From Chloroflexota bacterium (lineage in GTDB: Bacteria; Chloroflexota; Dormibacteria; Dormibacterales; Dormibacteraceae), in contig VBEG01000025.1 of the NCBI GenBank assembly GCA_005882115.1, positions 1-64,000 on the forward strand: 64,000 bases of DNA. The letters are read 5' to 3'. How positions within the stretch are numbered: position 1 is the first letter of the stretch; every line of letters begins with the position of its first letter. Of the stretch, positions 1 through 64,000 are shown piece after piece. Both the position numbers and the translations under genes were made by a program. The notes below the pieces were generated by a model that had not been told where the DNA came from, searched no databases, and saw only the letters and a list, made by a program, of their open reading frames with translations.

Positions 1-49
1 TCGGCCGGGTCGAACCGGGGTCCAGCGGACATATGTTCGGGAGGTTAGA

Positions 50-63
50 CGAACATTCGTTTG
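50..63 (+). promoter_or_regulatory. LexA/SOS-box-like operator
   Basis: The sequence CGAACATTCGTTTG matches the Gram-positive/actinobacterial LexA box pattern CGAAC-N4-GTTYG. It lies about 45 bases upstream of the GTG of the truncated sigma-like gene. It overlaps a perfect inverted repeat, ATGTTCG-N10-CGAACAT, at 33-56. A TAGACT hexamer at 71-76 could be the -10 element it controls. LexA itself is not in the window, so the regulator is inferred from the motif alone. Confidence 0.45.
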
Positions 64-108
64 GAGTCAATAGACTAGCCACCGGACAAAGCCCAGGCCG
101 AGCCGTAC

Positions 109-441
109 GTGCCTGGATCGGAGGCCGACTTGGAACGCCTCTCCCGCGAAGCGTATCGCCGGATCTTCGGCACCCTGATCACTCTTGTGCGCGACCGTGC
201 GACCGCCGAGGACTGCGCGCAGGAGACCTTCGAGCGGGCCTATCGCAGTTGGGCCTCCTGGAGGCCTGACGCACCTGTCGAGGCCGCGGCACCCAACGGC
301 AACGGCAATGCCAACGGCCACGACAAGGACAAGAGTCACGCGACGCCGAAAGGCGAGAGCGTCGCGCCGCCGAGGTTGGAGCCCGCGCCGGTCGATCAGG
401 CCGACACGCGCCAGCCGGTGAACTTCTCGCCGCGGTCGTAG
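109..441 (+). CDS. Truncated sigma-70 region 2-like protein with low-complexity tail
   Basis: 110 residues. Residues 5-50 resemble sigma-70 region 2 of ECF factors, including the AEDCAQETFERAYR stretch (compare AEDxxQExFxRA). After RPDAPVEA, where an ECF factor would continue into regions 2.3/2.4, the protein turns into an Asn/Gly/Lys/Pro-rich tail. No region 4 is present. It could bind core RNA polymerase but should not read a -35 element. The GTG at 109 is the first start that gives the full helix. The gene sits behind a LexA-like box and is followed by an intrinsic terminator, so it looks like a complete transcription unit and not a sequence error. Function unknown; a decayed ECF factor is the alternative. 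Confidence 0.55.
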   Translation: MPGSEADLERLSREAYRRIFGTLITLVRDRATAEDCAQETFERAYRSWASWRPDAPVEAAAPNGNGNANGHDKDKSHATPKGESVAPPRLEPAPVDQADTRQPVNFSPRS

Positions 442-468
442 CGGAAGTCCCTTAGACCCCTTCCTCTT

Positions 469-504
469 GGGGCCGGGCCGCAAGGTTCGGCCCCTTATCT
501 TTTT
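469..504 (+). terminator. Intrinsic terminator after the sigma-like gene
   Basis: A perfect 7-bp stem GGGGCCG (469-475) / CGGCCCC (488-494) with a 12-base loop is followed by TTATCTTTTT. It lies about 30 bases after the stop of the upstream + gene and ends within the last codons of convergent cysS. It fits a Rho-independent terminator for the + strand. Confidence 0.7.
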
Positions 505-1889
505 ATGTGCTGCCCATCCGCGGCGTCTATCACCTTGACGCCGAGCGCCGCGAGCTCTTCACGCAGCCGATCCGACCTCGCAAAGTCCTTCGCGGCCCGT
601 GCCTTCTTCCTGGCCTCCAGGAGCTCCGCAGCGCCGTCGGGCAGCCGCCCCTCCTCCGTCGTCGGGCGATCTAGGTCAAGGCCGAGGACTGCGTCCCACC
701 GCTTGAGGAGGGTTGCCTTCACGGGCGCCGGCAGCGACGACCGCATGAGCTCCGCGACGAGCGCCATCGCCGCCGGCATGTCGAGGTCGTTGCCGATCCC
801 TGATCGGAACCGTGACTCCCACTCCTCGCTGGGTGCGCTCACGTCGGGAGCTGACTGGCTCGACCATGCGGCAACTCGCTCTCTCAGCTGTCGGAGCGCA
901 CGGTCGGCGCCCGCAAGCCTCTCCGTGCTGAAGTTGAGGGGCGCCCGGTACTTGGCCTGCAGAGCCAGATAACGAAACGCGAGCGGGTCGAACCCCTGAT
1001 CTTCCAGCTCCGTGATGCGGAAGAAGTTGCCGGCCGACTTGGCCATACGCGCGCCCGAGAGCATGAGCAACCCACCGTGCATCCACAGTCCGACTACGCG
1101 GTGGCCCGTCACAGCCTCGGACTGCGCGATCTCTGCCTCGTGGTGGGGAAAGACGTTGTCGGCGCCTCCGGTGTGGACGTCGAAACGTTCGCCGAGCAAT
1201 GACAGCGACATGGCGGAGCACTCGATGTGCCAGCCTGGAAATCCTTCGCCCCACGGACTCGGCCAGAGCTGCTGCCGGTGCTCGCCGGCCGCCTTCCAGA
1301 GCGTGAAGTCACCGGGATGCTTCTTGCGGGGATCAGGGTCGCCGCGCACGCCGGTGAGCAGGTTGTCTGTCGTGTTGCGCGACAGCCGGCCATAAGCGGG
1401 AAACGTCGCGATGTCGTAATAAACCGTGCCGCCGATCTCGTATGCATGGCCCTGAACGATCAGCTTCTCGATCAGCTCGATCATCTGCGGGATGTACTGC
1501 GTGGCGCGCGGATATTCGACCGCCGGTTGGATATTCACCTTTCGGATATCGGCCATGAACGCGTTGGTGTAGTAGGCGGAGATCTCTTCGGTCGACTTGT
1601 TCTCCAGCCGGGCGGAGACCAGCATCTTGTCCTCGCCTCGGTCGAACGTGTCATCGGTGAGGTGGCCGACATCTGTGATGTTCATGACCTGATGGGTTGG
1701 AAAGCCGAGGTAGGTCAGGCTGCGGCAAAGGAGGTCCGGCAGCATGAACGTCCGCAGGTTGCCGACGTGCACGTAGCGGTACACGGTTGGACCGCAGGAG
1801 TAGATCCGCACCACGCCGTCGTGGATCGGCCTGAGCTCTTGCCTCGAGCGAGTGAAGGTGTCGTACAGCCGGACCGGGGGCCGACTCAT
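495..1889 (-). CDS. cysS: Cysteinyl-tRNA synthetase
   Basis: 464 residues, the usual length for CysRS. It charges tRNA-Cys with cysteine in the cytoplasm. Cys32 in YSCGPTVY begins the zinc-site/active-site region and HVGN (about 41-44) is the HIGH signature. GWHIECSAMS and FPHHEAEIAQSEA give the further zinc ligands and active site, and RMAKSAGN (about 280) is the KMSKS loop. The C-terminal anticodon-binding helices are present. These features favour CysRS over its paralogue MshC. The ATG at 1889 is 22 bp from the divergent molybdopterin-binding gene, so the two share a very short promoter region. Confidence 0.95.
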   Translation of the reverse strand: MSRPPVRLYDTFTRSRQELRPIHDGVVRIYSCGPTVYRYVHVGNLRTFMLPDLLCRSLTYLGFPTHQVMNITDVGHLTDDTFDRGEDKMLVSARLENKSTEEISAYYTNAFMADIRKVNIQPAVEYPRATQYIPQMIELIEKLIVQGHAYEIGGTVYYDIATFPAYGRLSRNTTDNLLTGVRGDPDPRKKHPGDFTLWKAAGEHRQQLWPSPWGEGFPGWHIECSAMSLSLLGERFDVHTGGADNVFPHHEAEIAQSEAVTGHRVVGLWMHGGLLMLSGARMAKSAGNFFRITELEDQGFDPLAFRYLALQAKYRAPLNFSTERLAGADRALRQLRERVAAWSSQSAPDVSAPSEEWESRFRSGIGNDLDMPAAMALVAELMRSSLPAPVKATLLKRWDAVLGLDLDRPTTEEGRLPDGAAELLEARKKARAAKDFARSDRLREELAALGVKVIDAADGQHIKR

Positions 1890-1896
1890 TCGAATC

Positions 1897-1902
1897 TATC
1901 CT
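1897..1902 (+). promoter_or_regulatory. -10 box (TATCCT) for a probably leaderless gene
   Basis: TATCCT lies 9 bases upstream of the ATG at 1912, inside a 22-bp divergent spacer. No Shine-Dalgarno is visible. The spacing puts the transcript start at or next to the start codon, as for leaderless mRNAs with a TANNNT box. Confidence 0.45.
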
Positions 1903-1911
1903 CTCAATTAC

Positions 1912-2904
1912 ATGAAGGCGATCCGCCTCAACGGCAAGGCAGCGACAGAGGCCGACATTAAAGGACGCGTACTCGTCCACGACCTCGGGCCTGAGCTTCG
2001 CAAGGGCAGCATCCTCCGAGCGGGGGACCTACCGCGTGTTCAGCAGACCGGCGAGATCCATGTCATCGAGCTGGAGCCTGGTGATGTTCATGAGGATGAG
2101 GCCGCCGCCCGGCTGGCCGCAGCACTGACAGTCCCCGGACTCGAAGCCAAGCCACCGGTGCAGAGCCAGTCCCGCCTCATCGCCCGGCGCCGTGGCCTGG
2201 TGCGCGTTCGCGGGGAGGTGGTCGACGCGATCAACGGGCTCGGATACATGTCTGTGTTCACCCTGATGGACGGTCAGGCCGTCGCCGAGGGCGAAGAGGT
2301 GATCGGCTGCAAGGTCACGCCGGTGGCGGTTCCGGGGGCTTTGATCGAGCAGGCCGAGCGGCTGTGCCGGGAAAAAGGACCGGTTGTCGAGCTGCTGCCG
2401 TTCCTTCCGCTGAAAACCTTTGTCGTGGCCACCGAGCGGCTGAAGCCCAGAGCCCGCGACCTGTTTCGCGCCGCCGTGACGGCCAAGCTCGGCTGGTACG
2501 GCGCCGAGCTGCTCGCCGTGCGTGAGGTAGCTCGGACGGGCGACGCCGTGGCGGCCGCATATCAGGAAGCGATCGACAGCGGCGCCGATCTCGTCCTCTT
2601 CGCGGGCGCGTCCGCGATCGATCCGCTCGATCCGGCCTACGCGGAGCTGACGCACGCGGGAGGAGACCTTCTCCAGCTCGGCGCGCCGATGCACCCTGGC
2701 AGCATGCTCTGGCTCGGACGCTTACGCCAGGCCGCGGTGGTGGGTGTCGCGTCGTGTGCCGGGTTCGGGCGCAACAGCTCTCTCGACCTCCTCCTGCCTT
2801 TCGTGTTCGCCTACGGTCGGGCCGACGCAGGCGATCTCCTGCGCCTTGGTCACGGGGGTCTGATCGAGGCCGGCGCGGGAAGGCGGTTCCCGCCTTACTC
2901 CTGA
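1912..2904 (+). CDS. Molybdopterin-binding-domain protein (MoCF_biosynth-like)
   Basis: 330 residues from the ATG at 1912. The ORF-track start at 1852 would lie inside cysS. The C-terminal half contains the MoeA/MogA-like fold signature: ADLVLFAGASAIDPLDPAY, then GAPMHPGSMLWLG and a Gly-rich ASCAGFGRN segment. The N-terminal part resembles the conserved front domain found with these proteins (MKAIRLNGKAATEADIKGRVL). This family is often placed near molybdenum cofactor cytidylyltransferases and Mo-enzyme genes, but none is adjacent here. Its substrate is not known from the sequence. It converges on the DUF309 gene with a 10-base overlap. Confidence 0.7.
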   Translation: MKAIRLNGKAATEADIKGRVLVHDLGPELRKGSILRAGDLPRVQQTGEIHVIELEPGDVHEDEAAARLAAALTVPGLEAKPPVQSQSRLIARRRGLVRVRGEVVDAINGLGYMSVFTLMDGQAVAEGEEVIGCKVTPVAVPGALIEQAERLCREKGPVVELLPFLPLKTFVVATERLKPRARDLFRAAVTAKLGWYGAELLAVREVARTGDAVAAAYQEAIDSGADLVLFAGASAIDPLDPAYAELTHAGGDLLQLGAPMHPGSMLWLGRLRQAAVVGVASCAGFGRNSSLDLLLPFVFAYGRADAGDLLRLGHGGLIEAGAGRRFPPYS

Positions 2905-3257
2905 ACCGGGCTACCCCCCTGACGAATGGCCGGCATCGTCAGCTCTGGCCAATCCCGCCCTGACATCGCCTCGAGGTAGCCCTCGACAGAGCGGACGAGA
3001 GGTTCGAGGACCACTCCGCGGTGGCGTGGGAGATACGGCTTCAGGTAATCCGCTCCGCTGCGCCACTTGTTGACGGCGCCCCGCCGGTTGTGGCGCGTGT
3101 AGTGCAGACAGCCGGCAGCCACCTGGATCAGGCCCTTGTAGAAACCACTGTCCGGACCCTTACGGTCGTGCGTCCATTCGCGCTCCCAGGCTTCGTGCGC
3201 GTCCCAGTAGCGGCCGCTGTTAAAAAGCTCGACGCCCTCCCCGAGCATGTCGCTCAC
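2895..3257 (-). CDS. DUF309 family protein
   Basis: 120 residues. The pattern GVELFNSGRYWDAHEAWE, then FYKGLIQVAAGCLHY, is typical of the DUF309 all-helical family, whose biochemical role is unknown. The GTG at 3257 is chosen because it directly precedes the conserved helix. The start codon is only 15 bp from the GTG of the divergent HD-domain gene. The 3' end overlaps the convergent upstream gene by 10 bases. Confidence 0.75.
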   Translation of the reverse strand: MSDMLGEGVELFNSGRYWDAHEAWEREWTHDRKGPDSGFYKGLIQVAAGCLHYTRHNRRGAVNKWRSGADYLKPYLPRHRGVVLEPLVRSVEGYLEAMSGRDWPELTMPAIRQGGSPVQE

Positions 3258-3272
3258 GGCAATAATCGCTTC

Positions 3273-4661
3273 GTGGACGAGGCTCGCACCGAGTATTCAC
3301 GCGTCAATCTCTCGAGCGATCCCATCTACCGATACCTTCGCATCACGAAGGGCGGGCCCGGCGGGGTTGCCGGCCGGGCTGCCGAGCAGGACCTCGTCGA
3401 CGCGGCGTGGCTGCAGCGCCTGCGCCGGATCCACCAGCTCCAGAGTGCGTGGTGGGTCTTCGCGACTGCTGAGCATTCACGGTTTCAGCACGCGCTGGGC
3501 GCGATGCATCTCGCCGGCGAGTGGGCGCGTCATCTCTACCCGTCGCTGAAGGTGTCCTGCGGGGACGTGCCCTCGCCACAGCTCGTCGAAGAGACAATGC
3601 GAATCGCCGGTCTGCTGCATGATGTCGGACACGGACCGTTCGGCCACTTCTTCGACGAGAACTATCTCGACACGTGGGGCATCGACCACGAGGTCGTCGG
3701 AAGAGCTCTGATCACGGGGCCACTCGCAGGCACCATCGGCGAGCTGGGCGCATCGCCATCCGCCGATTTCGCATCGGGGGAACGGATCGATCCGCGCTGG
3801 GTCGCCTACCTCATCTCCTCGACCGAGCTGCCAGGCTTTGAGCCGCCGCCCTGGCTGGTTGTGCTGCGTCCCGCGCTGGTCGGCCCCTTCTCGGCCGACA
3901 ACATGGACTACGTCCCTCGCGATTCCTATATATGTGGTGTGTCGGCCGGTCCGGTCGACGTGCAGCGGATCATCCACTACTCGTTCATCTCGGAGCGCGG
4001 CCTGACCCTGCACGCGCACGGGGCCGAGGCGCTTTACATGTTCCTCAACTCGCGCCTGTACCTCTACCACCAGGTCTACTTTCACCGGACGGTGCGGCGG
4101 ATCGACCTCCAGCTCCGCGAGGTGTTCCGTCCGACCATCCAGCTCCTGCTCGGCGGCAACCCGCTGGAGCATCTCGACCGCTTCCTGGCGCTGACCGAAT
4201 GGTCGCTCCTATCCGACGTCGATCGCTGGGCGCGAGATGCGCAAGACGCGCAACGCCGGGAGCTCGGCGACGCATGGGCCGCGGTCGTGGCGCGAAAGCT
4301 CAAGTGGAAGCTGATCTACCAGGGCCACACCGACGCCCGAGACATCCCCAGCGGCGCCTTGAGCGTCACTCGCGACCAGTTCGCGAGCCGGCTGCGCGAG
4401 CGACTGCCGACGAATCTGAGGGACATCGCCTTCGAGGTCGACGTCGCGGCCCAGGAGTCGCGCGCCTTCAACCCGATGACGGAAACCGCCGACATCCTTT
4501 TCTACGAACCGCTCGAAGACACCTACCGGCAGAGCCGCGTTCTCGATCTGTTCAAACGGCTGCCGGTGCGGATGGCGCTGTTCCGGATCTTCGCCCACGA
4601 CGAGTCGCATCGGCACGACCTGATCAAGGCCGCGAACGAAGTCCTGGGTCTAGCCACCTAG
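3273..4661 (+). CDS. HD-superfamily phosphohydrolase (dGTPase/SAMHD1-like)
   Basis: 462 residues from the GTG at 3273. The longer ORF-track start would cover the divergent DUF309 gene. The HD-domain metal ligands are clear: H in AEHSRFQHALG (about residues 67-77) and HD in GLLHDVGHGPFGH (about 112-124). The latter is the signature shared with dNTP triphosphohydrolases and SAMHD1-like enzymes. A later D in SADNMDYVPRD probably completes the site. It may hydrolyse dNTPs or a related nucleotide, but the substrate is inferred. An AATAAT box 6 bases before the GTG suggests a leaderless transcript. Confidence 0.8.
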   Translation: MDEARTEYSRVNLSSDPIYRYLRITKGGPGGVAGRAAEQDLVDAAWLQRLRRIHQLQSAWWVFATAEHSRFQHALGAMHLAGEWARHLYPSLKVSCGDVPSPQLVEETMRIAGLLHDVGHGPFGHFFDENYLDTWGIDHEVVGRALITGPLAGTIGELGASPSADFASGERIDPRWVAYLISSTELPGFEPPPWLVVLRPALVGPFSADNMDYVPRDSYICGVSAGPVDVQRIIHYSFISERGLTLHAHGAEALYMFLNSRLYLYHQVYFHRTVRRIDLQLREVFRPTIQLLLGGNPLEHLDRFLALTEWSLLSDVDRWARDAQDAQRRELGDAWAAVVARKLKWKLIYQGHTDARDIPSGALSVTRDQFASRLRERLPTNLRDIAFEVDVAAQESRAFNPMTETADILFYEPLEDTYRQSRVLDLFKRLPVRMALFRIFAHDESHRHDLIKAANEVLGLAT

Positions 4662-4677
4662 GCCCGGGGGTCGAAGC

Positions 4678-4926
4678 CTAAAAGTCGTCGTCTCCGCCGC
4701 CGAAGTCGTCGCCGCCACCAAGGTCGTCATCGCCACCGCCGAAGTCGTCGCCGCCTCCAAAATCCTCGTCGGCCTCGCCCGAGCTGACAGTGGCGAAGGT
4801 CGACACAAGCCGGCGCAGCGCTTGCTTGCCGCAGTGAGGGCAGCCTGGGTCGGGCGAAGAAAAACGTGCCAGCAGGACCGACGACCGCTTGCCGCACTCG
4901 TCGCACCGGTACTCGTAAATCGGCAC
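4678..4926 (-). CDS. FmdB-family zinc ribbon protein with Gly-Asp repeat tail
   Basis: 82 residues from the GTG at 4926 (VPIYEYRC matches the family start MPIYEYxC). Two Cys pairs, CDEC and CPHC, form the FmdB zinc ribbon in residues 8-32. The last 28 residues are tandem copies of an FGGGDD-type unit, which makes the tail strongly acidic and flexible. The same periodicity is visible in the DNA at 4681-4770. The ORF-track version of 245 residues is an artefact of upstream read-through. FmdB proteins are putative regulators; the role of the tail is unknown. Confidence 0.85.
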   Translation of the reverse strand: MPIYEYRCDECGKRSSVLLARFSSPDPGCPHCGKQALRRLVSTFATVSSGEADEDFGGGDDFGGGDDDLGGGDDFGGGDDDF

Positions 4927-4929
4927 GAA

Positions 4930-4939
4930 TACGATTATC
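4930..4939. promoter_or_regulatory. Overlapping divergent -10 boxes (fmdB-like / PLP lyase)
   Basis: In the 27-bp spacer, the minus strand has GATAAT (complement of 4934-4939) 7 bases before the fmdB GTG. The plus strand has TACGAT (4930-4935) 18 bases before the ATG at 4954. The two hexamers overlap, so RNA polymerase could bind in only one direction at a time. Confidence 0.4.
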
Positions 4940-4953
4940 GGCGTGAAGCCGAT

Positions 4954-5886
4954 ATGGCGCTGGCGCACCACGCCGGCGTGATCTCGATCCAGCGCCTGCG
5001 CGCGGCTGCCGAACGGGCAGCGCCGCACGTGCTGAGGTCGCCGATGGTTCCTATCGAGGGCGCGCTGCTCAAGCTCGAGTGCCTGCAGCCGACCGGCAGC
5101 TTCAAGGTGCGAGGCTTCTTTGCCGCGGCGCTCGCCCTGCCACCCGAACGACTGCGTCGCGGGCTGCTCACCGTCAGCGCGGGCAACGCCGCCCAGGCAT
5201 GCGCCTACGCGGCGATGAAGTTGGGGGTCTCCTGCCGAGTCGTCATGTTCGACACCGCGCCGGAGACGAAGGTCGCGGGGGTGAAGCGATGGGGCGCCAC
5301 GCCGATCCCGATGCCACGGGATCAGCTGTTCAGCTGGATCGCCAACCAGGGTTGGAACGACGACCCGGAGTCCTTCATCCATCCGTTCGCCGACGACGAG
5401 GTGATGGCCGGGCATGGTGGCATCGGGCTGGAGCTGCTCGATGACGTGCCGGATCTCGAGCGCGTGGTCGTCCCAGTCGGTGGTGGGGGCCTCGTCACGG
5501 GCATTGCGTCCGCGATCAAGGGGATGCGGCCGGAGGTCGAGATCGTCGGCGTGCAGTCCGACGGATACGCGCTGTGGGATCGCGCCTTCGCCGCCGGAGG
5601 CTCTGTTTCGATCCAGCCCGCGACCATCGCCGACGGCACGACCGCACCGTTCGATCAGCGCATGTACGACCTGCTTGGGGAGTGCGTTGATCGCTGGCTC
5701 CTCGTGCCGGAGCCTCGGCTCAAGGCGGCCGTGCCGCAGCTCGCGTCAGCGGCCAAGGTGGTCGCCGAGGGTGCGGGCGCGCTGGCCTACGCGGCGCTCG
5801 AACAGCTGACGCCTGGTCCGACCACCGTCGCGATCGTTAGCGGAGGCAACATCGACACGACGCTTCTGGCAAGCCTTATCAGCTGA
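4954..5886 (+). CDS. PLP-dependent threonine dehydratase / serine racemase-like enzyme
   Basis: 310 residues from the ATG at 4954, which follows the divergent promoter; the 4822 start lies inside the FmdB gene. Fold-type II PLP motifs are present: GSFKVRG with the Schiff-base lysine near residue 50, TVSAGNAAQA that binds the substrate carboxylate, PVGGGG phosphate loop (about 172-177), and IVSGGN near the end. No C-terminal ACT domain is present, so this is a short catabolic or racemase-type enzyme and not biosynthetic IlvA. It probably deaminates L-threonine or L-serine to the 2-oxo acid. It overlaps the convergent membrane gene by 8 bases. Confidence 0.8.
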   Translation: MALAHHAGVISIQRLRAAAERAAPHVLRSPMVPIEGALLKLECLQPTGSFKVRGFFAAALALPPERLRRGLLTVSAGNAAQACAYAAMKLGVSCRVVMFDTAPETKVAGVKRWGATPIPMPRDQLFSWIANQGWNDDPESFIHPFADDEVMAGHGGIGLELLDDVPDLERVVVPVGGGGLVTGIASAIKGMRPEVEIVGVQSDGYALWDRAFAAGGSVSIQPATIADGTTAPFDQRMYDLLGECVDRWLLVPEPRLKAAVPQLASAAKVVAEGAGALAYAALEQLTPGPTTVAIVSGGNIDTTLLASLIS

Positions 5887-6559
5887 CCCGGGTCATCGCC
5901 CACGGCCCGCGTTTGATCGCGGCGACGAGCATCCAGACGAACAACGCAGCGCCCGGAATCCACAGGATCAGGCTCGTCACGTACAAACCCGTCGGCAAGC
6001 TGAAACCGACCGCCGCATCGTACGCACGGCTGTCAACGATGTTGATCAGGTTCAGCGGAGCTGTAATCGAACCAAGCCCGAGAAGCACCAGCACTACGTA
6101 GAAGGCCCACCGCCATCGCTTGAGAGCGCCCACGATGAACAGGGCGCAGATCGCGACCCCCACGAGCGTGGAGACCCAAAGCACCCCATTCATGAACGTG
6201 GTCATGGCCTGTATGAACTCTGGCGGCGGCGGTGTCACGTTGGGATTCAGCTGCTCCTGACGCCGAAAGCTCTGGGTCATGATCGTCGACATCATTCCGC
6301 CCATCCAGAACGGAAGGGTCATGGTGTACACCGCGGAGATCGCGTACCAACCGGCCACCGCGTACTGCATCGGGAGCGTCCATGAGGTTGGTTGGCGAGC
6401 CGCGGGCCGAGCCTGGTACGGGACAGGCGCGAACGGCTGGCTTGCGACCGGCACCCATGCGGTTCCATTCCACCGGAATCGGCCGTCATGAGAAAGCGTG
6501 CTGACCCAGCTCTGACCGTCCCAGTAGTACATCCCGTCCGGGGACACGCGCGTGCTCAC
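5879..6559 (-). CDS. Membrane protein with two N-terminal SPDG-x-WDG-type repeats
   Basis: 226 residues starting at the GTG whose last bases overlap the stop of the threonine aldolase gene (GTGA at 6559-6556). The start gives two back-to-back units, SPDGMYYWDGQSW and SHDGRFRWNGTAW. This is a short Trp-rich motif common at the ends of actinobacterial and Chloroflexota membrane proteins. About four transmembrane segments follow: near residues 60-85, 118-142, 150-170 and 185-212. Translational coupling to ltaE is likely. Function unknown. Confidence 0.65.
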   Translation of the reverse strand: MSTRVSPDGMYYWDGQSWVSTLSHDGRFRWNGTAWVPVASQPFAPVPYQARPAARQPTSWTLPMQYAVAGWYAISAVYTMTLPFWMGGMMSTIMTQSFRRQEQLNPNVTPPPPEFIQAMTTFMNGVLWVSTLVGVAICALFIVGALKRWRWAFYVVLVLLGLGSITAPLNLINIVDSRAYDAAVGFSLPTGLYVTSLILWIPGAALFVWMLVAAIKRGPWAMTRVS

Positions 6560-7587
6560 GCGTTCAGCACTTCCTCGCATATCTTCAGCGCGGACTGGAC
6601 GTCCTCCGCGTCGATGCCGTAGTGCGTGACGAAGCGGATGCTGCGAAGCCCCGTCGAGTCGCTGAGCAGTCCCCGTTTCGTGCACTCATCGACAAACGCG
6701 CCGGCGGGCATCTTCTCGAGGTCGAAGTAGACGAGGTTCGTCTGGACGCGATTGAGGTCGCACCGCACACCCGGAAGCTCGGCGAGCCCTTCGGCAAGGG
6801 TGCGCGCGTTTGCATGGTCGTCGGCAAGGCGGTCGACCATTTTCTCGAGCGCGATGAGACCGGCGGCCGCGAGCACGCCGACCTGCCGCATTCCTCCCCC
6901 CAGCCGCTTGCGCCACCGGCGCGCCTCCTCCACGTCCTCGGCGGACCCGCAGAAGATGCTGCCGACCGGGCACGCGAGCCCTTTGGAGAGACAGAAGGTC
7001 ACGGTGTCGGCGCAGTCCGCGATGTCCGAAGCATCAACTCCTAGAGCCACCGCCGCGTTGAATATGCGCGCGCCGTCCAGGTGGACGCGCAATCCCTGCT
7101 CGTGGGCCGCGTCGCTGGCCGCGCGCAGGGCGTCGAGCGGCCAGACGATGCCGCCATGCCGGTTGTGCGTGTTCTCGAACGTGATCGCGGCGGTGATCGG
7201 CTGGTGTGGGTCGTCACGGGGCCGGACCGCCCCCACGACCTGCTCCGGCGACATCACGCCCGCCTCCGTCGCCACAGGCCGGATCTGCACGCCGCAAACG
7301 GCCGCTGCGCCTGCGGTCTCGTAGTAGAAGGCGTGCGAATCGGCGTCCGCGATGAGCTCCTGTCCGCTCTGGGTGCTGACGGCGATCCCGATCAGGTTGC
7401 CCATGGTTCCGCTGGGTACGAAGGTAGCCGCCTCCTTGCCCATCCGCCCTGCGGCCACCTCCATCAGGCGGTTGGTCGTCGGGTCGTCGCCGAAGACATC
7501 GTCGCCAAGCGGTGCAGTGACCATCGCCTGGCGCATCTCCGGGCTTGGCATGGCGACCGTGTCGGAACGGAAGTCGATCCCGGGCAC
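6556..7587 (-). CDS. ltaE: Low-specificity L-threonine aldolase
   Basis: 343 residues. Fold-type I PLP enzyme that splits L-threonine (and allo-threonine) to glycine and acetaldehyde. Family signatures include DFRSDTVAMPSPEMRQAM at the start, GDDVFGDDPT, HLDGARIFNAA with the cofactor Asp, and FCLSKGLACPVGS with the Schiff-base Lys near residue 205. The GTG start at 7587 is 6 bases after a TAGATT -10 box shared with the divergent amidohydrolase. The next gene is coupled through a GTGA overlap. Confidence 0.9.
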   Translation of the reverse strand: MPGIDFRSDTVAMPSPEMRQAMVTAPLGDDVFGDDPTTNRLMEVAAGRMGKEAATFVPSGTMGNLIGIAVSTQSGQELIADADSHAFYYETAGAAAVCGVQIRPVATEAGVMSPEQVVGAVRPRDDPHQPITAAITFENTHNRHGGIVWPLDALRAASDAAHEQGLRVHLDGARIFNAAVALGVDASDIADCADTVTFCLSKGLACPVGSIFCGSAEDVEEARRWRKRLGGGMRQVGVLAAAGLIALEKMVDRLADDHANARTLAEGLAELPGVRCDLNRVQTNLVYFDLEKMPAGAFVDECTKRGLLSDSTGLRSIRFVTHYGIDAEDVQSALKICEEVLNA

Positions 7588-7592
7588 CCGAT

Positions 7593-7599
7593 TAATCTA
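7593..7599. promoter_or_regulatory. Symmetric bidirectional -10 element (ltaE / amidohydrolase)
   Basis: The 20-bp spacer contains ATTAATCTAA. Read forward it gives TAATCT (7593-7598), 9 bases before the GTG at 7608. Read backward it gives TAGATT (complement of 7594-7599), 6 bases before the ltaE GTG. Both spacings fit leaderless transcripts from one shared, nearly symmetric melting site. Confidence 0.5.
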
Positions 7600-7607
7600 A
7601 CCGCCGA

Positions 7608-9149
7608 GTGTTCGCGGAAATGATCCTGGCGGGTGGGCGGATCCGCACGCTGGGTCGGACCGGCCTGAACCCCCACAGCCATCTCGCGATCGCCGGCGGC
7701 AAGGTCTTCGCGTGCGGCGGGCCCGAGGTGATGAAGCTGCGCGGGCCGCGAACGAAGGTCGTCGAGCTCAAAGGATCCGCCGTGCTGCCCGGGTTCAATG
7801 ACGCGCACGCTCACGTCGTCTACTACGGGCTGACGCGGTTTGCCGCCGACCTCGGCGGCGCCCGGGGGGTCGATGACATTCTCGACCGCCTCCGTGATCA
7901 TGGCCGGAGCCTGAAGCCTGGCGAGTGGCAGCAGGGCATGGGCTACCGCACCGACGAGCTGACTGAGCGGCGGCAACCTCACCGCACCGAGCTCGACCGC
8001 GTCACCGGGGACCGGCCCGCCTTCATCGACGAACGCGGCGGCCACTCGCGCATCGCCAACTCCGCAGCGCTTGCGGCGGCAGGGATCACGCCGGAGACGC
8101 CGAATCCGCCCGGTGGCCGGATCGGCCGTGACCTCAACCGGATTCCGAATGGCCTCCTGCTCGAATCGGCGATGCGCCTTGTCGCCGACGTCCAGCCGCT
8201 GCCCGGCTTCGCACGCCGGATCGAAGGCGTGCTGAAAGCCCAGGACCTGTTGGTGTCGCGAGGGATCACCTCAGTCGGAGCGGCCGTCAACCGCGGGTTT
8301 GCCGATGACCTCCGCGCCTACGAACAACTAGCTCGCGACGGAAAGCTGCGGATCCGCGTCAACGAGTTCCTGTCCTGGGAGCTGCTGGAGGCGACCTCGC
8401 AGCTCGGTGTGCAAAGCGGGTTCGGTGGTTCGCTGGTTAGGGCGGGGCCGATCAAGGTCTTTGTCGACGGCGGCGCCGAGCGGGTCGCGATGCGCTCAGG
8501 CGGCGGCGTATGGCGCACGACGCCGGGGGAGTTGCGCGACATCGTCGCGCGCGCCACGGCCGTGGGCCTTCAGGTCGCGGCTCACGCCATCGGCGACGCC
8601 GCCATAGAGGCGATGTGCGATGCCGTCGAAGGCGCACATGGGCAGCACATGCGACATCGTGTCGAGCACTGCACCATCTGCCCACCAGACCTTCAGGCGC
8701 GGCTGGGGCAGCTCGGGATGGTCGCGATCATGCAGCCCATGGCCGCGCGCTTCGGCCGCGTCGCATCGACGATTTTCTTTCCGGTCCGTGACCGCTCGCA
8801 CCTTGCGCCTCATCGCGGATTGCTGCGCGCCAAGGTTCCAGTGGCATTCAGCTCGGATCTGCCAGTCTCGCCGGATCCGAACCCGTGGCCAGGAATCCGC
8901 GTCGCGGTCGACGACCAGGTCAACGGGATCAGCCTTCTGGCTGCCCTGCGCGCCTACATCTCAGGAGGCGCGTACGCAACCTTCGAGGAGAACGTCAAGG
9001 GCACGCTCGAGCCGGGCATGCTGGCCGACCTGCAGGTCTACAGTGGCGACCCCCTCGACGAGGCGGCCGAGGTCAAGTGGGATGAGCTCCGCCCAAGAGC
9101 CGTCGTCCTGGGCGGAGAGGTTGTCTCGGGTTCCCTCATGTCTCGCTGA
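7608..9149 (+). CDS. Amidohydrolase family protein (YtcJ-like)
   Basis: 513 residues. The metal-dependent hydrolase pattern is complete: GFNDAHAH (first HxH, about residue 65), Lys in GPIKVFVDG, AAHAIGDAAI, RHRVEHC, and FSSDLPVSPDPNPW with the catalytic Asp. The domain architecture (beta-sandwich, TIM barrel, beta-sandwich with GTLEPGMLADLQVYS) matches YtcJ-like exo-amidases/imidases. No signal peptide is visible, so it is probably cytoplasmic. Substrate unknown. The GTG at 7608 is used; an ATG at 7620 is an alternative. It overlaps the convergent phasin-like gene by 14 bases. Confidence 0.85.
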   Translation: MFAEMILAGGRIRTLGRTGLNPHSHLAIAGGKVFACGGPEVMKLRGPRTKVVELKGSAVLPGFNDAHAHVVYYGLTRFAADLGGARGVDDILDRLRDHGRSLKPGEWQQGMGYRTDELTERRQPHRTELDRVTGDRPAFIDERGGHSRIANSAALAAAGITPETPNPPGGRIGRDLNRIPNGLLLESAMRLVADVQPLPGFARRIEGVLKAQDLLVSRGITSVGAAVNRGFADDLRAYEQLARDGKLRIRVNEFLSWELLEATSQLGVQSGFGGSLVRAGPIKVFVDGGAERVAMRSGGGVWRTTPGELRDIVARATAVGLQVAAHAIGDAAIEAMCDAVEGAHGQHMRHRVEHCTICPPDLQARLGQLGMVAIMQPMAARFGRVASTIFFPVRDRSHLAPHRGLLRAKVPVAFSSDLPVSPDPNPWPGIRVAVDDQVNGISLLAALRAYISGGAYATFEENVKGTLEPGMLADLQVYSGDPLDEAAEVKWDELRPRAVVLGGEVVSGSLMSR

Positions 9150-9720
9150 ACTCGTCCATCTCGACGGCGCCGCCAGCATCCGGCGCCATGGTCTCCGGCA
9201 TCGCCGGCATGCTCTCGGCCGCGGGCGCTCGCCTCGCTGCGGCTCGGCGCCGGGGCGCGGCCGCCCGCCGATCAGTGGTCGTCGTGGAAGCTGCGGCGCG
9301 TCGCCTGGAGGTGGCGCCTTCCGCAGCCTTGCGCCGGGCGGTTCCCCGGGCCTTCTTGACATTTGTCGCGGCGCGGCGGGTCCTGGTCGCTGCACGCGTG
9401 GTTGTGCTTGCCGCGCGACGCCGCGTCGACGCCGCCCGGGTACCGGTCCCGCGCGCGACCTGGCGCGCTTGTTTGGTCAGTCCGTCGATGCGCTTCAAGA
9501 CACTGTTGACGTCGGCCCGCGTGCTCGCCTTCTTGGCCTGCGCCTGCAGCTGCTTGATCGCGGCCCGCGCGGTCTTGTCCGCGTCTTTGATCCTCCGCTC
9601 GACCTGACGGCGGAGGTCAGGCGGAACACGCTTTTCCGCTTCGCGCAGCGCTCGCCGGCCCGCGCTCACCGCGCGCCCGACAATGCCGGATCGCCTGGTT
9701 CCGCGCTTCCTTTTTGCCAT
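9136..9720 (-). CDS. Basic Ala/Arg/Thr-rich phasin-like or histone H1-like protein
   Basis: 194 residues from the ATG at 9720. GGAGG sits 5 bases upstream of this ATG, which makes it a better start than the ATG at 9732. Residues 1-80 (KRVPPDLRRQVERRIKDADK, then AAIKQLQAQAKK) predict a charged amphipathic helix or coiled coil like phasins. Residues 85-170 are repeats of RRAAS/TTTRAA type, like the basic tails of histone H1-like and PHA-granule/DNA-bridging proteins. The tail ends in an acidic, Met/Pro-rich segment. Divergence from PhaR supports a granule-associated role, but this is inference. Confidence 0.6.
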   Translation of the reverse strand: MAKRKRGTRRSGIVGRAVSAGRRALREAEKRVPPDLRRQVERRIKDADKTARAAIKQLQAQAKKASTRADVNSVLKRIDGLTKQARQVARGTGTRAASTRRRAASTTTRAATRTRRAATNVKKARGTARRKAAEGATSRRRAAASTTTTDRRAAAPRRRAAARRAPAAESMPAMPETMAPDAGGAVEMDEFSET

Positions 9721-9753
9721 CGGCACCTCCATGAACCAAGCCGCGCGGAGCGA

Positions 9754-9773
9754 TTAACGCACCGCGTTAAAAT
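9754..9773. promoter_or_regulatory. Operator-like palindrome over the phaR -10 box
   Basis: TTAACGCACCGCGTTAA (9754-9770) is a perfect 7-bp inverted repeat with a 3-bp centre. Its right arm overlaps TAAAAT (9768-9773), a good -10 box 9 bases before the phaR GTG. It lies in the 62-bp divergent spacer between the phasin-like gene and phaR. This is where an autoregulating PhaR would be expected to bind. Known PhaR sites in other bacteria are TGC-rich, so the assignment is tentative. Confidence 0.45.
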
Positions 9774-9782
9774 GGGCCCCAA

Positions 9783-10295
9783 GTGACATCAGCCCCCGAA
9801 CGACACCTTATCAAGAAGTACGCCAACCGCAAGCTCTACGACACTCGCACGAGCCGTTACATCACGCTCGATCAAATCGCGCAGCTCGTGCGCAACGGCC
9901 ACGAAATCAAAGTGGTCGACCGCGGCAACGGCGGCGACCTCACGCAGGTCACCCTTTCTCAGATCGTGCTGTCGGAGGAAAAACGCGGACCTTCGGGGAT
10001 CGTCGATGCAGGCGGGGAGATGCTCCACGATCGCGGCCAGGCCCTGCTGGACTATGTGAGGAAGACGCTCAACGTGCCCGCCGATTTACGGACCGAGGTC
10101 GGACGCCGGCGTGAAGGCCTGGAGACGATGGCCGACGACGCGATCGAGCGCGCGCTACGACGCTTGCGTATCCCGACGCGCCGGGACATCGACCGCATCA
10201 ACGATCGCCTCGATCGGCTTTCGACGCAGCTGAAAAAGGCAGGACTCTCTAACGGTTCTGTGCCGCGACCGCGTAGACGAAAGGCTTCTCGCTGA
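9783..10295 (+). CDS. phaR: Polyhydroxyalkanoate synthesis regulator (PhaR DNA-binding domain)
   Basis: 170 residues. The N-terminal 60 residues match the PHB/PHA accumulation regulator DNA-binding domain, with the hallmark IKKYANRKLYDTRTSRYITL. The C-terminal half is helical and basic (TRRDIDRINDRLDRLSTQLKK). PhaR proteins repress phasin and their own gene until PHA granules titrate them away. No PHA synthase is in the window. The GTG start is 9 bases after TAAAAT. The last 47 bases overlap the 3' end of the convergent DUF881 gene. Confidence 0.8.
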   Translation: MTSAPERHLIKKYANRKLYDTRTSRYITLDQIAQLVRNGHEIKVVDRGNGGDLTQVTLSQIVLSEEKRGPSGIVDAGGEMLHDRGQALLDYVRKTLNVPADLRTEVGRRREGLETMADDAIERALRRLRIPTRRDIDRINDRLDRLSTQLKKAGLSNGSVPRPRRRKASR

Positions 10296-10950
10296 TCACG
10301 GAGCGGATCACGACGTCGGCGTCCACGCGGTAGGAGGCCGACCGCACCCGCCGATCGGCACGCAACTGCTGCGACATCAGGTCGGCGATGTCGGCGAGCC
10401 GTTCGGCATCGCCGATCACGGAGATCTTCCACGGCGGGACTACGACCACTCCATCAACCGCGACGCCGTCGCTGGTTTCGGCGATCGGCACTCCGGTGAC
10501 GACGCGGCGGTCGTTGACCTCGATCGCCTCGGCGCCGCCCGCGGCCAGGTTGTTCAGCGCATCCTGCAGGTCGAGCGCCGTGAGCCCACTCGCATCGATC
10601 ACCATCACGATCCCGGGCCCATGGACGCGGATTAGGCCTTCCAGGGCGCGCAGCCGGATGGCTTCATCGGTGAGGACTTGATCGGCGGCTCCGCCGCCGC
10701 CCGACTGCAGCGTCGCCCGTCGCTGCGTCAGATCAGCTTTCTCGGCGCTGAGCGAATCGTTGGCGCGATGCAGGTCGTCGATCAAGAACGCGAGCGACGT
10801 CGCGTCGACACCCACCAGGCTTCGCTCGACCTCGGCCTCGCTACGGATCTGGACCGTCGCCACCAAAGCGACCAGCAACGCGATCAGCCAAACGCCCACC
10901 GCTCGAGTGCGGCTGGGCGCAGTGCGCGTGGTCTTAGGTCGGGTGGACAT
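10249..10950 (-). CDS. DUF881 family membrane-anchored protein (second copy)
   Basis: 233 residues. A short basic N-terminus precedes one transmembrane helix (about 18-38). A coiled-coil stretch (about 55-85) and the DUF881 core follow, with VHGPGIVMVIDA, LDLQDALNNLAAGGAEAIEVNDRRV and VVVPPWKISVIGD. DUF881 proteins are membrane-anchored with the domain outside; in some Actinomycetota and Firmicutes they lie near division genes. Function not established. Its start overlaps the paralogous upstream gene by 17 bases. Confidence 0.8.
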   Translation of the reverse strand: MSTRPKTTRTAPSRTRAVGVWLIALLVALVATVQIRSEAEVERSLVGVDATSLAFLIDDLHRANDSLSAEKADLTQRRATLQSGGGGAADQVLTDEAIRLRALEGLIRVHGPGIVMVIDASGLTALDLQDALNNLAAGGAEAIEVNDRRVVTGVPIAETSDGVAVDGVVVVPPWKISVIGDAERLADIADLMSQQLRADRRVRSASYRVDADVVIRSVISEKPFVYAVAAQNR

Positions 10951-11665
10951 TGGGGATCTGGAGGCTTGAGTCGTAGGCGGGCAGGGAGATGTCCAGGCTC
11001 CCGGTGAAGCTCAGCCGGAGCTGAAACTGGACCTCGCGGGCCCGGATGTCGGGTAAGGAAGATTGGTCGCTGAGGGCATCCGACATCCGGTTTCGATCTC
11101 CGACGCCAACGACCATGATCGGCGACGAGAGCGGCGGTCCCTGGTCGATCACGATCTGTCCTTCCGAGCCGGAAAACGCGGTCAGGGGTGTCAGCCTGCG
11201 ACCGTTGACGGCGATCCCCTCAGCGCCCTGGACATAGAGCAGATTGACGACGTCCTGCACGTCCTGGAAGTTCACAAGGTAACCCGTGCCGCCGCCGGAC
11301 CCGGGCCCGGCGATGCCGTTGCGCAGAACGACCACGATCCCGGGACCGTGCATCGCGACCAGGCCGGCGTGCGCGCGGAGGTCGGCGACCTGGTTGTTCA
11401 GCGACTGCGTCGTCGCCGAACGTGCCGCTGCCTCGGACTCGAGTGCGTCGATCTCGGCGCGCAGCTGGGCGATCTGGCTCCGGTAGCCGGCGTTGGTCGA
11501 TTCGAGCTCCTGCACGCTGCGCAAGAGCGCCTGGTAGCGAGCGACCTGGTTGGACGGTGTGAGAAGCTGCGCCCGGATCTGGTCGGCGAGCACAAAGCCG
11601 GTGGCCAGCGCGACAAGCGCCACGAGCGCGATGCTGGCGAGGCCGTGGGGTGACATCGGTGCCAA
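10934..11665 (-). CDS. DUF881 family membrane-anchored protein (first copy)
   Basis: 243 residues from a TTG at 11665; the ATG at 11656 is nearly as good. One N-terminal transmembrane segment (about 8-28) is followed by a heptad-rich coiled coil (about 40-95) and the DUF881 core: MHGPGIVVVLRNG, NFQDVQDVVNLLYVQGAEGIAVNGRRL and SSPIMVVGVGD. It is a tandem paralogue of the next gene, and the two probably form a coiled-coil pair. GAGAAT 8 bases before the ATG could serve as a -10 box. Confidence 0.8.
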   Translation of the reverse strand: MAPMSPHGLASIALVALVALATGFVLADQIRAQLLTPSNQVARYQALLRSVQELESTNAGYRSQIAQLRAEIDALESEAAARSATTQSLNNQVADLRAHAGLVAMHGPGIVVVLRNGIAGPGSGGGTGYLVNFQDVQDVVNLLYVQGAEGIAVNGRRLTPLTAFSGSEGQIVIDQGPPLSSPIMVVGVGDRNRMSDALSDQSSLPDIRAREVQFQLRLSFTGSLDISLPAYDSSLQIPNVHPT

Positions 11666-11713
11666 TTCTCTGCTCGAGATGCATCCATGCGCGCCTTCGG
11701 GCCACCCGAGAGT

Positions 11714-11719
11714 TACTAT
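11714..11719 (+). promoter_or_regulatory. -10 box (TACTAT) for glutamate dehydrogenase
   Basis: TACTAT lies 13 bases before the ATG at 11733, in the 67-bp divergent spacer with the DUF881 genes. The predicted 5' leader is only a few bases and holds no Shine-Dalgarno. Confidence 0.35.
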
Positions 11720-11732
11720 CGAAAGCCGTTAC

Positions 11733-12989
11733 ATGGCGGTCGAAACCCGCGCTTCCGCCTTCCAGACCGCCCAGCGTCGCTTCGACGCCGCAGCGGATGT
11801 CATCGGCCTATCCGACGACGCGCGGCGAAGCCTGCGCGAGGTCAAGCGGGAGCTGACGGTGCATTTTCCCGTCCGCATGGACGACGGCTCGGTCCACGTC
11901 TTCACCGGCTGGCGCGTGCAGCACAACATCAGCCGCGGCCCTGCGAAGGGCGGGATCAGGTACCACCCCGACGTGGACCTCGACCTTGTCAAGGCCCTGG
12001 CGATGCTCATGACGTGGAAGTGCGCGGCGGTTGGCATCCCCTATGGCGGGTCGAAAGGCGCCGTCGCGGTCGATCCGCACAAGCTGAGCCAGAACGAGCT
12101 CGAGCACCTCACCCGCCGCTACGCGACCGAGATCGCGATCCTGATCGGACCCGAAAAGGACATCCCCGCCCCTGACATGGGAACCAGCCCCCAGATCATG
12201 GCGTGGATCATGGACACCATCTCGATGCATCAGGGCCACTCGGTGACCGCCTCCGTGACGGGCAAGCCTGTCGACGTCGGAGGTTCAGAGGGCCGCGTTG
12301 AGGCGCCGGGTCGCGGCGCGACGTATCTCACGCTGGAGGGGCTCAAGTACCTCCACATCGACGAAGAGACTCCGACTGTTGCTGTGCAGGGTTACGGCCA
12401 GGTCGGCCGCTCGACAACGCGGCTGCTCTCCGAGGCCGGGCTGAACGTGGTCGCGGTCAGCGATTCACGCGGTGGCGTCTACAACCCCAAGGGCCTCGAC
12501 CTTGCCGCGCTAGACGAGCACAGGCAGGTGCGCGGTGGCGTGAGCGGGTTCAAGAAGGCCGACACGGTGACCAATGCCGAGCTCCTCCAGCTGCCGGTCA
12601 CGGTGCTCGTCCCGGCCGCCGTGCAGGATCAGATCACCGAGGTAAACGCGGGAGGGATACGCGCGCGCCTGATCACAGAGGGCGCCAACGCCGCGGTCTC
12701 GCCTGAGGCCGACCCCATCCTTCACGAACGTGGGATCTTCCTCGTCCCCGACATCATCGCGAACGCAGGCGGCGTGATCGTTTCCTATTTCGAGTGGGTG
12801 CAGGACCTTCAGGCCTTCTTCTGGGAGGAAGAGGAGATCAACACCAAGCTGCACCACGTGATCACGCGCGCGTTCTACGAGATCCTCCACACGTCGGTGA
12901 ACAAGCGAGTCGATATGCGGGCGGCGGCGTACGCCCTCGCGGTGCAGAGAGTGGCCAACGCGACGACCGTCAGGGGTATCTATCCGTAA
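11733..12989 (+). CDS. gdhA: Glutamate dehydrogenase (Glu/Leu/Phe/Val dehydrogenase family)
   Basis: 418 residues from the ATG at 11733, the usual length of hexameric GDH. It interconverts glutamate and 2-oxoglutarate plus ammonia using NAD(P). Signatures include FTGWRVQHNISRGPAKGGIRYH, MTWKCAAVGIPYGGSKGAV with the catalytic Lys, IPAPDMGTSP with the catalytic Asp, and the GYGQVGRS nucleotide-binding loop. The Asp/Ser after the second Rossmann strand (VVAVSDSRGG) does not settle NAD versus NADP preference. It is monocistronic, with a 189-bp spacer after it. Confidence 0.92.
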   Translation: MAVETRASAFQTAQRRFDAAADVIGLSDDARRSLREVKRELTVHFPVRMDDGSVHVFTGWRVQHNISRGPAKGGIRYHPDVDLDLVKALAMLMTWKCAAVGIPYGGSKGAVAVDPHKLSQNELEHLTRRYATEIAILIGPEKDIPAPDMGTSPQIMAWIMDTISMHQGHSVTASVTGKPVDVGGSEGRVEAPGRGATYLTLEGLKYLHIDEETPTVAVQGYGQVGRSTTRLLSEAGLNVVAVSDSRGGVYNPKGLDLAALDEHRQVRGGVSGFKKADTVTNAELLQLPVTVLVPAAVQDQITEVNAGGIRARLITEGANAAVSPEADPILHERGIFLVPDIIANAGGVIVSYFEWVQDLQAFFWEEEEINTKLHHVITRAFYEILHTSVNKRVDMRAAAYALAVQRVANATTVRGIYP

Positions 12990-13022
12990 AGTCGCGGGGA
13001 GATCACAGTCGCCCAGCGGAAC

Positions 13023-13160
13023 CCGGGCTTTCACTCCACTCCCTTAACGGCGCGGGGGATCCGGATCCCTTGCGAAAGTCCCATTTGGCACTCAGGTTGT
13101 CCGCAGTCGTAGCGGATTGTCCGGGGACGCCCGGGATAATCCGGGCTTCCGCTCCACTCC
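13023..13160. repeat. Direct repeat pair and GGATWRTCCGG motifs upstream of the epimerase gene
   Basis: CCGGGCTTTCACTCCACTCC (13023-13042) recurs at 13141-13160 with 18 of 20 bases identical, 118 bp apart. Between them lie GGATTGTCCGG (13114-13124) and GGATAATCCGG (13134-13144). Both match the same GGATWRTCCGG pattern seen upstream of purD. No ORF with coding character fills this 189-bp spacer. A TAGATT -10 box at 13163-13168 precedes the ATG at 13179 by 10 bases. Confidence 0.6.
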
Positions 13161-13178
13161 ACTAGATTGAAGAAGTCG

Positions 13179-14261
13179 ATGACTCCCAAGCGCGTACTTG
13201 TCACGGGCGTGTCCAATCCGTTGGGCGCCGAGGTAGCGAGAAGGCTGTCGCCCCAGGTTCCGTACCTGTTCGGGTGCGACATCGCCGACCCAATAAGCGC
13301 GCTCGAGGGGATGGACTTCGTCCATGCGGACACGCGTCTTTCCGTCATCGGCAAGCTGATCAGGCAGCTGAAGATCGACACGCTCGTTCATCTCGCGGTG
13401 CTGATCGACTCTCCGCACGACTCGCGGTCGGTCCATGAGACCAACGTGATCGGGACCATGAATGTGCTGGTCGGGTGCGCGGCGCCATCCAGCGCGGTCC
13501 GCCGGCTGGTGGTCAAATCCAGCCAGGCTGTCTACGGCGCGGGCCCGAACGACCCGTCGTTCTTCTCCGAGGACATGGTGAATTTCGACAAGGTCGCCTC
13601 GGGCCTGACTCGCGACCTGCTCGAGATGGAACAGCTCGTCAGCGAGTACACCCTTCGCAACGAAAGCTGCGACCCGACGGTCCTCCGATTGGGGTTGCGC
13701 GTCAGCGAGGGCACCAGCCTCGCGCGCTATCTGTCACTGCCGATCGTGCCGACTTTCGCCGGCTTCGACCCCCGGCTGCAGCTGATGCATGAGGACGATG
13801 CGGTCGAGGCGATCGTCCGCGCGACCATGGGCCACCACCCGGGCGTCTTCAACGTGGCCGGCGACGGGGTGGTGCTCTTGAGTCAGGCGATCGGCGTGAT
13901 GGGTGGCAGCCCGGCTCCGATCCTGCCGCCGTATGGACGTTGGCTCGCCAGGCTCGCGCTGAGGATGTTCGCCGGCATCGACCTGCCCGCGCATCTCGCC
14001 GACATCATGGCGTTCGGCTCGGTGATGGACTGCTCACGTCTCGAGTCTTCGTTCGCCTGGAAGCCTTCCTACAGCTCTCGACAGGCGATGGACGCACTCG
14101 CCGTCGGCAAGCAGATCGAGCTCATCGAGGCGCCCTCGCCACCGCAGGAGTACGAGCTCCAGGTTTATCTCCAGCAGCGCAGGCGCCGCGAGCGCCACCT
14201 CAGCCCCTCCGGCGCTGCGCGCCACCTCCCCATAAATGGGGAGGAGTTCCAGAAGAATTGA
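13179..14261 (+). CDS. NAD-dependent epimerase/dehydratase family protein (extended SDR)
   Basis: 360 residues from the ATG at 13179; the TTG at 13167 is an alternative. The N-terminus has the Rossmann signature VLVTGVSNPLGAEVARRL. KSSQAVYGAG holds a Ser and Tyr, but the expected YxxxK is not clean after the FDKVASGLTRDLLEMEQ stretch, so catalytic activity is uncertain. The last 20 residues (from about HLSPSGAARH) are encoded by a palindromic repeat also found inside carB, so the original C-terminus has probably been replaced or extended. The stop overlaps the TTG of the acyltransferase gene (TTGA). Such pairs often act in lipid or glycan metabolism. Confidence 0.7.
   Translation: MTPKRVLVTGVSNPLGAEVARRLSPQVPYLFGCDIADPISALEGMDFVHADTRLSVIGKLIRQLKIDTLVHLAVLIDSPHDSRSVHETNVIGTMNVLVGCAAPSSAVRRLVVKSSQAVYGAGPNDPSFFSEDMVNFDKVASGLTRDLLEMEQLVSEYTLRNESCDPTVLRLGLRVSEGTSLARYLSLPIVPTFAGFDPRLQLMHEDDAVEAIVRATMGHHPGVFNVAGDGVVLLSQAIGVMGGSPAPILPPYGRWLARLALRMFAGIDLPAHLADIMAFGSVMDCSRLESSFAWKPSYSSRQAMDALAVGKQIELIEAPSPPQEYELQVYLQQRRRRERHLSPSGAARHLPINGEEFQKN
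14203..14250 (-). repeat. Protein-coding palindromic repeat, copy 1
   Basis: The core CCTCCCCAT-AA-ATGGGGAGG is a 9-bp-arm palindrome at 14225-14244. On the complementary strand the flanks continue as GGAACT before it and GGTGGCGC then GGAGGGGC after it, as in the copy inside carB at 49389-49438. The element forms the final codons of the epimerase gene. It also places a GGGGAGGAG purine tract about 11 bases before the TTG of the next gene. Confidence 0.75.
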
Positions 14262-15295
14262 TCGCCGCAACTACGCCGCGGCAAAGGCGCCGCAACAGCC
14301 GCAAGGCGGAGATCGTGGCGCCGCCGCCGCAGGGCTTCCGGCTGCCGAAGCCGATCCGGCGGCTGCAGCGCCAGGCGCCGATCTACGCGCTCCAGACGCT
14401 CAGCGGACTTTCGACCCGCTTGCGCGACATCACGGGCCGTGAGGTCCTTGACATGAACCGGATCATGGAGGTGGTCCAGTTCGTCTATCAGCAGCGCGAG
14501 CTGGCGCGACGGGGTGCGAACTACGCGGTCGACGATTTTGGATTTGACGCGCAGTGGACGGAGTCCTTCATCACCGTCTTCAAGTCGCTGTATCGCGACT
14601 ACTGGCGGGTCGAGACCGTCGGCGTCGAGCATGTGCCCCCGACAGGCCGTGCGCTGCTGGTAGCCAACCACGCGGGCGTCCTCCCATGGGACGGAACGAT
14701 GATCAAGACCGCCGTCTACACGGAGCATTCCCATCCGCGGCACGTCCGCGCGTTGGTCGCGAGCCAGTTCATGGGCATGCCGGTGATGAGCTGGTTTCTA
14801 CGCCGGACGGGCCAGGCCGTCGGGCACCCCGACGACACGCGCCGGCTCCTGGAGCGGGACGAGCTTGTCCTCGTGTTTCCCGAGGGCACGCGCGGCACGG
14901 GCAAGAGCTTTCGCGACCGTTACCGGCTCCGCCGCTTCGGGCGCGGTGGCTTCGTCGCGACGGCGATCCGGGCACGCGCGCCGATCATCCCGGTCTCGGT
15001 CGTCGGTTCGGAGGAGATCTACCCGATGGTCGGCGACCTCCGGCCCGTGGCCCGGCTCCTGGGGCTGCCGTATTTCCCCGTGACGCCGTTCTGGCCCTGG
15101 CTCGGCCCGCTGGGGATGATTCCCCTGCCGAGCAAGTGGCGGATCCAGTTTCACGCGCCCATCGACGTGTCCGACCTTTCGTTCAAGGACGCGGACGACC
15201 AGCATCAGGTCATGGCCCTAGCGGATGAGGTGCGCGACACGATCCAGCGCGGGATCTACGACAACCTGAAGCTGCGAAGGGGCGTCTTTCTCTAG
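14258..15295 (+). CDS. Lysophospholipid acyltransferase family protein (PlsC-like)
   Basis: 345 residues from the TTG at 14258, which overlaps the upstream stop (TTGA). The acyltransferase signatures are present: VANHAGVLPWDG (catalytic His and Asp), VFPEGTRGTGKSF (motif III) and PIIPVSVVGSEE (motif IV). It probably transfers an acyl group to a glycerophospholipid or related acceptor at the membrane. The N-terminal about 60 residues are basic and unconserved, so an ATG near 14453 is a possible alternative start. Coupling to the epimerase gene suggests a shared pathway. Confidence 0.85.
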   Translation: MIAATTPRQRRRNSRKAEIVAPPPQGFRLPKPIRRLQRQAPIYALQTLSGLSTRLRDITGREVLDMNRIMEVVQFVYQQRELARRGANYAVDDFGFDAQWTESFITVFKSLYRDYWRVETVGVEHVPPTGRALLVANHAGVLPWDGTMIKTAVYTEHSHPRHVRALVASQFMGMPVMSWFLRRTGQAVGHPDDTRRLLERDELVLVFPEGTRGTGKSFRDRYRLRRFGRGGFVATAIRARAPIIPVSVVGSEEIYPMVGDLRPVARLLGLPYFPVTPFWPWLGPLGMIPLPSKWRIQFHAPIDVSDLSFKDADDQHQVMALADEVRDTIQRGIYDNLKLRRGVFL

Positions 15296-15346
15296 TTCTG
15301 CGACCGGCGGCCGATCGATCTTTGGCGGGCCGGCAAAGCTCCGCCG

Positions 15347-15769
15347 TCAGTCGACGACTGACCGCCGTACGGCCGGTTCGGGCTCCTCGACGATGTCCAG
15401 CGCCGTCGCCTGGCTGATCCAGTACTGCACGTCGCTCAGGCTGGGCGCGCCGGCAAGTCCGATGGCTTCGAGCAGCTTCGCGTGCAGCTCGCCCACGTCC
15501 TGCGCGCGGAGATCCTTCATCGTGACGATGCCGAGCCGGCGCATCAGTGGGATCCAGCGGTCCATCCCCGACACTTCGAGGACTGTGCACTGATGCACGA
15601 ACTCGAGCAAGCGATCTGTGCTGATGCCGGTTTTCTTGGCGAGGCGCTGACGGTCGATCTCGAGCGATCCGCGATGAAGAAGTTGGTTGGTGTGACGGAT
15701 GCCGACGGCGCGAAGACGCCCCACGTCGTCGCCGGAGATTCCATCGAGGTACTCGAGCGTGCGGTACAA
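15347..15769 (-). CDS. DUF4332-like helix-hairpin-helix protein
   Basis: 140 residues from a TTG at 15769; the ORF-track start at 15967 would overlap guaB3. The sequence holds repeated helix-hairpin-helix-like units: YLDGISGDDVGRLRAVGI, LRAQDVGELHAKLLEAIG, and MRRLGIVTMKDLRAQD. These resemble DUF4332, a predicted nucleic-acid-binding or protein-protein module. TATCCT is 7 bases before the TTG and supports this start. Function unknown. Confidence 0.6.
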   Translation of the reverse strand: MYRTLEYLDGISGDDVGRLRAVGIRHTNQLLHRGSLEIDRQRLAKKTGISTDRLLEFVHQCTVLEVSGMDRWIPLMRRLGIVTMKDLRAQDVGELHAKLLEAIGLAGAPSLSDVQYWISQATALDIVEEPEPAVRRSVVD

Positions 15770-15791
15770 CGATCCAAGGATAAGGCTCGGG

Positions 15792-15797
15792 TATAAT
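15792..15797 (+). promoter_or_regulatory. -10 box (TATAAT) for the guaB3-guaA cluster
   Basis: A consensus TATAAT lies 68 bases before the ATG at 15865. No good -35 is visible at 16-18 bp. The spacer is shared with the divergent DUF4332-like gene. Confidence 0.5.
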
Positions 15798-15864
15798 TCG
15801 GCGAACCCGCCCCATTCAATGGAGTAAACACACCCTGAATCAGACCCGGATGGAGACCCGAGAC

Positions 15865-17049
15865 ATGATTTCCCGGGAGGAGTCTGGCCTCGAGATCGGG
15901 ATCGGACGGCGGGCGCGTCGAGCCTACGGTTTTGATGAGATCGCGCTCGTCCCAGGTGGTGTGACACTCAACCCGGACGAGGTCGACATCTCTTTTGCGA
16001 TGGGCGAGAGCTTTGCGCTGGCGCTGCCCTTCTGGGGCTCCGCGATGGACGGCGTGGTCGACGTCGCGTTCGCCATCGCGATGGGCAAGCTGGGTGGCGT
16101 TGCGGTGCTGAACCTCGATGGCGTGCACACGCGCTACGAAGACTCGGCGCCGATCATCAAGAAGATCGCCGAAGCCGATAAAGCCACCGTGAACGCGGTC
16201 CTGAAGGACGCGTATCGCGAGCCGGTCAAGCCGAAGCTGATCAGCGAGCGCATCAAGGCGATCAAGGCCGCAGGCGTCCCATGCGCCGTTTCGACTGTCC
16301 CTGCCCGAGCTGAGGAGCGCGCCGAGGTCGTGCAGAAGGCCGGTTCCGATATGTACGTCGTCCAGGGCACGGTCCTCACCGCGCGCCACTCCTCTCGCTC
16401 CTACCACCAGCTTTCTTTCGAGGACCTCGTTCGCGCGTGTGAGATTCCTGTCGTGGTCGGGAACTGCGTGCAGTACGAGACAGCGCTCGAGCTGATGGAG
16501 ACCGGGATCGCGGGCATCCTGGTCGGGGTCGGACCTGGCGCGGCGTGCACCACGCGGGGCGTGCTCGGTGTCGGAGTGCCACAGATGACCGCGACCGCGG
16601 ACGTCGCGGCCGCTCGCGATGAGCACATGCGCCGCGGCGGCATGCGTGTCGCGGTGATCACCGATGGCGGGATGCGCATCGGTGCGGACGTGTGCAAGGC
16701 GTTTGCCGCCGGCGCCGACGCGGTGATGATCGGTACCCCCCTTGCGGGCGCCGAGGAGTCGGCGTCGCAAGGATTCAACTGGGGGATGGCGACGCCAGAC
16801 CCCAACCTGCCGCGCGGGACGCGGATCCACGTAGGGACCAAAGCGACCCTGCGCGAGATCCTCCTTGGTCCGGCGCGCGTGGACGACGGGACGCAGAACT
16901 TCGCCGGTGCGCTGCGCTCGGCGCTCGGCGTCTGCGGCGCGCACGACATCGCTGAGTTCCAGCACACCGAGCTGGTGATCGCGCCGTCCATCGTCTCGGA
17001 GGGCAAGGTCTTCCAGCAGGCCCAACACGTGGGGATGGGCAAGAGCTGA
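15865..17049 (+). CDS. guaB3: GuaB3-family IMP dehydrogenase
   Basis: 394 residues from the ATG at 15865. GGAG lies 9 bases upstream of it; the ATG at 15850 is an alternative. This is the short IMPDH-related family without CBS domains ([20 protein letters not shown] at the start). The IMPDH loop [20 protein letters not shown] carries the catalytic Cys, and [29 protein letters not shown] is the phosphate-binding segment. It should oxidise IMP to XMP with NAD. Position directly before guaA supports a real role in GMP synthesis. No CBS-containing guaB is in the window. Confidence 0.85.
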
Positions 17050-17075
17050 ACACGGCCGCCGCGGCCCGGGGTCAC

Positions 17076-17094
17076 CCCGCGGCTTCGCCGCGGG
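17076..17094. repeat. Hairpin in the guaB3-guaA spacer
   Basis: CCCGCGGC-TTC-GCCGCGGG is a perfect 8-bp stem. It is followed by AACCTCAGCAGGT, which resembles the ACGCCAGCAGGT after the hairpin at 29516-29536. There is no T tract, so it is not a classical terminator. It looks like one of the dispersed hairpins of this genome and may affect guaA translation. Confidence 0.55.
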
Positions 17095-17111
17095 AACCTC
17101 AGCAGGTAGGT

Positions 17112-18653
17112 GTGCGCGAGCAAACGATCCTCGTCCTCGACTACGGCTCGCAGTTCAGCCAGCTCATCGCACGCCGGGTGCGGGAGGCGAACGTTTACTG
17201 CGAGCTCGTCGCTGGTACCACCCCCTGGTCAGAGTTGAAGGAACGCCACCCGGCGGGCCTGATCCTGAGCGGAGGACCCTCGAGCGTCTACGACGCGGGC
17301 GCGCCGCAGGTCGACCCCGACGCGCTTCGGGCCGGCGTTCCGGTGCTGGGCATCTGCTACGGCATGCAGCTGGTTGCTCATCATCTCGGCGGAAAGGTAG
17401 ACCCCGGTCACGCCCGTGAGTACGGGCCCGCGCTTTTGTCCGTGCACGAAGCCAGCGGCATCTTCCGCGGCCTGGAGGGCGAGCTACCGGTGTGGATGAG
17501 TCACGGGGACCACGTGAGCGAGATGCCGCCAGGCTTCAAGCTCCTTGCGACCAGCGGCAACTCGCCCGTGGCTGCCTTTACCGACGGCAAGGGGATCTTC
17601 GGTATCCAGTTCCACCCGGAGGTCGTCCACACGCCGAGCGGTCGCGAGGTCCTTCGCAACTTCCTTTTCGACGTGTGCCATTGCGAGCCTTCGTGGACCG
17701 CCGGGTCGTTCATCGCCGAGGCCACCGCCAGCATCCGCGCCCAGGTGGGCGACGGCCGGGTCATCTGCGCGTTGTCGGGAGGGGTCGACTCGGCGGTCGC
17801 CGCGACCCTCGTGCATCGCGCGATCGGTGACCAACTGACCTGCGTGTTCGTCAACAACGGACTGCTTCGTAAGGAAGAGCCGGAACGAGTGCTCGACGTC
17901 ATGCACGGCAACCTCGACATGAACATCCGCTACGTCGACGCGACCGTGCGGTTCCTCCAGGCGCTGCGAGGCGTGATCGACCCTGAGCAGAAGCGGCGCA
18001 TCGTGGGCCGGGAGTTCATCTCGGTCTTCGAGGCTGAGGCGACCAGCCTCGGCCGGATCGACTTCTTGGCGCAAGGGACCCTCTACCCGGACGTCATCGA
18101 GTCGACCGCACCCGACGTCGCGGCCACCGCCTCGAAGATCAAGACGCACCACAACGTCGGCGGCCTGCCGCCCGGACTTCGCTTTCAGCTCATCGAGCCG
18201 CTGCGCTACCTCTTCAAGGACGAGGTGCGGGCCGTGGGGCTGGAGCTCGGCATGCCCGAGGAGATGGTGTACCGGCAGCCGTTCCCCGGGCCCGGGTTGT
18301 CGATCCGCTGTCTCGGCGAGGTCACCGCCGAGCGGCTGGAGATCCTCCGCAACGCGGACTGGGTGGTGATCGACGAGATCAAGCGCAACGGCCTCTACCG
18401 GCAGGTGTGGCAATCGTTCGCGGTGCTCACGCCGCTTGAGACCGTCGGTGTGATGGGCGACTACAGGACGTACGCGAACGTCGTCGCGGTGCGCGTCGTG
18501 ACTAGCGAGGACGCGATGACGGCAGACTGGGCTCGGGTCCCTTATGAGGTGCTGGCTCGCATCAGCAACCGGATCGTCAACGAGGTCGAGGGCGTGAACC
18601 GGGTCGTGTTCGACATCACGTCGAAACCGCCTGGGACCATCGAGTGGGAGTAG
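17112..18653 (+). CDS. guaA: GMP synthase (glutamine-hydrolysing)
   Basis: 513 residues from a GTG. The class I amidotransferase domain is at residues 1-195, with the nucleophile Cys in GICYGMQ (about 80) and His/Glu in FHPEVVHT. The ATP-pyrophosphatase domain has [14 protein letters not shown] (about 225). The C-terminal dimerisation domain ends in [11 protein letters not shown]. It aminates XMP to GMP. Together with GuaB3 it forms the guanine branch. Confidence 0.97.
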
Positions 18654-18670
18654 ACGATGCGCTCCGATCT

Positions 18671-18733
18671 CGGATAGTCCGGACTCACCGATGTTTGCGG
18701 TCGACCCTCATCCCCGATAGTCGGGACTATCCG
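18671..18733. repeat. Long inverted repeat / paired palindromes upstream of purD
   Basis: CGGATAGTCC (18671-18680) is the exact reverse complement of GGACTATCCG (18724-18733). Each arm also sits in its own palindrome: AGTCCGGACT (18676-18685) and GATAGTCGGGACTATC (18716-18731). The spacer between guaA and purD is 98 bp with no ORF. This could be an mRNA hairpin, a two-site operator or a dispersed repeat. The same GGATWRTCCGG word occurs upstream of the epimerase gene. Confidence 0.6.
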
Positions 18734-18751
18734 TGATTTGAAGACCGCGGC

Positions 18752-20023
18752 TTGAAAGTCCTGGTCGTGGGCTCCGGAGCGCGAGAGCATGCGCTTGTCT
18801 GGAAGTGCGTCCAATCGGAGCTCGTGGAGCGCGTGTACTGCGCGCCCGGCAACGGAGGCACCGGTGGCATGGCGCGCAACATTCCGATCGGCGCCGCGGA
18901 CGTCGTGAGGATTGTCGATTTCGCCAAGCGCGAACGGCTCGGCCTCATCGTGCTCGGTCCCGAGGCGGCTGTCGACGCCGGCGTCGGCGATGCCCTTCGC
19001 CATGCCGGCTTCAATGTGTTCGGGCCTGACCGCGGCGCGGGCCGCATCGAGTCCAGCAAGTCTTTTGCGAAGGCGTTGATGAAGCGCGCCGGCATCCCGA
19101 CCGCGGACTTCGAAGTCTTTACCCAGCCTGCGCCTGCGAAAGCCTGGGCCCGCGAGCGCGGCGGACGCGTCGCGGTCAAGGCAGACGGCCTGGCTCGTGG
19201 CAAAGGCGTGATCGTTTGCGCGGACATCGAGCAATCCGACGGCGCGATCGAAGCGATGCTGGTCCAGGAGCGCTTCGGGCGCAGCGGCAAGAAGATCGTG
19301 GTCGAAGAGCGGCTCGAAGGCCCTGAGCTTTCGCTTCTTGCCGTGACCGACGGCGCCGACGTCATCCCCCTCGCGCCGGCACGCGACTACAAACGAGCGC
19401 ACGAGGGCAACAAAGGCGCGAACACGGGCGGCATGGGTGCGTACTCGCCGCCGAAAGGTGTCGATGACGCGCTCGTCAAGGAGGTCGTCGACTGCGTTAT
19501 GCGTCCCGCTGTCCAGGAGCTCGCCGGCTCCGGCGATGAGTTTCGCGGTGTGCTCTACGCCGGCCTGATGCTCACCGAACAAGGTGTCCGCGCTCTCGAG
19601 TTCAACGCGCGTTTTGGCGATCCAGAAGCCCAGGTGGTCCTGCCCAGGCTGGAGAGCGACTTTGTGGCCATGGCTCTGGCGGCGGCCAAAGGCGGTCTTG
19701 CGGCGCATCCCGACCTGCGCTGGAGCCCACGCGCGTGCGTCGGCGTCGTTGTCGCGTCGGGCCACTATCCCGACGATGTCGCGATGACACTCGGTCACCG
19801 CATCGGCGGGCTGACGGAGATGCCACCCGGTGCCCTGATCTTCCACGCCGGCACGCGGTATGAGCCAGGGATCGGACTCGTCACCGATGGCGGCCGGGTC
19901 GTAACCTCCGTCGCATTGGGGGAGACTGTCGCGCAAGCCCGTGACGTCGCCCTCGCCGGGGCACGGCAGGTACGATTCGAAGGGGCTTTCTTCAGGTCGG
20001 ATATCGCTCAGGAGGCCGAGTAG
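18752..20023 (+). CDS. purD: Phosphoribosylamine-glycine ligase
   Basis: 423 residues from a TTG (VLVVGSGAREHALVWK is the family start). ATP-grasp enzyme for step 2 of purine synthesis, joining phosphoribosylamine and glycine to GAR. Visible signatures are GPEAAVDAGV, KADGLARGKGVIVC, GNKGANTGGMGAYSPP and EFNARFGDPEAQVVLPRL. purE follows at once: the stop TAG is directly followed by TTG. Confidence 0.95.
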   Translation: MKVLVVGSGAREHALVWKCVQSELVERVYCAPGNGGTGGMARNIPIGAADVVRIVDFAKRERLGLIVLGPEAAVDAGVGDALRHAGFNVFGPDRGAGRIESSKSFAKALMKRAGIPTADFEVFTQPAPAKAWARERGGRVAVKADGLARGKGVIVCADIEQSDGAIEAMLVQERFGRSGKKIVVEERLEGPELSLLAVTDGADVIPLAPARDYKRAHEGNKGANTGGMGAYSPPKGVDDALVKEVVDCVMRPAVQELAGSGDEFRGVLYAGLMLTEQGVRALEFNARFGDPEAQVVLPRLESDFVAMALAAAKGGLAAHPDLRWSPRACVGVVVASGHYPDDVAMTLGHRIGGLTEMPPGALIFHAGTRYEPGIGLVTDGGRVVTSVALGETVAQARDVALAGARQVRFEGAFFRSDIAQEAE

Positions 20024-20482
20024 TTGCAGCCAGTCGTCGGCGTCATCCTCGGCTCCAAGTCGGATCTTCCGCTCATGGAGTCCTGCGTCAAAGTTCTGGA
20101 CGATCTCGGTTTGACGCACGAGCTGAAGGTGTGCTCGGCCCATCGCAATCCTCGCGGCGTGATGGAGTGGGCCACCACCGCGCGTGCGCGGGGTCTCAAG
20201 GTCGTCATCGCTGCGGCCGGCGGAGCAGCCCACCTTCCGGGCGTGGTCGCGGCGTGGACCGACCTGCCGGTGATCGGCGTCCCGGTGCCGACGCAACACT
20301 TGCAGGGCGTCGACTCGCTCTACTCGATCGTGCAGATGCCGGCCGGTGTGCCGGTCGCCACGGTCGCGATCGGCGAGGCGGGCGCGAAGAACGCCGCCTG
20401 GCTGGCGGCGAGGATCATCGGGCTGCACGACGTTGACGTAGAGCAGCGCCACGGCGAGAAACGCGCCGCGCTAGCGACCTAG
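20024..20482 (+). CDS. purE: N5-carboxyaminoimidazole ribonucleotide mutase
   Basis: 152 residues from a TTG. Class I PurE with [22 protein letters not shown] and [14 protein letters not shown]. It converts N5-CAIR to CAIR. No purK lies next to it, so either PurK is elsewhere or CO2 is used directly. The stop TAG shares one base with the GTG of the carboxyltransferase gene. Confidence 0.93.
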
Positions 20483-22280
20483 TGGCGAAAAAGAAAGCCC
20501 GGGTCCGGCTCGTCGACACGACCTTTCGCGACGCGCAGCAGTCGCTGCTAGGCGGCTACCTGAGAACCGAGGAGATCCTTCCGATCGCGGCCAAGATGGA
20601 CTCCATCGGCTTTGCCGCGATGGAGGCGTTCGGGGGCGCCACATTTGAAACCCAGCTGCGCATCCATCAAGACCCGTGGGAGTACCTGCGCAACCTCAAC
20701 AAGGTGACGCCGAACACGCCCATCCAGGCGCTCATCCGCGGCCAGAATCTCGTCTCGAAGCGCAACTTCGCCGACGACGTGGTGGAGCTGTTCATCAAGC
20801 ACGCCGCGAAATGCGGTGTCGATGTCTTCCGCGTTTTCGATCCACTCAACGACCTGCGCAACATGGAGGCGTCGATCGCGGCCGCGCTGAAGGCGAAGAG
20901 GAAGGTGCAGGGCGCGCTCAGCTACGCGATCTCGCCCGCGCACAACCTCGAGCTGTGGGGTTCGCTTGCCAAAGGCCTCGTCAACATGGGCTGCCACGAA
21001 ATCGTCATCAAGGACACCTCAGGGCTGCTCAGCCCCCAGGCGACTTGGGAGCTCGTGACCACGCTCAAGCAGATGGTCAAAGTCCCGATCGACATTCATT
21101 CGCACTGCTCGAGCGGGATGGCGCCGATGGCGTACATGGCGGCGGTCGAAGCAGGAGCGGATGTGCTGGATGTCGCCATGTCGCCGCTGGCGTGGGGCGT
21201 CTCGCAACCCGCGGCGGAAAGCGTGGTCGCGGCTCTCGAAGGCGGCGAGTACGACACCGGGCTCGACCTCGACAAGATGTGGGAAGTTCAACACGAGGTC
21301 GAGGAGCTGAAGCTCCGGCACATCGAGCACCTGAGCCCTCTCGCGGACCGGGTCGACGCCAGCATCCTGCGCTACCACATGCCCGGTTTCATGCTCGAGG
21401 ACATCCACCACCAGCTCAACGGGCACAACGCGATGGGACGCGTGGCCGAGGTCCTCGACGAGGCGAACCGCGTGCGCAAGGACCTCGGCTATCCGCCGCT
21501 GGTCGCGCCGATCCGTCAGATGATCGCCACGCAGGCCGTCTACAACGTCATCGGCGGCGATCGCTACGCGACGGTGACCCAGGAGCTGAAGGACTACCTG
21601 CAGGGTCTTTACGGACGTCCGCCCGTGCCCGCGGACCACGAGCTCCGCCGCCTCGTCCTGGGCCGCGAGGAACCCATCACGATCCGCCCCGCCGACCTGC
21701 TCGAGCCGCAGGTCGAGGCGGCGCGGCAGCTGGTCAAGAAGGCCAACCACGAGCCGACCGACGACGCGGTCCTGATCGAGCTGATGTTCCCCGGCCTCGC
21801 GGCCGACTACATGCGCGGCCCCCAACCGCAAAGCAAGGATGGCGACAGACCCGGTCCGCCAACGGCGCCGGAGCCAGCGGATGCGGCTGCACCCTCGCCG
21901 GCACCCGAGCCCGTGGCGGCGCCCGTGGGCGGTCAGTCGGCGGAGTTCGACGTCGAGGTCGAGGGCGAGGTGTTCAAGGTCAGGGTGAGCGGCGCCGGGC
22001 TGTCCGTCGTCGCCTCCAACGCCACGCCCTCTCCAGCGGGAAACGCGGCCCCCGCGCCGCCGAAGATCACCGAAGGCACCGTCCTCGCCCCCATGCAGGG
22101 ACTCATCGTCAAGATCCCGGTCAAGTCCGGCGACGACGTGAAGCTCGGCGACGTGGTCGCCGTGCTCGAGGCGATGAAGATGCAGAACGACATCGTCACC
22201 ACCGTCGCCGGCAAGGTGAGCGCGGTCTACGTGAAGGAAGGCCAGGTGGTCACTCCGAACCAGCCTCTGCTCGCGATCGG

Positions 22281-22284
<4 letters not shown>
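20482..22284 (+). CDS. pycB: Pyruvate carboxylase subunit B (carboxyltransferase + biotin carrier)
   Basis: 600 residues from a GTG. The carboxyltransferase TIM barrel (1-300) has VDTTFRDAQQSLL, RGQNLV, FRVFDPLNDLRNM, IKDTSGLL and DIHSHCSSGMAP with metal-binding His residues. The PYC_OADA conserved domain follows to about 460. A Pro/Ala hinge (about 460-490) leads to a biotinyl domain with EAMKMQN near residue 570. With the next gene it forms a two-subunit biotin carboxylase, most likely pyruvate carboxylase. Oxaloacetate decarboxylase alpha or transcarboxylase 5S are close relatives, but no membrane OadB is present. Confidence 0.85.
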
Positions 22285-23735
<1,451 letters not shown>

Positions 23736-23812
23736 CCAGGCTCGGACATCCGAAGAGCGGCCGGCCATTTGCGGTCACCGGCACGACGACGCGAGGCACG
23801 TCAGGAAGCTTC

Positions 23813-24295
23813 GTGTTGCGGGACGACGTGATCTCATTCCCCGACGGCGCGGGGGCGACGTACACGGTCGTCGAGAATCCGGATTCGGCGTTCGTCGTTC
23901 CATATTTCGACAACGGCGATACCGTGCTCGTCCGCCAGTGGCGTCATGCGTGGGACATCTCGTCATGGGAGGTGCCCGCCGGGACGTTCGATGAGGGCGA
24001 GGACCCGGCGGAATGCGCGCGCCGGGAGCTCGCCGAGGAGACCGGTCTGGTCGCCACTCGCTACAGCTCGCTAGGTGTCGTACGCGGCGCGGCGTTTCTT
24101 ACCGGTCGGGCGCATCTTTTCCTGGCGGAGGGACTCACCGAATCGGCTCGTAATCCGGAGACCTACGAGCAGGACATGGAGGTGTTGCGGCTTCCCTTCA
24201 CCCACGCGCTGCAAGCCGCGCTCGAAGGACAGATCGTCCACTCGGGATCGGTGACCGCGCTATGCCGCGCGGCCCACGCACTGGAGCTCCCCTAA
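23813..24295 (+). CDS. NUDIX hydrolase (ADP-ribose pyrophosphatase-like)
   Basis: 160 residues from a GTG. The Nudix box is seen in GTFDEGEDPAECARRELAEETGL (GX5EX7REUXEEXGU pattern). The VVPYFDNGDTVLVRQWRHAW and SSWEVPAGTFDEGE segments are typical of ADP-sugar pyrophosphatases. It probably hydrolyses a nucleoside diphosphate linked to another moiety. It ends convergent to the anti-sigma gene with a 4-base overlap. Confidence 0.85.
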   Translation: MLRDDVISFPDGAGATYTVVENPDSAFVVPYFDNGDTVLVRQWRHAWDISSWEVPAGTFDEGEDPAECARRELAEETGLVATRYSSLGVVRGAAFLTGRAHLFLAEGLTESARNPETYEQDMEVLRLPFTHALQAALEGQIVHSGSVTALCRAAHALELP

Positions 24296-26454
24296 GCCGC
24301 CGGGACAGCGCTCGGCGACGGCGAAGGCGTCGTGGTGTTCCTGTTGTTGCCGTGCTTCTTGGTCGACGGGCCCAACACGTCAAGGCCGTACTGCGCCGCG
24401 ATGTTCTGGCCGAGGACGTCGCGCACCGTCGTCAACACGACGATCCGGTACTGCGACCCTTCCTTGAGGTTCAGGCCGCTCAGAGTCACGGTTCGGTTGG
24501 CGTAGGAGACCGTCGCGTCAAGCTGCTTGCCCTTCGAATCGACAATCATCACACCGCCGTTGACCGTTCCGGGGTCGAGGTCGCTGTCGAACGTGACCTC
24601 AACCGTGTCCGGCTGGATGTTGACGCTGACGACTTCGGCACCCTTGCCGAGCTCGTGGTGCGCGCCGGCGGTCGCCTGGTCGATGACGAACTGCCTCGTC
24701 GTCGCCTCACGAACCAATGTCAGGTTTTCTTCCTGGTCGCTCACGTCGATCCTGCCGCGCGTGAGAACGAGGCGGACCACGAAACGGACCGTGTCCGGGT
24801 CGGTGCCCACGACCTCTTGGGTGAGGACGTAGGAGCGCGAAAGCTTGGGGTCGCCGTTGACGATGAGCGTCAGCGCGCCGCCTGCGTACGCCTTCTTGCC
24901 GTTGTCGTCGAGGAACGTGTTCGCCAGGTCCGATGCCCCGCTCACGCGCGCATCCATGAAGGACTTGACCACGGTGGCCGCCTCGTCGAGCGCGGTCGGC
25001 TGGGGAGGCAGCGCGGGCGCGGTGCCCAACCAGAGGCCGCCCCCGCGCAGGAAGCCAAACGAGGTGCCGTTCGGCGCCCAAAGCGGCGTGTGGTACGTGC
25101 CGCTCGCCAGCTTGGTGAGGTTCGTCGCGTCCGGGCGCACCTGGTAGAGGTTGGTATTGCCGCCGAGGAGGATCGCGTCCTGCGACGACCAGCTTGCGTC
25201 CCCAGGCGGCAGGGTCGCCTGCGTCGTGCCCCGCGTGTCCGCCACGATCAGATCGTCCGCGTTCGAATACATCAGCAGATGGCCGCTCGGCGCCCACCCG
25301 GCGAACGATGCGTTGGCCTGACCAAGCTGCGCGCTCTTGCCGCTGCCCAGGTCGAGCACGAAGAGCTTGCCGTCCTGGGTGTAGATGGCGTGCGAGCCGT
25401 CGGGCGCGATCGAGACCCACGCCGCTGCACCGACCGTTGGCAGCTGACCGAGCTGCTGAGTGGACTCGTCGGCGGCGTGCGTGTCGATTCCGTCCGCGGC
25501 GGCCCACAGCAGCTTGTCCTTGGCCCATCCGACGAGGCTTGGCGCCGGGTTGGGAGCGAGCTCCTGCGTCTGTCCTGAGGCAAAGGTCAGCACCTCGATC
25601 TTGTCGCTGCGGATGTAGGCGAGGCGGTCACCTGCCGGCGAGATCGCCAGCGAGGTCACGCCGTCGGCGGCGATCATCGTGACGCCGGCGCCGTTCGCCG
25701 GCACGACCTTGAGCGCGCCGGTTCCGTCGATGACATATAGAGTCGAAGAGTCGGCTGACCACTGGCCCTTCAGCGCGGTCGCTCCGGCCAGGACAGCGAG
25801 CTGCTTCTCGCCGAGCGCGTTCGAAGGCGTCGCGCGCGGAGTCGGCGCTGGCGCGGCCGGCGCGGGTGGCTGCGTGACGAACGTGATGGTCTGCGGTGCG
25901 GCCACCTTCTTGCCGCTGGCGGTCCTCGCCTCTGGCCCAATCGTCACCTGATACTGCGTGTTGGGTGCGAGGTTGCCGCTTGCGGGCTGCACCGCGAGCG
26001 TATTCGATGCCCATGAGAAGGTCACCGTCGTAGCGGGCGTGATCTGCACCGCGTGCTCGGTCGACGCGTGGTCCATCGGCTGGTTGAACGAGACCAGGAT
26101 GGGCTGCTGAAGAGCGACGCTGCGGTTGCCGTCCACGTTGCCGTGGATGACGACCGTATCGAGGCCGCCCGACGGCTGCAAGCCCTGCCAGACGACCAGT
26201 GACGCGATGAGCAGCACGCCGGCCGCGGCACCAGCCCACGCCAGGCCCGGAGGCGCGAACGCGCGGCGCCACCATGCACCGCGGCCTTCGGTCATCGACC
26301 ACGCCTCGTTCATCAGCTGCCGGCGCAGCCCCGTTCGGAAGGCCTCGTCGAGCGGCGGCTCGGGTGTCGAGGCCGACTTCAAAAGGGCGGCGACGTGCCG
26401 CAGCTCGTCGTCCTGCAGGACGTCGTCCAGCTCGGGGTCGTGGAACGCGTTCAT
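24292..26454 (-). CDS. Membrane anti-sigma-like protein with Ig-like and beta-propeller domains
   Basis: 720 residues. A cytoplasmic N-terminus of about 68 residues (DPELDDVLQDDELRHVAALL) lacks the zinc HxxxCxxC motif. One transmembrane segment follows at about 72-92. Outside comes a Big_5-like Ig domain (about 97-195), a Pro/Ala linker, repeats typical of a WD40/TolB-like propeller (about 215-470), a further globular part, a second Big_5-like domain (about 595-690) and a Thr/Ser/Pro tail. Its start overlaps the ECF sigma stop by ATGA, the usual sigma/anti-sigma arrangement. It could sense an envelope signal through the propeller. Confidence 0.65.
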   Translation of the reverse strand: MNAFHDPELDDVLQDDELRHVAALLKSASTPEPPLDEAFRTGLRRQLMNEAWSMTEGRGAWWRRAFAPPGLAWAGAAAGVLLIASLVVWQGLQPSGGLDTVVIHGNVDGNRSVALQQPILVSFNQPMDHASTEHAVQITPATTVTFSWASNTLAVQPASGNLAPNTQYQVTIGPEARTASGKKVAAPQTITFVTQPPAPAAPAPTPRATPSNALGEKQLAVLAGATALKGQWSADSSTLYVIDGTGALKVVPANGAGVTMIAADGVTSLAISPAGDRLAYIRSDKIEVLTFASGQTQELAPNPAPSLVGWAKDKLLWAAADGIDTHAADESTQQLGQLPTVGAAAWVSIAPDGSHAIYTQDGKLFVLDLGSGKSAQLGQANASFAGWAPSGHLLMYSNADDLIVADTRGTTQATLPPGDASWSSQDAILLGGNTNLYQVRPDATNLTKLASGTYHTPLWAPNGTSFGFLRGGGLWLGTAPALPPQPTALDEAATVVKSFMDARVSGASDLANTFLDDNGKKAYAGGALTLIVNGDPKLSRSYVLTQEVVGTDPDTVRFVVRLVLTRGRIDVSDQEENLTLVREATTRQFVIDQATAGAHHELGKGAEVVSVNIQPDTVEVTFDSDLDPGTVNGGVMIVDSKGKQLDATVSYANRTVTLSGLNLKEGSQYRIVVLTTVRDVLGQNIAAQYGLDVLGPSTKKHGNNRNTTTPSPSPSAVPAA

Positions 26455-27008
26455 TCGACCGGCCTCAAGCTGGACGCCTCATCTCGCAGGCGAGTCACGC
26501 CACGGTGGATCAGGAGCTTGACGGCGCCCGCCGACTTGCCCATCGTCACCGCGATGTCCTCGATCTTCATGTCCTCCTGGAACTTGAGCACCAGCGCGGT
26601 TCGCTGCTGGTGGGGCAGCGACTCGACCAGCGCCCAGATCCGGCGCAGCTCGTCACGGTGCGCTGCCAGGTCGTCGAGCGCCGGCCCAGCGACCGACAGG
26701 TCGTGAAAGTCGTCCAGCGTCTGGGCCGGGCGCAAGGTCCGGTAGCGGTCGGCGATCGCGTTGACCGCGATCTGGTAAAGCCAGGCAGCAAACGGCCGCC
26801 CCGTGTCTTGATAACGGGGCATGGCCTTCAGAGCCTTCATGAAGACTTCCGAAGTGACGTCCTCGGCCGCGGTTTGTTCCCTCACTCTTGAATACACGAA
26901 CCTGTAAATCTGCTGAAAGTGCCGGTCGTAGAGCGCCCCAAACTGGCGTGGATCCCGTTTGGCACGCTCGACGAGGTCGCGCTCCTCGTCGCGGGACGGG
27001 TCGCTCAC
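26451..27008 (-). CDS. ECF-type RNA polymerase sigma factor
   Basis: 185 residues from the GTG at 27008. Region 2 has RHFQQIYRFVYSRVREQTAAEDV, then EVFMKALKAMPRYQDTGRPFAAWLYQIA. Region 4 has LPHQQRTALVLKFQEDMKIEDIAVTMGKSAGAVKLLIHRG. A GATAAT box (complement of 27085-27090) and a GAGGGC/GCCCTC hairpin (27065-27083) lie in its roughly 70-base leader. The gene is coupled to the membrane protein through an ATGA overlap. Confidence 0.9.
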   Translation of the reverse strand: MSDPSRDEERDLVERAKRDPRQFGALYDRHFQQIYRFVYSRVREQTAAEDVTSEVFMKALKAMPRYQDTGRPFAAWLYQIAVNAIADRYRTLRPAQTLDDFHDLSVAGPALDDLAAHRDELRRIWALVESLPHQQRTALVLKFQEDMKIEDIAVTMGKSAGAVKLLIHRGVTRLRDEASSLRPVE

Positions 27009-27188
27009 CGGCCGTTCCGCCTTTGTCGCTTCAAACGGGCAGCCATCGAACGAAGTTACGTAGGGAGGGCATGAGCCGCCCTCGATTATCAAGCCAGCCG
27101 CTTAAAGGCACCCGTCGGGACCCGATGGCCACCAAATCTTGGGCCTGAGGAAAGGCGGATAACAAGATCTTGACTAGCCGGTGGCCGA

Positions 27189-27194
27189 TATAAT
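27189..27194 (+). promoter_or_regulatory. -10 box (TATAAT) of the pur operon
   Basis: TATAAT lies 38 bases before the purB TTG. A TTGACT at 27170-27175 is only 13 bp upstream, too close for an ordinary -35, so the -35 assignment is open. No purine riboswitch or PurR-box palindrome is visible in the leader. Confidence 0.55.
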
Positions 27195-27232
27195 TCCAGC
27201 GGACCCCAACCATTGACTGGGAATCGCCCTTC

Positions 27233-28540
27233 TTGATCGAGCGATACTCGCCGCCCGCCATGCGAGCGGTCTGGTCTGACCAGCACAAGTTCGAGCTCTG
27301 GTTGCGGATCGAGATCCTGGCGTGCGAGGGGTGGGCTTCGCTCGGCCGTATCCCGGAAACCGCCTTGCCGAAGATTCGCAAGGGCACTTTCGACGCGACG
27401 AAGATCGCGGAGGTCGAGTCACGCGTCGGCCACGACGTGATCGCGTTCCTCACCGTCCTCAACGAGTCGATCGGCCAGCCCGAGGCGCGTTACGTCCACC
27501 TCGGCATGACGAGCCAGGACCTGAACGACACCGCGATGGCCGTCCAGATGGTCGAGTCGGCTCAGCTCATCGACCACGAGCTCGCGAAGCTGCGCGAGGC
27601 CGCGGCCGACCTGGCGATCCGCCACCGCCGGACGTTGATGGCCGGCCGGACACACGGCATCGTCGCCGAGCCGATCACTTTTGGGTTCAAGGTCGCGGGT
27701 TGGGTGGCGGAGCTCGACCGGTCGATCGAGCGGCTCAAGAACGCGGCAGACGAGGCAGCGGTCGGGCGCGTCAGCGGCGCGGTAGGAACGCACGCAACCA
27801 TCGATCCGAAAGTCGAGGAGCATGTCTGCGGGCAGCTTGGGCTGAAGGTGGACGTCGTGTCGACGCAGGTCGTCGCGCGCGACCGTCATTCGGGCTTCAT
27901 GTCCGCACTCGCCATCACCGCCGGGACGCTGGAGCGCATCGCGACCGAGATCAGACACCTGCAGCGCAGCGAGATCAGCGAGGCCTTCGAGCCTTTTGGC
28001 AAAGAGCAGAAGGGAAGCTCCGCCATGCCGCACAAGCGAAACCCCGTGTTGACTGAGCGCGTGTGCGGCCTGGCGCGAGTCGTCCGTGGCAACCTGGTGA
28101 CGGCGCTCGAGAACACGGCGTTGTGGCACGAGCGCGACATCAGCCACTCGTCGGCGGAGCGGATCATCTTTCCCGACGCGTGCGCGACGGTTGACTACAT
28201 GACCATCGAGATGAACAAGGTCCTGCGCGGGCTCGAGGTGCGGCCCGAGCGCATGCTCGCGAACCTGCAGTTCGCCGGCGGGGTCGTCTTTTCGCAAAGG
28301 GTCCTGCTGGCCCTCGTCGAGAGCGGAATGTCGCGCGAGGACGCATACCTCGTCGTGCAGAAAGCTGCGATGGAAGCCATGGACGGCACCGGTCCTGGTT
28401 TCCGTGCCTTGCTGGAGAAGAATGACGAGGTCATGAAGCGCATTGGCTCGCGGATGGCTAAGGTCTTCGACGCCTGGTCGGGCCTCGAGCACACCGACCT
28501 CGCGTTCGAGCGCCTGGGTCTGGGAGTATCCGCCACATGA
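27233..28540 (+). CDS. purB: Adenylosuccinate lyase
   Basis: 435 residues from a TTG (MIERYSPPAMRAVWSDQHKF matches the usual MIERY start). Fumarase-superfamily enzyme acting twice, on SAICAR and on adenylosuccinate. The TSQDLNDTAMAVQM, AGRTHGIVAEP and GSSAMPHKRNPVLTER signature loops are all present. purC overlaps its end by ATGA. Confidence 0.95.
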   Translation: MIERYSPPAMRAVWSDQHKFELWLRIEILACEGWASLGRIPETALPKIRKGTFDATKIAEVESRVGHDVIAFLTVLNESIGQPEARYVHLGMTSQDLNDTAMAVQMVESAQLIDHELAKLREAAADLAIRHRRTLMAGRTHGIVAEPITFGFKVAGWVAELDRSIERLKNAADEAAVGRVSGAVGTHATIDPKVEEHVCGQLGLKVDVVSTQVVARDRHSGFMSALAITAGTLERIATEIRHLQRSEISEAFEPFGKEQKGSSAMPHKRNPVLTERVCGLARVVRGNLVTALENTALWHERDISHSSAERIIFPDACATVDYMTIEMNKVLRGLEVRPERMLANLQFAGGVVFSQRVLLALVESGMSREDAYLVVQKAAMEAMDGTGPGFRALLEKNDEVMKRIGSRMAKVFDAWSGLEHTDLAFERLGLGVSAT

Positions 28541-29457
28541 TCGCCGGACCCCCGTTGACGGACACCGAGCTGCCTCTCAAGCTCTTCGCCCGTGGCAAGG
28601 TTCGCGACACTTACGAGCTCAGCAAGGACGAGCTGTTGATGGTCGCCACCGACCGAATCTCGGCGTTTGACCATGTGCTGCCGAACGGCATTCCCGACCG
28701 CGGCAAGGTCCTTACCCAGCTGTCCATATTCTGGTTCTCGCAGACCGACACCTTCCAGCCCAACCACCTGATCTCGGGGATGGTCCCCGACCTGCCCGCC
28801 GTGCTGAAGAACTTTCGAGAGGAGCTCGCGGGCCGGTTCATGGTCGTGCGCAAGGCCAAGCGCATCGATTTCGAGTGCGTGGTCCGCGGCTACCTCGCCG
28901 GCAGTGCGTGGAAGGAGTACGAAGAATCGCAAACCCTGGCCGGCGAGAAGATGCCGCCGGGTTTGCGACAGAGCGAAAAGCTCGCCTATCCCATCTTTTC
29001 GCCCGCGACCAAGGCCGAGACGGGCCATGACGAGAACGTCACGCTCGAGCACATGCAGAAGGAGCTCGGCGAGGAGCTCGCCAATAAGCTTCGCGACGCC
29101 AGCCTCGAGCTCTATAAGTACGCGTCCGAGTTTTCCGCGCGTCGCGGTCTGATCCTGGCCGATACGAAATTCGAGTTCGGCCAGATCGGAGACCAGGTCA
29201 TCCTCATCGACGAGGTACTCACCCCTGACAGCTCCCGCTACTGGGATACGGCGACATACCAGGTCGGCACCTCGCCCGATTCCTATGACAAGCAGTTCGT
29301 GCGCGACTGGCTGAGCCGTTCGGGCTGGGATAAGGAGTCCGACCCGCCAAAGCTTCCAGAGGACGTCGTCGCGCAGACCCGCCTGCGCTACCTCACCGCC
29401 TACCAGCGCCTCGTGGGCAAGCCCCTCTTCCCGCGCAAGCCGAGGAACGAAACCTGA
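28537..29457 (+). CDS. purC: SAICAR synthetase
   Basis: 306 residues, the longer PurC form. ATP-dependent ligation of aspartate to CAIR. Visible motifs: LFARGKVRDTYEL, VATDRISAFDHVLPNGIPDRG, VVRGYLAGSAWKEYEESQT and LADTKFEFG, followed by LIDEVLTPDSSRYW. It is translationally coupled to purB (ATGA). A 220-bp spacer with two hairpins separates it from purS. Confidence 0.96.
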   Translation: MIAGPPLTDTELPLKLFARGKVRDTYELSKDELLMVATDRISAFDHVLPNGIPDRGKVLTQLSIFWFSQTDTFQPNHLISGMVPDLPAVLKNFREELAGRFMVVRKAKRIDFECVVRGYLAGSAWKEYEESQTLAGEKMPPGLRQSEKLAYPIFSPATKAETGHDENVTLEHMQKELGEELANKLRDASLELYKYASEFSARRGLILADTKFEFGQIGDQVILIDEVLTPDSSRYWDTATYQVGTSPDSYDKQFVRDWLSRSGWDKESDPPKLPEDVVAQTRLRYLTAYQRLVGKPLFPRKPRNET

Positions 29458-29515
29458 TCTCGCGATCCCGGCCGGAGGCCCTCGACGGATCTTCGGCGCC
29501 CATGCGGCCCACTGC

Positions 29516-29587
29516 CCCCATGCCTTTGGCATGGGGACGCCAGCAGGTTTCCGCTCCTCATCACCCCCGCGCAACCACGGCGCGGGG
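29516..29587. repeat. Two hairpins in the purC-purS spacer
   Basis: CCCCATGCC-TTT-GGCATGGGG (29516-29536) is a perfect 9-bp stem followed by ACGCCAGCAGGT. A second stem, CCCCGCG (29565-29571) / CGCGGGG (29581-29587), is followed by ACCCC. Both end in GGGGAC, as does the hairpin at 29959-29985. Neither has a T tract. The spacer (29458-29677) has no supported ORF. They may be dispersed repeats or mRNA-stabilising/processing structures. Confidence 0.6.
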
Positions 29588-29677
29588 ACCCCGGAAGGTG
29601 TGCGCTCGCTCCGGTGCTCGGCCGCGCCTAGCATCTGGACCACCTGTGCACCGAATCTCTCGCCGAGGTCTCCTGCC

Positions 29678-29935
29678 ATGATCGCGCGCGTGATCGTTAC
29701 CCCCAAGCCTGTGGTCAACGACCCCCAGGGACTGACGGTCAAGCAAGGCCTCACGTCGCTTGGCTTTCGCGAGGTTTCCGACGTGAGGATCGGCAAGTAC
29801 ATCGAGGTCAACCTGGACACTTCAAGCGAGCACGAGGCGCGAGAGCGCGTCGAGGCGATGTGCCGGCAGCTGCTCGCGAACCACGTGATCGAAGACTTTC
29901 GCTTCGACATCGAGCCGGAGCACAAGCGCCGTTGA
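29678..29935 (+). CDS. purS: Phosphoribosylformylglycinamidine synthase subunit PurS
   Basis: 85 residues from the ATG at 29678. The short family start [23 protein letters not shown] fits PurS, as does GKYIEVNLD, then [17 protein letters not shown]. PurS dimers bridge PurL and PurQ for ammonia transfer. The ORF-track start at 29531 lies in the hairpin spacer and is rejected. Confidence 0.93.
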
Positions 29936-29958
29936 AGTTCGTAGTCGTCGCCTTCGCA

Positions 29959-29985
29959 CCCCACGAAATCTGCGATTTCGTGGGG
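29959..29985. repeat. 12-bp-stem hairpin in the purS-purQ spacer
   Basis: CCCCACGAAATC (29959-29970) and GATTTCGTGGGG (29974-29985) form a perfect 12-bp stem with loop TGC, then ACCCCGCGACG. It fills most of the 82-bp gap between genes that otherwise overlap or abut, and resembles the hairpins before purS. Confidence 0.65.
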
Positions 29986-30017
29986 ACCCCGCGACGACGC
30001 TCTGGGTGGAGAGCGCT

Positions 30018-30722
30018 GTGAAATTTGGAGTCGTCGTCTTCCCCGGCACGTGGTCGGACCGCGATTGCGGATGGGTGATCGACCAGGTACTGGGTCAGGA
30101 GCTGACCTATCTGTGGCACAAGGATGCCGACCTCAAGGGCTGCGACTGCATCATCCTGCCCGGCGGCTTTGCGTATGGCGACTACCTGCGCACCGGCGCG
30201 ATCGCGAGATTTGCGCCTGTGATGGAGAAGGTCGGCGAGTTCGCCGACAGGGGTGGCCTGGTCTGGGGAATCTGCAACGGCTTCCAGGTCCTGTGTGAAG
30301 CCGGCCTGCTGCCCGGGGCTTTGATCCGCAACGCGTCGCTCGAGTTTCGTTGCGAGTGGACCAACCTCGCCGTCGAACGCACAGACCTCGCCTTCACATC
30401 GCAATGCGAGGAGCGCGAGGTGTTGCGCGTCCCCATCGCTCACGGTGAGGGCAGCTACTTCGCGGATCCTGCGACACTTTCGCACCTGGAGCAGCGGGGT
30501 CAGGTGGTTTTCCGATACTGCGACGCCAACGGTCGAGTCGTCCCGAATGCAAACCCAAACGGGTCTCTGCACAACATCGCCGGCATCGTCAATGCGCGCG
30601 GCAACGTGCTCGGCATGATGCCGCACCCTGAGCGCTGCTCCGAAGCCGAGCTCGGGGGCACCGATGGGCTCAAGCTGTTTCGTTCGGTCGCGGAAAGCGC
30701 GATGAAGGTGCTGGTGTCTTGA
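30018..30722 (+). CDS. purQ: Phosphoribosylformylglycinamidine synthase subunit PurQ
   Basis: 234 residues from the GTG at 30018, which has GGAG 6 bases upstream; the GTG at 30006 is less likely. Class I glutaminase with [14 protein letters not shown], nucleophile Cys in WGICNGFQ (about 85) and MMPHPER near the C-terminus. It supplies ammonia to PurL. purL starts within its stop (TTGA). Confidence 0.95.
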
Positions 30723-32911
30723 GTATCAAGTCCGTGGACGAGCGCAGGCTCAGGGAGGTTGCGCTCACCCCGGATGAGTACCGGGCGATCCTCGAGCAGC
30801 TGAAGCGAGCCCCCAACGAGGTGGAGCTGGGCATGCTCGGCGTCCTCTGGTCAGAGCATTGCTCGTACAAGAGCTCCAAGGCGCTGCTGCGCCGTCTGCC
30901 GTCGTCCGGACCGGGTGTGGTCCAGGGCCCCGGCGAGAACGCCGGAGCGGTCGAGATCGGCGACGGCTGGGCCGCGGTCTTCAAGGTCGAGTCGCACAAC
31001 CACCCCTCCGCGATAGAGCCCTACCAGGGGGCGGCCACCGGCGTCGGCGGCATCATCCGCGACGTGATCGCGATGGGCGCGCGCCCGATCGCGCTCCTGA
31101 ACTCGCTGCGTTTCGGCCCGATGCCCGCCTCCAGCCGCCACTTCGAAGGAGTGGTCGCCGGTATCGGCGGTTACGGCAACTGCATTGGAATTCCAACTGT
31201 CGGCGGCGAGGTCTACTTCGAGGAGTGCTACGCGAACAACCCGTTGGTGAACGCGATGTGCGTCGGCCTGGTGCGCACGGACCAGCTCATGCGCGCTCGC
31301 GCCGAGGGTACGGGCAACAGCCTTGTTCTGGTCGGTGCCGACACTGGTCGCGACGGCATCCACGGCGCGTCGTTCGCCTCGCTCGAGCTCGACGAGCGCA
31401 GCTCTGAACGCAGGCCGGCGGTGCAGGTGGGCAATCCGTTTCTCGAGAAATGCCTCCTCGAGGCGTGCATGGATCTGTCGCACACCGACGCCGTGATCGC
31501 GATCCAGGACCTGGGCGCGGCCGGGCTGACATCCGCCGTGGCGGAATGCGCGGGCCGCGTCGACGGGGCCGGCGCCCGTATCGACGTCGCGCGAGTGCCG
31601 CGGCGTGAACGAGGCATGACGCCCTATGACGTGATGCTGTCGGAATCGCAGGAACGGATGCTCGTGGTCGTGCAACGCGGCCGCGAGCGTGAGGTCGAGA
31701 GCATCTTCGAAGCGTGGGACCTTACCTCCGCCGCGATCGGCGAGGTCACGGGTGACGGGCTGCTCACAGTGTTCGACGGTCGCGACGAGGTTGCGCGTCT
31801 GCCGGTCAAGCTCCTGACCGACGGCGCGCCGATGCGGCGCCTCGTCGGCTTCGCGCCCGAGCCGCCGTACGGGCTCGACGTCGACGCCCTGCCCCCGCCG
31901 GCCGATCCAGGCGCTTCGCTGCTGCGCCTGCTGGCCAGCCCCAACCTGACCAGCCGCCGCGGCTTGTTTCGGCGCTACGACCACATGGTCGGTGACTCGA
32001 CCGTGATCGCACCCGGCGGCGACGCCGCGATGCTGCGCGTCAAGGGGACTCGTCTGGGACTTGCGATGACCACCGACTGCAACGCGCGCTATTGCCACCT
32101 CGACCCTCACCTCGGCGCTCAGCTGGCCGTCGCGGAGGCGGCGCGCAACATCGTGGCCACGGGCGCGCGCCCTCTTGCGGTGACCGACTGTCTGAACTTC
32201 GCCAATCCCGACCGGCCCGAGGTGTATTGGGAGCTCGAGGAGGCGGTCGCGGGCCTCGCGCATGCGTGCCGGTTGCTGGATCTGCCTGTCGTCAGCGGCA
32301 ACGTCAGCCTCTACAACGACAGCAACGGCGAGTCCGCGATCTACCCCACGCCTGTGATCGGGATGGTCGGCGTGATCGACGACTACGAGAAACGCCTGGG
32401 GGCGGGGCTTCGCGTGGAGGGCGACTTCGTGCTCATGATCGGCTCGACCCACAACGACCTCGGCGGGAGCGAATACCTGAAGGTCGAGCACGGGCACGTC
32501 GCCGGCCGGCCTCCCGCCCTCGACCTGACGCGAGAGAAGGCTGTGCACAGGTTGATCCTCGCTGCCGCGCAGAGCGGCTACCTGCACTCGGCGCATGACT
32601 GCGCCGAGGGCGGCATGCTCGTCGGCCTGGCGGAGTGCTGCTTGCTGGGCGGCATCGGCGTCCGTTGCCCGGCGGTGAGACCCGAGCCGCCGCTGCGCCT
32701 GGACGCCGCGTTCTTTGCGGAATCGCCGAGCCGCTTCATCGTCAGCGCCGCGTCCCGCGCGATGCCGGAGATGCAATCCCTCGCGCGACGCCACAATGTC
32801 GAGCTGTCGCTGCTAGGCCTGGCCGGCGGAGACTCGATCGAATTCGAAGGCCAGCTCAAGGTTTCGCTCGCCGAGCTGCGCGCTGCCTGGGAATCGATGG
32901 TGGCCGTCTAG
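30719..32911 (+). CDS. purL: Phosphoribosylformylglycinamidine synthase subunit PurL (small type)
   Basis: 730 residues from a TTG that overlaps the purQ stop. AIR synthase-like fold in tandem: [48 protein letters not shown] and [11 protein letters not shown]. It converts FGAR to FGAM with PurS and PurQ. Two bases separate its stop from the purF ATG. Confidence 0.96.
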
Positions 32912-32913
32912 CG

Positions 32914-34611
32914 ATGTGTGGAGTTTTTGGGATCTGCGCCACGCAAGGCGTCGACGTCGCCAACCTCACCTACTTCGGGCTGTTCTCGCTGCAGCATCGC
33001 GGCCAGGAGTCGGCCGGCATCGCGGTGTCCGACGGTTCGTCGATCCGCGTGCAGCGCGACATGGGCCTGGTCGCGCAGGTTTTCTCCCCTGCGCAGATCA
33101 AGGACCTGGGCGAGGGGTCGATCCTCGCGCTTGGCCACACGCGCTACTCGACGACTGGATCGAGCCGGGCCGAGAACGCGCACCCACTTCCGTTTCATCA
33201 CCCCAGCCTCGGACCGGGCGCCATCGCGCACAACGGCAACCTGCTGAACGCCCAATCGCTGCGCACGCAGCTGGAAGACCAGGGGGTCGTCTTCGAGACA
33301 GCTCTCGATACCGAGGTGATGGCGCGGCTCATCGAGAACACGCACGGCCGGACCTGGGAAGAGGTCATCCGCAGGACTTTCGCGCGCGTCGTTGGGGCCT
33401 ACTCGTGCGGCATCATCACGCCTCGCCAGCTCATCGCGCTCCGCGACCCGTTTGGGTTCCGGCCGCTGTGCATCGGCTACATTCCGCTGGCAGGACAGCC
33501 CGCGCACGTGATCGCGTCCGAGACCTGCGCGCTGGACACCGTGCACGCGAACTTCGTGCGCGAGGTGCAACCCGGCGAGATGGTGATCATGGACGAGCAC
33601 GGGGTGCACAGCGTCAGCTTCCAGGCATCCAACAAGCACGCGATGTGCGTCTTCGAGTTCATCTACTTCGCACGGCCCGACTCCATCCTCAAGAACTGCG
33701 AGCTGGAGGACGCGCGCATTCGGATGGGCCACGAGCTGGCTCAGGAAGCGCCAGTCGACGCCGATATGGTGGTCGCGTTTCCCGACTCGGGCACTCCGGC
33801 GGCGATTGGCTACGCGGAAGCGGCCGGCATTCCCTTCCGCGAGGCCTTGATGAAGAGCCGCTACATCAACCGGACATTCATCCAGCCGGACCAGTCGCTC
33901 CGCGAGGCCGGCGTGATGCTCAAGCTCAACGCTCTACCGCGCTCGATCAGAGGAAAGAGGCTGATCGCGGTCGACGACTCGATCGTCCGCGGCACCACCT
34001 CCCGCCGCATCATCGAGCGGCTTCGCGCTGCCGGGGCGAGCGAGATTCACATGCGTATCTCCAGCCCCCCAATGCGATATCCGTGCTTCATGGGGGTTGA
34101 CATCGGCTCCACCAAGGAGCTCATCGCGGCCGGCCGCTCGGTCGACGAGGTGCGTCGCCAGATCGGCGCCGACTCGCTTCACTATCTTTCGATCCCGGGC
34201 TTGATCCGGGCGATCGGGCGAGGGACCGCGCAGGAGTTCTGCCGCGCCTGCTTCGACGGCTCGTACCCGGTGCCCGTCCCGCAGCGGCGAGGGGTTGTCG
34301 TACGCCGCGGCCGGCGTCGACATCGAGGCCTACGAGCGCGTGCTGGAGCGGGTCAAGCCGCTGATCGCGGCCACGCAGGGCAAGGAGGTCGCTGTCGGCG
34401 TCGGGCCGTTCGCGGGCCTCTACGCCCTGCCCGGCGGTGGACACCTCGCGGCCAGCACCGACGGCGTCGGCACCAAGATCAAGGTGGCGATCGCCACCGG
34501 CAACCACCGCGTCATCGGCTCCGACATCGTGAACCACTGCGTCAACGACATCGCGACAGCCCGCGCGCGACCCCTTTTCTTTCTCGACTACTTCGCCACA
34601 GGAAAACTTGA
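32914..34611 (+). CDS. purF: Amidophosphoribosyltransferase, with an unexpected 3' read-through
   Basis: The ATG at 32914 gives MCGVFGI with the nucleophile Cys2, so there is no propeptide. The glutaminase domain has LQHRGQESAGIAVSDG and GHTRYSTTGSS. The PRTase domain has VVAFPDSGTPAAIGYAEAAG and LIAVDDSIVRGTTSRRI (PRPP loop). Conserved sequence ends at YPVPVPQ, about residue 457, the normal PurF end. The frame then stays open for 108 Arg/Ala/Gly-rich residues, overlapping purM by 317 bases. The tail looks like out-of-frame purM, so a lost stop or a sequence indel near 34285 is likely. A true product probably ends near 34290. Confidence 0.9.
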   Translation: MCGVFGICATQGVDVANLTYFGLFSLQHRGQESAGIAVSDGSSIRVQRDMGLVAQVFSPAQIKDLGEGSILALGHTRYSTTGSSRAENAHPLPFHHPSLGPGAIAHNGNLLNAQSLRTQLEDQGVVFETALDTEVMARLIENTHGRTWEEVIRRTFARVVGAYSCGIITPRQLIALRDPFGFRPLCIGYIPLAGQPAHVIASETCALDTVHANFVREVQPGEMVIMDEHGVHSVSFQASNKHAMCVFEFIYFARPDSILKNCELEDARIRMGHELAQEAPVDADMVVAFPDSGTPAAIGYAEAAGIPFREALMKSRYINRTFIQPDQSLREAGVMLKLNALPRSIRGKRLIAVDDSIVRGTTSRRIIERLRAAGASEIHMRISSPPMRYPCFMGVDIGSTKELIAAGRSVDEVRRQIGADSLHYLSIPGLIRAIGRGTAQEFCRACFDGSYPVPVPQRRGVVVRRGRRRHRGLRARAGAGQAADRGHAGQGGRCRRRAVRGPLRPARRWTPRGQHRRRRHQDQGGDRHRQPPRHRLRHREPLRQRHRDSPRATPFLSRLLRHRKT

Positions 34612-35233
34612 GCCTGACGTTTTCGCGCAGCTGATCGAAGGCATGACATCGGCCTGTGGCGAGGCGGGATGCGCCTTGCTCGGCGGCGAGACCGCGGAGA
34701 TGCCCGGCGTCTACGCGCTGGGCGACTACGACCTGGCGGGCTTCATCGTCGGCATGGTCGAGGCCGGTTCACGTCGCGAGCCGATCAAGGCTGGCGACCT
34801 ACTCGTCGGGCTGCCCTCGACCGGCTTGCATACGAATGGTTACTCGCTCGCGCGCAAGGTGTTCGCCAACGTGCCTCTGAGCGGTGTGCTCGCGGACGAG
34901 CTGATGGCGCCGCATGTTTCTTATCTGGGCGACCTGGCCGGCATCCGCTGGAAGGGCGCCGCGCACATCACAGGTGGTGGGATCCTGGGCAACCTACCGC
35001 GCTGCCTGCCCGACGGAATCGCCGCGCGCCTGGACCGTGCGGCGTGGACGGTCCCGCCGATCTTCGACCTCATCCGGGAACGGGGTCGCGTCGCCGACGA
35101 TGAGATGTACGCGACGTTCAACATGGGGCTGGGCATGATCCTGGTCGTCGCCCGCGAGGCTGTTCCACCGGGAGCGTTGGTAGTCGGCCAGGTCGTCCGC
35201 CAGACCGGCCCCGAGCGGGTGATGATCAGCTGA
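34295..35233 (+). CDS. purM: Phosphoribosylformylglycinamidine cyclo-ligase (AIR synthetase)
   Basis: 312 residues from a TTG (MSYAAAGVDIEAYERVLERV). The core motifs are present: HLAASTDGVGTKIKVA, GSDIVNHCVNDI, LGGETAEMPGVY and HITGGGILGNLPR. It is about 30 residues shorter than usual; the missing part is near the C-terminus after FNMGLGMILVV. It closes the imidazole ring of FGAM to AIR. The reading frame upstream of the TTG is open into purF, so a PurF-PurM fusion by frameshift cannot be excluded. Confidence 0.93.
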   Translation: MSYAAAGVDIEAYERVLERVKPLIAATQGKEVAVGVGPFAGLYALPGGGHLAASTDGVGTKIKVAIATGNHRVIGSDIVNHCVNDIATARARPLFFLDYFATGKLEPDVFAQLIEGMTSACGEAGCALLGGETAEMPGVYALGDYDLAGFIVGMVEAGSRREPIKAGDLLVGLPSTGLHTNGYSLARKVFANVPLSGVLADELMAPHVSYLGDLAGIRWKGAAHITGGGILGNLPRCLPDGIAARLDRAAWTVPPIFDLIRERGRVADDEMYATFNMGLGMILVVAREAVPPGALVVGQVVRQTGPERVMIS

Positions 35234-35802
35234 AGATCGGAGTCTGCGTCTCGGGTCAGGGAACCAACCTACGCAATCTCGTCGAGCACGGGATCAACGT
35301 CGTCGCCGTCGCCACGAACCGACCGTCGTGCGGAGGCGCCGCCTACGCGCGTGAGCAACGCATTCCACTGGGTGAGCTGTCGCAGAAGGCCTTTGAGTCA
35401 GCGGAGGCTCGGGACATGGCGATGCGCGATTTCTTCCGTGACCATCGCGTCGAGATGGTGGTCGACGCGGGCTACGACCGCATCCACACGAGGCCTTTTC
35501 TCGACGCCTTTGCAAACCGGCTCATCAACGTGCACCCGTCGCTGCTGCCGCAGTTCGCCGGAGGCATGGACGCCATCGAGCGCGCCTTGGCGAGCGGCGC
35601 GCGGGAAACTGGGGCGACCGTGCACCTGGTGACCGCAGACGTTGACGCCGGGCCCATCCTGCTTCAGCAGGCGGTCCCGATCCGTGTCGGCGACACGGTG
35701 CAGACTCTGCGCGAGAGGGTGCGCGAAGCGGAACACCGAATCCTGCCGCAGGCTGTGCGGCTCATGGAGGCACGGCTTGCCAACCGCTCTTCTGTCCGTT
35801 AG
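35230..35802 (+). CDS. purN: Phosphoribosylglycinamide formyltransferase, apparent CTG start
   Basis: 190 residues if read from the CTG at 35230, which overlaps the purM stop as CTGA. The conserved N-terminus KIGVCVSGQGTNLRNLVEHG lies directly after that CTG. No ATG, GTG or TTG occurs in frame before the ATG at 35416, which would remove a third of the enzyme. Catalytic segments INVHPSLLPQFAGG and TADVDAGPILLQQ are present. It formylates GAR with 10-formyl-THF. The purH Shine-Dalgarno lies inside its last codons. Confidence 0.88.
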   Translation: MKIGVCVSGQGTNLRNLVEHGINVVAVATNRPSCGGAAYAREQRIPLGELSQKAFESAEARDMAMRDFFRDHRVEMVVDAGYDRIHTRPFLDAFANRLINVHPSLLPQFAGGMDAIERALASGARETGATVHLVTADVDAGPILLQQAVPIRVGDTVQTLRERVREAEHRILPQAVRLMEARLANRSSVR

Positions 35803-37303
35803 CGACAAGACGGGTCTCGCCGCATTCGCGCGCGGACTCCAGCGGCTCGGCTACGAGCTGTTCGCGACCGGGAGCACGCTCAAGGTGATTGAGGACGCGG
35901 CGCTCGATGCCCGTCCCGTGAGCGAGCTGACCGGTTTCCCCGAGATGATGGACGGCCGGATCAAGACGCTTCACCCTGGGGTCCACGCAGGCATCCTGGC
36001 CCGGCGCGACAAGCCCGAGCATCTCGCCGCGCTCGCCGAGCACGGTCTGCGCCAGATCGACCTCGTGTGCTGCAACCTGTACCCGTTCGTCGACACGGTG
36101 CATAAGCCCGACGCCACATTCGAAGAAGCGATCGAGCAGATCGATATCGGCGGCCCCACGATGATCCGCGCGGCGGCGAAAAACCACGAGTCGGTCGTGG
36201 TCATCGTCCGGCCTCAGCGCTACTCGGAGATCCTCGGCGCGCTGCATGAAGCGACCCTTGACCTCGAAGCGCGCCGGCGCCTGGCGGCGGAGGCATTCGC
36301 CCATACCTCGGCCTACGACGCGTGGATCGCGGCCTACTTGAGGCGCGGCGAGCGCAACGGATTCCCACCCGAGATCTCGATTGCCGGCTCGCTCGCCGAA
36401 CCTCTCAAGTACGGCGAGAACGAGCACCAGAAAGCGGCCTTCTACCGGCTTGGCCCTGACGCGGCCGGCATCGGGGGCGCGCGACAGGTGCAAGGCGGCC
36501 CTCCCGGATTCAACAATCTCCAGGACGCCTCCGCCGCGTTCCAGCTGGTGATGGACTATGCAAGGCCGGCGGCCGCGATCATCAAGCACATGAACCCGTG
36601 CGGCCTTGCCGTGGCGGACGAAATCTCGATCGCCTATCGCATGGCGTACGAGTGCGACAGGGTCGCGGCCTTCGGAGGCGTCGTCGCGGTCAACCGTCCG
36701 CTCGATCGGGCCACGGCGGAACAGATCGTGCAGATCGTGACCCACATGGTCGTGGCGCCGGACATCCTCGACGAGACGCACGACGTCCTTGCGCGTCGCA
36801 AGAACATGATCGTCCTGGTTGCGCAGCCGGCGCGAAACGGACTGTTTGACCTCGATGTTCGGTCGGTGCCGGGCGGGCTGCTGGTCCAGGAATGGGACCG
36901 CGCGCGGTTTGATCGCGCGACGGCCAAGACCGTCACGCGGCGCGCGCCGACCGAGGCGGAGTGGGAACAGCTCGGCCTGGCATGGACAGCGGTCAAGCAC
37001 GTCAAGTCCAATGCGATCGTGTTGTTCAAGGAAGGTTCAGCGGTCGGCGTGGGAGCGGGTCAGATGTCGCGCGTCGAAGCGGTTGAGCTCGCGGTGCAGC
37101 GGGCCGGCGACAGATCGCGCGGCTCGGTGATGGCCTCGGATGCTTTCTTTCCGTTTGCCGACGGGCTGGAGGCCGGCATCCGCGCCGGCGTGACTGCCGC
37201 CATCCAGCCAGGCGGTTCGGTCAAGGATGCGGAGGTGATAGCCGCCGCGGATGACGCGGGCATCGCGATGGTCATGACCGGCCAACGCCATTTCAAGCAC
37301 TGA
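35777..37303 (+). CDS. purH: Bifunctional AICAR transformylase / IMP cyclohydrolase
   Basis: 508 residues from the TTG at 35777. GGAGG ends 6 bases before it and the start overlaps purN by 26 bases; the ORF-track start at 35642 is inside purN. The IMPCH domain begins LLSVSDKTGLAAFARGL and has ELTGFPEMMDGRIKTLHP. The AICAR transformylase domain has YGENEHQKAAFY, KHMNPCGLAVA and VKHVKSNAIVLFKEG. It performs the last two steps to IMP and closes the pur operon. Confidence 0.95.
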   Translation: MPTALLSVSDKTGLAAFARGLQRLGYELFATGSTLKVIEDAALDARPVSELTGFPEMMDGRIKTLHPGVHAGILARRDKPEHLAALAEHGLRQIDLVCCNLYPFVDTVHKPDATFEEAIEQIDIGGPTMIRAAAKNHESVVVIVRPQRYSEILGALHEATLDLEARRRLAAEAFAHTSAYDAWIAAYLRRGERNGFPPEISIAGSLAEPLKYGENEHQKAAFYRLGPDAAGIGGARQVQGGPPGFNNLQDASAAFQLVMDYARPAAAIIKHMNPCGLAVADEISIAYRMAYECDRVAAFGGVVAVNRPLDRATAEQIVQIVTHMVVAPDILDETHDVLARRKNMIVLVAQPARNGLFDLDVRSVPGGLLVQEWDRARFDRATAKTVTRRAPTEAEWEQLGLAWTAVKHVKSNAIVLFKEGSAVGVGAGQMSRVEAVELAVQRAGDRSRGSVMASDAFFPFADGLEAGIRAGVTAAIQPGGSVKDAEVIAAADDAGIAMVMTGQRHFKH

Positions 37304-37315
37304 GGCGCGACGCTC

Positions 37316-38062
37316 TTGACTAGGCGTTTCGGCGAAGAAGGGCGCGAGCTTTCTTACGGCAGCTATCTCAAGGTGCCGGAGCTGCTGCAGCTCCAGCAGG
37401 GACTGAGCGAGGAGCACGACGAGCTGCTCTTCATCGTCGCCCACCAGGTTTACGAGCTCTGGTTCAAGGTCGTCTTGTTCGAGCTCGAGGCCGCGCGCGG
37501 CCGGATCGACGCCGACGACATCTTCTTCGCCCGCCACCACCTTCATCGCGTCCATGTGATCGAGGGGCTGCTTGTGGAGCAGATCGAAGTCCTCGAGACG
37601 ATGTCGCCGCAGGACTTTCTCGCGTTTCGCTCCAAGCTCGCGCCGGCGAGCGGATTTCAATCTGTGCAGTTTCGCGAGATCGAATTTCTCTCGGGGCTCA
37701 AAGACCCGAAGTACCTCGCCCGCCTCGAGGGCACGGCGGAAGAGATGAGCCGGCTCCGTAAGCGCCTCGAGGAGCCCACGGTGGACGACGCGTTTCGCGG
37801 GCTCGTGAAACGCCGCGGCTCACCGGCGTTGACCGACATCTTCCGCGACCGCGAGCGATACGGCGACCTCTTCGACCTCTGCGAAGGGTTGCTGAACCAC
37901 GACGAGACGTTTGCCCACTGGCGCGCGCGCCACGTGCTCATGGTCGAGCGACAGATCGGAAGCAAGACCGGGACGGGTGGCAGCACGGGTGCCCAGTACC
38001 TGCGCAGCACGCTCGGCAAACGGTTCTACCCCGAGCTCTGGGAGGTCCGCTCGCAGCTTTGA
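37316..38062 (+). CDS. kynA: Tryptophan 2,3-dioxygenase
   Basis: 248 residues from a TTG 12 bases after purH. Haem enzyme that opens tryptophan to N-formylkynurenine. LSYGSYLKVPELLQLQ, FIVAHQVYELWFKVVLFEL and HVLMVERQIGSKTGTGGSTG (haem His and substrate loop) are diagnostic. Slightly shorter than the usual 270-280 residues. The next two genes overlap in series, so it heads or joins a small operon. Confidence 0.93.
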   Translation: MTRRFGEEGRELSYGSYLKVPELLQLQQGLSEEHDELLFIVAHQVYELWFKVVLFELEAARGRIDADDIFFARHHLHRVHVIEGLLVEQIEVLETMSPQDFLAFRSKLAPASGFQSVQFREIEFLSGLKDPKYLARLEGTAEEMSRLRKRLEEPTVDDAFRGLVKRRGSPALTDIFRDRERYGDLFDLCEGLLNHDETFAHWRARHVLMVERQIGSKTGTGGSTGAQYLRSTLGKRFYPELWEVRSQL

Positions 38063-38097
38063 GTGGCGACTTCCCGGGCGAGCGGCCGGAGCATCAC

Positions 38098-38238
38098 ATG
38101 AAGAAGGTCCGCGTCGAGGCGCCGAAGGTCACGTGCGGCTCCTGCAGGAAGTTCGATGGCATCGCCTGGTGCCGGCACTGGAACTTCCACACCACGGCCG
38201 AATCGCCGCCTTGCCGCTTCTACCTGAAGGCGCGATGA
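38098..38238 (+). CDS. Small Cys-rich putative metal-binding protein
   Basis: 46 residues from the ATG at 38098, with GGAG 6 bases upstream. A TTG at 38059 that overlaps the kynA stop would give 59 residues. The pattern CGSC-x8-C-x14-C with two His (WCRHWNFH) suggests a single zinc or Fe-S site. It ends with an ATGA overlap to the next gene. It is absent from the ORF track. Not assigned to a family I can name; the operon suggests a partner of the tryptophan or PLP enzyme. Confidence 0.6.
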   Translation: MKKVRVEAPKVTCGSCRKFDGIAWCRHWNFHTTAESPPCRFYLKAR

Positions 38239-39293
38239 CGCCGGTTGAAGCGCGGGCCAGCTTTCCCGTCCTCGGGCGGTGCGCGTACCTGAACGCGGGG
38301 TCGGTTGGACCGTTGTCGAGGCGCACGTTCGAGGCGATGCAGTCCGCCGAGAAGGCCGCGCTGGAGCAGGGCCGAGGCGGGATGTCGGTCTGGGAGGGGG
38401 CGGCGGCCAAGGAGACTGCGCTTCGCGAGCGGATCGCGGCCCTGCTCCACGTCCCGTTGGAAACGATCGTCTTGACGACCTCGACCACCGAGGGCTGCAA
38501 CCTTGTGGTCACCGCCCTGCGCCTGACCCTGGACGACGAGGTCGTGACCACCGACGGCGAGCATCCCGGTCTGCTCATGCCTCTGCTCGCGTCAGGTGCC
38601 ACGGTCAGGAAGGCCGGCGTCATGCAGCGGCCGGCCTGCGACGCGCTGGCGGCGATCCTCTCGGAGGTCACGCCGCGCACTCGGCTGATCGCCCTCTCGC
38701 ACGTGCTGTGGCTCGACGGCCATGTCCTTCCCCTCGCGGAGATCAAACGGGCCACGGGCCTGCCACTGCTCGTGGATGGAGCGCAATCGGTAGGTGCGAT
38801 ACCGGTCGAGGCTTCGGTCGCCGACTGGTACACGGTGTCGGGCCAGAAGTGGCTGTGCGGGCCAGAGACCACCGGCGCCCTCTACGTCGGCGGGCTGGAG
38901 CGACTGCGGCCGCAGATCCAGAGCTCCGCCGCGTCGGCGCGGACCGACGCCGGGCGGCTCGCCCTGGTCCATCTCGCGCCGGCGATGGTGGCGGGCCTGC
39001 TGGCGGCTGTCGAAGACCTTCCTGACTGGGGAATCGAGCGCGCCGCGAGCCTGGTCGCGCGCTGCCGAGAGTCGTTGCTGGCGGCCGGAGTCGAGGTTCG
39101 GACCGAGGCCGGGCAGGGCACGCTGATCTCATTCCGTGTTCCCGGCGACCCAGCGGCGGCGGTCAAGGCCGCTGAGAAAAGACAGATCGTGATCCGCAGT
39201 CTGCCGGACGGTTGGCTTCGGGCATCCATCGGATGGTGGAACGACGAGGCGGACATCGCCCGCCTCGTCGGGTTCGCGCGGGAGGCCCGTTAG
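38235..39293 (+). CDS. Class V PLP-dependent aminotransferase / desulfurase-like enzyme
   Basis: 352 residues from the ATG at 38235. Motifs: YLNAGSVGPLSRRT at the start, TTSTTEGCNLVV, LVDGAQSVGAIPV with the cofactor Asp, and SGQKWLCGPETTGALYV with the Schiff-base Lys near residue 210. Family members include cysteine desulfurases, EgtE-like lyases, isopenicillin N epimerase-like enzymes and kynureninase relatives. The kynA context makes a kynurenine-cleaving role possible, but the sequence does not show it. Its end overlaps the MFS gene by 4 bases. Confidence 0.75.
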   Translation: MTPVEARASFPVLGRCAYLNAGSVGPLSRRTFEAMQSAEKAALEQGRGGMSVWEGAAAKETALRERIAALLHVPLETIVLTTSTTEGCNLVVTALRLTLDDEVVTTDGEHPGLLMPLLASGATVRKAGVMQRPACDALAAILSEVTPRTRLIALSHVLWLDGHVLPLAEIKRATGLPLLVDGAQSVGAIPVEASVADWYTVSGQKWLCGPETTGALYVGGLERLRPQIQSSAASARTDAGRLALVHLAPAMVAGLLAAVEDLPDWGIERAASLVARCRESLLAAGVEVRTEAGQGTLISFRVPGDPAAAVKAAEKRQIVIRSLPDGWLRASIGWWNDEADIARLVGFAREAR

Positions 39294-40744
39294 GCCGCCT
39301 CGACCTCCGCCGCATCCACCTGCTGGACGGCGCGTGCGCTCCGCCAGGCGGCCGCCGGCCGAAGCACCGTGGTGACGACAAGCAGGCCGAGCGCAACGCT
39401 GCCCGCCGCGAGCAGGAACCCAAGGTCGTAGCCGGAGGTCAGGGCGGCCTGCAGCGGCTCGCCCTGAGCAACGAGAGAGGTCGCGTGGTCGGTCACGACG
39501 GCGCCGAACGCCGCCAGGCCGAGAGCGCCACCGACCTGCATCGCGACGTTGCTGAAGCCCGAGGCCAACCCCGCGTCGGAGGTCGCCACCTCGGACATCG
39601 AGATCGTCAGCAGGGGCAGGAACGACAGCCCCGCGCCGGTTCCCAGCAGAGCGTAGGCGATGAACATCCAGGGCAGGTAGCTCGAGGTCTGCCCGAGTGT
39701 GGAAAGCACAAGGAGGGCGCCGATGATTGTCGCCAACCCAACCATGAGCAGATTTCGCGGACCCACGCGGGCCATCAGCCTGGCCGAGATGCCGGCCGAC
39801 ATGACGCCGATCGCCAGCGTCGTCGGAAGGAATGCCAGCCCTGTGGCGATCGCGCTGAAACCGCGGATGTGCTGCAGATAGAGGACTCCGACGAAGAAGT
39901 TGGTGAACATCCCGGCCACGAGCAGGCCGCGCGCGGCGCTCGCGCCCGTCAGCGATCGAATTCGGAAGACGCGCAACGGCATGATCGGGTTCGCCAGCCG
40001 CGACTCGAGGAGAACGAACGCAGCCACCAGTGCGGCCGCTGCGCCAGTCGTGACCAGCGTGTGCGCCGAGGTCCAACCGAAATCGGCGGCTGTCACGATG
40101 CCGTAGACGCCCACCATCAGGGCCGCCGTGATGAGGATCGCGCCCGCGATGTCGACCCCCTGGTCGAGCCCGAGCCCGTCGTTCTCCTTGATCAGCCACG
40201 CGCCGAGGGCGAGGGTCGCGATCCCGATCGGCAGGTTGATGAAGAAGATCCAGTGCCAGCTCACCCACTGGGTGAGCGCACCACCGGCAAGCAGGCCGAG
40301 AGAGCCCCCGCCCGCGATGACGAACGTGAACACGCTCATGGCCTTCGCGCGCTCAGCGGGCTTCTGAAACTCGGTGACGATGATCGCGAGGATCACGCCA
40401 GCCGACAGGGAGCCGCCGAGGCCCTGGAGGAACCTGCCGGTGATCAACTGCGATGACTCCTGGGCGAAGCCGCTGCCAACCGAAGCGACCGTGAACAGGA
40501 AGACGCCGGCCATGAAGACCTTGCGCCGCCCGATGAGGTCGCCCACCCGGCCCGCGACCAGCAAAAAGCTGCCGTAGGCGATCGCGTAGGCGTTGACAAC
40601 CCAGGTCAGACTTGCCTCGCTGAAGCCGAGGTCGAGCTGGATGGAGGGCAGCGCCACGTTGACGATGGTCGCGTCGAGCATGATCATCAGCTGTCCAAGA
40701 CAAACCACCACCAGGGCCGCCCAACGTCGAAAATCCGAACTCAT
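39290..40744 (-). CDS. MFS drug exporter, DHA2 (14-TM, EmrB/QacA) family
   Basis: 484 residues. About 14 hydrophobic segments. The N-terminus has LGQLMIMLDATIVNVALPSIQ (motif D1 of DHA2 transporters) and GRVGDLIGRRKVFMAG (motif A). GGGSLGLLAGGALTQWVSW is motif C of antiporters. It probably exports a drug or metabolite by proton exchange. The ATG has the strong upstream tract GGGAGGAG, 3 bases before it. It is divergent from a MarR regulator with an operator-like repeat between them. Confidence 0.88.
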   Translation of the reverse strand: MSSDFRRWAALVVVCLGQLMIMLDATIVNVALPSIQLDLGFSEASLTWVVNAYAIAYGSFLLVAGRVGDLIGRRKVFMAGVFLFTVASVGSGFAQESSQLITGRFLQGLGGSLSAGVILAIIVTEFQKPAERAKAMSVFTFVIAGGGSLGLLAGGALTQWVSWHWIFFINLPIGIATLALGAWLIKENDGLGLDQGVDIAGAILITAALMVGVYGIVTAADFGWTSAHTLVTTGAAAALVAAFVLLESRLANPIMPLRVFRIRSLTGASAARGLLVAGMFTNFFVGVLYLQHIRGFSAIATGLAFLPTTLAIGVMSAGISARLMARVGPRNLLMVGLATIIGALLVLSTLGQTSSYLPWMFIAYALLGTGAGLSFLPLLTISMSEVATSDAGLASGFSNVAMQVGGALGLAAFGAVVTDHATSLVAQGEPLQAALTSGYDLGFLLAAGSVALGLLVVTTVLRPAAAWRSARAVQQVDAAEVEAA

Positions 40745-40776
40745 ATGCTCCTCCCGAACAAAACAACCGAAGCTAG

Positions 40777-40800
40777 GATGATCACTATAATAGGATCATC
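40777..40800. promoter_or_regulatory. Operator-like inverted repeat with embedded -10 (MFS / marR)
   Basis: GATGATC-N10-GATCATC is a perfect inverted repeat. Its spacer ACTATAATAG holds TATAAT on the plus strand and TATAGT on the minus strand. It lies in the divergent spacer between the exporter and the MarR gene. This is the layout expected for a MarR dimer that blocks the exporter and possibly its own gene. Confidence 0.6.
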
Positions 40801-40867
40801 ATGCTCCTTATTGCATGGATTATCTCGGGAGTGGGAACATTAATACTCAGTGATAGAATTGATTGAC

Positions 40868-41341
40868 GTGAACGACAGCGCCGGGCGCGCGCAGGGCGCA
40901 TCCCCGGACGAGCGGCGCTCGCATCGGGGGCTCGTCTCGCTTGTGACCCAGCTTTCCAAGGCGCTTCACCGCCGGTCGACGGACGAGCTCCTCGGCATGC
41001 GGCTCAAGCCCTACATGGCGCTCGGCTACATCCGGGACCACCCCGGGACGACACAGCAGGAGCTCGAAAACGGACTTTTCATGGACGCCAACACGGTCGT
41101 TCTGATCCTCAACGAGCTCGAGGCGGCGCAGTTCTCAGTCCGCCGCCGCGATCCGCAGGACCGCCGCCGCCACATCGTCGAGCTCACCGCCGCCGGACGC
41201 CGCGCCCTGGAACGCGCGGACAAGGCGAGAGAGAGCCTGGAGGATGAGATCCTCGCGCCGCTGTCGCCGGAGGAGCGCAAGACCCTCAGCAAGCTTGTCG
41301 AGCGGGTGCTAGACGGAATGCTTCAGGAGTCGAAGGTCTAA
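40868..41341 (+). CDS. MarR family transcriptional regulator
   Basis: 157 residues from the GTG at 40868, which is 8 bases after TAGAAT; the GTG at 40850 is an alternative. The winged-helix core has TQQELENGLFMDANTVVLILNELEAAQFSVRRRDPQDRRRHIVELT, the recognition helix and wing of MarR proteins. It probably controls the divergent MFS exporter through the inverted repeat at 40777-40800. It converges on the thiolase gene with 4 bases between stops. Confidence 0.88.
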   Translation: MNDSAGRAQGASPDERRSHRGLVSLVTQLSKALHRRSTDELLGMRLKPYMALGYIRDHPGTTQQELENGLFMDANTVVLILNELEAAQFSVRRRDPQDRRRHIVELTAAGRRALERADKARESLEDEILAPLSPEERKTLSKLVERVLDGMLQESKV

Positions 41342-41345
41342 AGGT

Positions 41346-42509
41346 CTAGTTCAGCCGCTCCAGGATCATGGCCATTCCCTGGCCGCCGCCGACGCACATC
41401 GTCTCCAGGCCGAAGGTCTTGTCCTTCTCCTCCAGGCCATTCAGAAGCGTGCAGAGGATGCGCGCACCCGTCATGCCGAAGGGGTGGCCTAGGGCGATCG
41501 CCCCGCCGTGAGGGTTCAGCTTGTCGCTGAAGGGGTCGACCCCGATGCCGCGCGCCGAGGGGATGACCTGCGCCGCGAAGGCCTCGTTGATCTCGACGAT
41601 GTCGATGTCGTCGATGCTCATCCTGGCGCGCTTGAGCGCCTGCCTCGAGGCGTCGATCGGGCCGAGGCCCATGAACTCCGGTTCCAGCGCCGAAAGTCCG
41701 GTGGCAACCACGCGGGCGATGGGTTTGATGCCGAGCTCGTTGGCTCGGCGCTCCGACATGACGACGACCGCGGCGGCGCCGTCGTTCAGCGGGCACGCGT
41801 TGCCTGCCGTCACGGTGCCGTTCTCGCGGAACGCCGGCTGCAGGGTTGCCAGCACCTCCATCGTCGTCCCGGGACGCGGGCCGTCGTCCTTGGTGAACGT
41901 CTGGCCGTTGGGCAGCGGGACCGGAATGATCTCGAGATCGAAAAAGCCGTCGTCGCGCGCCTTGACGGCTGCGTTCTGGCTCTTGACCGCGAAGCGATCC
42001 TGCTCTTCGCGGCTGATCTTCTCCCGCTGGGCCACGTTCTCCGCGGTCTGGCCCATCGCGATGTAGATATCGGGATATTCCTCGGTGTTGCCGGGGACTA
42101 GCTTCGGGTTGTAGGTGTCGGGGGCGTCCGGGTAACCACTGCCGTATCGCGACACGCACTCGACACCGACCGAAAGAAACACATCGCCCTCGCCCGCCTC
42201 GATGGCGTGCGCAGCCATGCGAGTCGTCATCAGCGACGAGGAGCAGTACCGGTTGACGGTCACACCGGGCACGTCCAGGCGCGCCAGGATCGACACCACG
42301 CGGCCGATGTTGTGCCCCTGCTCGCCGCCGGGAAGGCCGCACCCACAGATCAAGTCTTCAATCTGAGTTGGGTCGAGCGCGGGAACCTTGTCGAGGACTT
42401 TGGTCACGACGTGCGCCGCGAGGTCGTCAGGTCTGAGGTCGACGAGTGAGCCTTTGCGCGCCCGGCCGATCGGCGACCGACCGTACGCGACGATCACCGC
42501 ATCTGTCAT
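41346..42509 (-). CDS. Acetyl-CoA C-acyltransferase (thiolase)
   Basis: 387 residues. Catalytic Cys in VNRYCSSSL (about 88), EINEAFAA, GGAIALGHPFGMTGAR with the catalytic His, and CVGGGQGMAMI with the second Cys. It cleaves or condenses acyl-CoA. The sequence does not separate degradative FadA from biosynthetic PhaA. A PhaA role would fit the phaR gene at 9.8 kb, but the distance makes this weak. Confidence 0.9.
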   Translation of the reverse strand: MTDAVIVAYGRSPIGRARKGSLVDLRPDDLAAHVVTKVLDKVPALDPTQIEDLICGCGLPGGEQGHNIGRVVSILARLDVPGVTVNRYCSSSLMTTRMAAHAIEAGEGDVFLSVGVECVSRYGSGYPDAPDTYNPKLVPGNTEEYPDIYIAMGQTAENVAQREKISREEQDRFAVKSQNAAVKARDDGFFDLEIIPVPLPNGQTFTKDDGPRPGTTMEVLATLQPAFRENGTVTAGNACPLNDGAAAVVVMSERRANELGIKPIARVVATGLSALEPEFMGLGPIDASRQALKRARMSIDDIDIVEINEAFAAQVIPSARGIGVDPFSDKLNPHGGAIALGHPFGMTGARILCTLLNGLEEKDKTFGLETMCVGGGQGMAMILERLN

Positions 42510-42536
42510 GGCACGGTTATACGCCGACCCGCACAG

Positions 42537-42830
42537 TCAGCTCGACTTGCGCAGGAAGGCGAAGGCACAGAAGGTCGTGTAGAGAACCGCGACCACTCCA
42601 AGCAGCAGAAGCGCATTCCCTTGCAGCGACCCCGTGGACGCGAGCACCAACCAGAGGGCCGGCAACCAGAGCGCGCCGGCAAGCTCGGGCCGACCGACAG
42701 CCCTGTAGCGCCGGCCCTCGAGGAGCAGCTCGCGAGGCAGACGCTCCTCGGGGTCGAGAGGGTGGAAGATCGAGTACATGCTCTGGCGCTCGAGGCTCCG
42801 CAGCTCCGTCAGCTCCATACGGCGTCGCAT
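42537..42830 (-). CDS. Small two-helix membrane protein
   Basis: 97 residues from the ATG at 42830. A charged N-terminal region (LEGRRYRAVGRPE) is followed by two predicted transmembrane helices, at about 52-66 and 70-90. It lies 33 bases downstream of the ABC permease in the same direction and may belong to that operon. No family recognised. Confidence 0.5.
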   Translation of the reverse strand: MRRRMELTELRSLERQSMYSIFHPLDPEERLPRELLLEGRRYRAVGRPELAGALWLPALWLVLASTGSLQGNALLLLGVVAVLYTTFCAFAFLRKSS

Positions 42831-42863
42831 CCCTAACGACAACAGTTTGGCACCGGCGCTTAC

Positions 42864-44000
42864 CTATGAGCGAACCAAAAGGGCCTCGCGGGTGAAGAGC
42901 CGCAGCGCCGCATAGAAGCAAAGCGCCCCGGTCAGGATCAGGCTCACCGAGGTAACCGCCAGCGCGGTCCACTCGATTGAGTTGTGCACGATGGCGTCCC
43001 GGAGCACGAGCACGGCGTTGAGGATGGGGATCAGGTAGTAGGCGACGCCGGGGTTGAAGTCCGGGATGAACAGGACGATCGAGGCGGGGAAGATCGTGAT
43101 GAAGTACAGCGGCGTCGCGTAAGCCTGGCCCTGGCGAAAGTTCCGAGCCAGCGTTCCCAGAGCGATCGTGACCGAGCTGAACGAGGCCGCGAGCAGGACG
43201 GCCAGCCAAAGCATCACCGTGGCGGCGAGCGGGCTGAGCGCGACGTGCTCGTTCTGCCCGCCTCCGTTTCCGAACGAGATCTGGCTCAGGGCGACGAGCA
43301 TCGAACCGATCGAAGCCACAGCGGCCAGCAGGCTGATCGTGCTCACGGCGAGGATCTTGCCGATCAGGAGCTGTCCACGAGGCGCCGGGGTCAGAAGCAG
43401 GCTCTCGAGCGTTTTTCGTTCGCGCTCGCCGGCCGAGCTGTCGAGTGCCGCGGACAATCCGCCGGTCAGGCTCATCGTGATCAGGATGTACGGCAGGAAG
43501 AAGCTGAGGAACGCATTGCTGGCGGCTTGGGTGGGTGAGCTGAGCGGATGGCTTCGTACCGGAAGCGGATCCAGGATCGATGGGTCCACGCCCTTTTCCT
43601 GGAGGGTCGCGGCGATCTTGGCGGCGTCGTAGCGGCCGAGAATGGTCTGCACGCGGATGTCGGCGATCTGCGCCGACTGGCGCGTCGGGTCGTAGTACTC
43701 GTCGATCCCTGAAGCGCTGAAGGCCAGGCCGATGTCCACCTGTCTCTTGGCCGCCGCGGCGGGATCGTCGACCCGTTCCAGCTTGAGTCCGGTGGCGGTG
43801 AAGAGCACCTCGAGTCCTGCCGGAATCTGTCCCGAGTAGCCGATGGTGTAGGTCTGAGTGGCGGTTTTGACGGAGACCTGGGAGATCACGAAAAGGATGG
43901 TCGGCGTGGCGATGACGGCGAGAGCGATCGCAGTCAACGTGCGTCGGTCGCGAAGGATCTCGCGAAGCTCTTTGCGGAAGACGATGAAGACATCTCTCAC
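42864..44000 (-). CDS. ABC-2 type permease (NatB-like)
   Basis: 378 residues. One N-terminal transmembrane helix (about 20-42), a large external domain, then five helices between about 160 and 370. SSAGERERKTLESLLLTPAPRGQLLIGK is the conserved ABC-2/NatB coupling segment. Partner of the ATPase gene that overlaps its start by ATGA. The NatAB type exports sodium or other solutes; the substrate here is unknown. Confidence 0.85.
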   Translation of the reverse strand: MRDVFIVFRKELREILRDRRTLTAIALAVIATPTILFVISQVSVKTATQTYTIGYSGQIPAGLEVLFTATGLKLERVDDPAAAAKRQVDIGLAFSASGIDEYYDPTRQSAQIADIRVQTILGRYDAAKIAATLQEKGVDPSILDPLPVRSHPLSSPTQAASNAFLSFFLPYILITMSLTGGLSAALDSSAGERERKTLESLLLTPAPRGQLLIGKILAVSTISLLAAVASIGSMLVALSQISFGNGGGQNEHVALSPLAATVMLWLAVLLAASFSSVTIALGTLARNFRQGQAYATPLYFITIFPASIVLFIPDFNPGVAYYLIPILNAVLVLRDAIVHNSIEWTALAVTSVSLILTGALCFYAALRLFTREALLVRS

Positions 44001-44725
44001 TTTGCGGTCTCGACCAGGGCGAGAAATGAATCCTCGAGGTCCTGGTAGCCGCGCCGGACATCGGCGGTTGCGCCATCGGCGACGACGCGGCCCTGGTGGA
44101 TGATCGTGACGCGGTCACACAGGCGCTCCGCGTCGTGCAGCACGTGTGTGGAGAAGATCACGCATTTGCCGCGTCCTTTGGACTCCACCATGAACTGGCG
44201 AATCTCGCGGGATGCAAGCACGTCGAGGTTGGAGGTCGGCTCGTCGAACATCAGCACCGGCGGGTCGTGGACGATAGCGCGGGCGATCGCGACCTTCTGC
44301 TTCTGCCCGGAAGAGAGGCTCTCCGCGCGCTGGCTTGCGAATGACGCCATGTCCAGCCGCTCGATGACCGCATCGACCCTGCGGTCCAGATCACCATCCA
44401 GCAGGCCGCTCAGCTCGGCGAAGTACGCGATGTTCTCGCGCGCCGAAAGTCGCGGGTAAACCCCGATCTCAGCCGTCACCACGCCGACGCGGCGGCGCAC
44501 CTCTTGCGGCGCCGTCCGGGTGTCAAAGCCGAGGACGCCGACCGATCCGGCGTCCGGCGCGAGCAAGGTGCAGATGATGCGCAGGGTCGTGGTCTTGCCG
44601 GCGCCGTTCGGGCCGAGCAGGCCGAAGATCTCTTCCGAGTGGGCTTCGAAGGAGATGCCGCGGAGCACCTTGTTCGAGCCGAGGGTCTTCTCCAGGCGGG
44701 CGACCTTGACCGCCGCTGCCATCAC
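43997..44725 (-). CDS. ABC transporter ATP-binding protein (NatA-like)
   Basis: 242 residues. Walker A GPNGAGKTTT, Q-loop region GVVTAEIGVYPRLSARENI, signature LSSGQKQKVAIARA and Walker B VLMFDEPTSNLD. The GTG at 44725 overlaps the upstream stop (GTGA); the ATG at 44722 is an alternative. Works with the NatB-like permease. Confidence 0.92.
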   Translation of the reverse strand: MMAAAVKVARLEKTLGSNKVLRGISFEAHSEEIFGLLGPNGAGKTTTLRIICTLLAPDAGSVGVLGFDTRTAPQEVRRRVGVVTAEIGVYPRLSARENIAYFAELSGLLDGDLDRRVDAVIERLDMASFASQRAESLSSGQKQKVAIARAIVHDPPVLMFDEPTSNLDVLASREIRQFMVESKGRGKCVIFSTHVLHDAERLCDRVTIIHQGRVVADGATADVRRGYQDLEDSFLALVETAK

Positions 44726-45120
44726 TTCTTTTTGTTGGTGGCTCGCTTCGTGGGAGTTTTCGCCTTCGCTGGCGACGCGGCAGACTGGCGACCGGGCCTG
44801 GCCACTTTCTTGACCGAAGCTGTCTTTGGCCTGGCTGGCGCTTTCGCCGGAGCCTTGGCTTTGACCTGGGTCTTGGCCTTGGGCTGAGCTGCGGCCTGGA
44901 CGGGGACCTCGATCTCGGCCGGAGCCTCGACGACCTCCGGCGCGACCACGGCCACGCCGACCGAGCTCGACAGCGTCCGGTGACAGCTCTCGCAGGTGAT
45001 GATCGTGCGGACGAGGGTTCCGAGCTGGTGCTCCTCGCGCCGCAGGTTTCGGGTCCGGCCGCAGAAGTTGCAGTAGCCGGTCTCGACAGTGACGTTGACG
45101 TGCCCAGGACGTTTGTTCAT
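44722..45120 (-). CDS. Zinc-finger protein with Lys/Ala/Pro-rich tail
   Basis: 132 residues. Two Cys pairs, CNFC and CESC, about 26 residues apart, form a small zinc ribbon (residues 16-50). The rest is a Pro/Ala/Lys-rich tail (repeats of KAPAKAP type), typical of disordered nucleic-acid-binding extensions. A TAACTT box 9 bases before the ATG suggests a leaderless transcript. It precedes the NatAB-like genes and overlaps them. Function unknown. Confidence 0.6.
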   Translation of the reverse strand: MNKRPGHVNVTVETGYCNFCGRTRNLRREEHQLGTLVRTIITCESCHRTLSSSVGVAVVAPEVVEAPAEIEVPVQAAAQPKAKTQVKAKAPAKAPARPKTASVKKVARPGRQSAASPAKAKTPTKRATNKKK

Positions 45121-45129
45121 GGAATGCGT

Positions 45130-45144
45130 AAGTTACGGTAAACT
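45130..45144. promoter_or_regulatory. Divergent -10 boxes (zinc-finger gene / pyr operon)
   Basis: Minus strand: TAACTT (complement of 45130-45135), 9 bases before the zinc-finger ATG. Plus strand: TAAACT (45139-45144), which puts the pyr transcript start near 45151, just before the PyrR-type hairpin. Confidence 0.45.
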
Positions 45145-45156
45145 CTCGCGAGCTCG

Positions 45157-45190
45157 CCTTTAAGTCCGGGACAGAGAGCCCGGGAAGGAG
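45157..45190 (+). promoter_or_regulatory. PyrR-binding RNA element with embedded Shine-Dalgarno
   Basis: The leader folds as CCTT / AAGG (outer stem), an internal TTAAGT bulge, CCGGG / CCCGG (inner stem), and a loop containing CAGAGA. Known PyrR anti-antiterminator hairpins have the loop CNGNGA and a UCC box after a UUUAA-type bulge; both are seen here. The outer stem's AAGGAG (45185-45190) is the pyrB Shine-Dalgarno, 8 bases before GTG 45199. PyrR binding would therefore block translation. pyrR is the second gene of the operon. Confidence 0.7.
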
Positions 45191-45198
45191 ATTTTTTC

Positions 45199-46125
45199 GT
45201 GGCCGTCACGTCCGGGCTGCAGCACGTAATCGAGAGTCAACAATTCTCTCGTTCCATCCTCGAAGACCTTTTCGCGCGGGCCGACGAGATCAAGCGCGAG
45301 CCCCACCACTTCATCGGGCGCCTTGCCGGACAGGTGATGGCGGCATTGTTTTACGAACCGTCGACCAGAACCCGTCTGTCGTTCGAGGCGGCGATGCTGC
45401 GCCTGGGGGGCGAGACGATGGGCACCGACAACGCTCGGGAATTCTCCTCCGCGGCCAAGGGCGAGACCCTTGAAGACACGATCCAGATCGTCGGCGGCTA
45501 CGCCGACGTCATCGTCTTGCGCCACAACGAAGAGGGAGCGGCCAAGCGCGCCGCCGCTGTAGCGTCGGTCCCGATCATCAACGCCGGCGACGGACCCGGC
45601 CAGCATCCGACGCAGGCGCTGCTCGATCTGTACACCGTGCGGAACGAGCTCGGCCGCATCGATGGGGTGCGCGTGGCGATGGTCGGCGACCTCGCCAACG
45701 GCCGTACGGTGCGCTCCCTGACCTACCTGCTGGGCAAGTTCAAGGACATCAAGGTCTGGTTCGTCGCGCCGCCGCAGGTCGCGATGCGCGAGGACCTGAA
45801 AGCTCACCTCGACGAGCACCACGTGCCATGGATCGAGACCGAGGATCTCAACGCGGTGCTTCCAGAGGCGGACGTCGTCTACATGACGCGAATCCAAAAG
45901 GAGCGCTTCACCGATCCCGAGGCATACAACGCGGTAAAGGGCGCGTACCGCATCGACAAGGACGCGATGGCGCTGATGCGCAAGTACGCCATCCTCATGC
46001 ACCCGCTGCCTCGCGTCGACGAGATATCGCCCGAAGTGGACGCCGACCCGCGATCGGCCTACTTCCGCCAGGCCCGCAACGGCCTGCATGTCCGGATGGC
46101 TCTCCTGGATCGGCTCCTCACATGA
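45199..46125 (+). CDS. pyrB: Aspartate carbamoyltransferase catalytic subunit
   Basis: 308 residues from a GTG with AAGGAG 8 bases upstream. Carbamoyl-phosphate loop FYEPSTRTRLSFEAAMLRLGG, GDGPGQHPTQALLDL, and HPLPRVDEISPEVD. It makes carbamoyl aspartate. No pyrI is present, so it is probably a trimer or associates with PyrC encoded elsewhere. pyrR overlaps its stop by ATGA. Confidence 0.95.
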   Translation: MAVTSGLQHVIESQQFSRSILEDLFARADEIKREPHHFIGRLAGQVMAALFYEPSTRTRLSFEAAMLRLGGETMGTDNAREFSSAAKGETLEDTIQIVGGYADVIVLRHNEEGAAKRAAAVASVPIINAGDGPGQHPTQALLDLYTVRNELGRIDGVRVAMVGDLANGRTVRSLTYLLGKFKDIKVWFVAPPQVAMREDLKAHLDEHHVPWIETEDLNAVLPEADVVYMTRIQKERFTDPEAYNAVKGAYRIDKDAMALMRKYAILMHPLPRVDEISPEVDADPRSAYFRQARNGLHVRMALLDRLLT

Positions 46126-46670
46126 GCGTCGCCCAGGGTCGCCTCAAGGCGACGGTGATGGACGCCGACCAGATCCGGCGATCGTTGTCGCGCATCGCCC
46201 ACGAGATCGTGGAGCGCAACCGCGGTGTCGAGGACGTCGTGCTCGTCGGTGTGGTGAGCAAGGGCGACGTCCTGGCCCAGCGCCTCGCCGCGACCCTGAC
46301 CATGCTCGAGGGCAGGGACGTCCCGTTCGGTCGACTCGACGTGACCAAGCATCGCGACGACCTGCACCTCAGGCCGCCTGATGGCCACCGCCCTTCCAGC
46401 GACATCCCTGAGATCGGCGGCAAGGTGGTGGTCCTCATCGACGATGTCATCCACCACGGCCGGACGGCTCGCGCGGCGATGGACGCCCTGATGGATTTCG
46501 GGAGGCCGCGCGCGATCCAGCTCGCCGTGCTCATCGACCGCGGCCACCGCGAGCTACCGATTCGGCCCGACTACGTGGGCAAGAACGTTCCCACCGCCGA
46601 CGCAGAGCGCATCGAGGTCCTGATCGCCGAGGAGGACGGCATCGACCAGGCGGTGATCGTTGCCGGATAG
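46122..46670 (+). CDS. pyrR: Bifunctional pyr operon regulator / uracil phosphoribosyltransferase
   Basis: 182 residues from the ATG at 46122 (ATGA overlap with pyrB). PRPP-binding loop [39 protein letters not shown] and [22 protein letters not shown] are PyrR family segments. UMP-bound PyrR should bind the hairpin at 45157-45190. Unusually, pyrR is second, not first, in the operon. Confidence 0.92.
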
Positions 46671-49600
46671 GAAATCGTTGGCTGTCCTGGTCCTTGAAGA
46701 CGGCCGCGCCTTCGTCGGCGCGTCGCTCGGCGCAGATGTCGTAGGCGAGGGCGAGCTGGTCTTCAACACCGCGATGACCGGCTACCAGGAGGTCCTCACC
46801 GATCCGTCCTACGCGGGCCAGATGGTGTGCATGACCTACCCGCTGCAGGGCAATTACGGAGTCCGCGATGCGGACGCGGAGTCGGGGCGACCCTGGGCGC
46901 GTGCGCTGGTCGTGCGGTGGGCTTGCCCGTCGCCCAGCCATCACTCGAGCGAGGCGTCGCTCGACGAGTACCTGCGCCGGTGGAACGTGCCCGGAATCAC
47001 TGACATCGACACCCGGGCGTTGACCCGACACATCCGAACCCACGGAACCCAGCGAGCGGTCCTCGTCCACGAGACCGCTGCGCCGTCCCCGGCGAGGCTG
47101 GCCGAGCTTGCCCACGCCGCCAAGCGCGTGACACCTCTGGCCGAGCAAGACCTGGTCGCGCAGACTTCGCGGACGAGCCGGGAAGAGTGGCTCGAGCCAA
47201 TGCCTCCCGAGCTGAGAGCTCGCAAGCGAAGCGACGGCGAGGGCTTGCTGGTCGCGGTGATCGACTATGGCGTGAAGGCCAACATCCTGCGGTCGCTGCG
47301 CGAGCGCGGATGCCGGGTGGTGGTGCTTCCGCATACGGCGACCTGGGCGGACGTGCGCTCGAGCGGCGCAGACGGGCTCGTGCTGTCGAACGGCCCCGGC
47401 GATCCCGCCGTCCTCGATGGGCCGGTGCACCTCGCGCGCGAAGCGCTGGGTGAGATCCCGATGTTCGGCATCTGCCTCGGTCACCAGATCATGGGCCGCG
47501 CCGCCGGAGCTACGACTTCGCGGCTGCCTTACGGCCACCACGGTGCGAACCACCCTGTCAAAGACCTCGACACGGGCCACGTCCACATCACGAGTCAGAA
47601 CCACGAGTTCCAGGTCGATGCCGCGTCGATCCCCGACGGCGATTTCTACGTCTCGCAACGCAACCTGAACGACGGCTCGGTCGAGGGCCTCGGCCACCGC
47701 ACGCTGCCCGCCTTCAGCGTCCAGTACCACCCCGAAGGTTGCCCAGGTCCGCAGGACAACCAGCACCTGTACGACCGCTTTGTCGACATGGTCCGCAGCC
47801 GGGCGCCCGTAGCCCGCGCCGTGGCTGGAATGGCCGAGCCGGCCCGACCGCGCAAGGTTTTGATCCTCGGTTCGGGGCCGATCGTGATCGGCCAGGCCGC
47901 CGAGTTCGACTACGCCGGCACGCAAGCGTGCAAGGCGCTTCGCGAAGAGGGCATCGAGACCGTGCTGGTCAACTCGAACCCCGCCACGATCATGACCGAC
48001 GAAGAAGTCGCCGACCGCGTGTACCTCGAGCCGCTGACGGTTGAGGCGGTAGAGCGGATCATCGAGCGCGAGCGACCCGACGCGCTGCTGCCGACTCTGG
48101 GTGGTCAGACGGGCCTCAACCTCGCGACCGACCTCGCGAATGCAGGCGTGCTCGACCGGCACGGGGTCCGGCTGCTCGGCGCGACGATCGACACAATCCG
48201 CAAGGCCGAAGACCGCCAGGCCTTCAAAGAGATGCTCGAGGCGATGGGCGAGCCGGTCCCGGTCTCGCGGGTGTGCGAATCGATCGAAGAGGTCAGGGAC
48301 TTTGCGGCGCTCAACGGCCTCCCGCTCGTCATCCGCCCGGCGTACACGCTCGGCGGGACCGGTGGAGGGTTCGTGACCACCGACACCGACCTCGAGCGTG
48401 TCGCCCTGCGTGGCCTCGCGGCGTCGCCAATCCACCAGGTCCTCATCGAGCGCTCCTTGTGGGGATGGAAGGAGATCGAGTACGAGGTGATGCGCGACGG
48501 GGCTGACACCTGCATCACCGTCTGCAACATGGAAAACCTCGACCCCATGGGCGTGCACACCGGCGATTCGATCGTGGTCGCGCCCGCGCAGACGCTTTCC
48601 GACCGCGACCACCAGATGCTGCGGTCATCCGCGATACGGATCATCCGCGCGCTCGGCATCGAGGGCGGGTGCAACGTGCAGTTCGCGCTCGACCCCAAGA
48701 GCTCGCAGTACTACGTGATCGAGGTCAACCCTCGTGTCAGCCGCTCGTCGGCGTTGGCTTCGAAGGCGACCGGCTACCCGATCGCCCGCGTGGCCGCGAA
48801 AGTCGCGGTGGGCAGGCGGCTCGAGGAGATCCGCAACGAGATCACCGGGCGCACGTTCGCCGCGTTCGAGCCCGCGCTGGACTACTGCGTGGTCAAGATC
48901 CCGAGGTGGCCGTTCGACAAGTTCCCCGCCGGCGATCGCCGGCTCGGCACTCAGATGGCGTCGACCGGCGAGGTGATGGCCGTCGAGCGGACTTTCGAAG
49001 CCGCGCTCACGAAGGCCATTCGCTCGCTCGAGCAGAGACCTCCGGCCGACTGGGACATCGGACCTGAGAGCATCGACCAGCCGAACGACAGGAGGCTGTT
49101 TGCGCTCCTCCACGCACTGCGCAACGGCGCCGACGTCGCGTCGCTGGCGGGGCGCAGCGGCATCGACCGCTGGTTCATCGATCGCATGGCCAGCCTCGTG
49201 CGGGTCGAGGTCGAAGGCGATGCGAGGGAGCTCCGCCGGGCGGGGTTTTCGGACGCCATGATCACGGCGCTGCGCGGTGAAACGGTCGAGCCCGCGCAGC
49301 CCACCTACAAGCTCGTCGACACGTGCGCCGGCGAGTTCGAGGCGGCGACTCCCTACTACTACTCATGCTGGGAGGAGGAAGACGAATCGGAACTCCTCCC
49401 CATTCATGGGGAGGTGGCGCCGAAGGGGACGGAGGGGCCCGACCTCCAGCGCACCGTCCTCGTCGTGGGTTCCGGGCCGATCCGGATCGGGCAGGGCATC
49501 GAGTTCGACTACTGCTCGGTGCACGCCGCGTGGGCGCTGCGCGAAGCTGGTGTGCGCGCGGTGATGGTCAACTCCAACCCCGAGACAGTGTCCACCGACT

Positions 49601-51039
49601 TCGACACATCGGACCGCCTGTACTTCGAGCCGCTCGACCTCGACGGTGCGCTCCATGTGGCTCGCGCGGAAGAGGCCAGCGGCGCGCTGGTCCAGTTCGG
49701 CGGCCAGACCGCGATCAACCTCGCGCAGCCTCTCGACGAGCACCAGGTCACCATCCTCGGCTCGAGCGTCGAGGCGATCGACCTCGCGGAAGACCGGCGC
49801 GCTTTCGCGCGATCGCTTGACGCGATTGGGGTGCCGCAACCTGTGGGCGGCACGACGACGACGATCGAAGAGGCCGAGGCGATCGCTGAGCGCGCCGGCT
49901 ACCCCGTGCTTGTGCGCCCGTCGTACGTGCTGGGCGGTCGCGCGATGGAGATCGTGCGCAACCGCGACGAGCTCCGCCGCTACATGGCCTGGGCGATCAG
50001 CGCCATGCCTCGTGGCCAGGTCCTCGTCGACAAGTACCTCCAGGGCATGGAGGTCGAGGTCGACGCGATCTCGGATGGCGAGACCGTCGTCATCCCGGGA
50101 GTGATGCAGCACGTCGAACGCGCGGGCGTGCATTCGGGCGACTCGTACGCCGTTTATCCGGCCCAGGGCCTGGAGCGCGCCGAGCTCGACCACATCGTCG
50201 ATTACACCGTGCGGATCGCCCGCCACCTGCGATTGCGTGGCCTGGTCAACGTCCAGTACGTCGTGCACCGCGGACACGTATACGTGCTCGAGGTCAACCC
50301 GCGCGCCTCACGGACCGTCCCTTTCCTGTCCAAGGTCACTGGCGTGCCGGTCGTCAAGCTCGCGACGCGCGTCATGCTCGGCGAGAAGCTTGCCGACCTG
50401 GGTTGGGCGACAGGACTCGTGGCATCGCGCGAGCTCATCGCGGTCAAGGCGCCGGTGTTCTCCATGAACAAGCTCGCGGCAGTGGATTCCTACCTGGGCC
50501 CCGAGATGAAGTCCACGGGGGAGGCGATCGGGATCGCGCGCAGCCTCAACGAAGCGCTGCGCAAAGCATTCGCCGCTTCTGGCATGCATGTGGAGCGAGG
50601 CAGCGCCGCTTTGCTCACGATCGCAGACGCGGACAAGCCGGAGCTCTTTCCGATCGTGTCGCGGCTGGTCGAGCTGGGATGCCGGCTCGTCGCGACGGAC
50701 GGCACGGCGAGGGCGCTGCGCGCGGCCGGGTTCTCGCCGCGCGTGGTAGCCAAGATCGGCGAAGAGGGCCCCACCGTCGTCGACGTGATCGTGCGCGGTG
50801 AGGTTCAGCTCGTGATCAACACGATGTCGAACATCTACGAGGATCGCGGCGATGGCGCCCCGGTGTTCAAAGACGGGTTTGAGATCCGCCGCGCTGCCGT
50901 CGAGCGCCGCATTCCCTGCCTGACCTCCCTCGACACGGCGACAGCGCTGCTCGAGTCGGTGGTCGCCGCGCCGGACGAAGTCGAAGTGCGGACCATCGGC
51001 GAATGGCGGGACCCAGGCTCTCTCTTCTCGCAGGGGTGA
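46660..51039 (+). CDS. carAB: Fused carbamoyl-phosphate synthase (CarA-CarB)
   Basis: 1459 residues from a TTG that overlaps pyrR by 11 bases; the TTG at 46678 is an alternative. Residues 1-385 are Car[18 protein letters not shown], nucleophile Cys in FGICLGHQI, and [12 protein letters not shown]. After a linker of about 10 residues CarB begins ([21 protein letters not shown]). Two ATP-grasp halves ([26 protein letters not shown]) and a C-terminal MGS-like domain follow. The join between the two CarB halves holds about 14 extra residues encoded by a palindromic repeat. The order matches eukaryotic CPS II; in bacteria the subunits are usually separate. Confidence 0.92.
49389..49438 (+). repeat. 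Protein-coding palindromic repeat, copy 2 (inside carB)
   Basis: CCTCCCCAT-TC-ATGGGGAGG (49395-49414) has flanks GGAACT before it and GGTGGCGC, then GGAGGGGC, after it. The copy at 14203-14250 has the same arrangement in reverse orientation. It is read in frame as [16 protein letters not shown] between YYSCWEEED and [14 protein letters not shown]. coli CarB has a shorter stretch at this point. Confidence 0.78.
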
Positions 51040-51058
51040 GGGTTTGGGGCGAGGGGCG

Positions 51059-51826
51059 TTGAGCGGCATGTTCCTCATTGACGCACCGTTAACCGCGCGT
51101 CGCGAAGTCGCGCGCGGCATGTTCGTCATCTCCATGCACGCGCCCGAGATCGCGACCGCCGTGCGAGCCGGTCAGTTTGTCAACCTCGGATGGTCGGGCG
51201 GCCCGCTCCTCCGGCGGCCGTTCTCGGTCTATCGCGTCGAGGGTGAGCACATCGAGATCGTCTTGAAAGCAGTCGGCGCCGGCACCGCGGAGCTGCTCAC
51301 GATGCAGCGCGGCGAGCGGCTCAGCTGCGTCGGCCCGCTCGGCCATGGCTATGACTTCGCTTCGAGGGCGCGAAGCGCCGTGCTCATCAGCGGGGGGCTG
51401 GGCGTGGCGCCGATGCCTCTCGCCGCGAGAGATGCAAGAGCGGCCGGGCTGCGCGTGGTGTGGGTCCACGGCGCCCGAAGGGCCGAGGAGCTGTGTCACG
51501 AAGCGGATGGCGACGAGGTGATCTGGGCCACGGACGACGGCTCGCTAGGGACGCGCGGCACCGCGGTGTCTGTCGCACCCGATGCAGAGGTTGTGCTTGC
51601 CTGCGGTCCTAACCGGATGCTGGGCGCGGTAGCGGAGCGCTGGCCAGACGCCCAGGTCGCGGTCGAGACCTACATGGGCTGTGGCACCGGTGTCTGCCTC
51701 GGGTGCGCGGTCCCGCTTCGTCGCGGCGGCTACGACCGGGCGTGCAAAGAAGGACCCGTCTACCGCGCCGCCGATGTCGACTGGACAGCTTTGCCTTCGC
51801 ACCTTTCTTATGCGGTGACGGTTTGA
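51059..51826 (+). CDS. pyrK: Dihydroorotate dehydrogenase electron transfer subunit
   Basis: 255 residues from the TTG at 51059; the ATG at 51068 is close. Ferredoxin-reductase fold: GQFVNLGW, LLRRPFSVYRVEG (FAD), ISGGLGVAPMPLAAR (NAD), and the 2Fe-2S site MGCGTGVCLGCAVP with a fourth Cys in YDRACKEGPVY. It passes electrons from PyrD FMN to NAD. pyrD starts within its stop (TTGA). Confidence 0.92.
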   Translation: MSGMFLIDAPLTARREVARGMFVISMHAPEIATAVRAGQFVNLGWSGGPLLRRPFSVYRVEGEHIEIVLKAVGAGTAELLTMQRGERLSCVGPLGHGYDFASRARSAVLISGGLGVAPMPLAARDARAAGLRVVWVHGARRAEELCHEADGDEVIWATDDGSLGTRGTAVSVAPDAEVVLACGPNRMLGAVAERWPDAQVAVETYMGCGTGVCLGCAVPLRRGGYDRACKEGPVYRAADVDWTALPSHLSYAVTV

Positions 51827-52737
51827 CCATCGACATGTCGGTCGCGGTTGGCACGATGCAAATGCGCGGCCCCGTGCTGGCGGCGTCGGGCACGTTCGGC
51901 TACGGCACCGAGGTTCCGCTGCTCGAAAGACGCGCACTCGGCGGGATGGTTTCCAAGGGAATCTTCCTGCGGCCTCGCGAAGGCACCACGCCGCCACGCA
52001 TCGCGGAGACGCCCAGCGGGATGCTCAACGCGATCGGTTTGCAGGGGCCGGGCGCCGATGCGCTCGTCCGCGACTATGCGCCGCAATGGGCTGGGTGGGA
52101 CTTTCCGGTGCTCGTCAATATCAACGGCGAGTCGGCCTCCGAGTACGGCGAGCTCACGGCGCGACTCGACGGTGTTCCGGGCATCGCCGGCTTTGAGATC
52201 AACATCTCCTGTCCGAATGTCGAACAGGGTGGCCTTTACTTCGGCAACGACCCGCGCGCCGCTGCCGCGGTGACCGAGGCCGTGCGCAGACGAACCAAGC
52301 TTCCGCTCTGGGTCAAGCTCACGCCGATGGTGAGTGACATCGGCGTCATCGCTCGGGCCGTCGAGTCGGCCGGCGCCGACGCGCTGTGCGCCATCAACAC
52401 CTTCGTCGGCATGTCGATCGACCTCAACGCTTTCAAGCCACGACTCAGCTTTCGCACCGGCGGCCTGTCCGGGCCGGCGATCAGGCCGCTAGCCGTACAT
52501 CTCGCGCACCAGGCGGCGCGGGCGGTCCGGATTCCTGTGCTCGGGATCGGCGGCATCACGCGCGCGGAAGACGCGCTGGAGTTTCTTGTCGCGGGATGCA
52601 CGGCCGTCCAGGTCGGGACGGCCACGTTCGTCAACCCGAACGCGATCGCCGACGTCCATGACGGCATCGCGGCGTTTCTCGAAGGTCGCGGGTTCAAGTC
52701 CTTGGCCGACCTGCCGCGCTACCTTCCACGCGATTAG
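51823..52737 (+). CDS. pyrD: Dihydroorotate dehydrogenase B catalytic subunit (type 1B)
   Basis: 304 residues from a TTG that overlaps the pyrK stop. FMN TIM barrel with LAASGTFGYGTE, NAIGLQGPGADAL, INISCPNVEQGG (catalytic Cys) and GIGGITRAEDALEFLVAG. Oxidises dihydroorotate to orotate with PyrK. Last gene of the pyr operon here; pyrC, pyrE and pyrF are not in the window. Confidence 0.95.
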   Translation: MTIDMSVAVGTMQMRGPVLAASGTFGYGTEVPLLERRALGGMVSKGIFLRPREGTTPPRIAETPSGMLNAIGLQGPGADALVRDYAPQWAGWDFPVLVNINGESASEYGELTARLDGVPGIAGFEINISCPNVEQGGLYFGNDPRAAAAVTEAVRRRTKLPLWVKLTPMVSDIGVIARAVESAGADALCAINTFVGMSIDLNAFKPRLSFRTGGLSGPAIRPLAVHLAHQAARAVRIPVLGIGGITRAEDALEFLVAGCTAVQVGTATFVNPNAIADVHDGIAAFLEGRGFKSLADLPRYLPRD

Positions 52738-52747
52738 GGAGGGATCG

Positions 52748-53434
52748 ATGTCAACGGAAATTCCGCCGCGTCCAATCGAGTCGGGAGCGCTGCAGATCCT
52801 GGCCACCGAGCACTGGAGCCTGCTAGCGACCCGCGCCCTGACGTACCAGGAGTCGCTGGGGCGCGTGAACATGTTTCTGACCATCCTCTCCGGCGCCGTG
52901 ATCGCCCTGGCTCTGGTCGCCCAGGCCGACCGTTTCGGTCCGGCCTTCTTCGCCATCGCGATCTTCATGCTCGCGGTCGTCTTTCTGGTGGGCGTGTTCA
53001 CGGTCGCCCGCCTCATGGCGCTGAACCGCGACGACTTCCGCTGGGTGCTCGGGATGAACCGCCTCCGCAACGCCTACCTCGACCTCCACCCCGAGCTCGA
53101 GCCGCATTTCACCACGAGTCCCTATGACGATCTTCCGGGAGCGCTCCAGACGCTCGGCGTCGAGACCTCCGGCGCGGACAGGCTCGGGTCCATGTTCCAC
53201 GGGTTACAGACCTTGCCGGGCATGCTGTCGTTGATCGTGGCTGCGGTGGGCGGCGCCATCGGCGGACTGATCGCCGCTGGCTTCGGTGCGCCGGCTGGGA
53301 TAGTCCTCCTGTCGGGCATCGCGGCGTTCGTGCTGGCGGCTGTCGGGATGGGATATTGGGGCAGTCGCTCCGTGCGGCGGCTCAGCCCGGGCCTCGCGGC
53401 TCGATTTCCCGGGCCCCGAAAACCGCCAACTTAG
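52748..53434 (+). CDS. Membrane protein of unknown function
   Basis: 228 residues from the ATG at 52748, with GGAGGG 5 bases upstream, one of the few strong Shine-Dalgarno sites here. Two transmembrane helices at about 42-62 and 68-90 are separated from two more at about 160-185 and 190-212 by a soluble loop. No family recognised. It may be the tail of the pyr operon or an independent unit. Confidence 0.65.
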   Translation: MSTEIPPRPIESGALQILATEHWSLLATRALTYQESLGRVNMFLTILSGAVIALALVAQADRFGPAFFAIAIFMLAVVFLVGVFTVARLMALNRDDFRWVLGMNRLRNAYLDLHPELEPHFTTSPYDDLPGALQTLGVETSGADRLGSMFHGLQTLPGMLSLIVAAVGGAIGGLIAAGFGAPAGIVLLSGIAAFVLAAVGMGYWGSRSVRRLSPGLAARFPGPRKPPT

Positions 53435-53463
53435 GGTCGTCGTCCAGTCAGAATCCAGTAGCC

Positions 53464-54237
53464 GTGCTGGAAGTCGACAACCTCGCCAAGCGATACGGCG
53501 ACGTGCTCGCGCTCGAGGACCTGACCGTCCGCGTCGAGGGGGGGAAGTGCCTCGTCCTCCTCGGTCGCAACGGCGCGGGTAAGACGACCGCGCTGCGCTG
53601 CATGGCCGGCGTGCTGCCGCCCACCGCTGGCACTGTCAAGGTCGACGGCATCGACGCCGCCGACGATCCTGCCGCCGTACGCGCGCGCGTTGGCCTGATG
53701 CCGGAGGTGCCCGGACTCTACGAGCGCATGTCCGCCCGCGACTATCTCGACTATTTCGGAGCGATCTACGACATCGAGCCGGGCCTGCGCAAGCGGAGGA
53801 TCTCCGAGCTCCTCGAACTCTTTGAGCTCGCGGATGCGGGCGACCGCTGGCTCGGCACCTTCTCGAAAGGCATGCGGCAGAAGGTCGCGCTCATTCGCGC
53901 GACGTTGCACCGTCCGCGCCTGGTGCTGGCCGACGAGCCGACATCGGCGCTCGACCCGGACAGCGCGCGCCGCGCGTGGGATTACCTCAACTATCTGAAG
54001 AGCGACGGCTGCGCGCTCGTGATCTGCACTCACAGCATGGAGGAGGCGGAGCACCTTGCAGGAGACATCGGAATCATGTCGGCCGGCCGCGCGCTCGCCG
54101 TTGGCAACATGGCCGCGCTGCGTCGCCGCTCAGGTTTGAAAAAGCGTAAGCAGGTGCGCGAGCTGCCGACGCTGCAGGACATCTACCTCGCGATTGTGGG
54201 CAACCACTATGCGTTGGCCGAAACTCGAACGGCGTAA
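53464..54237 (+). CDS. ABC transporter ATP-binding protein
   Basis: 257 residues from the GTG at 53464 (MLEVDNLAKRYGDVLALEDLTV). Walker A GRNGAGKTTA, signature FSKGMRQKVALIRA (FSxG in place of LSGG), Walker B LVLADEPTSALD, H-loop ICTHSMEEAE. The next gene, a permease, overlaps its end by 29 bases. Confidence 0.92.
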   Translation: MLEVDNLAKRYGDVLALEDLTVRVEGGKCLVLLGRNGAGKTTALRCMAGVLPPTAGTVKVDGIDAADDPAAVRARVGLMPEVPGLYERMSARDYLDYFGAIYDIEPGLRKRRISELLELFELADAGDRWLGTFSKGMRQKVALIRATLHRPRLVLADEPTSALDPDSARRAWDYLNYLKSDGCALVICTHSMEEAEHLAGDIGIMSAGRALAVGNMAALRRRSGLKKRKQVRELPTLQDIYLAIVGNHYALAETRTA

Positions 54238-55540
54238 GGCTGCCCTCGTCGCGGCCCGCGACCTGCGCGACGCGATAAGCGAGCTGCGCCTCATCGCCGC
54301 CATGGTCGCGTTGACGCTGGCGATTCCGATCGCCTCGGGGTCAGGCGTGCGCGCGCTCGCGACGTTCGGGGGTGGCACCTCTGTTGTCAACCGCCTGGCG
54401 CTCGTCGGCGCGTTCTTCGTCGTGTTCATCCCCGCCAGCTTCTCGCTGGTGCTCGCCCTCGAGTCATTCGTCGGTGAGCGCGAGCGCACCACGCTCGAGG
54501 TCCTGCTCTCCACGCCGCTGCGCGAGGCCGAGATCTACGCGGGCAAGGTGGCAGCGGTGCTCAGCGTTTCGCTCGCGCTGTGCTACGGCGGATTGATTGT
54601 CTACTGCTTGCTGACGTTTCCTGGCCTCGGCTACTTTCCGCTCGGCATCCTCCTGGCCCTGGCCTTGTCCACGTTCTGCCAGGTGGCGGCGATGGTGGCC
54701 GGGGCCGTGATCATCAGCCTCAACGCCCGGACCATGCGCGCCGCCAACGTGATGGCTTCTTTCATCATCCTGCCGATGTCAGTCGTCCTCCAGGTCGAGG
54801 CAGCCCTCATCCTGCTCGGCCGCGCGGAATTCCTGTGGGGTTTCGCGCTCTTGATGACGATCGTGGCGATCGTCCTCGTACGCATGGGCTTCAATGGGTT
54901 CTCGCGAGAAGCGCTGCTCGCGCGGGAGGTGGGTCTGAAGAATCCTTTTGGGCGGGCCCTCGATGCGGTGCGCGCGAGCTTCGCCATGCGTCCCACGTTC
55001 TTCCGTCTCGTCTGGATGCGGCGCATCCCGATGCTGATCGCCGCGGCCGGCTTTCCTGTGGGCGCTTGGATCGGCTACCTGGCCGGCTCGACCAACGTCA
55101 TCCCGGCGGTCGTGCTGCGGCCAGTGCTGTCAAGCCTGGTGCGGTCCACCGGGGACGGAGGAGGAGTTGAGCAGGCGCTGACGATCTTCGGACACAACCT
55201 GCTCGCCTTTGTCCTTGTCGCGCTGCTCGCGATCGTGACCGTTGGCGTGAGCGGCTTTCTGCTCACGTTTGCGCCAGGCTTCATTCTTGGTTTCGCCGCG
55301 GCCCTGTCGTCGTGGAGCATCGCGCTGACCGGAATCGTCCCCAACGGATTCGTCGAGATCCCCGCTGCGATCATCGCGGGCGGCCTGGCGATCCAGGTCG
55401 GCGCGGCGGCGATCCACATGGACGCGCGTGGCGGATGGAGTGCCCGGGTGCTCGCCGCGCTGGCCGACTACGTCCGCGCGCTGCGGTGGCTCGTGCCGGC
55501 GCTGGCCGTGGCGGCGGTGCTCGAAGTCTTCCTGGGCTGA
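54209..55540 (+). CDS. ABC-2 permease with SpoIIM/DUF95-like C-terminal domain
   Basis: 443 residues from the ATG at 54209; the TTG at 54194 is an alternative. Residues 1-240 are an ABC-2 permease with ESFVGERERTTLEVLLSTPLREAEIYAGK. Residues about 285-440 resemble the SpoIIM (DUF95) fold: HNLLAFVLVALLAIVTVGVSG, then GIVPNGFVEIPAAIIAGGLAIQVG. These modules are usually separate genes, so this looks like a fusion. Partner of the preceding ATPase. Its last 73 bases overlap the convergent MFS gene. Confidence 0.75.
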   Translation: MRWPKLERRKAALVAARDLRDAISELRLIAAMVALTLAIPIASGSGVRALATFGGGTSVVNRLALVGAFFVVFIPASFSLVLALESFVGERERTTLEVLLSTPLREAEIYAGKVAAVLSVSLALCYGGLIVYCLLTFPGLGYFPLGILLALALSTFCQVAAMVAGAVIISLNARTMRAANVMASFIILPMSVVLQVEAALILLGRAEFLWGFALLMTIVAIVLVRMGFNGFSREALLAREVGLKNPFGRALDAVRASFAMRPTFFRLVWMRRIPMLIAAAGFPVGAWIGYLAGSTNVIPAVVLRPVLSSLVRSTGDGGGVEQALTIFGHNLLAFVLVALLAIVTVGVSGFLLTFAPGFILGFAAALSSWSIALTGIVPNGFVEIPAAIIAGGLAIQVGAAAIHMDARGGWSARVLAALADYVRALRWLVPALAVAAVLEVFLG

Positions 55541-56757
55541 CCGAAGACCTCAGGCCGCAGCAGGCGTACGAGCAGCACGACCGCGCCGGCGATCGACGCC
55601 CCGATCGCCATGGCCCAGGGCGCCCCGAGCAGCGTCGCGAGCGCGCCCGCCTGGGTCGCGCCGAGGGGACCCACGCCGATCAGAGCCTCCGCGTAGAGGG
55701 CCATCACGCGACCGCGCAGGTGGTCGGGAGTGATGGTCTGGATGCGGCTGTTGGCAGCCGCGACGAACGAGATCTGGCTGTACCCCGCCACGAACAGCGT
55801 GACCAGCGAGACGGCGAAGACGCGAGAGGCCGAGAACTCGAGCAGCGCGCCGACCCAGATGGCCGCCATCCACAACTGCCGGCGCGGATCAGCCGCGAGA
55901 TTGGGAAAGAACGCAAGCGTCAGAGCGCCGGCCAGCGAGCCGAGGCCCATTGAAGCGAGCAAGAATCCGAAGCCGTGCGCTCCCACATGAAGCACCTGGT
56001 CGGCGAACAATGGCATCAACGTCGTGCGGTTCATCGCGAAGAGCGAGAACACCGCGACGACGAGCAGCAGCATCCCGACCACAGGCTCCCGTCGCGCGTA
56101 GGCGGCGCCCTGCGCGATGCGTGTCAGCACCGGCTGCTCCTCGTGCCTCGGCGCGGTGGCCGGCAGGTTTCGCATCCACAGCAGCGCGCCGATCGCGGCC
56201 AGGTAGCTCACGGAGTTGAGCAGGAAGCAGATCGGGACGCCGACGACCGCAATGAGGATGCCGGCGATCGACGGTCCGATCACCGCCGAGGCGTTGAAGA
56301 CCGAGGAGTTGAGCGCGATCGCGTTCATGAGGTCTTGCTTGCCGACCATGTCGACCTGGAACGCCTGCCGCGTCGGGACGTCGAGGGCGTTGATCGTGCC
56401 CGTCGCCACCGCTGCCAGAACCACCATCCAGTACTGCGCGTGGCCGCTCGTCGTCAGCGCGAACAGAACAAACGGAGGCACCACGAAAGACGTCTGGGTC
56501 ACGAGAAGGACGGTTCGCTTGCGGTAGCGATCCGCGATCTCACCGGCAAAGGGGCTGAGGATGAGCACCGGAAGGAACTGCGCGGCGAGCACCAGCCCGA
56601 CCAGAAATCCGTTGTGGGTCAGCTCCAGCGCCAGCCAGGGCAGAGCGACCGTCTGCATCCACGTCCCGATCGTCGAGACGATCTGGCCGACCAGGAACAA
56701 CCGGTAGTTGCGATGCCGCAGCGCGCCCAACATGCGGCCGGGAACTACATCAGACAC
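55468..56757 (-). CDS. MFS transporter (EntS/MFS_3-like)
   Basis: 429 residues from a GTG. About 12 transmembrane segments. The start FRLGQ-type sequence (RNYRLFLVGQIVSTIGTWMQTVALPWLAL) and FAGEIADRYRKRTVLL (motif A) are typical of the EntS-like group of exporters. The C-terminal 20 residues are a Ser/Thr/Ala tail that lies antisense to the ABC permease gene. Substrate unknown. Confidence 0.85.
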   Translation of the reverse strand: MSDVVPGRMLGALRHRNYRLFLVGQIVSTIGTWMQTVALPWLALELTHNGFLVGLVLAAQFLPVLILSPFAGEIADRYRKRTVLLVTQTSFVVPPFVLFALTTSGHAQYWMVVLAAVATGTINALDVPTRQAFQVDMVGKQDLMNAIALNSSVFNASAVIGPSIAGILIAVVGVPICFLLNSVSYLAAIGALLWMRNLPATAPRHEEQPVLTRIAQGAAYARREPVVGMLLLVVAVFSLFAMNRTTLMPLFADQVLHVGAHGFGFLLASMGLGSLAGALTLAFFPNLAADPRRQLWMAAIWVGALLEFSASRVFAVSLVTLFVAGYSQISFVAAANSRIQTITPDHLRGRVMALYAEALIGVGPLGATQAGALATLLGAPWAMAIGASIAGAVVLLVRLLRPEVFGQPRKTSSTAATASAGTSHRSART

Positions 56758-56761
56758 TTGA

Positions 56762-56774
56762 TGCGATCATCGCA
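56762..56774. promoter_or_regulatory. Palindrome in the 19-bp divergent spacer
   Basis: TGCGATCATCGCA is a perfect 6-1-6 palindrome between the GTG of the MFS gene and the GTG of the SRPBCC gene. It takes up most of the spacer, so a bound protein would affect both genes. On the minus strand GATGAT 8 bases before the GTG may be the -10 box. Confidence 0.4.
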
Positions 56775-56776
56775 GT

Positions 56777-57238
56777 GTGGCCAAGCTGCACGAGGTGGTC
56801 GACATCGATGCGCCCGTCGAGCGCGTCTGGGCGGTGGTCGCAGAGGACGTGAGGAACGTGCCGAGATGGTCGTCCAACCTTGACAAGGTGGAGAAGCTCG
56901 ACGATGGACCGCCGGGAAAGGGGACGCGTTACCGCTACCACCTCGACCTGGGCGGCCACAAGGAAAAGCTCGAGGTGGAGCAGGACGTTTACAACAAGCC
57001 CAAGAAGTGTTCGGGCAGGTTCATCAAGGGCCCGCTCAACGGGACCTGGTCCTACACATACACGCAGCGCAAAGACGGATCGACTCGATTGGTCTATGAC
57101 ATGAACTACCAGCTCGGTGGCCTTCTTCGCTTCGCGACGGGCGTTCTCGGACCCCAATATGCAGCGGGGATTCGCAAGAACATGGAGGCGCTCAAGCGGT
57201 ATATCGAATCCGGGAAAGGGCCGGCCGTTAAGAAGTAA
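56777..57238 (+). CDS. SRPBCC (START/Bet v1-like) family protein
   Basis: 153 residues from a GTG. KLHEVVDIDAPVERVWAVVAEDVRNVPRWSSNLDKVEKLDDGP is the typical first strand and helices of SRPBCC proteins (polyketide cyclase/dehydrase-like). A cavity for a hydrophobic ligand is expected; no catalytic motif is evident. Converges on ridA with an 11-base overlap. Confidence 0.8.
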   Translation: MAKLHEVVDIDAPVERVWAVVAEDVRNVPRWSSNLDKVEKLDDGPPGKGTRYRYHLDLGGHKEKLEVEQDVYNKPKKCSGRFIKGPLNGTWSYTYTQRKDGSTRLVYDMNYQLGGLLRFATGVLGPQYAAGIRKNMEALKRYIESGKGPAVKK

Positions 57239-57611
57239 CCGCCTCGGCCTCGATCTCCACCTTCCAGCGCTCGTCGAGCAGCCCTTTCACCACAACCATG
57301 GTCGCCGCCGGCCGTGCCGCGCCCATCGCTTCGCCGTGTGCGCGACCGACCGCATCGCCGAACGATGCGTCGGTGACGAACATCCGCGTTCGCACTACGT
57401 GTTCGACCGAGGCTCCCACTTCGGTCAACGCGATGCCGATGATCTCGAAACACCTCTTGGCCTGGACATAGGGATCAGGGTCGACAGATCCGTCCGGCCA
57501 GACCGGCGCCGTGCCTGAGACCAGGACCCGATCCCCGACCCGCAGGGCGCGGCAGAAGCCGATCGTCTTCTCAAACGGCGAACCTGAGCTGACCCGTTGC
57601 CGGTCGTTCAG
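57228..57611 (-). CDS. RidA family protein, apparent CTG start
   Basis: 127 residues when read from the CTG at 57611, which overlaps the stop of the upstream gene as CTGA. The conserved N-terminus RQRVSSGSPFEKTIGFCRAL follows two codons later. No ATG, GTG or TTG is in frame before TTGACCGAA, at about residue 62. The core has VLVSGTAPVWPDG and ARPAATMVVVKGLLDERWKVEIEAEAV, the Rid family end. It probably deaminates reactive imines/enamines, perhaps those from the PLP lyases. The ORF track shows only its last 66 residues. Confidence 0.82.
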   Translation of the reverse strand: MNDRQRVSSGSPFEKTIGFCRALRVGDRVLVSGTAPVWPDGSVDPDPYVQAKRCFEIIGIALTEVGASVEHVVRTRMFVTDASFGDAVGRAHGEAMGAARPAATMVVVKGLLDERWKVEIEAEAVTS

Positions 57612-58066
57612 GGTCTGCGAAACGGGAGCAGCTCCAGCTGCTCGAAGCGATCCTGGACCGCGGTGCGGAGCTCGCTGACGAGCGTCTTCAGGCGTTCCTG
57701 CGAACTGCTGTCGGTGATGTTCACGACGCGGATTCGTCGCAGCGTCGTCTGCAGCGCGTATAGCCCCGCAGGTTCGTTGCCTGCGATGCGCGCGGCTCCG
57801 TTGCGGATGTCCCGCGCCACGTCTTCATGGCCGTGTGCGCGCATCCAGTTGGCAAGTCGGGCCGCGGCGACGAGGACGCGCTGGGTCTTGGGGTTGAGGG
57901 TAGGCGCCACCACTTCGCGCGGCCGTCGCGGCTCGAACAGAGAAGGGATTCCGCTGAAACGAGGCACGGATTTGAGCCGCTGGACGAGCGAACGGGGCCC
58001 GATCATGACGAGTATCCCGGCGCCAACCAGGAGGACGACGACAAACCCTACGATCGCGTCCAGCAT
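57608..58066 (-). CDS. Membrane-anchored protein of unknown function
   Basis: 152 residues. One N-terminal transmembrane helix (about 5-25), then a mostly helical cytoplasmic domain (AARLANWMRAHGHEDVARDIRNGAARI). A TAACCT box 8 bases before the ATG supports the start. Coupled to ridA through CTGA. No family recognised. Confidence 0.6.
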   Translation of the reverse strand: MLDAIVGFVVVLLVGAGILVMIGPRSLVQRLKSVPRFSGIPSLFEPRRPREVVAPTLNPKTQRVLVAAARLANWMRAHGHEDVARDIRNGAARIAGNEPAGLYALQTTLRRIRVVNITDSSSQERLKTLVSELRTAVQDRFEQLELLPFRRP

Positions 58067-58127
58067 TTTTCCCTAGGTTACGCTTGGAAGGCATCGGTTT
58101 TGCAACCGTTTACCAGGGGGTTGAGGC

Positions 58128-58886
58128 TTGGCTCCCATCGCAGTCATCACCGGAGCTTCATCGGGGATCGGGGCCGCAACCGCGATCGCGCTCGGCCGCC
58201 ACGGCTACAAGGTCGTGATCGGCGCGCGGCGGATCGAACGGCTCCAGCGGGTCGCGGGCGAAGAGGGAGTTGCCCTGCGTCTCGACGTGACCGACGAGCA
58301 GAGCGTCAAGGAATTTGTCCGCGAAGTGGCCAAGCGCTTTGGCCACATCGACCTCCTGGTCAACAACGCCGGCGGCGCGTTCGGCTTGAACAGCGTGGCT
58401 CAGGCGGTCGACGACGAGTGGATCGGGATGTGGAAGACCAACGTGCTCGGCCTCATGTGGATGACCCGTGCCTGCCTGCCGTTGTTGCGCCAAGCCAGGC
58501 ACGGCCATATCGTCAACATCGGTTCCATCGCCGGCTTCGAGACATATAAAGGAGGCGCGGGCTACACGGCTGCCAAGCACGCCGTGCGAGCGATCACGAA
58601 GACCCTCCGGCTGGAGCTGAACGGCGAGCCGATTCGCGTCACGGAGATCGCGCCTGGGCTGGTCGAGACCGAGTTCAGCGTGGTGCGTTTTCACGGCGAC
58701 CGCAAAGCCGCCAAGGCGGTTTATGAAGGAATCAAGCCGCTGACCGCCGAAGACATCGCCGACTGCATCGTGTTCGCCGTCACGCGACCACCGCATGTCG
58801 ACATCGATGAGATCGTGGTCCGGCCGGTCGCGCAAGCCAACGTGACCACGGTCGCACGCAAAGTCACCAATACGCGCAAGCGCTAG
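58128..58886 (+). CDS. Short-chain dehydrogenase/reductase
   Basis: 252 residues from a TTG. Classical SDR: VITGASSGIGAATAIAL (cofactor loop), LLVNNAGGAFG, Ser in IGSIAG and the catalytic YTAAK near residue 148. R in IGARRIERL suggests NADP preference. Closest in pattern to the YdfG-like serine/3-hydroxy acid dehydrogenases, but substrate is not certain. Confidence 0.88.
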   Translation: MAPIAVITGASSGIGAATAIALGRHGYKVVIGARRIERLQRVAGEEGVALRLDVTDEQSVKEFVREVAKRFGHIDLLVNNAGGAFGLNSVAQAVDDEWIGMWKTNVLGLMWMTRACLPLLRQARHGHIVNIGSIAGFETYKGGAGYTAAKHAVRAITKTLRLELNGEPIRVTEIAPGLVETEFSVVRFHGDRKAAKAVYEGIKPLTAEDIADCIVFAVTRPPHVDIDEIVVRPVAQANVTTVARKVTNTRKR

Positions 58887-59019
58887 CCTGCCTCACACAG
58901 CCCTCTCCTCGCGGGGGTCAGCTCCCGTCCGCCGTTGCGCTCGAAAACGACCGCGTGCATCAGGCTGGTTGCTCCTCCTACTTGATCAAACCGGCCGCAC
59001 GGGCCTCCTCTTTCGTCAT

Positions 59020-59178
59020 TCAACAACCGGGCTCGCCGTAGTTGCCGCAGCAGCCGCGTCCACCGGCCTTCCTGCGGACATTGCTGACCATCAGGCGCAT
59101 GCGTTCGAAGGGCGAATAGGGTCCCGCCGCGAGATTGCGAACGAAGCTAGAGGGCGAAGGACGCAGCCGCCGGCTCAT
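59020..59178 (-). CDS. Small protein ending in a CCGNYGEPGC motif
   Basis: 52 residues from the ATG at 59178, which lies at the edge of the tandem repeat block. SPFERMRLMVSNVRRKAGG precedes the Cys-rich end RGCCGNYGEPGC. Three Cys in the last 11 residues suggest metal or redox binding. After the stop TGA a 13-codon ORF (MTKEEARAAGLIK) begins at once at 59019. Coding character is plausible, but the 5' end may have been altered by the repeat. Confidence 0.4.
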   Translation of the reverse strand: MSRRLRPSPSSFVRNLAAGPYSPFERMRLMVSNVRRKAGGRGCCGNYGEPGC

Positions 59179-59548
59179 TCGTAGGTCAATTGTTGCCTTT
59201 CGATTCAAGACGAGCATTGTCGGCAGGCCGGATTTACTCCGGCCGCCACCGGGTGGCGTCCACCAAACGCCTGCCAAACGCGGCCGGCCATCGCAGGGGA
59301 TGGCCCGCGGAAGGGGACAGAGTCCTCTTCCGCGATTTCATTCGTAGGTCAATTGTTGCCTTTCGATTCAAGACGAGCATTGTCGGCAGGCCGGATTTAC
59401 TCCGGCCGCCACCCGTCAAGACGAGCATTGTCGGCAGGCCGGATCTACTCCGGCCGCCACCGGGTGGCGTCCACCAAACGCCTGCCAATCGCGGCCGGCC
59501 ATCACAGGGGATGGCCCGCGGAAGGGGACGGAGTGATCTTCCGCGATT
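59175..59548. repeat. Tandem repeat block with three REP-like hairpins
   Basis: Unit A (59175-59337, 163 bp) and unit B (59338-59548, 211 bp) both begin TCATTCGTA and run through the same sequence. B is 48 bp longer because of an internal second copy of the TCAAGACGAGCATTGTCGG-hairpin segment. Each segment has GGCCGGATTTACTCCGGCC (59226-59244, 59389-59407; TCTAC loop at 59437-59455). No ORF with coding character runs through. The 662-bp gap 58887-59548 otherwise holds only the small CCGNYGEPGC gene. Confidence 0.85.
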
Positions 59549-59941
59549 TCATTCGTAATAGTTGTCTTTGTACTCGATCCAGCCTGGATTGGGACAGCCG
59601 CTGGAGGTGTGGGCGTGCGTGCAGTGCACGCCATAGCGCGGACCTGGGTCGATGTAGAGCTCGCCGTGGATCACGAGCCCATCACCTTTGTGAACCGGTA
59701 CGTACTGGGCGAGGCTCGTGTTGTGGTCGACCTCGAGCATCTCTCCTGTGGCCGCGCGGACCTCGAAGCGCTCGTGGTCACCGGATTGCACCGGATCGCT
59801 CAATGCCGTCGCGTCGAAAGTGACTTCGGCTCCACCGCGGTTGTTCTGGATCTCGCGATGTAGGCCCTGGTCGTCGGCAGTCTCCCGGCCGCCGCACGCG
59901 GCCAGCACGAGCGCCGCGAAAAGGCACGCCGCGAGCCTCAC
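59549..59941 (-). CDS. DUF3465-like lipoprotein
   Basis: 130 residues from a GTG that overlaps the hisA stop (GTGA). A lipoprotein signal peptide, MRLAACLFAALVLAAC, ends in the lipobox Cys16. The mature part has EMLEVDHNTSLAQYVPVHKGD, ELYIDPGP and HCTHAHTSSGCPNPGWIEYK. These resemble DUF3465, a small secreted OB-like domain of unknown role; the family name is from memory. The 3' end borders the tandem repeat. Confidence 0.65.
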   Translation of the reverse strand: MRLAACLFAALVLAACGGRETADDQGLHREIQNNRGGAEVTFDATALSDPVQSGDHERFEVRAATGEMLEVDHNTSLAQYVPVHKGDGLVIHGELYIDPGPRYGVHCTHAHTSSGCPNPGWIEYKDNYYE

Positions 59942-60642
59942 TTCGACAGAGCTTGCTCGAGGGTGATCTTGCCTTCGTACAGCGCCTTGCCGAGAATCGC
60001 CGCTTGGGCGCCGGCCGCGGCGATGCGGCGGAGGTCGTCGACCGACGCCACGCCGCCCGAGTACTGCAGCTCGAGCTTTGTCATCTTGCGCACCCGTGCA
60101 AGCGTCTGCAGGTCAGGGCCGGACATGGTGCCGTCGCGGTCGATGCACGTAAGGATCACCCCCGCGAGTGGCAGGTCGGCCCACCGGCCTACCAGCGCTT
60201 TCAGCACGACGGGGTCGGTGTCGAGCCAGCCGCTCACAGCAGCCTTGTTGTCACGGACGTCGAGCGCCGCCAGGATCCGTCCGGGATGCCCGAACGCGCA
60301 CCGTTCAAAGAGATGCGGATCGCGGACCGCGGCGGTCGCCATCACCACCCATTGCGCACCGCCGTCCAGCAAGGCTGCCACGGACTCTTCGCTGCGCACG
60401 CCCCCCGCGACCTGCAGCTGGATGCCGGACCCCTGGAGCACGCGCGCAATCACCGCTCGGTTGCTGGCAGAGCCGCGAGCGGCGTCCAGGTCGACGACGT
60501 GCAAGCGCTTTGCTCCCGCGGCGGCGAATCGCTGCGCCACCTCCACGGGGTCGTCGGCGTAGATGGTCGGGCTGTCGTATTTGCCTTGGGTCAGGCGGAC
60601 GCAGCGCCCACCGAGGATGTCGATGGCCGGGATTACGTCCAC
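59938..60642 (-). CDS. hisA: Phosphoribosylformimino-AICAR ribotide isomerase
   Basis: 234 residues. TIM barrel with AIDILGGRCVRLTQGKYD (catalytic Asp8-type), VVDLDAARG, QVAGGVRSEESVAALLDGGAQWVVMAT and TCIDRDGTMSGPD with the second Asp. A PriA role (also TrpF activity, as in Actinomycetota) is possible. No other his gene is in the window. It is coupled to the lipoprotein gene. Confidence 0.9.
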   Translation of the reverse strand: MDVIPAIDILGGRCVRLTQGKYDSPTIYADDPVEVAQRFAAAGAKRLHVVDLDAARGSASNRAVIARVLQGSGIQLQVAGGVRSEESVAALLDGGAQWVVMATAAVRDPHLFERCAFGHPGRILAALDVRDNKAAVSGWLDTDPVVLKALVGRWADLPLAGVILTCIDRDGTMSGPDLQTLARVRKMTKLELQYSGGVASVDDLRRIAAAGAQAAILGKALYEGKITLEQALSK

Positions 60643-60655
60643 CCTGAAGTGTCGG

Positions 60656-61147
60656 TTAGCGGTAGTTCGTGAACTGGAGCGGGACCGGGATGTCCTCCGC
60701 GTCGCGCAGGGTCTTGATCACCTGCTGGAGCGTGTCCTTGTCCTTGCTAACGACGCGCAGCTGGTCGCCCTGGATCCGGACCTGCAGCTTGTTGGAAACG
60801 TTCTGGATCCGCTTGCGCAAGTCGCGCGCGAGCTCGTCGTTGATGCCCGCATTGAGTCGGACGTCGATCTGGCCGCGACCCTTGCCGACAGTCTTTGGAT
60901 CGCCCGCCTGGAAGAGCTTCGGCGAAAGCTGCCGGCGCGCGGCCTTCTCGCGCAGCACCTGGAGAGCGGCCCTGGCCCGGTCCTCGCTCGCCGACTCGAT
61001 CTGGATCACCTCGCCCTGATGGTCGTAGCTCGTCGCGGTGTCTTTGAAGTCGAAGCGGGTCGCGACTTCCCGCCGGGCCTGATCGACTGCGTTCGTCAGC
61101 TCTGCGGGATTGAACTCGGAAACGACGTCGAAGGAGTACTCAGCCAC
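60656..61147 (-). CDS. YajQ family nucleotide-binding protein
   Basis: 163 residues. SFDVVSEFNPAELTNAVDQARREVATRFDFKDT and QIDVRLNAGINDELARDLRKRIQNVSNKLQVRIQGDQLRV are the double ferredoxin-like halves of YajQ. Some members bind c-di-GMP or RNA. It overlaps the upstream gene by 8 bases and lies 13 bases before hisA. Confidence 0.93.
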   Translation of the reverse strand: MAEYSFDVVSEFNPAELTNAVDQARREVATRFDFKDTATSYDHQGEVIQIESASEDRARAALQVLREKAARRQLSPKLFQAGDPKTVGKGRGQIDVRLNAGINDELARDLRKRIQNVSNKLQVRIQGDQLRVVSKDKDTLQQVIKTLRDAEDIPVPLQFTNYR

Positions 61148-61529
61148 CGCTGTGCATGATCGCGTTGAACCCCGCTACGAACGCCGCGACAGCCAGGGCG
61201 ACGCCGACCAACGACGAGATCGCGAGCATGGCGCCTATGCCGGCCGTGGCTTCGTCCAGGGGTTCTGGGGGAGGCTTGTCGTAAGGGTCGGGTCCGTAGT
61301 CGAGGTCGTACACACCTTCCTCACGAGCCCGCGCGACCAGCTCGTCGAGTACCGGCTTGACGCCGGCCGGCAGGGCTTTGCCCTCCAGGTTGGCGACCGC
61401 CTCCTTGAGGTTGTCACGCGTTCGCCCCAGCTCGGCGACGACCATGTCCAGCGTCGCGGTGCTGGCGGGGGTCGGGTGCTCGCGCCGGAGGTCGGCGATG
61501 ATGCCGTACACGCTCACGTCGCGATTCAT
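61140..61529 (-). CDS. Protein of unknown function with C-terminal transmembrane helix
   Basis: 129 residues from the ATG at 61529, with GGAAGAG upstream; the longer ORF-track start would include the palindromic repeat. N-terminal helical part (ELGRTRDNLKEAVANLEGKAL), an acidic Pro-rich linker (YGPDPYDKPPPEP) and one hydrophobic helix (about 100-124). No family recognised. Confidence 0.55.
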   Translation of the reverse strand: MNRDVSVYGIIADLRREHPTPASTATLDMVVAELGRTRDNLKEAVANLEGKALPAGVKPVLDELVARAREEGVYDLDYGPDPYDKPPPEPLDEATAGIGAMLAISSLVGVALAVAAFVAGFNAIMHSGG

Positions 61530-61539
61530 AACAGATTCT

Positions 61540-61597
61540 CTTCCCCGCACGCCGGGGAAGGTGACCCTTCGCGAAGCGAACGGCCAGATGGGGGCTT
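61540..61597. repeat. Palindromic repeat related to the carB/epimerase element
   Basis: CTTCCCCG-CACGC-CGGGGAAG (61540-61560 with offset centre) is followed by GTGACCCTTCGCGAAG and then GGGGG. The layout, palindrome then a GGTGRC-type trailer and a G-rich end, parallels the elements at 14203 and 49389. Identity is lower. It lies in the 92-bp divergent spacer before the aminotransferase gene. Confidence 0.45.
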
Positions 61598-61608
61598 TCG
61601 GAGGGCAA

Positions 61609-61614
61609 TACACT
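61609..61614 (+). promoter_or_regulatory. -10 box (TACACT) for a leaderless aminotransferase gene
   Basis: TACACT lies 7 bases before the ATG at 61622. No Shine-Dalgarno is seen between them. Confidence 0.45.
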
Positions 61615-61621
61615 TTATTCA

Positions 61622-62587
61622 ATGGGTGTGGAAACCAAAGCCAAGGCCGCGGTGAAGAAACCCGTGGTCCATCCGAACACGTGGGTCTTCTTCGAAGGCG
61701 AGTACGCGCGCTACAACGACGTCAGGCTCGGGCTGATGACTCACGCGCTCCACTACGGGACGGCCGTTTTCGAAGGCATCCGGGCCTACTGGAACGACAA
61801 GAAAAGCCAGCTTTTCCTGCTGGAGGCTGCGGCGCACTACGACCGCATGAAGCGCTCAGCCAACGTCATGCGCATGACCCTGCCCTACTCGACCGAGGAG
61901 CTCGTCAACTTCACGCTCGAGCTTTTGCGGCGCAACGAGTTCAGGTCGGACGTGTACGTCCGTCCGCTGCTGTACACGTCCAGTGAGGAGATCGGCGTCC
62001 GCCTGCATAACCTGGACCGCTCCTTCTTTATCTACGCGGTGCCCTTCGGCAAATATGTAGAGGTCGACGCGGGCATCCGCTGCATGGTCAGCACTTGGCG
62101 CCGCGTTCCGGACCAGTCGCTTCCCGCACGAGCCAAGATCACCGGCTCCTACGCGCAGGCCGCGCTCGCGAAGTCCGAAGCGGTGGAGGGCGGATTCGAC
62201 GAGGCCATCGTGCTGGCCATCGACGGACACGTTTCCGAAGGCTCGGCCGAAAACCTCTTCATGCTGAAGGACGGCGCGTTTGTAACACCGCCCGTGACCG
62301 ACGATATCCTCGAAGGCGTCACGCGCCAGCTCCTGATCAAGGTGATCAAAGACGAGCTGAACCTAGACGTGCTCGAGCGGAGCATCGACCGCACCGAGCT
62401 CTACACATGTGACGAGCTGCTGCTGTGCGGCACCGGAGCGCAGATCTCGCCGGTGATCGAGGTCGACCGGCGCCCGATCGGCGACGGCAAGGTCGGGGAA
62501 TTCACGCAGGAGCTCCAGAACATCTACTTCAGCGCCGTCCGCGGCGACACCCCCAAGTACAAGGACTGGACGATCCCGGTTTACTAA
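61622..62587 (+). CDS. ilvE: Branched-chain-amino-acid aminotransferase
   Basis: 321 residues. Class IV PLP fold: FEGEYARYNDVRLGLMTHALHYGTAVFEGIRAY, Schiff-base Lys in AKITGSYAQAALAKSEA (about 178), DEAIVLAIDGHVSEGSAENLF and LLCGTGAQISPV. It interconverts Leu/Ile/Val and their 2-oxo acids with glutamate. The N-terminus has about 15 extra Lys-rich residues compared with typical IlvE. Confidence 0.93.
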   Translation: MGVETKAKAAVKKPVVHPNTWVFFEGEYARYNDVRLGLMTHALHYGTAVFEGIRAYWNDKKSQLFLLEAAAHYDRMKRSANVMRMTLPYSTEELVNFTLELLRRNEFRSDVYVRPLLYTSSEEIGVRLHNLDRSFFIYAVPFGKYVEVDAGIRCMVSTWRRVPDQSLPARAKITGSYAQAALAKSEAVEGGFDEAIVLAIDGHVSEGSAENLFMLKDGAFVTPPVTDDILEGVTRQLLIKVIKDELNLDVLERSIDRTELYTCDELLLCGTGAQISPVIEVDRRPIGDGKVGEFTQELQNIYFSAVRGDTPKYKDWTIPVY

Positions 62588-62594
62588 GAAGACG

Positions 62595-62832
62595 GACGTG
62601 ATACCTAGGCCGGATTTACTCCGGCCGTCACCTGGGGTCCCCCTTGCAAACGCCACCAGACACAGCGTGCAATGGAGGGGGTTTTACGGGGGAGGCCTGC
62701 CTCCCCCGTGAAAGACGTGATACCTAGGCCGGATTTACTCCGGCCGTCACCTGGCGACCCCCTTGCAAACCCCACCAGACACAGCGTGCGATGGAAGGGG
62801 TTCCACGGGCGAGGCCTGTCTGCCCCGTGAAA
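62595..62832. repeat. 119-bp tandem duplication containing REP-like hairpins and a start codon
   Basis: Copy 1 (62595-62713) and copy 2 (62714-62832) begin GACGTGATACCTAGG and differ at scattered bases. Each contains GGCCGGATTTACTCCGGCC (62608-62626 and 62727-62745), the same hairpin as at 59.2-59.5 kb, and ends in CCCCGTGAAAG. In copy 2 that GTG is the start of the glycerate kinase gene. This and the spacer account for 62588-62826. Confidence 0.85.
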
Positions 62833-63942
62833 GTAGTCGTCGCGCCGAACGCGTTCAAAGGCACTCTCACCGCGACGCAAGCCGCGGCCGCGATCGCGCG
62901 AGGCGTCCGTGAAGTCTTTCCGGACGCCGAGGTGATCGAGGTTCCCGTCGCGGACGGGGGCGATGGGACCGTCGAGGCGCTGGTCGACGCGAATCGCGGT
63001 GAGTATCGGTCGGCGACAGTCGATGGGCCGCTGGGCGATCCAGTCGAGGCTCGCTACGGCCTCATCAATTCTGGCCGCACCGCGGTCGTCGAGCTCGCGA
63101 CGTCCAGCGGGTTGGCTTTGCTCGCGCCCGAACGGCGTGATCCTCGGCGAGCTTCGACCTATGGATTCGGCGAGCTGCTCGAAGCGGCGCGTTCGTCAGG
63201 CGCATCAGAGATCATCGCAGGCATCGGCGGCTCGGCCACCAACGACGGAGGCGCCGGGATGGCACAGGCCGTCGGCTACCGCCTGCTCGACGATGCGGAT
63301 CAGGACCTGGCCCGAGGTGGCGCCGCGCTTGCTCGAGTCCAGCGCATCGCGGGCGGCTCTCGAATCCGCGATACCTCGATCAGGGTTGCCTGTGACGTTG
63401 ACAATCCGCTGCTTGGGCCAAAGGGTGCCAGCCACGTCTACGGTCCGCAGAAGGGCGCCGATGAACTGACGGTGGAGGAGCTCGATGCGGCGCTCGCGCA
63501 TCTCGCAGAAGTCGTCAGGCGCGACCTGCACCTCGATGTGGCGAATGAACCTGGCGCGGGAGCCGCCGGAGGCACCGGCTTTGGGATGGTCGCGTTCCTG
63601 GGCGCGGTTCTGGTCAAGGGCGCGCCACTTGTGGTCGAGGCGAGCGGGTTCGACCAGACGCTGAAGGGAGCCGACCTCGTGTTCACAGGCGAGGGGCGGG
63701 TCGACGAGCAGACCGCCTTCGGCAAAGCGCCCGGCGAGGTGGCCAAGCGCGCCAAGAGGGCTCGGGTGCCGGTGGTCCTCCTGGCGGGGAGCAAGGGCCC
63801 TGGTTGGGAGGCGTTGAGCAAGCAGGGGGTCACCTACATCGTGACCTTCACAGAGGAAGGAATAGACCTGCGGCAGGCCCTAAATGACCCAGAGGGGATG
63901 CTGGCGCGCGCCGCCGTAGTAGCCTGCCGCAGGCTAAGGTGA
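62827..63942 (+). CDS. glxK: Glycerate kinase
   Basis: 371 residues from the GTG at 62827 (VKVVVAPNAFKGTLTA). GlxK/GarK family: FKGTLTATQAAAAIARG, VPVADGGDGTVEAL, GIGGSATNDGGAGMAQAVG, VACDVDNPLLGPKGA and VFTGEGRVDEQTAFGKAPGEVAK. It phosphorylates glycerate to a phosphoglycerate. Its 5' leader and first codons lie in the second copy of the tandem duplication. Confidence 0.93.
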   Translation: MKVVVAPNAFKGTLTATQAAAAIARGVREVFPDAEVIEVPVADGGDGTVEALVDANRGEYRSATVDGPLGDPVEARYGLINSGRTAVVELATSSGLALLAPERRDPRRASTYGFGELLEAARSSGASEIIAGIGGSATNDGGAGMAQAVGYRLLDDADQDLARGGAALARVQRIAGGSRIRDTSIRVACDVDNPLLGPKGASHVYGPQKGADELTVEELDAALAHLAEVVRRDLHLDVANEPGAGAAGGTGFGMVAFLGAVLVKGAPLVVEASGFDQTLKGADLVFTGEGRVDEQTAFGKAPGEVAKRAKRARVPVVLLAGSKGPGWEALSKQGVTYIVTFTEEGIDLRQALNDPEGMLARAAVVACRRLR

Positions 63943-64000
63943 AAGGTCCCGACCGTCCAGACCGCATCTCGGGGCTCACGACGCCGATATGTGCGTCAGG
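63943..64000. other. Window end, no gene supported
   Basis: 58 bases after the glycerate kinase stop. No hairpin with a T tract and no ORF that can be judged at this length. Confidence 0.5.

Follow-up and report, generated by a model that had tools for sequence, protein, structure and literature searches.

Does the ridA gene of a Chloroflexota bacterium (GCA_005882115.1) begin at a CTG codon overlapping the stop codon of the gene before it, and, if so, what would lead a ribosome to accept such a start? The gene lies on contig VBEG01000025.1, of which we analysed positions 1 to 64,000 of the forward strand (64,000 nucleotides, hereafter the window). This window sits in a 145-kb contig of a draft genome of 3.36 Mb in 147 contigs. 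The elements of the locus are as follows.

57228 to 57611, minus strand: ridA (RidA, PF01042), 127 codons and a stop codon when started at CTG 57611
57608 to 57611, minus strand: CTGA, in which the ridA CTG (57611-57609) overlaps the upstream stop TGA (57610-57608)
57608 to 58066, minus strand: upstream 152-aa ORF, the conserved neighbour of ridA, ending in FRRP and the stop

The sequence reads as in the original prediction, which placed the ridA start at this CTG and noted about 60 codons devoid of any usual start. The 152-aa ORF, for which a profile search gave no Pfam match, terminates with AGA CCC TGA, and the ridA frame opens with CTG AAC GAC CGG CAA CGG GTC AGC. No ATG, GTG or TTG occurs in this frame between an in-frame TGA at codon -73 and a TTG at 57428, 61 codons past the CTG. 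The product is recognizable as RidA (PF01042, 68.6 bits for a gathering score of 27.3, 6.5e-19, residues 18-125), and its N-terminus under the CTG start is predicted to be (M)NDRQRVSSGSPFE.

We assembled 16 ridA orthologs from the family, all sharing the upstream neighbour. Fifteen have the CTG, with no usual start between -25 and +14, the exception (L098) presenting an ATG further upstream. The CTG forms a CTGA overlap with the neighbour's TGA in 13 of these 15; in L089 and L090 it stands 4 nt past the stop, and the neighbour still ends in FRRP, followed by TAA or TGA. The nearest in-frame stops upstream of the family CTGs lie at 12, 22 and 26 codons. Distant orthologs carry ATG or GTG in the same column or within one or two codons of it.

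The prediction had also mentioned a second, unrelated gene with the same arrangement. This gene is purN, which follows purM:

35230 to 35802, plus strand: purN (Formyl_trans_N, PF00551), read from CTG at 35230
35230 to 35233, plus strand: CTGA, overlap between purM (ends 35233) and purN

Of 30 family orthologs of purN, 23 start at CTGA and the rest at ATG or TTG. Some of the family orthologs have an in-frame stop as near as 7 codons upstream, which leaves little choice of start besides the CTG. The N-terminal peptide of PurN would then be MKIGVCVSGQGTN. Across the wider phylum, a pattern search in 400 genomes retrieved purN with CTGA in only 10; the two candidates outside the family (G051, G195) were rejected, a GTG being present a few codons upstream.

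A scan for further CTGA starts, as the prediction had proposed, was productive. This wider survey covered about 2 Mb from nine family genomes, in which gene pairs without a usual start were collected using a simple codon-usage gene caller. It returned cofD, a glycerate kinase gene, a phosphoglycerate-mutase-like gene, tsaD and aroE, these names being assigned from N-terminal sequence. The glycerate kinase, tsaD and aroE are examples of cases seen in a single genome. For cofD, one and the same start column holds CTGA in two genomes (G000 and G005), ATGA in two others (G016 and G030) and ATG in a fifth (G009). Two kinds of candidates were discarded: guaA, where a TTG is present nearer the domain, and CTGATG pairs, which count as TGATG. 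Actinobacterial control contigs (G042, G044; GC 0.71-0.72) gave few CTGA calls, which resemble artefacts of the gene caller on the antisense strand, so that no clean background rate can be drawn from them.

One CTG candidate of the window has no stop overlap:

15835 to 17049, plus strand: guaB (IMPDH-like), CTG at 15835-15837

In this genome an alternative ATG lies at 15850, five codons after the CTG; in G004 and G005, no ATG, GTG or TTG is found ahead of the domain. A TATAAT box (GGTATAATT) precedes guaB (window 15780-15840), inside an open frame, and is kept in several species. A conserved CTG with a TATAAT box and no overlapping stop means that some relaxation of start choice may be general. 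PdxT also lacks a usual start near its domain (G000, contig C47, about 66565-66600, L159; orthologs in G016 and G009). A CTG is conserved some 17 nt ahead of the upstream stop, but it is ambiguous, as the end of the upstream protein is equally conserved.

Is the overlap register specific to TGA stops? In the nine family genomes, the same -1 register is also seen with TAG and TAA, where the overlapping codon becomes ATA, GTA or CTA. We followed two such genes across the family, one in the window and one further along the contig:

23732 to 24295, plus strand: NUDIX hydrolase gene (PF00293), read from ATA at 23732
23732 to 23735, plus strand: ATAG, in which the NUDIX ATA overlaps the TAG of a biotin-carboxylase-like ORF (ends 23735)
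Contig position 90612, outside the window: HAD hydrolase

Counted from the aligned residue, the NUDIX frame has an in-frame stop 103 codons upstream, and between that stop and a point 20 codons downstream it is free of ATG, GTG and TTG. Over 28 family genomes, its start is ATAG in 17, ATAA in two, CTGA in eight and GTGA in one; the start codon thus switches with the upstream stop, being NTA beside TAG or TAA and NTG beside TGA. After the ATA start, the protein is predicted to begin (M)ARLGHP. The HAD gene presents ATAG in 22, ATAA in two and GTAG in three, that is in 27 of 30 family orthologs. Among these 27, 17 offer no usual start ahead of the catalytic motif DLDGT, and in the other 10 a TTG, GTG or ATG at codons +2 to +5 could serve. 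In one ortholog (L351), an in-frame TAA is the codon directly before the ATA. FadD has ATAG in G016 and GTAG in G036; in G005 (contig C160, L196-L214, minus strand) and G004 (contig C160), the FadD pair is in another register, with no usual start near the upstream stop. Two frames on the plus strand of G016 contig C18, gyrA-like (about 200774) and gcvT-like (about 192188), open right after an in-frame TAG and have no usual start within 12 codons.

Register counts are not convincing as proof of NTA starts: TAG/TAA pairs without a usual start make up 19 of 107 in the -1 register and 14 of 110 and 10 of 99 in the other two. The -1 register is not clearly enriched, and the case for NTA starts therefore rests on conservation. 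The original prediction suggested that CTG starts are used in this lineage when coupled to a stop. Stop-coupled CTGs do recur, in ridA, purN, cofD and the single-genome cases, and their conservation suggests that they are indeed used. As a rule, however, the proposal was too narrow. In two species the ridA CTG lies 4 nt beyond the stop, the CTG of guaB apparently has no stop close by, and the rule is not specific to CTGA because TAG or TAA stops in the same register give ATA or GTA (NUDIX, HAD hydrolase, FadD).

In overlaps of 4 nt, the start codon shares its first base with the upstream gene, where this base is the third position of the last codon and may be compared with its surroundings. 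In the ridA pair, this third position has undergone no change, versus two to six in neighbouring codons. In the HAD pair, the upstream last codon shows at least 11 changes at positions 1 and 2 and only three at position 3, versus about equal numbers in neighbouring codons. Where this codon is an arginine CGN, it is CGA in 15 of 15 cases, whereas CGA represents 9.5% of CGN codons here. A shared base that is kept while the remainder of the codon changes is suggestive of selection on the start base. The trend extends to purN, but its signal is weaker because the control codons, purN's own last codons, likewise vary little at position 3. We found no enrichment in Shine-Dalgarno sequences at these starts: a GGAG-like motif lies ahead of 17% of those that are CTGA-only and 16% of those that are NTAR-only, compared to 41% of ATGA starts and 14% of random sites.

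The initiation machinery looks ordinary. The best match to the E. coli tRNA-fMet has a CAT anticodon and a normal GGG/CCC stem, which rules out an initiator tRNA with an altered anticodon. Loss of IF3 is ruled out as well: infC scores above cut-off in 19 of 21 genomes, with both Pfam domains present, and the IF3 sequence is ordinary and aligns well with solved structures. We therefore found no change in this machinery. The infC gene (L296-L306, copies of the genus) has itself no ATG, GTG or TTG ahead of its domain, with ATA and ATC as conserved candidates; infC also lacks a usual start in other bacteria, as expected for IF3 autoregulation.

We consider it quite probable that CTG 57611 is the true ridA start, reached by an incompletely released ribosome that restarts one base back with tRNA-fMet. 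In favour of this start are its conservation with no canonical alternative, the ATG or GTG at the matching site of distant orthologs, the purN parallel and the extension to ATA and GTA. The most likely mechanism is termination-reinitiation with a relaxed choice of start codon. A ribosome terminating the 152-aa ORF at its TGA would not be fully released, and would begin anew in the -1 register, a single base upstream, using the ordinary initiator tRNA-fMet, making fMet the presumed first residue. Restart would require translation of the upstream gene. Codon choice may be relaxed as the ribosome is already positioned, so that CTG, ATA or GTA would be accepted, and such codons (CTG, ATA) might hold expression low. 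Counting against this reading, in E. coli CUG gives 0.86% of AUG activity (PMC11497404), and some pairs without a usual start are in other registers (FadD in G004 and G005, PdxT).

What else could produce this pattern? A sequencing or assembly error at 57611 would be conceivable in a draft of 147 contigs, but the presence of this CTG in 15 genomes of the family, from different species, reduces it to a negligible chance, and the original prediction was right to consider an artefact less likely. A usual codon inside the gene could start a truncated protein, the CTG or ATA being a bystander fixed by upstream coding. The 10 HAD orthologs with a usual codon at +2 to +5 are compatible with such an internal start; with such a start, however, 61 codons would be lost from the beginning of ridA and about 63 from that of purN, the other 17 HAD orthologs offer no such codon ahead of the catalytic motif, and the wobble base is retained while the upstream amino acid changes. 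We regard this as extremely improbable. Programmed -1 frameshifting at the upstream stop would instead make ridA, purN, NUDIX and HAD fusions with no separate start. The CTGA, ATAG and GTAG overlaps are all in the -1 register, with the upstream frame open, as frameshifting would have it. Yet in orthologs these are separate genes with an ATG or GTG in that column, ridA in L089 and L090 is in a different register, 4 nt past the stop, and no conserved slippery heptamer is visible by eye, the HAD upstream frames ending in codons as different as AAA, CGA, AGA, CAA and AAG. Frameshifting is thus very unlikely.

Alternatively, non-canonical starts may be general in this family and independent of stops, overlaps being merely the place where they are easiest to spot. 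The ridA CTG at +4 in two species, the guaB CTG of G004 and G005, with its upstream TATAAT box and no stop overlap, and those pairs in other registers that lack a usual start all point this way. Against it, ortholog-aligned start columns are nearly all ATG (275), GTG (192) or TTG (90), seven of the well-supported CTGs are found in 4-nt overlaps, and the anticodon arm of the initiator tRNA and IF3 appear ordinary. A general relaxation therefore seems unlikely, though less so than the explanations above. Returning to stop-coupled restart, a broader form of it can be put forward only tentatively: in this family it may be chiefly where the stop codon lies, and not the start codon, that fixes the restart site, UGA giving NUG and UAG or UAA giving NUA. 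AUA and GUA would then be ordinary wild-type starts in stop-coupled genes, and the start would co-evolve with the neighbour's stop.

The literature presents -4 nt overlaps as ATGA or GTGA, their start codons all ending in G (PMC10666635; PMC6728339), and a review gives them as NTGA (PMC12548453). Our junctions share the geometry of these termination-reinitiation systems, with co-directed operon genes and a start one base ahead of the same-strand upstream stop, as found for ridA, purN and NUDIX in the window. They differ in that CTGA is conserved here, along with NTAG and NTAA overlaps bearing ATA or GTA. The downstream gene starts at CTG or ATA with no canonical alternative (ATG, GTG or TTG), and we therefore place these junctions as a variant of -4 termination-reinitiation rather than as canonical members.

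Non-canonical starts are known in single genes, such as infC (ATT, ATC or AUA). Others are Streptomyces sigR, with a conserved GTC start and a strong Shine-Dalgarno (PMC5472188), and S. aureus cvfC1 (AUU) and ccpN (AUA), with strong or extended Shine-Dalgarno sequences (PMC13009471). As in our family, a non-canonical start is kept across species in these cases, presumably with low expression and sensitivity to IF3. Here, in contrast, several unrelated metabolic genes are tied to upstream stops, and their starts are not enriched in the Shine-Dalgarno sequences that accompany sigR and the S. aureus genes. Viral termination-reinitiation (influenza B BM2, caliciviruses) offers another parallel: beside a stop, codons other than AUG can serve for restart, probably AUA at -1 among them (PMC3035654, PMC5972666). 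Those systems involve eukaryotic ribosomes tethered by a TURBS element, and laboratory mutants, whereas the present starts are natural and conserved. In E. coli, the recJ gene, apparently coupled and devoid of a Shine-Dalgarno, has a GUA start mutant that IF3 opposes (cited in PMC2268962); there, however, the GUA arose as a laboratory mutation that IF3 mutants rescue, and the arrangement is not a wild-type one as here.

CUG accounts for 0.024% of bacterial starts (PMC11497404), and our search found no literature on start codons in Dormibacterota. In this family of uncultured soil bacteria, several genes appear to keep CTG, and even ATA or GTA, across many species where the preceding gene stops. 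If housekeeping genes such as purN do so, start stringency would be relaxed in natural bacterial re-initiation, a notion so far argued mostly from viruses and mutants, and the native junctions of these genes could be put to direct test. Gene callers of the standard kind recognise ATG, GTG and TTG and would truncate or miss such genes.

Two further stretches of the window are repetitive. Apparent direct repeats occupy 59130-59560, with ORF translations repeating KTSIVGRPDLLRPPPGGVHQTPA, and the open frame ahead of a threonine-dehydratase-like gene (4650-4830) repeats VVVSAAEVVAATKVVIATAEVVAAS and lacks a usual start over about 46 codons.
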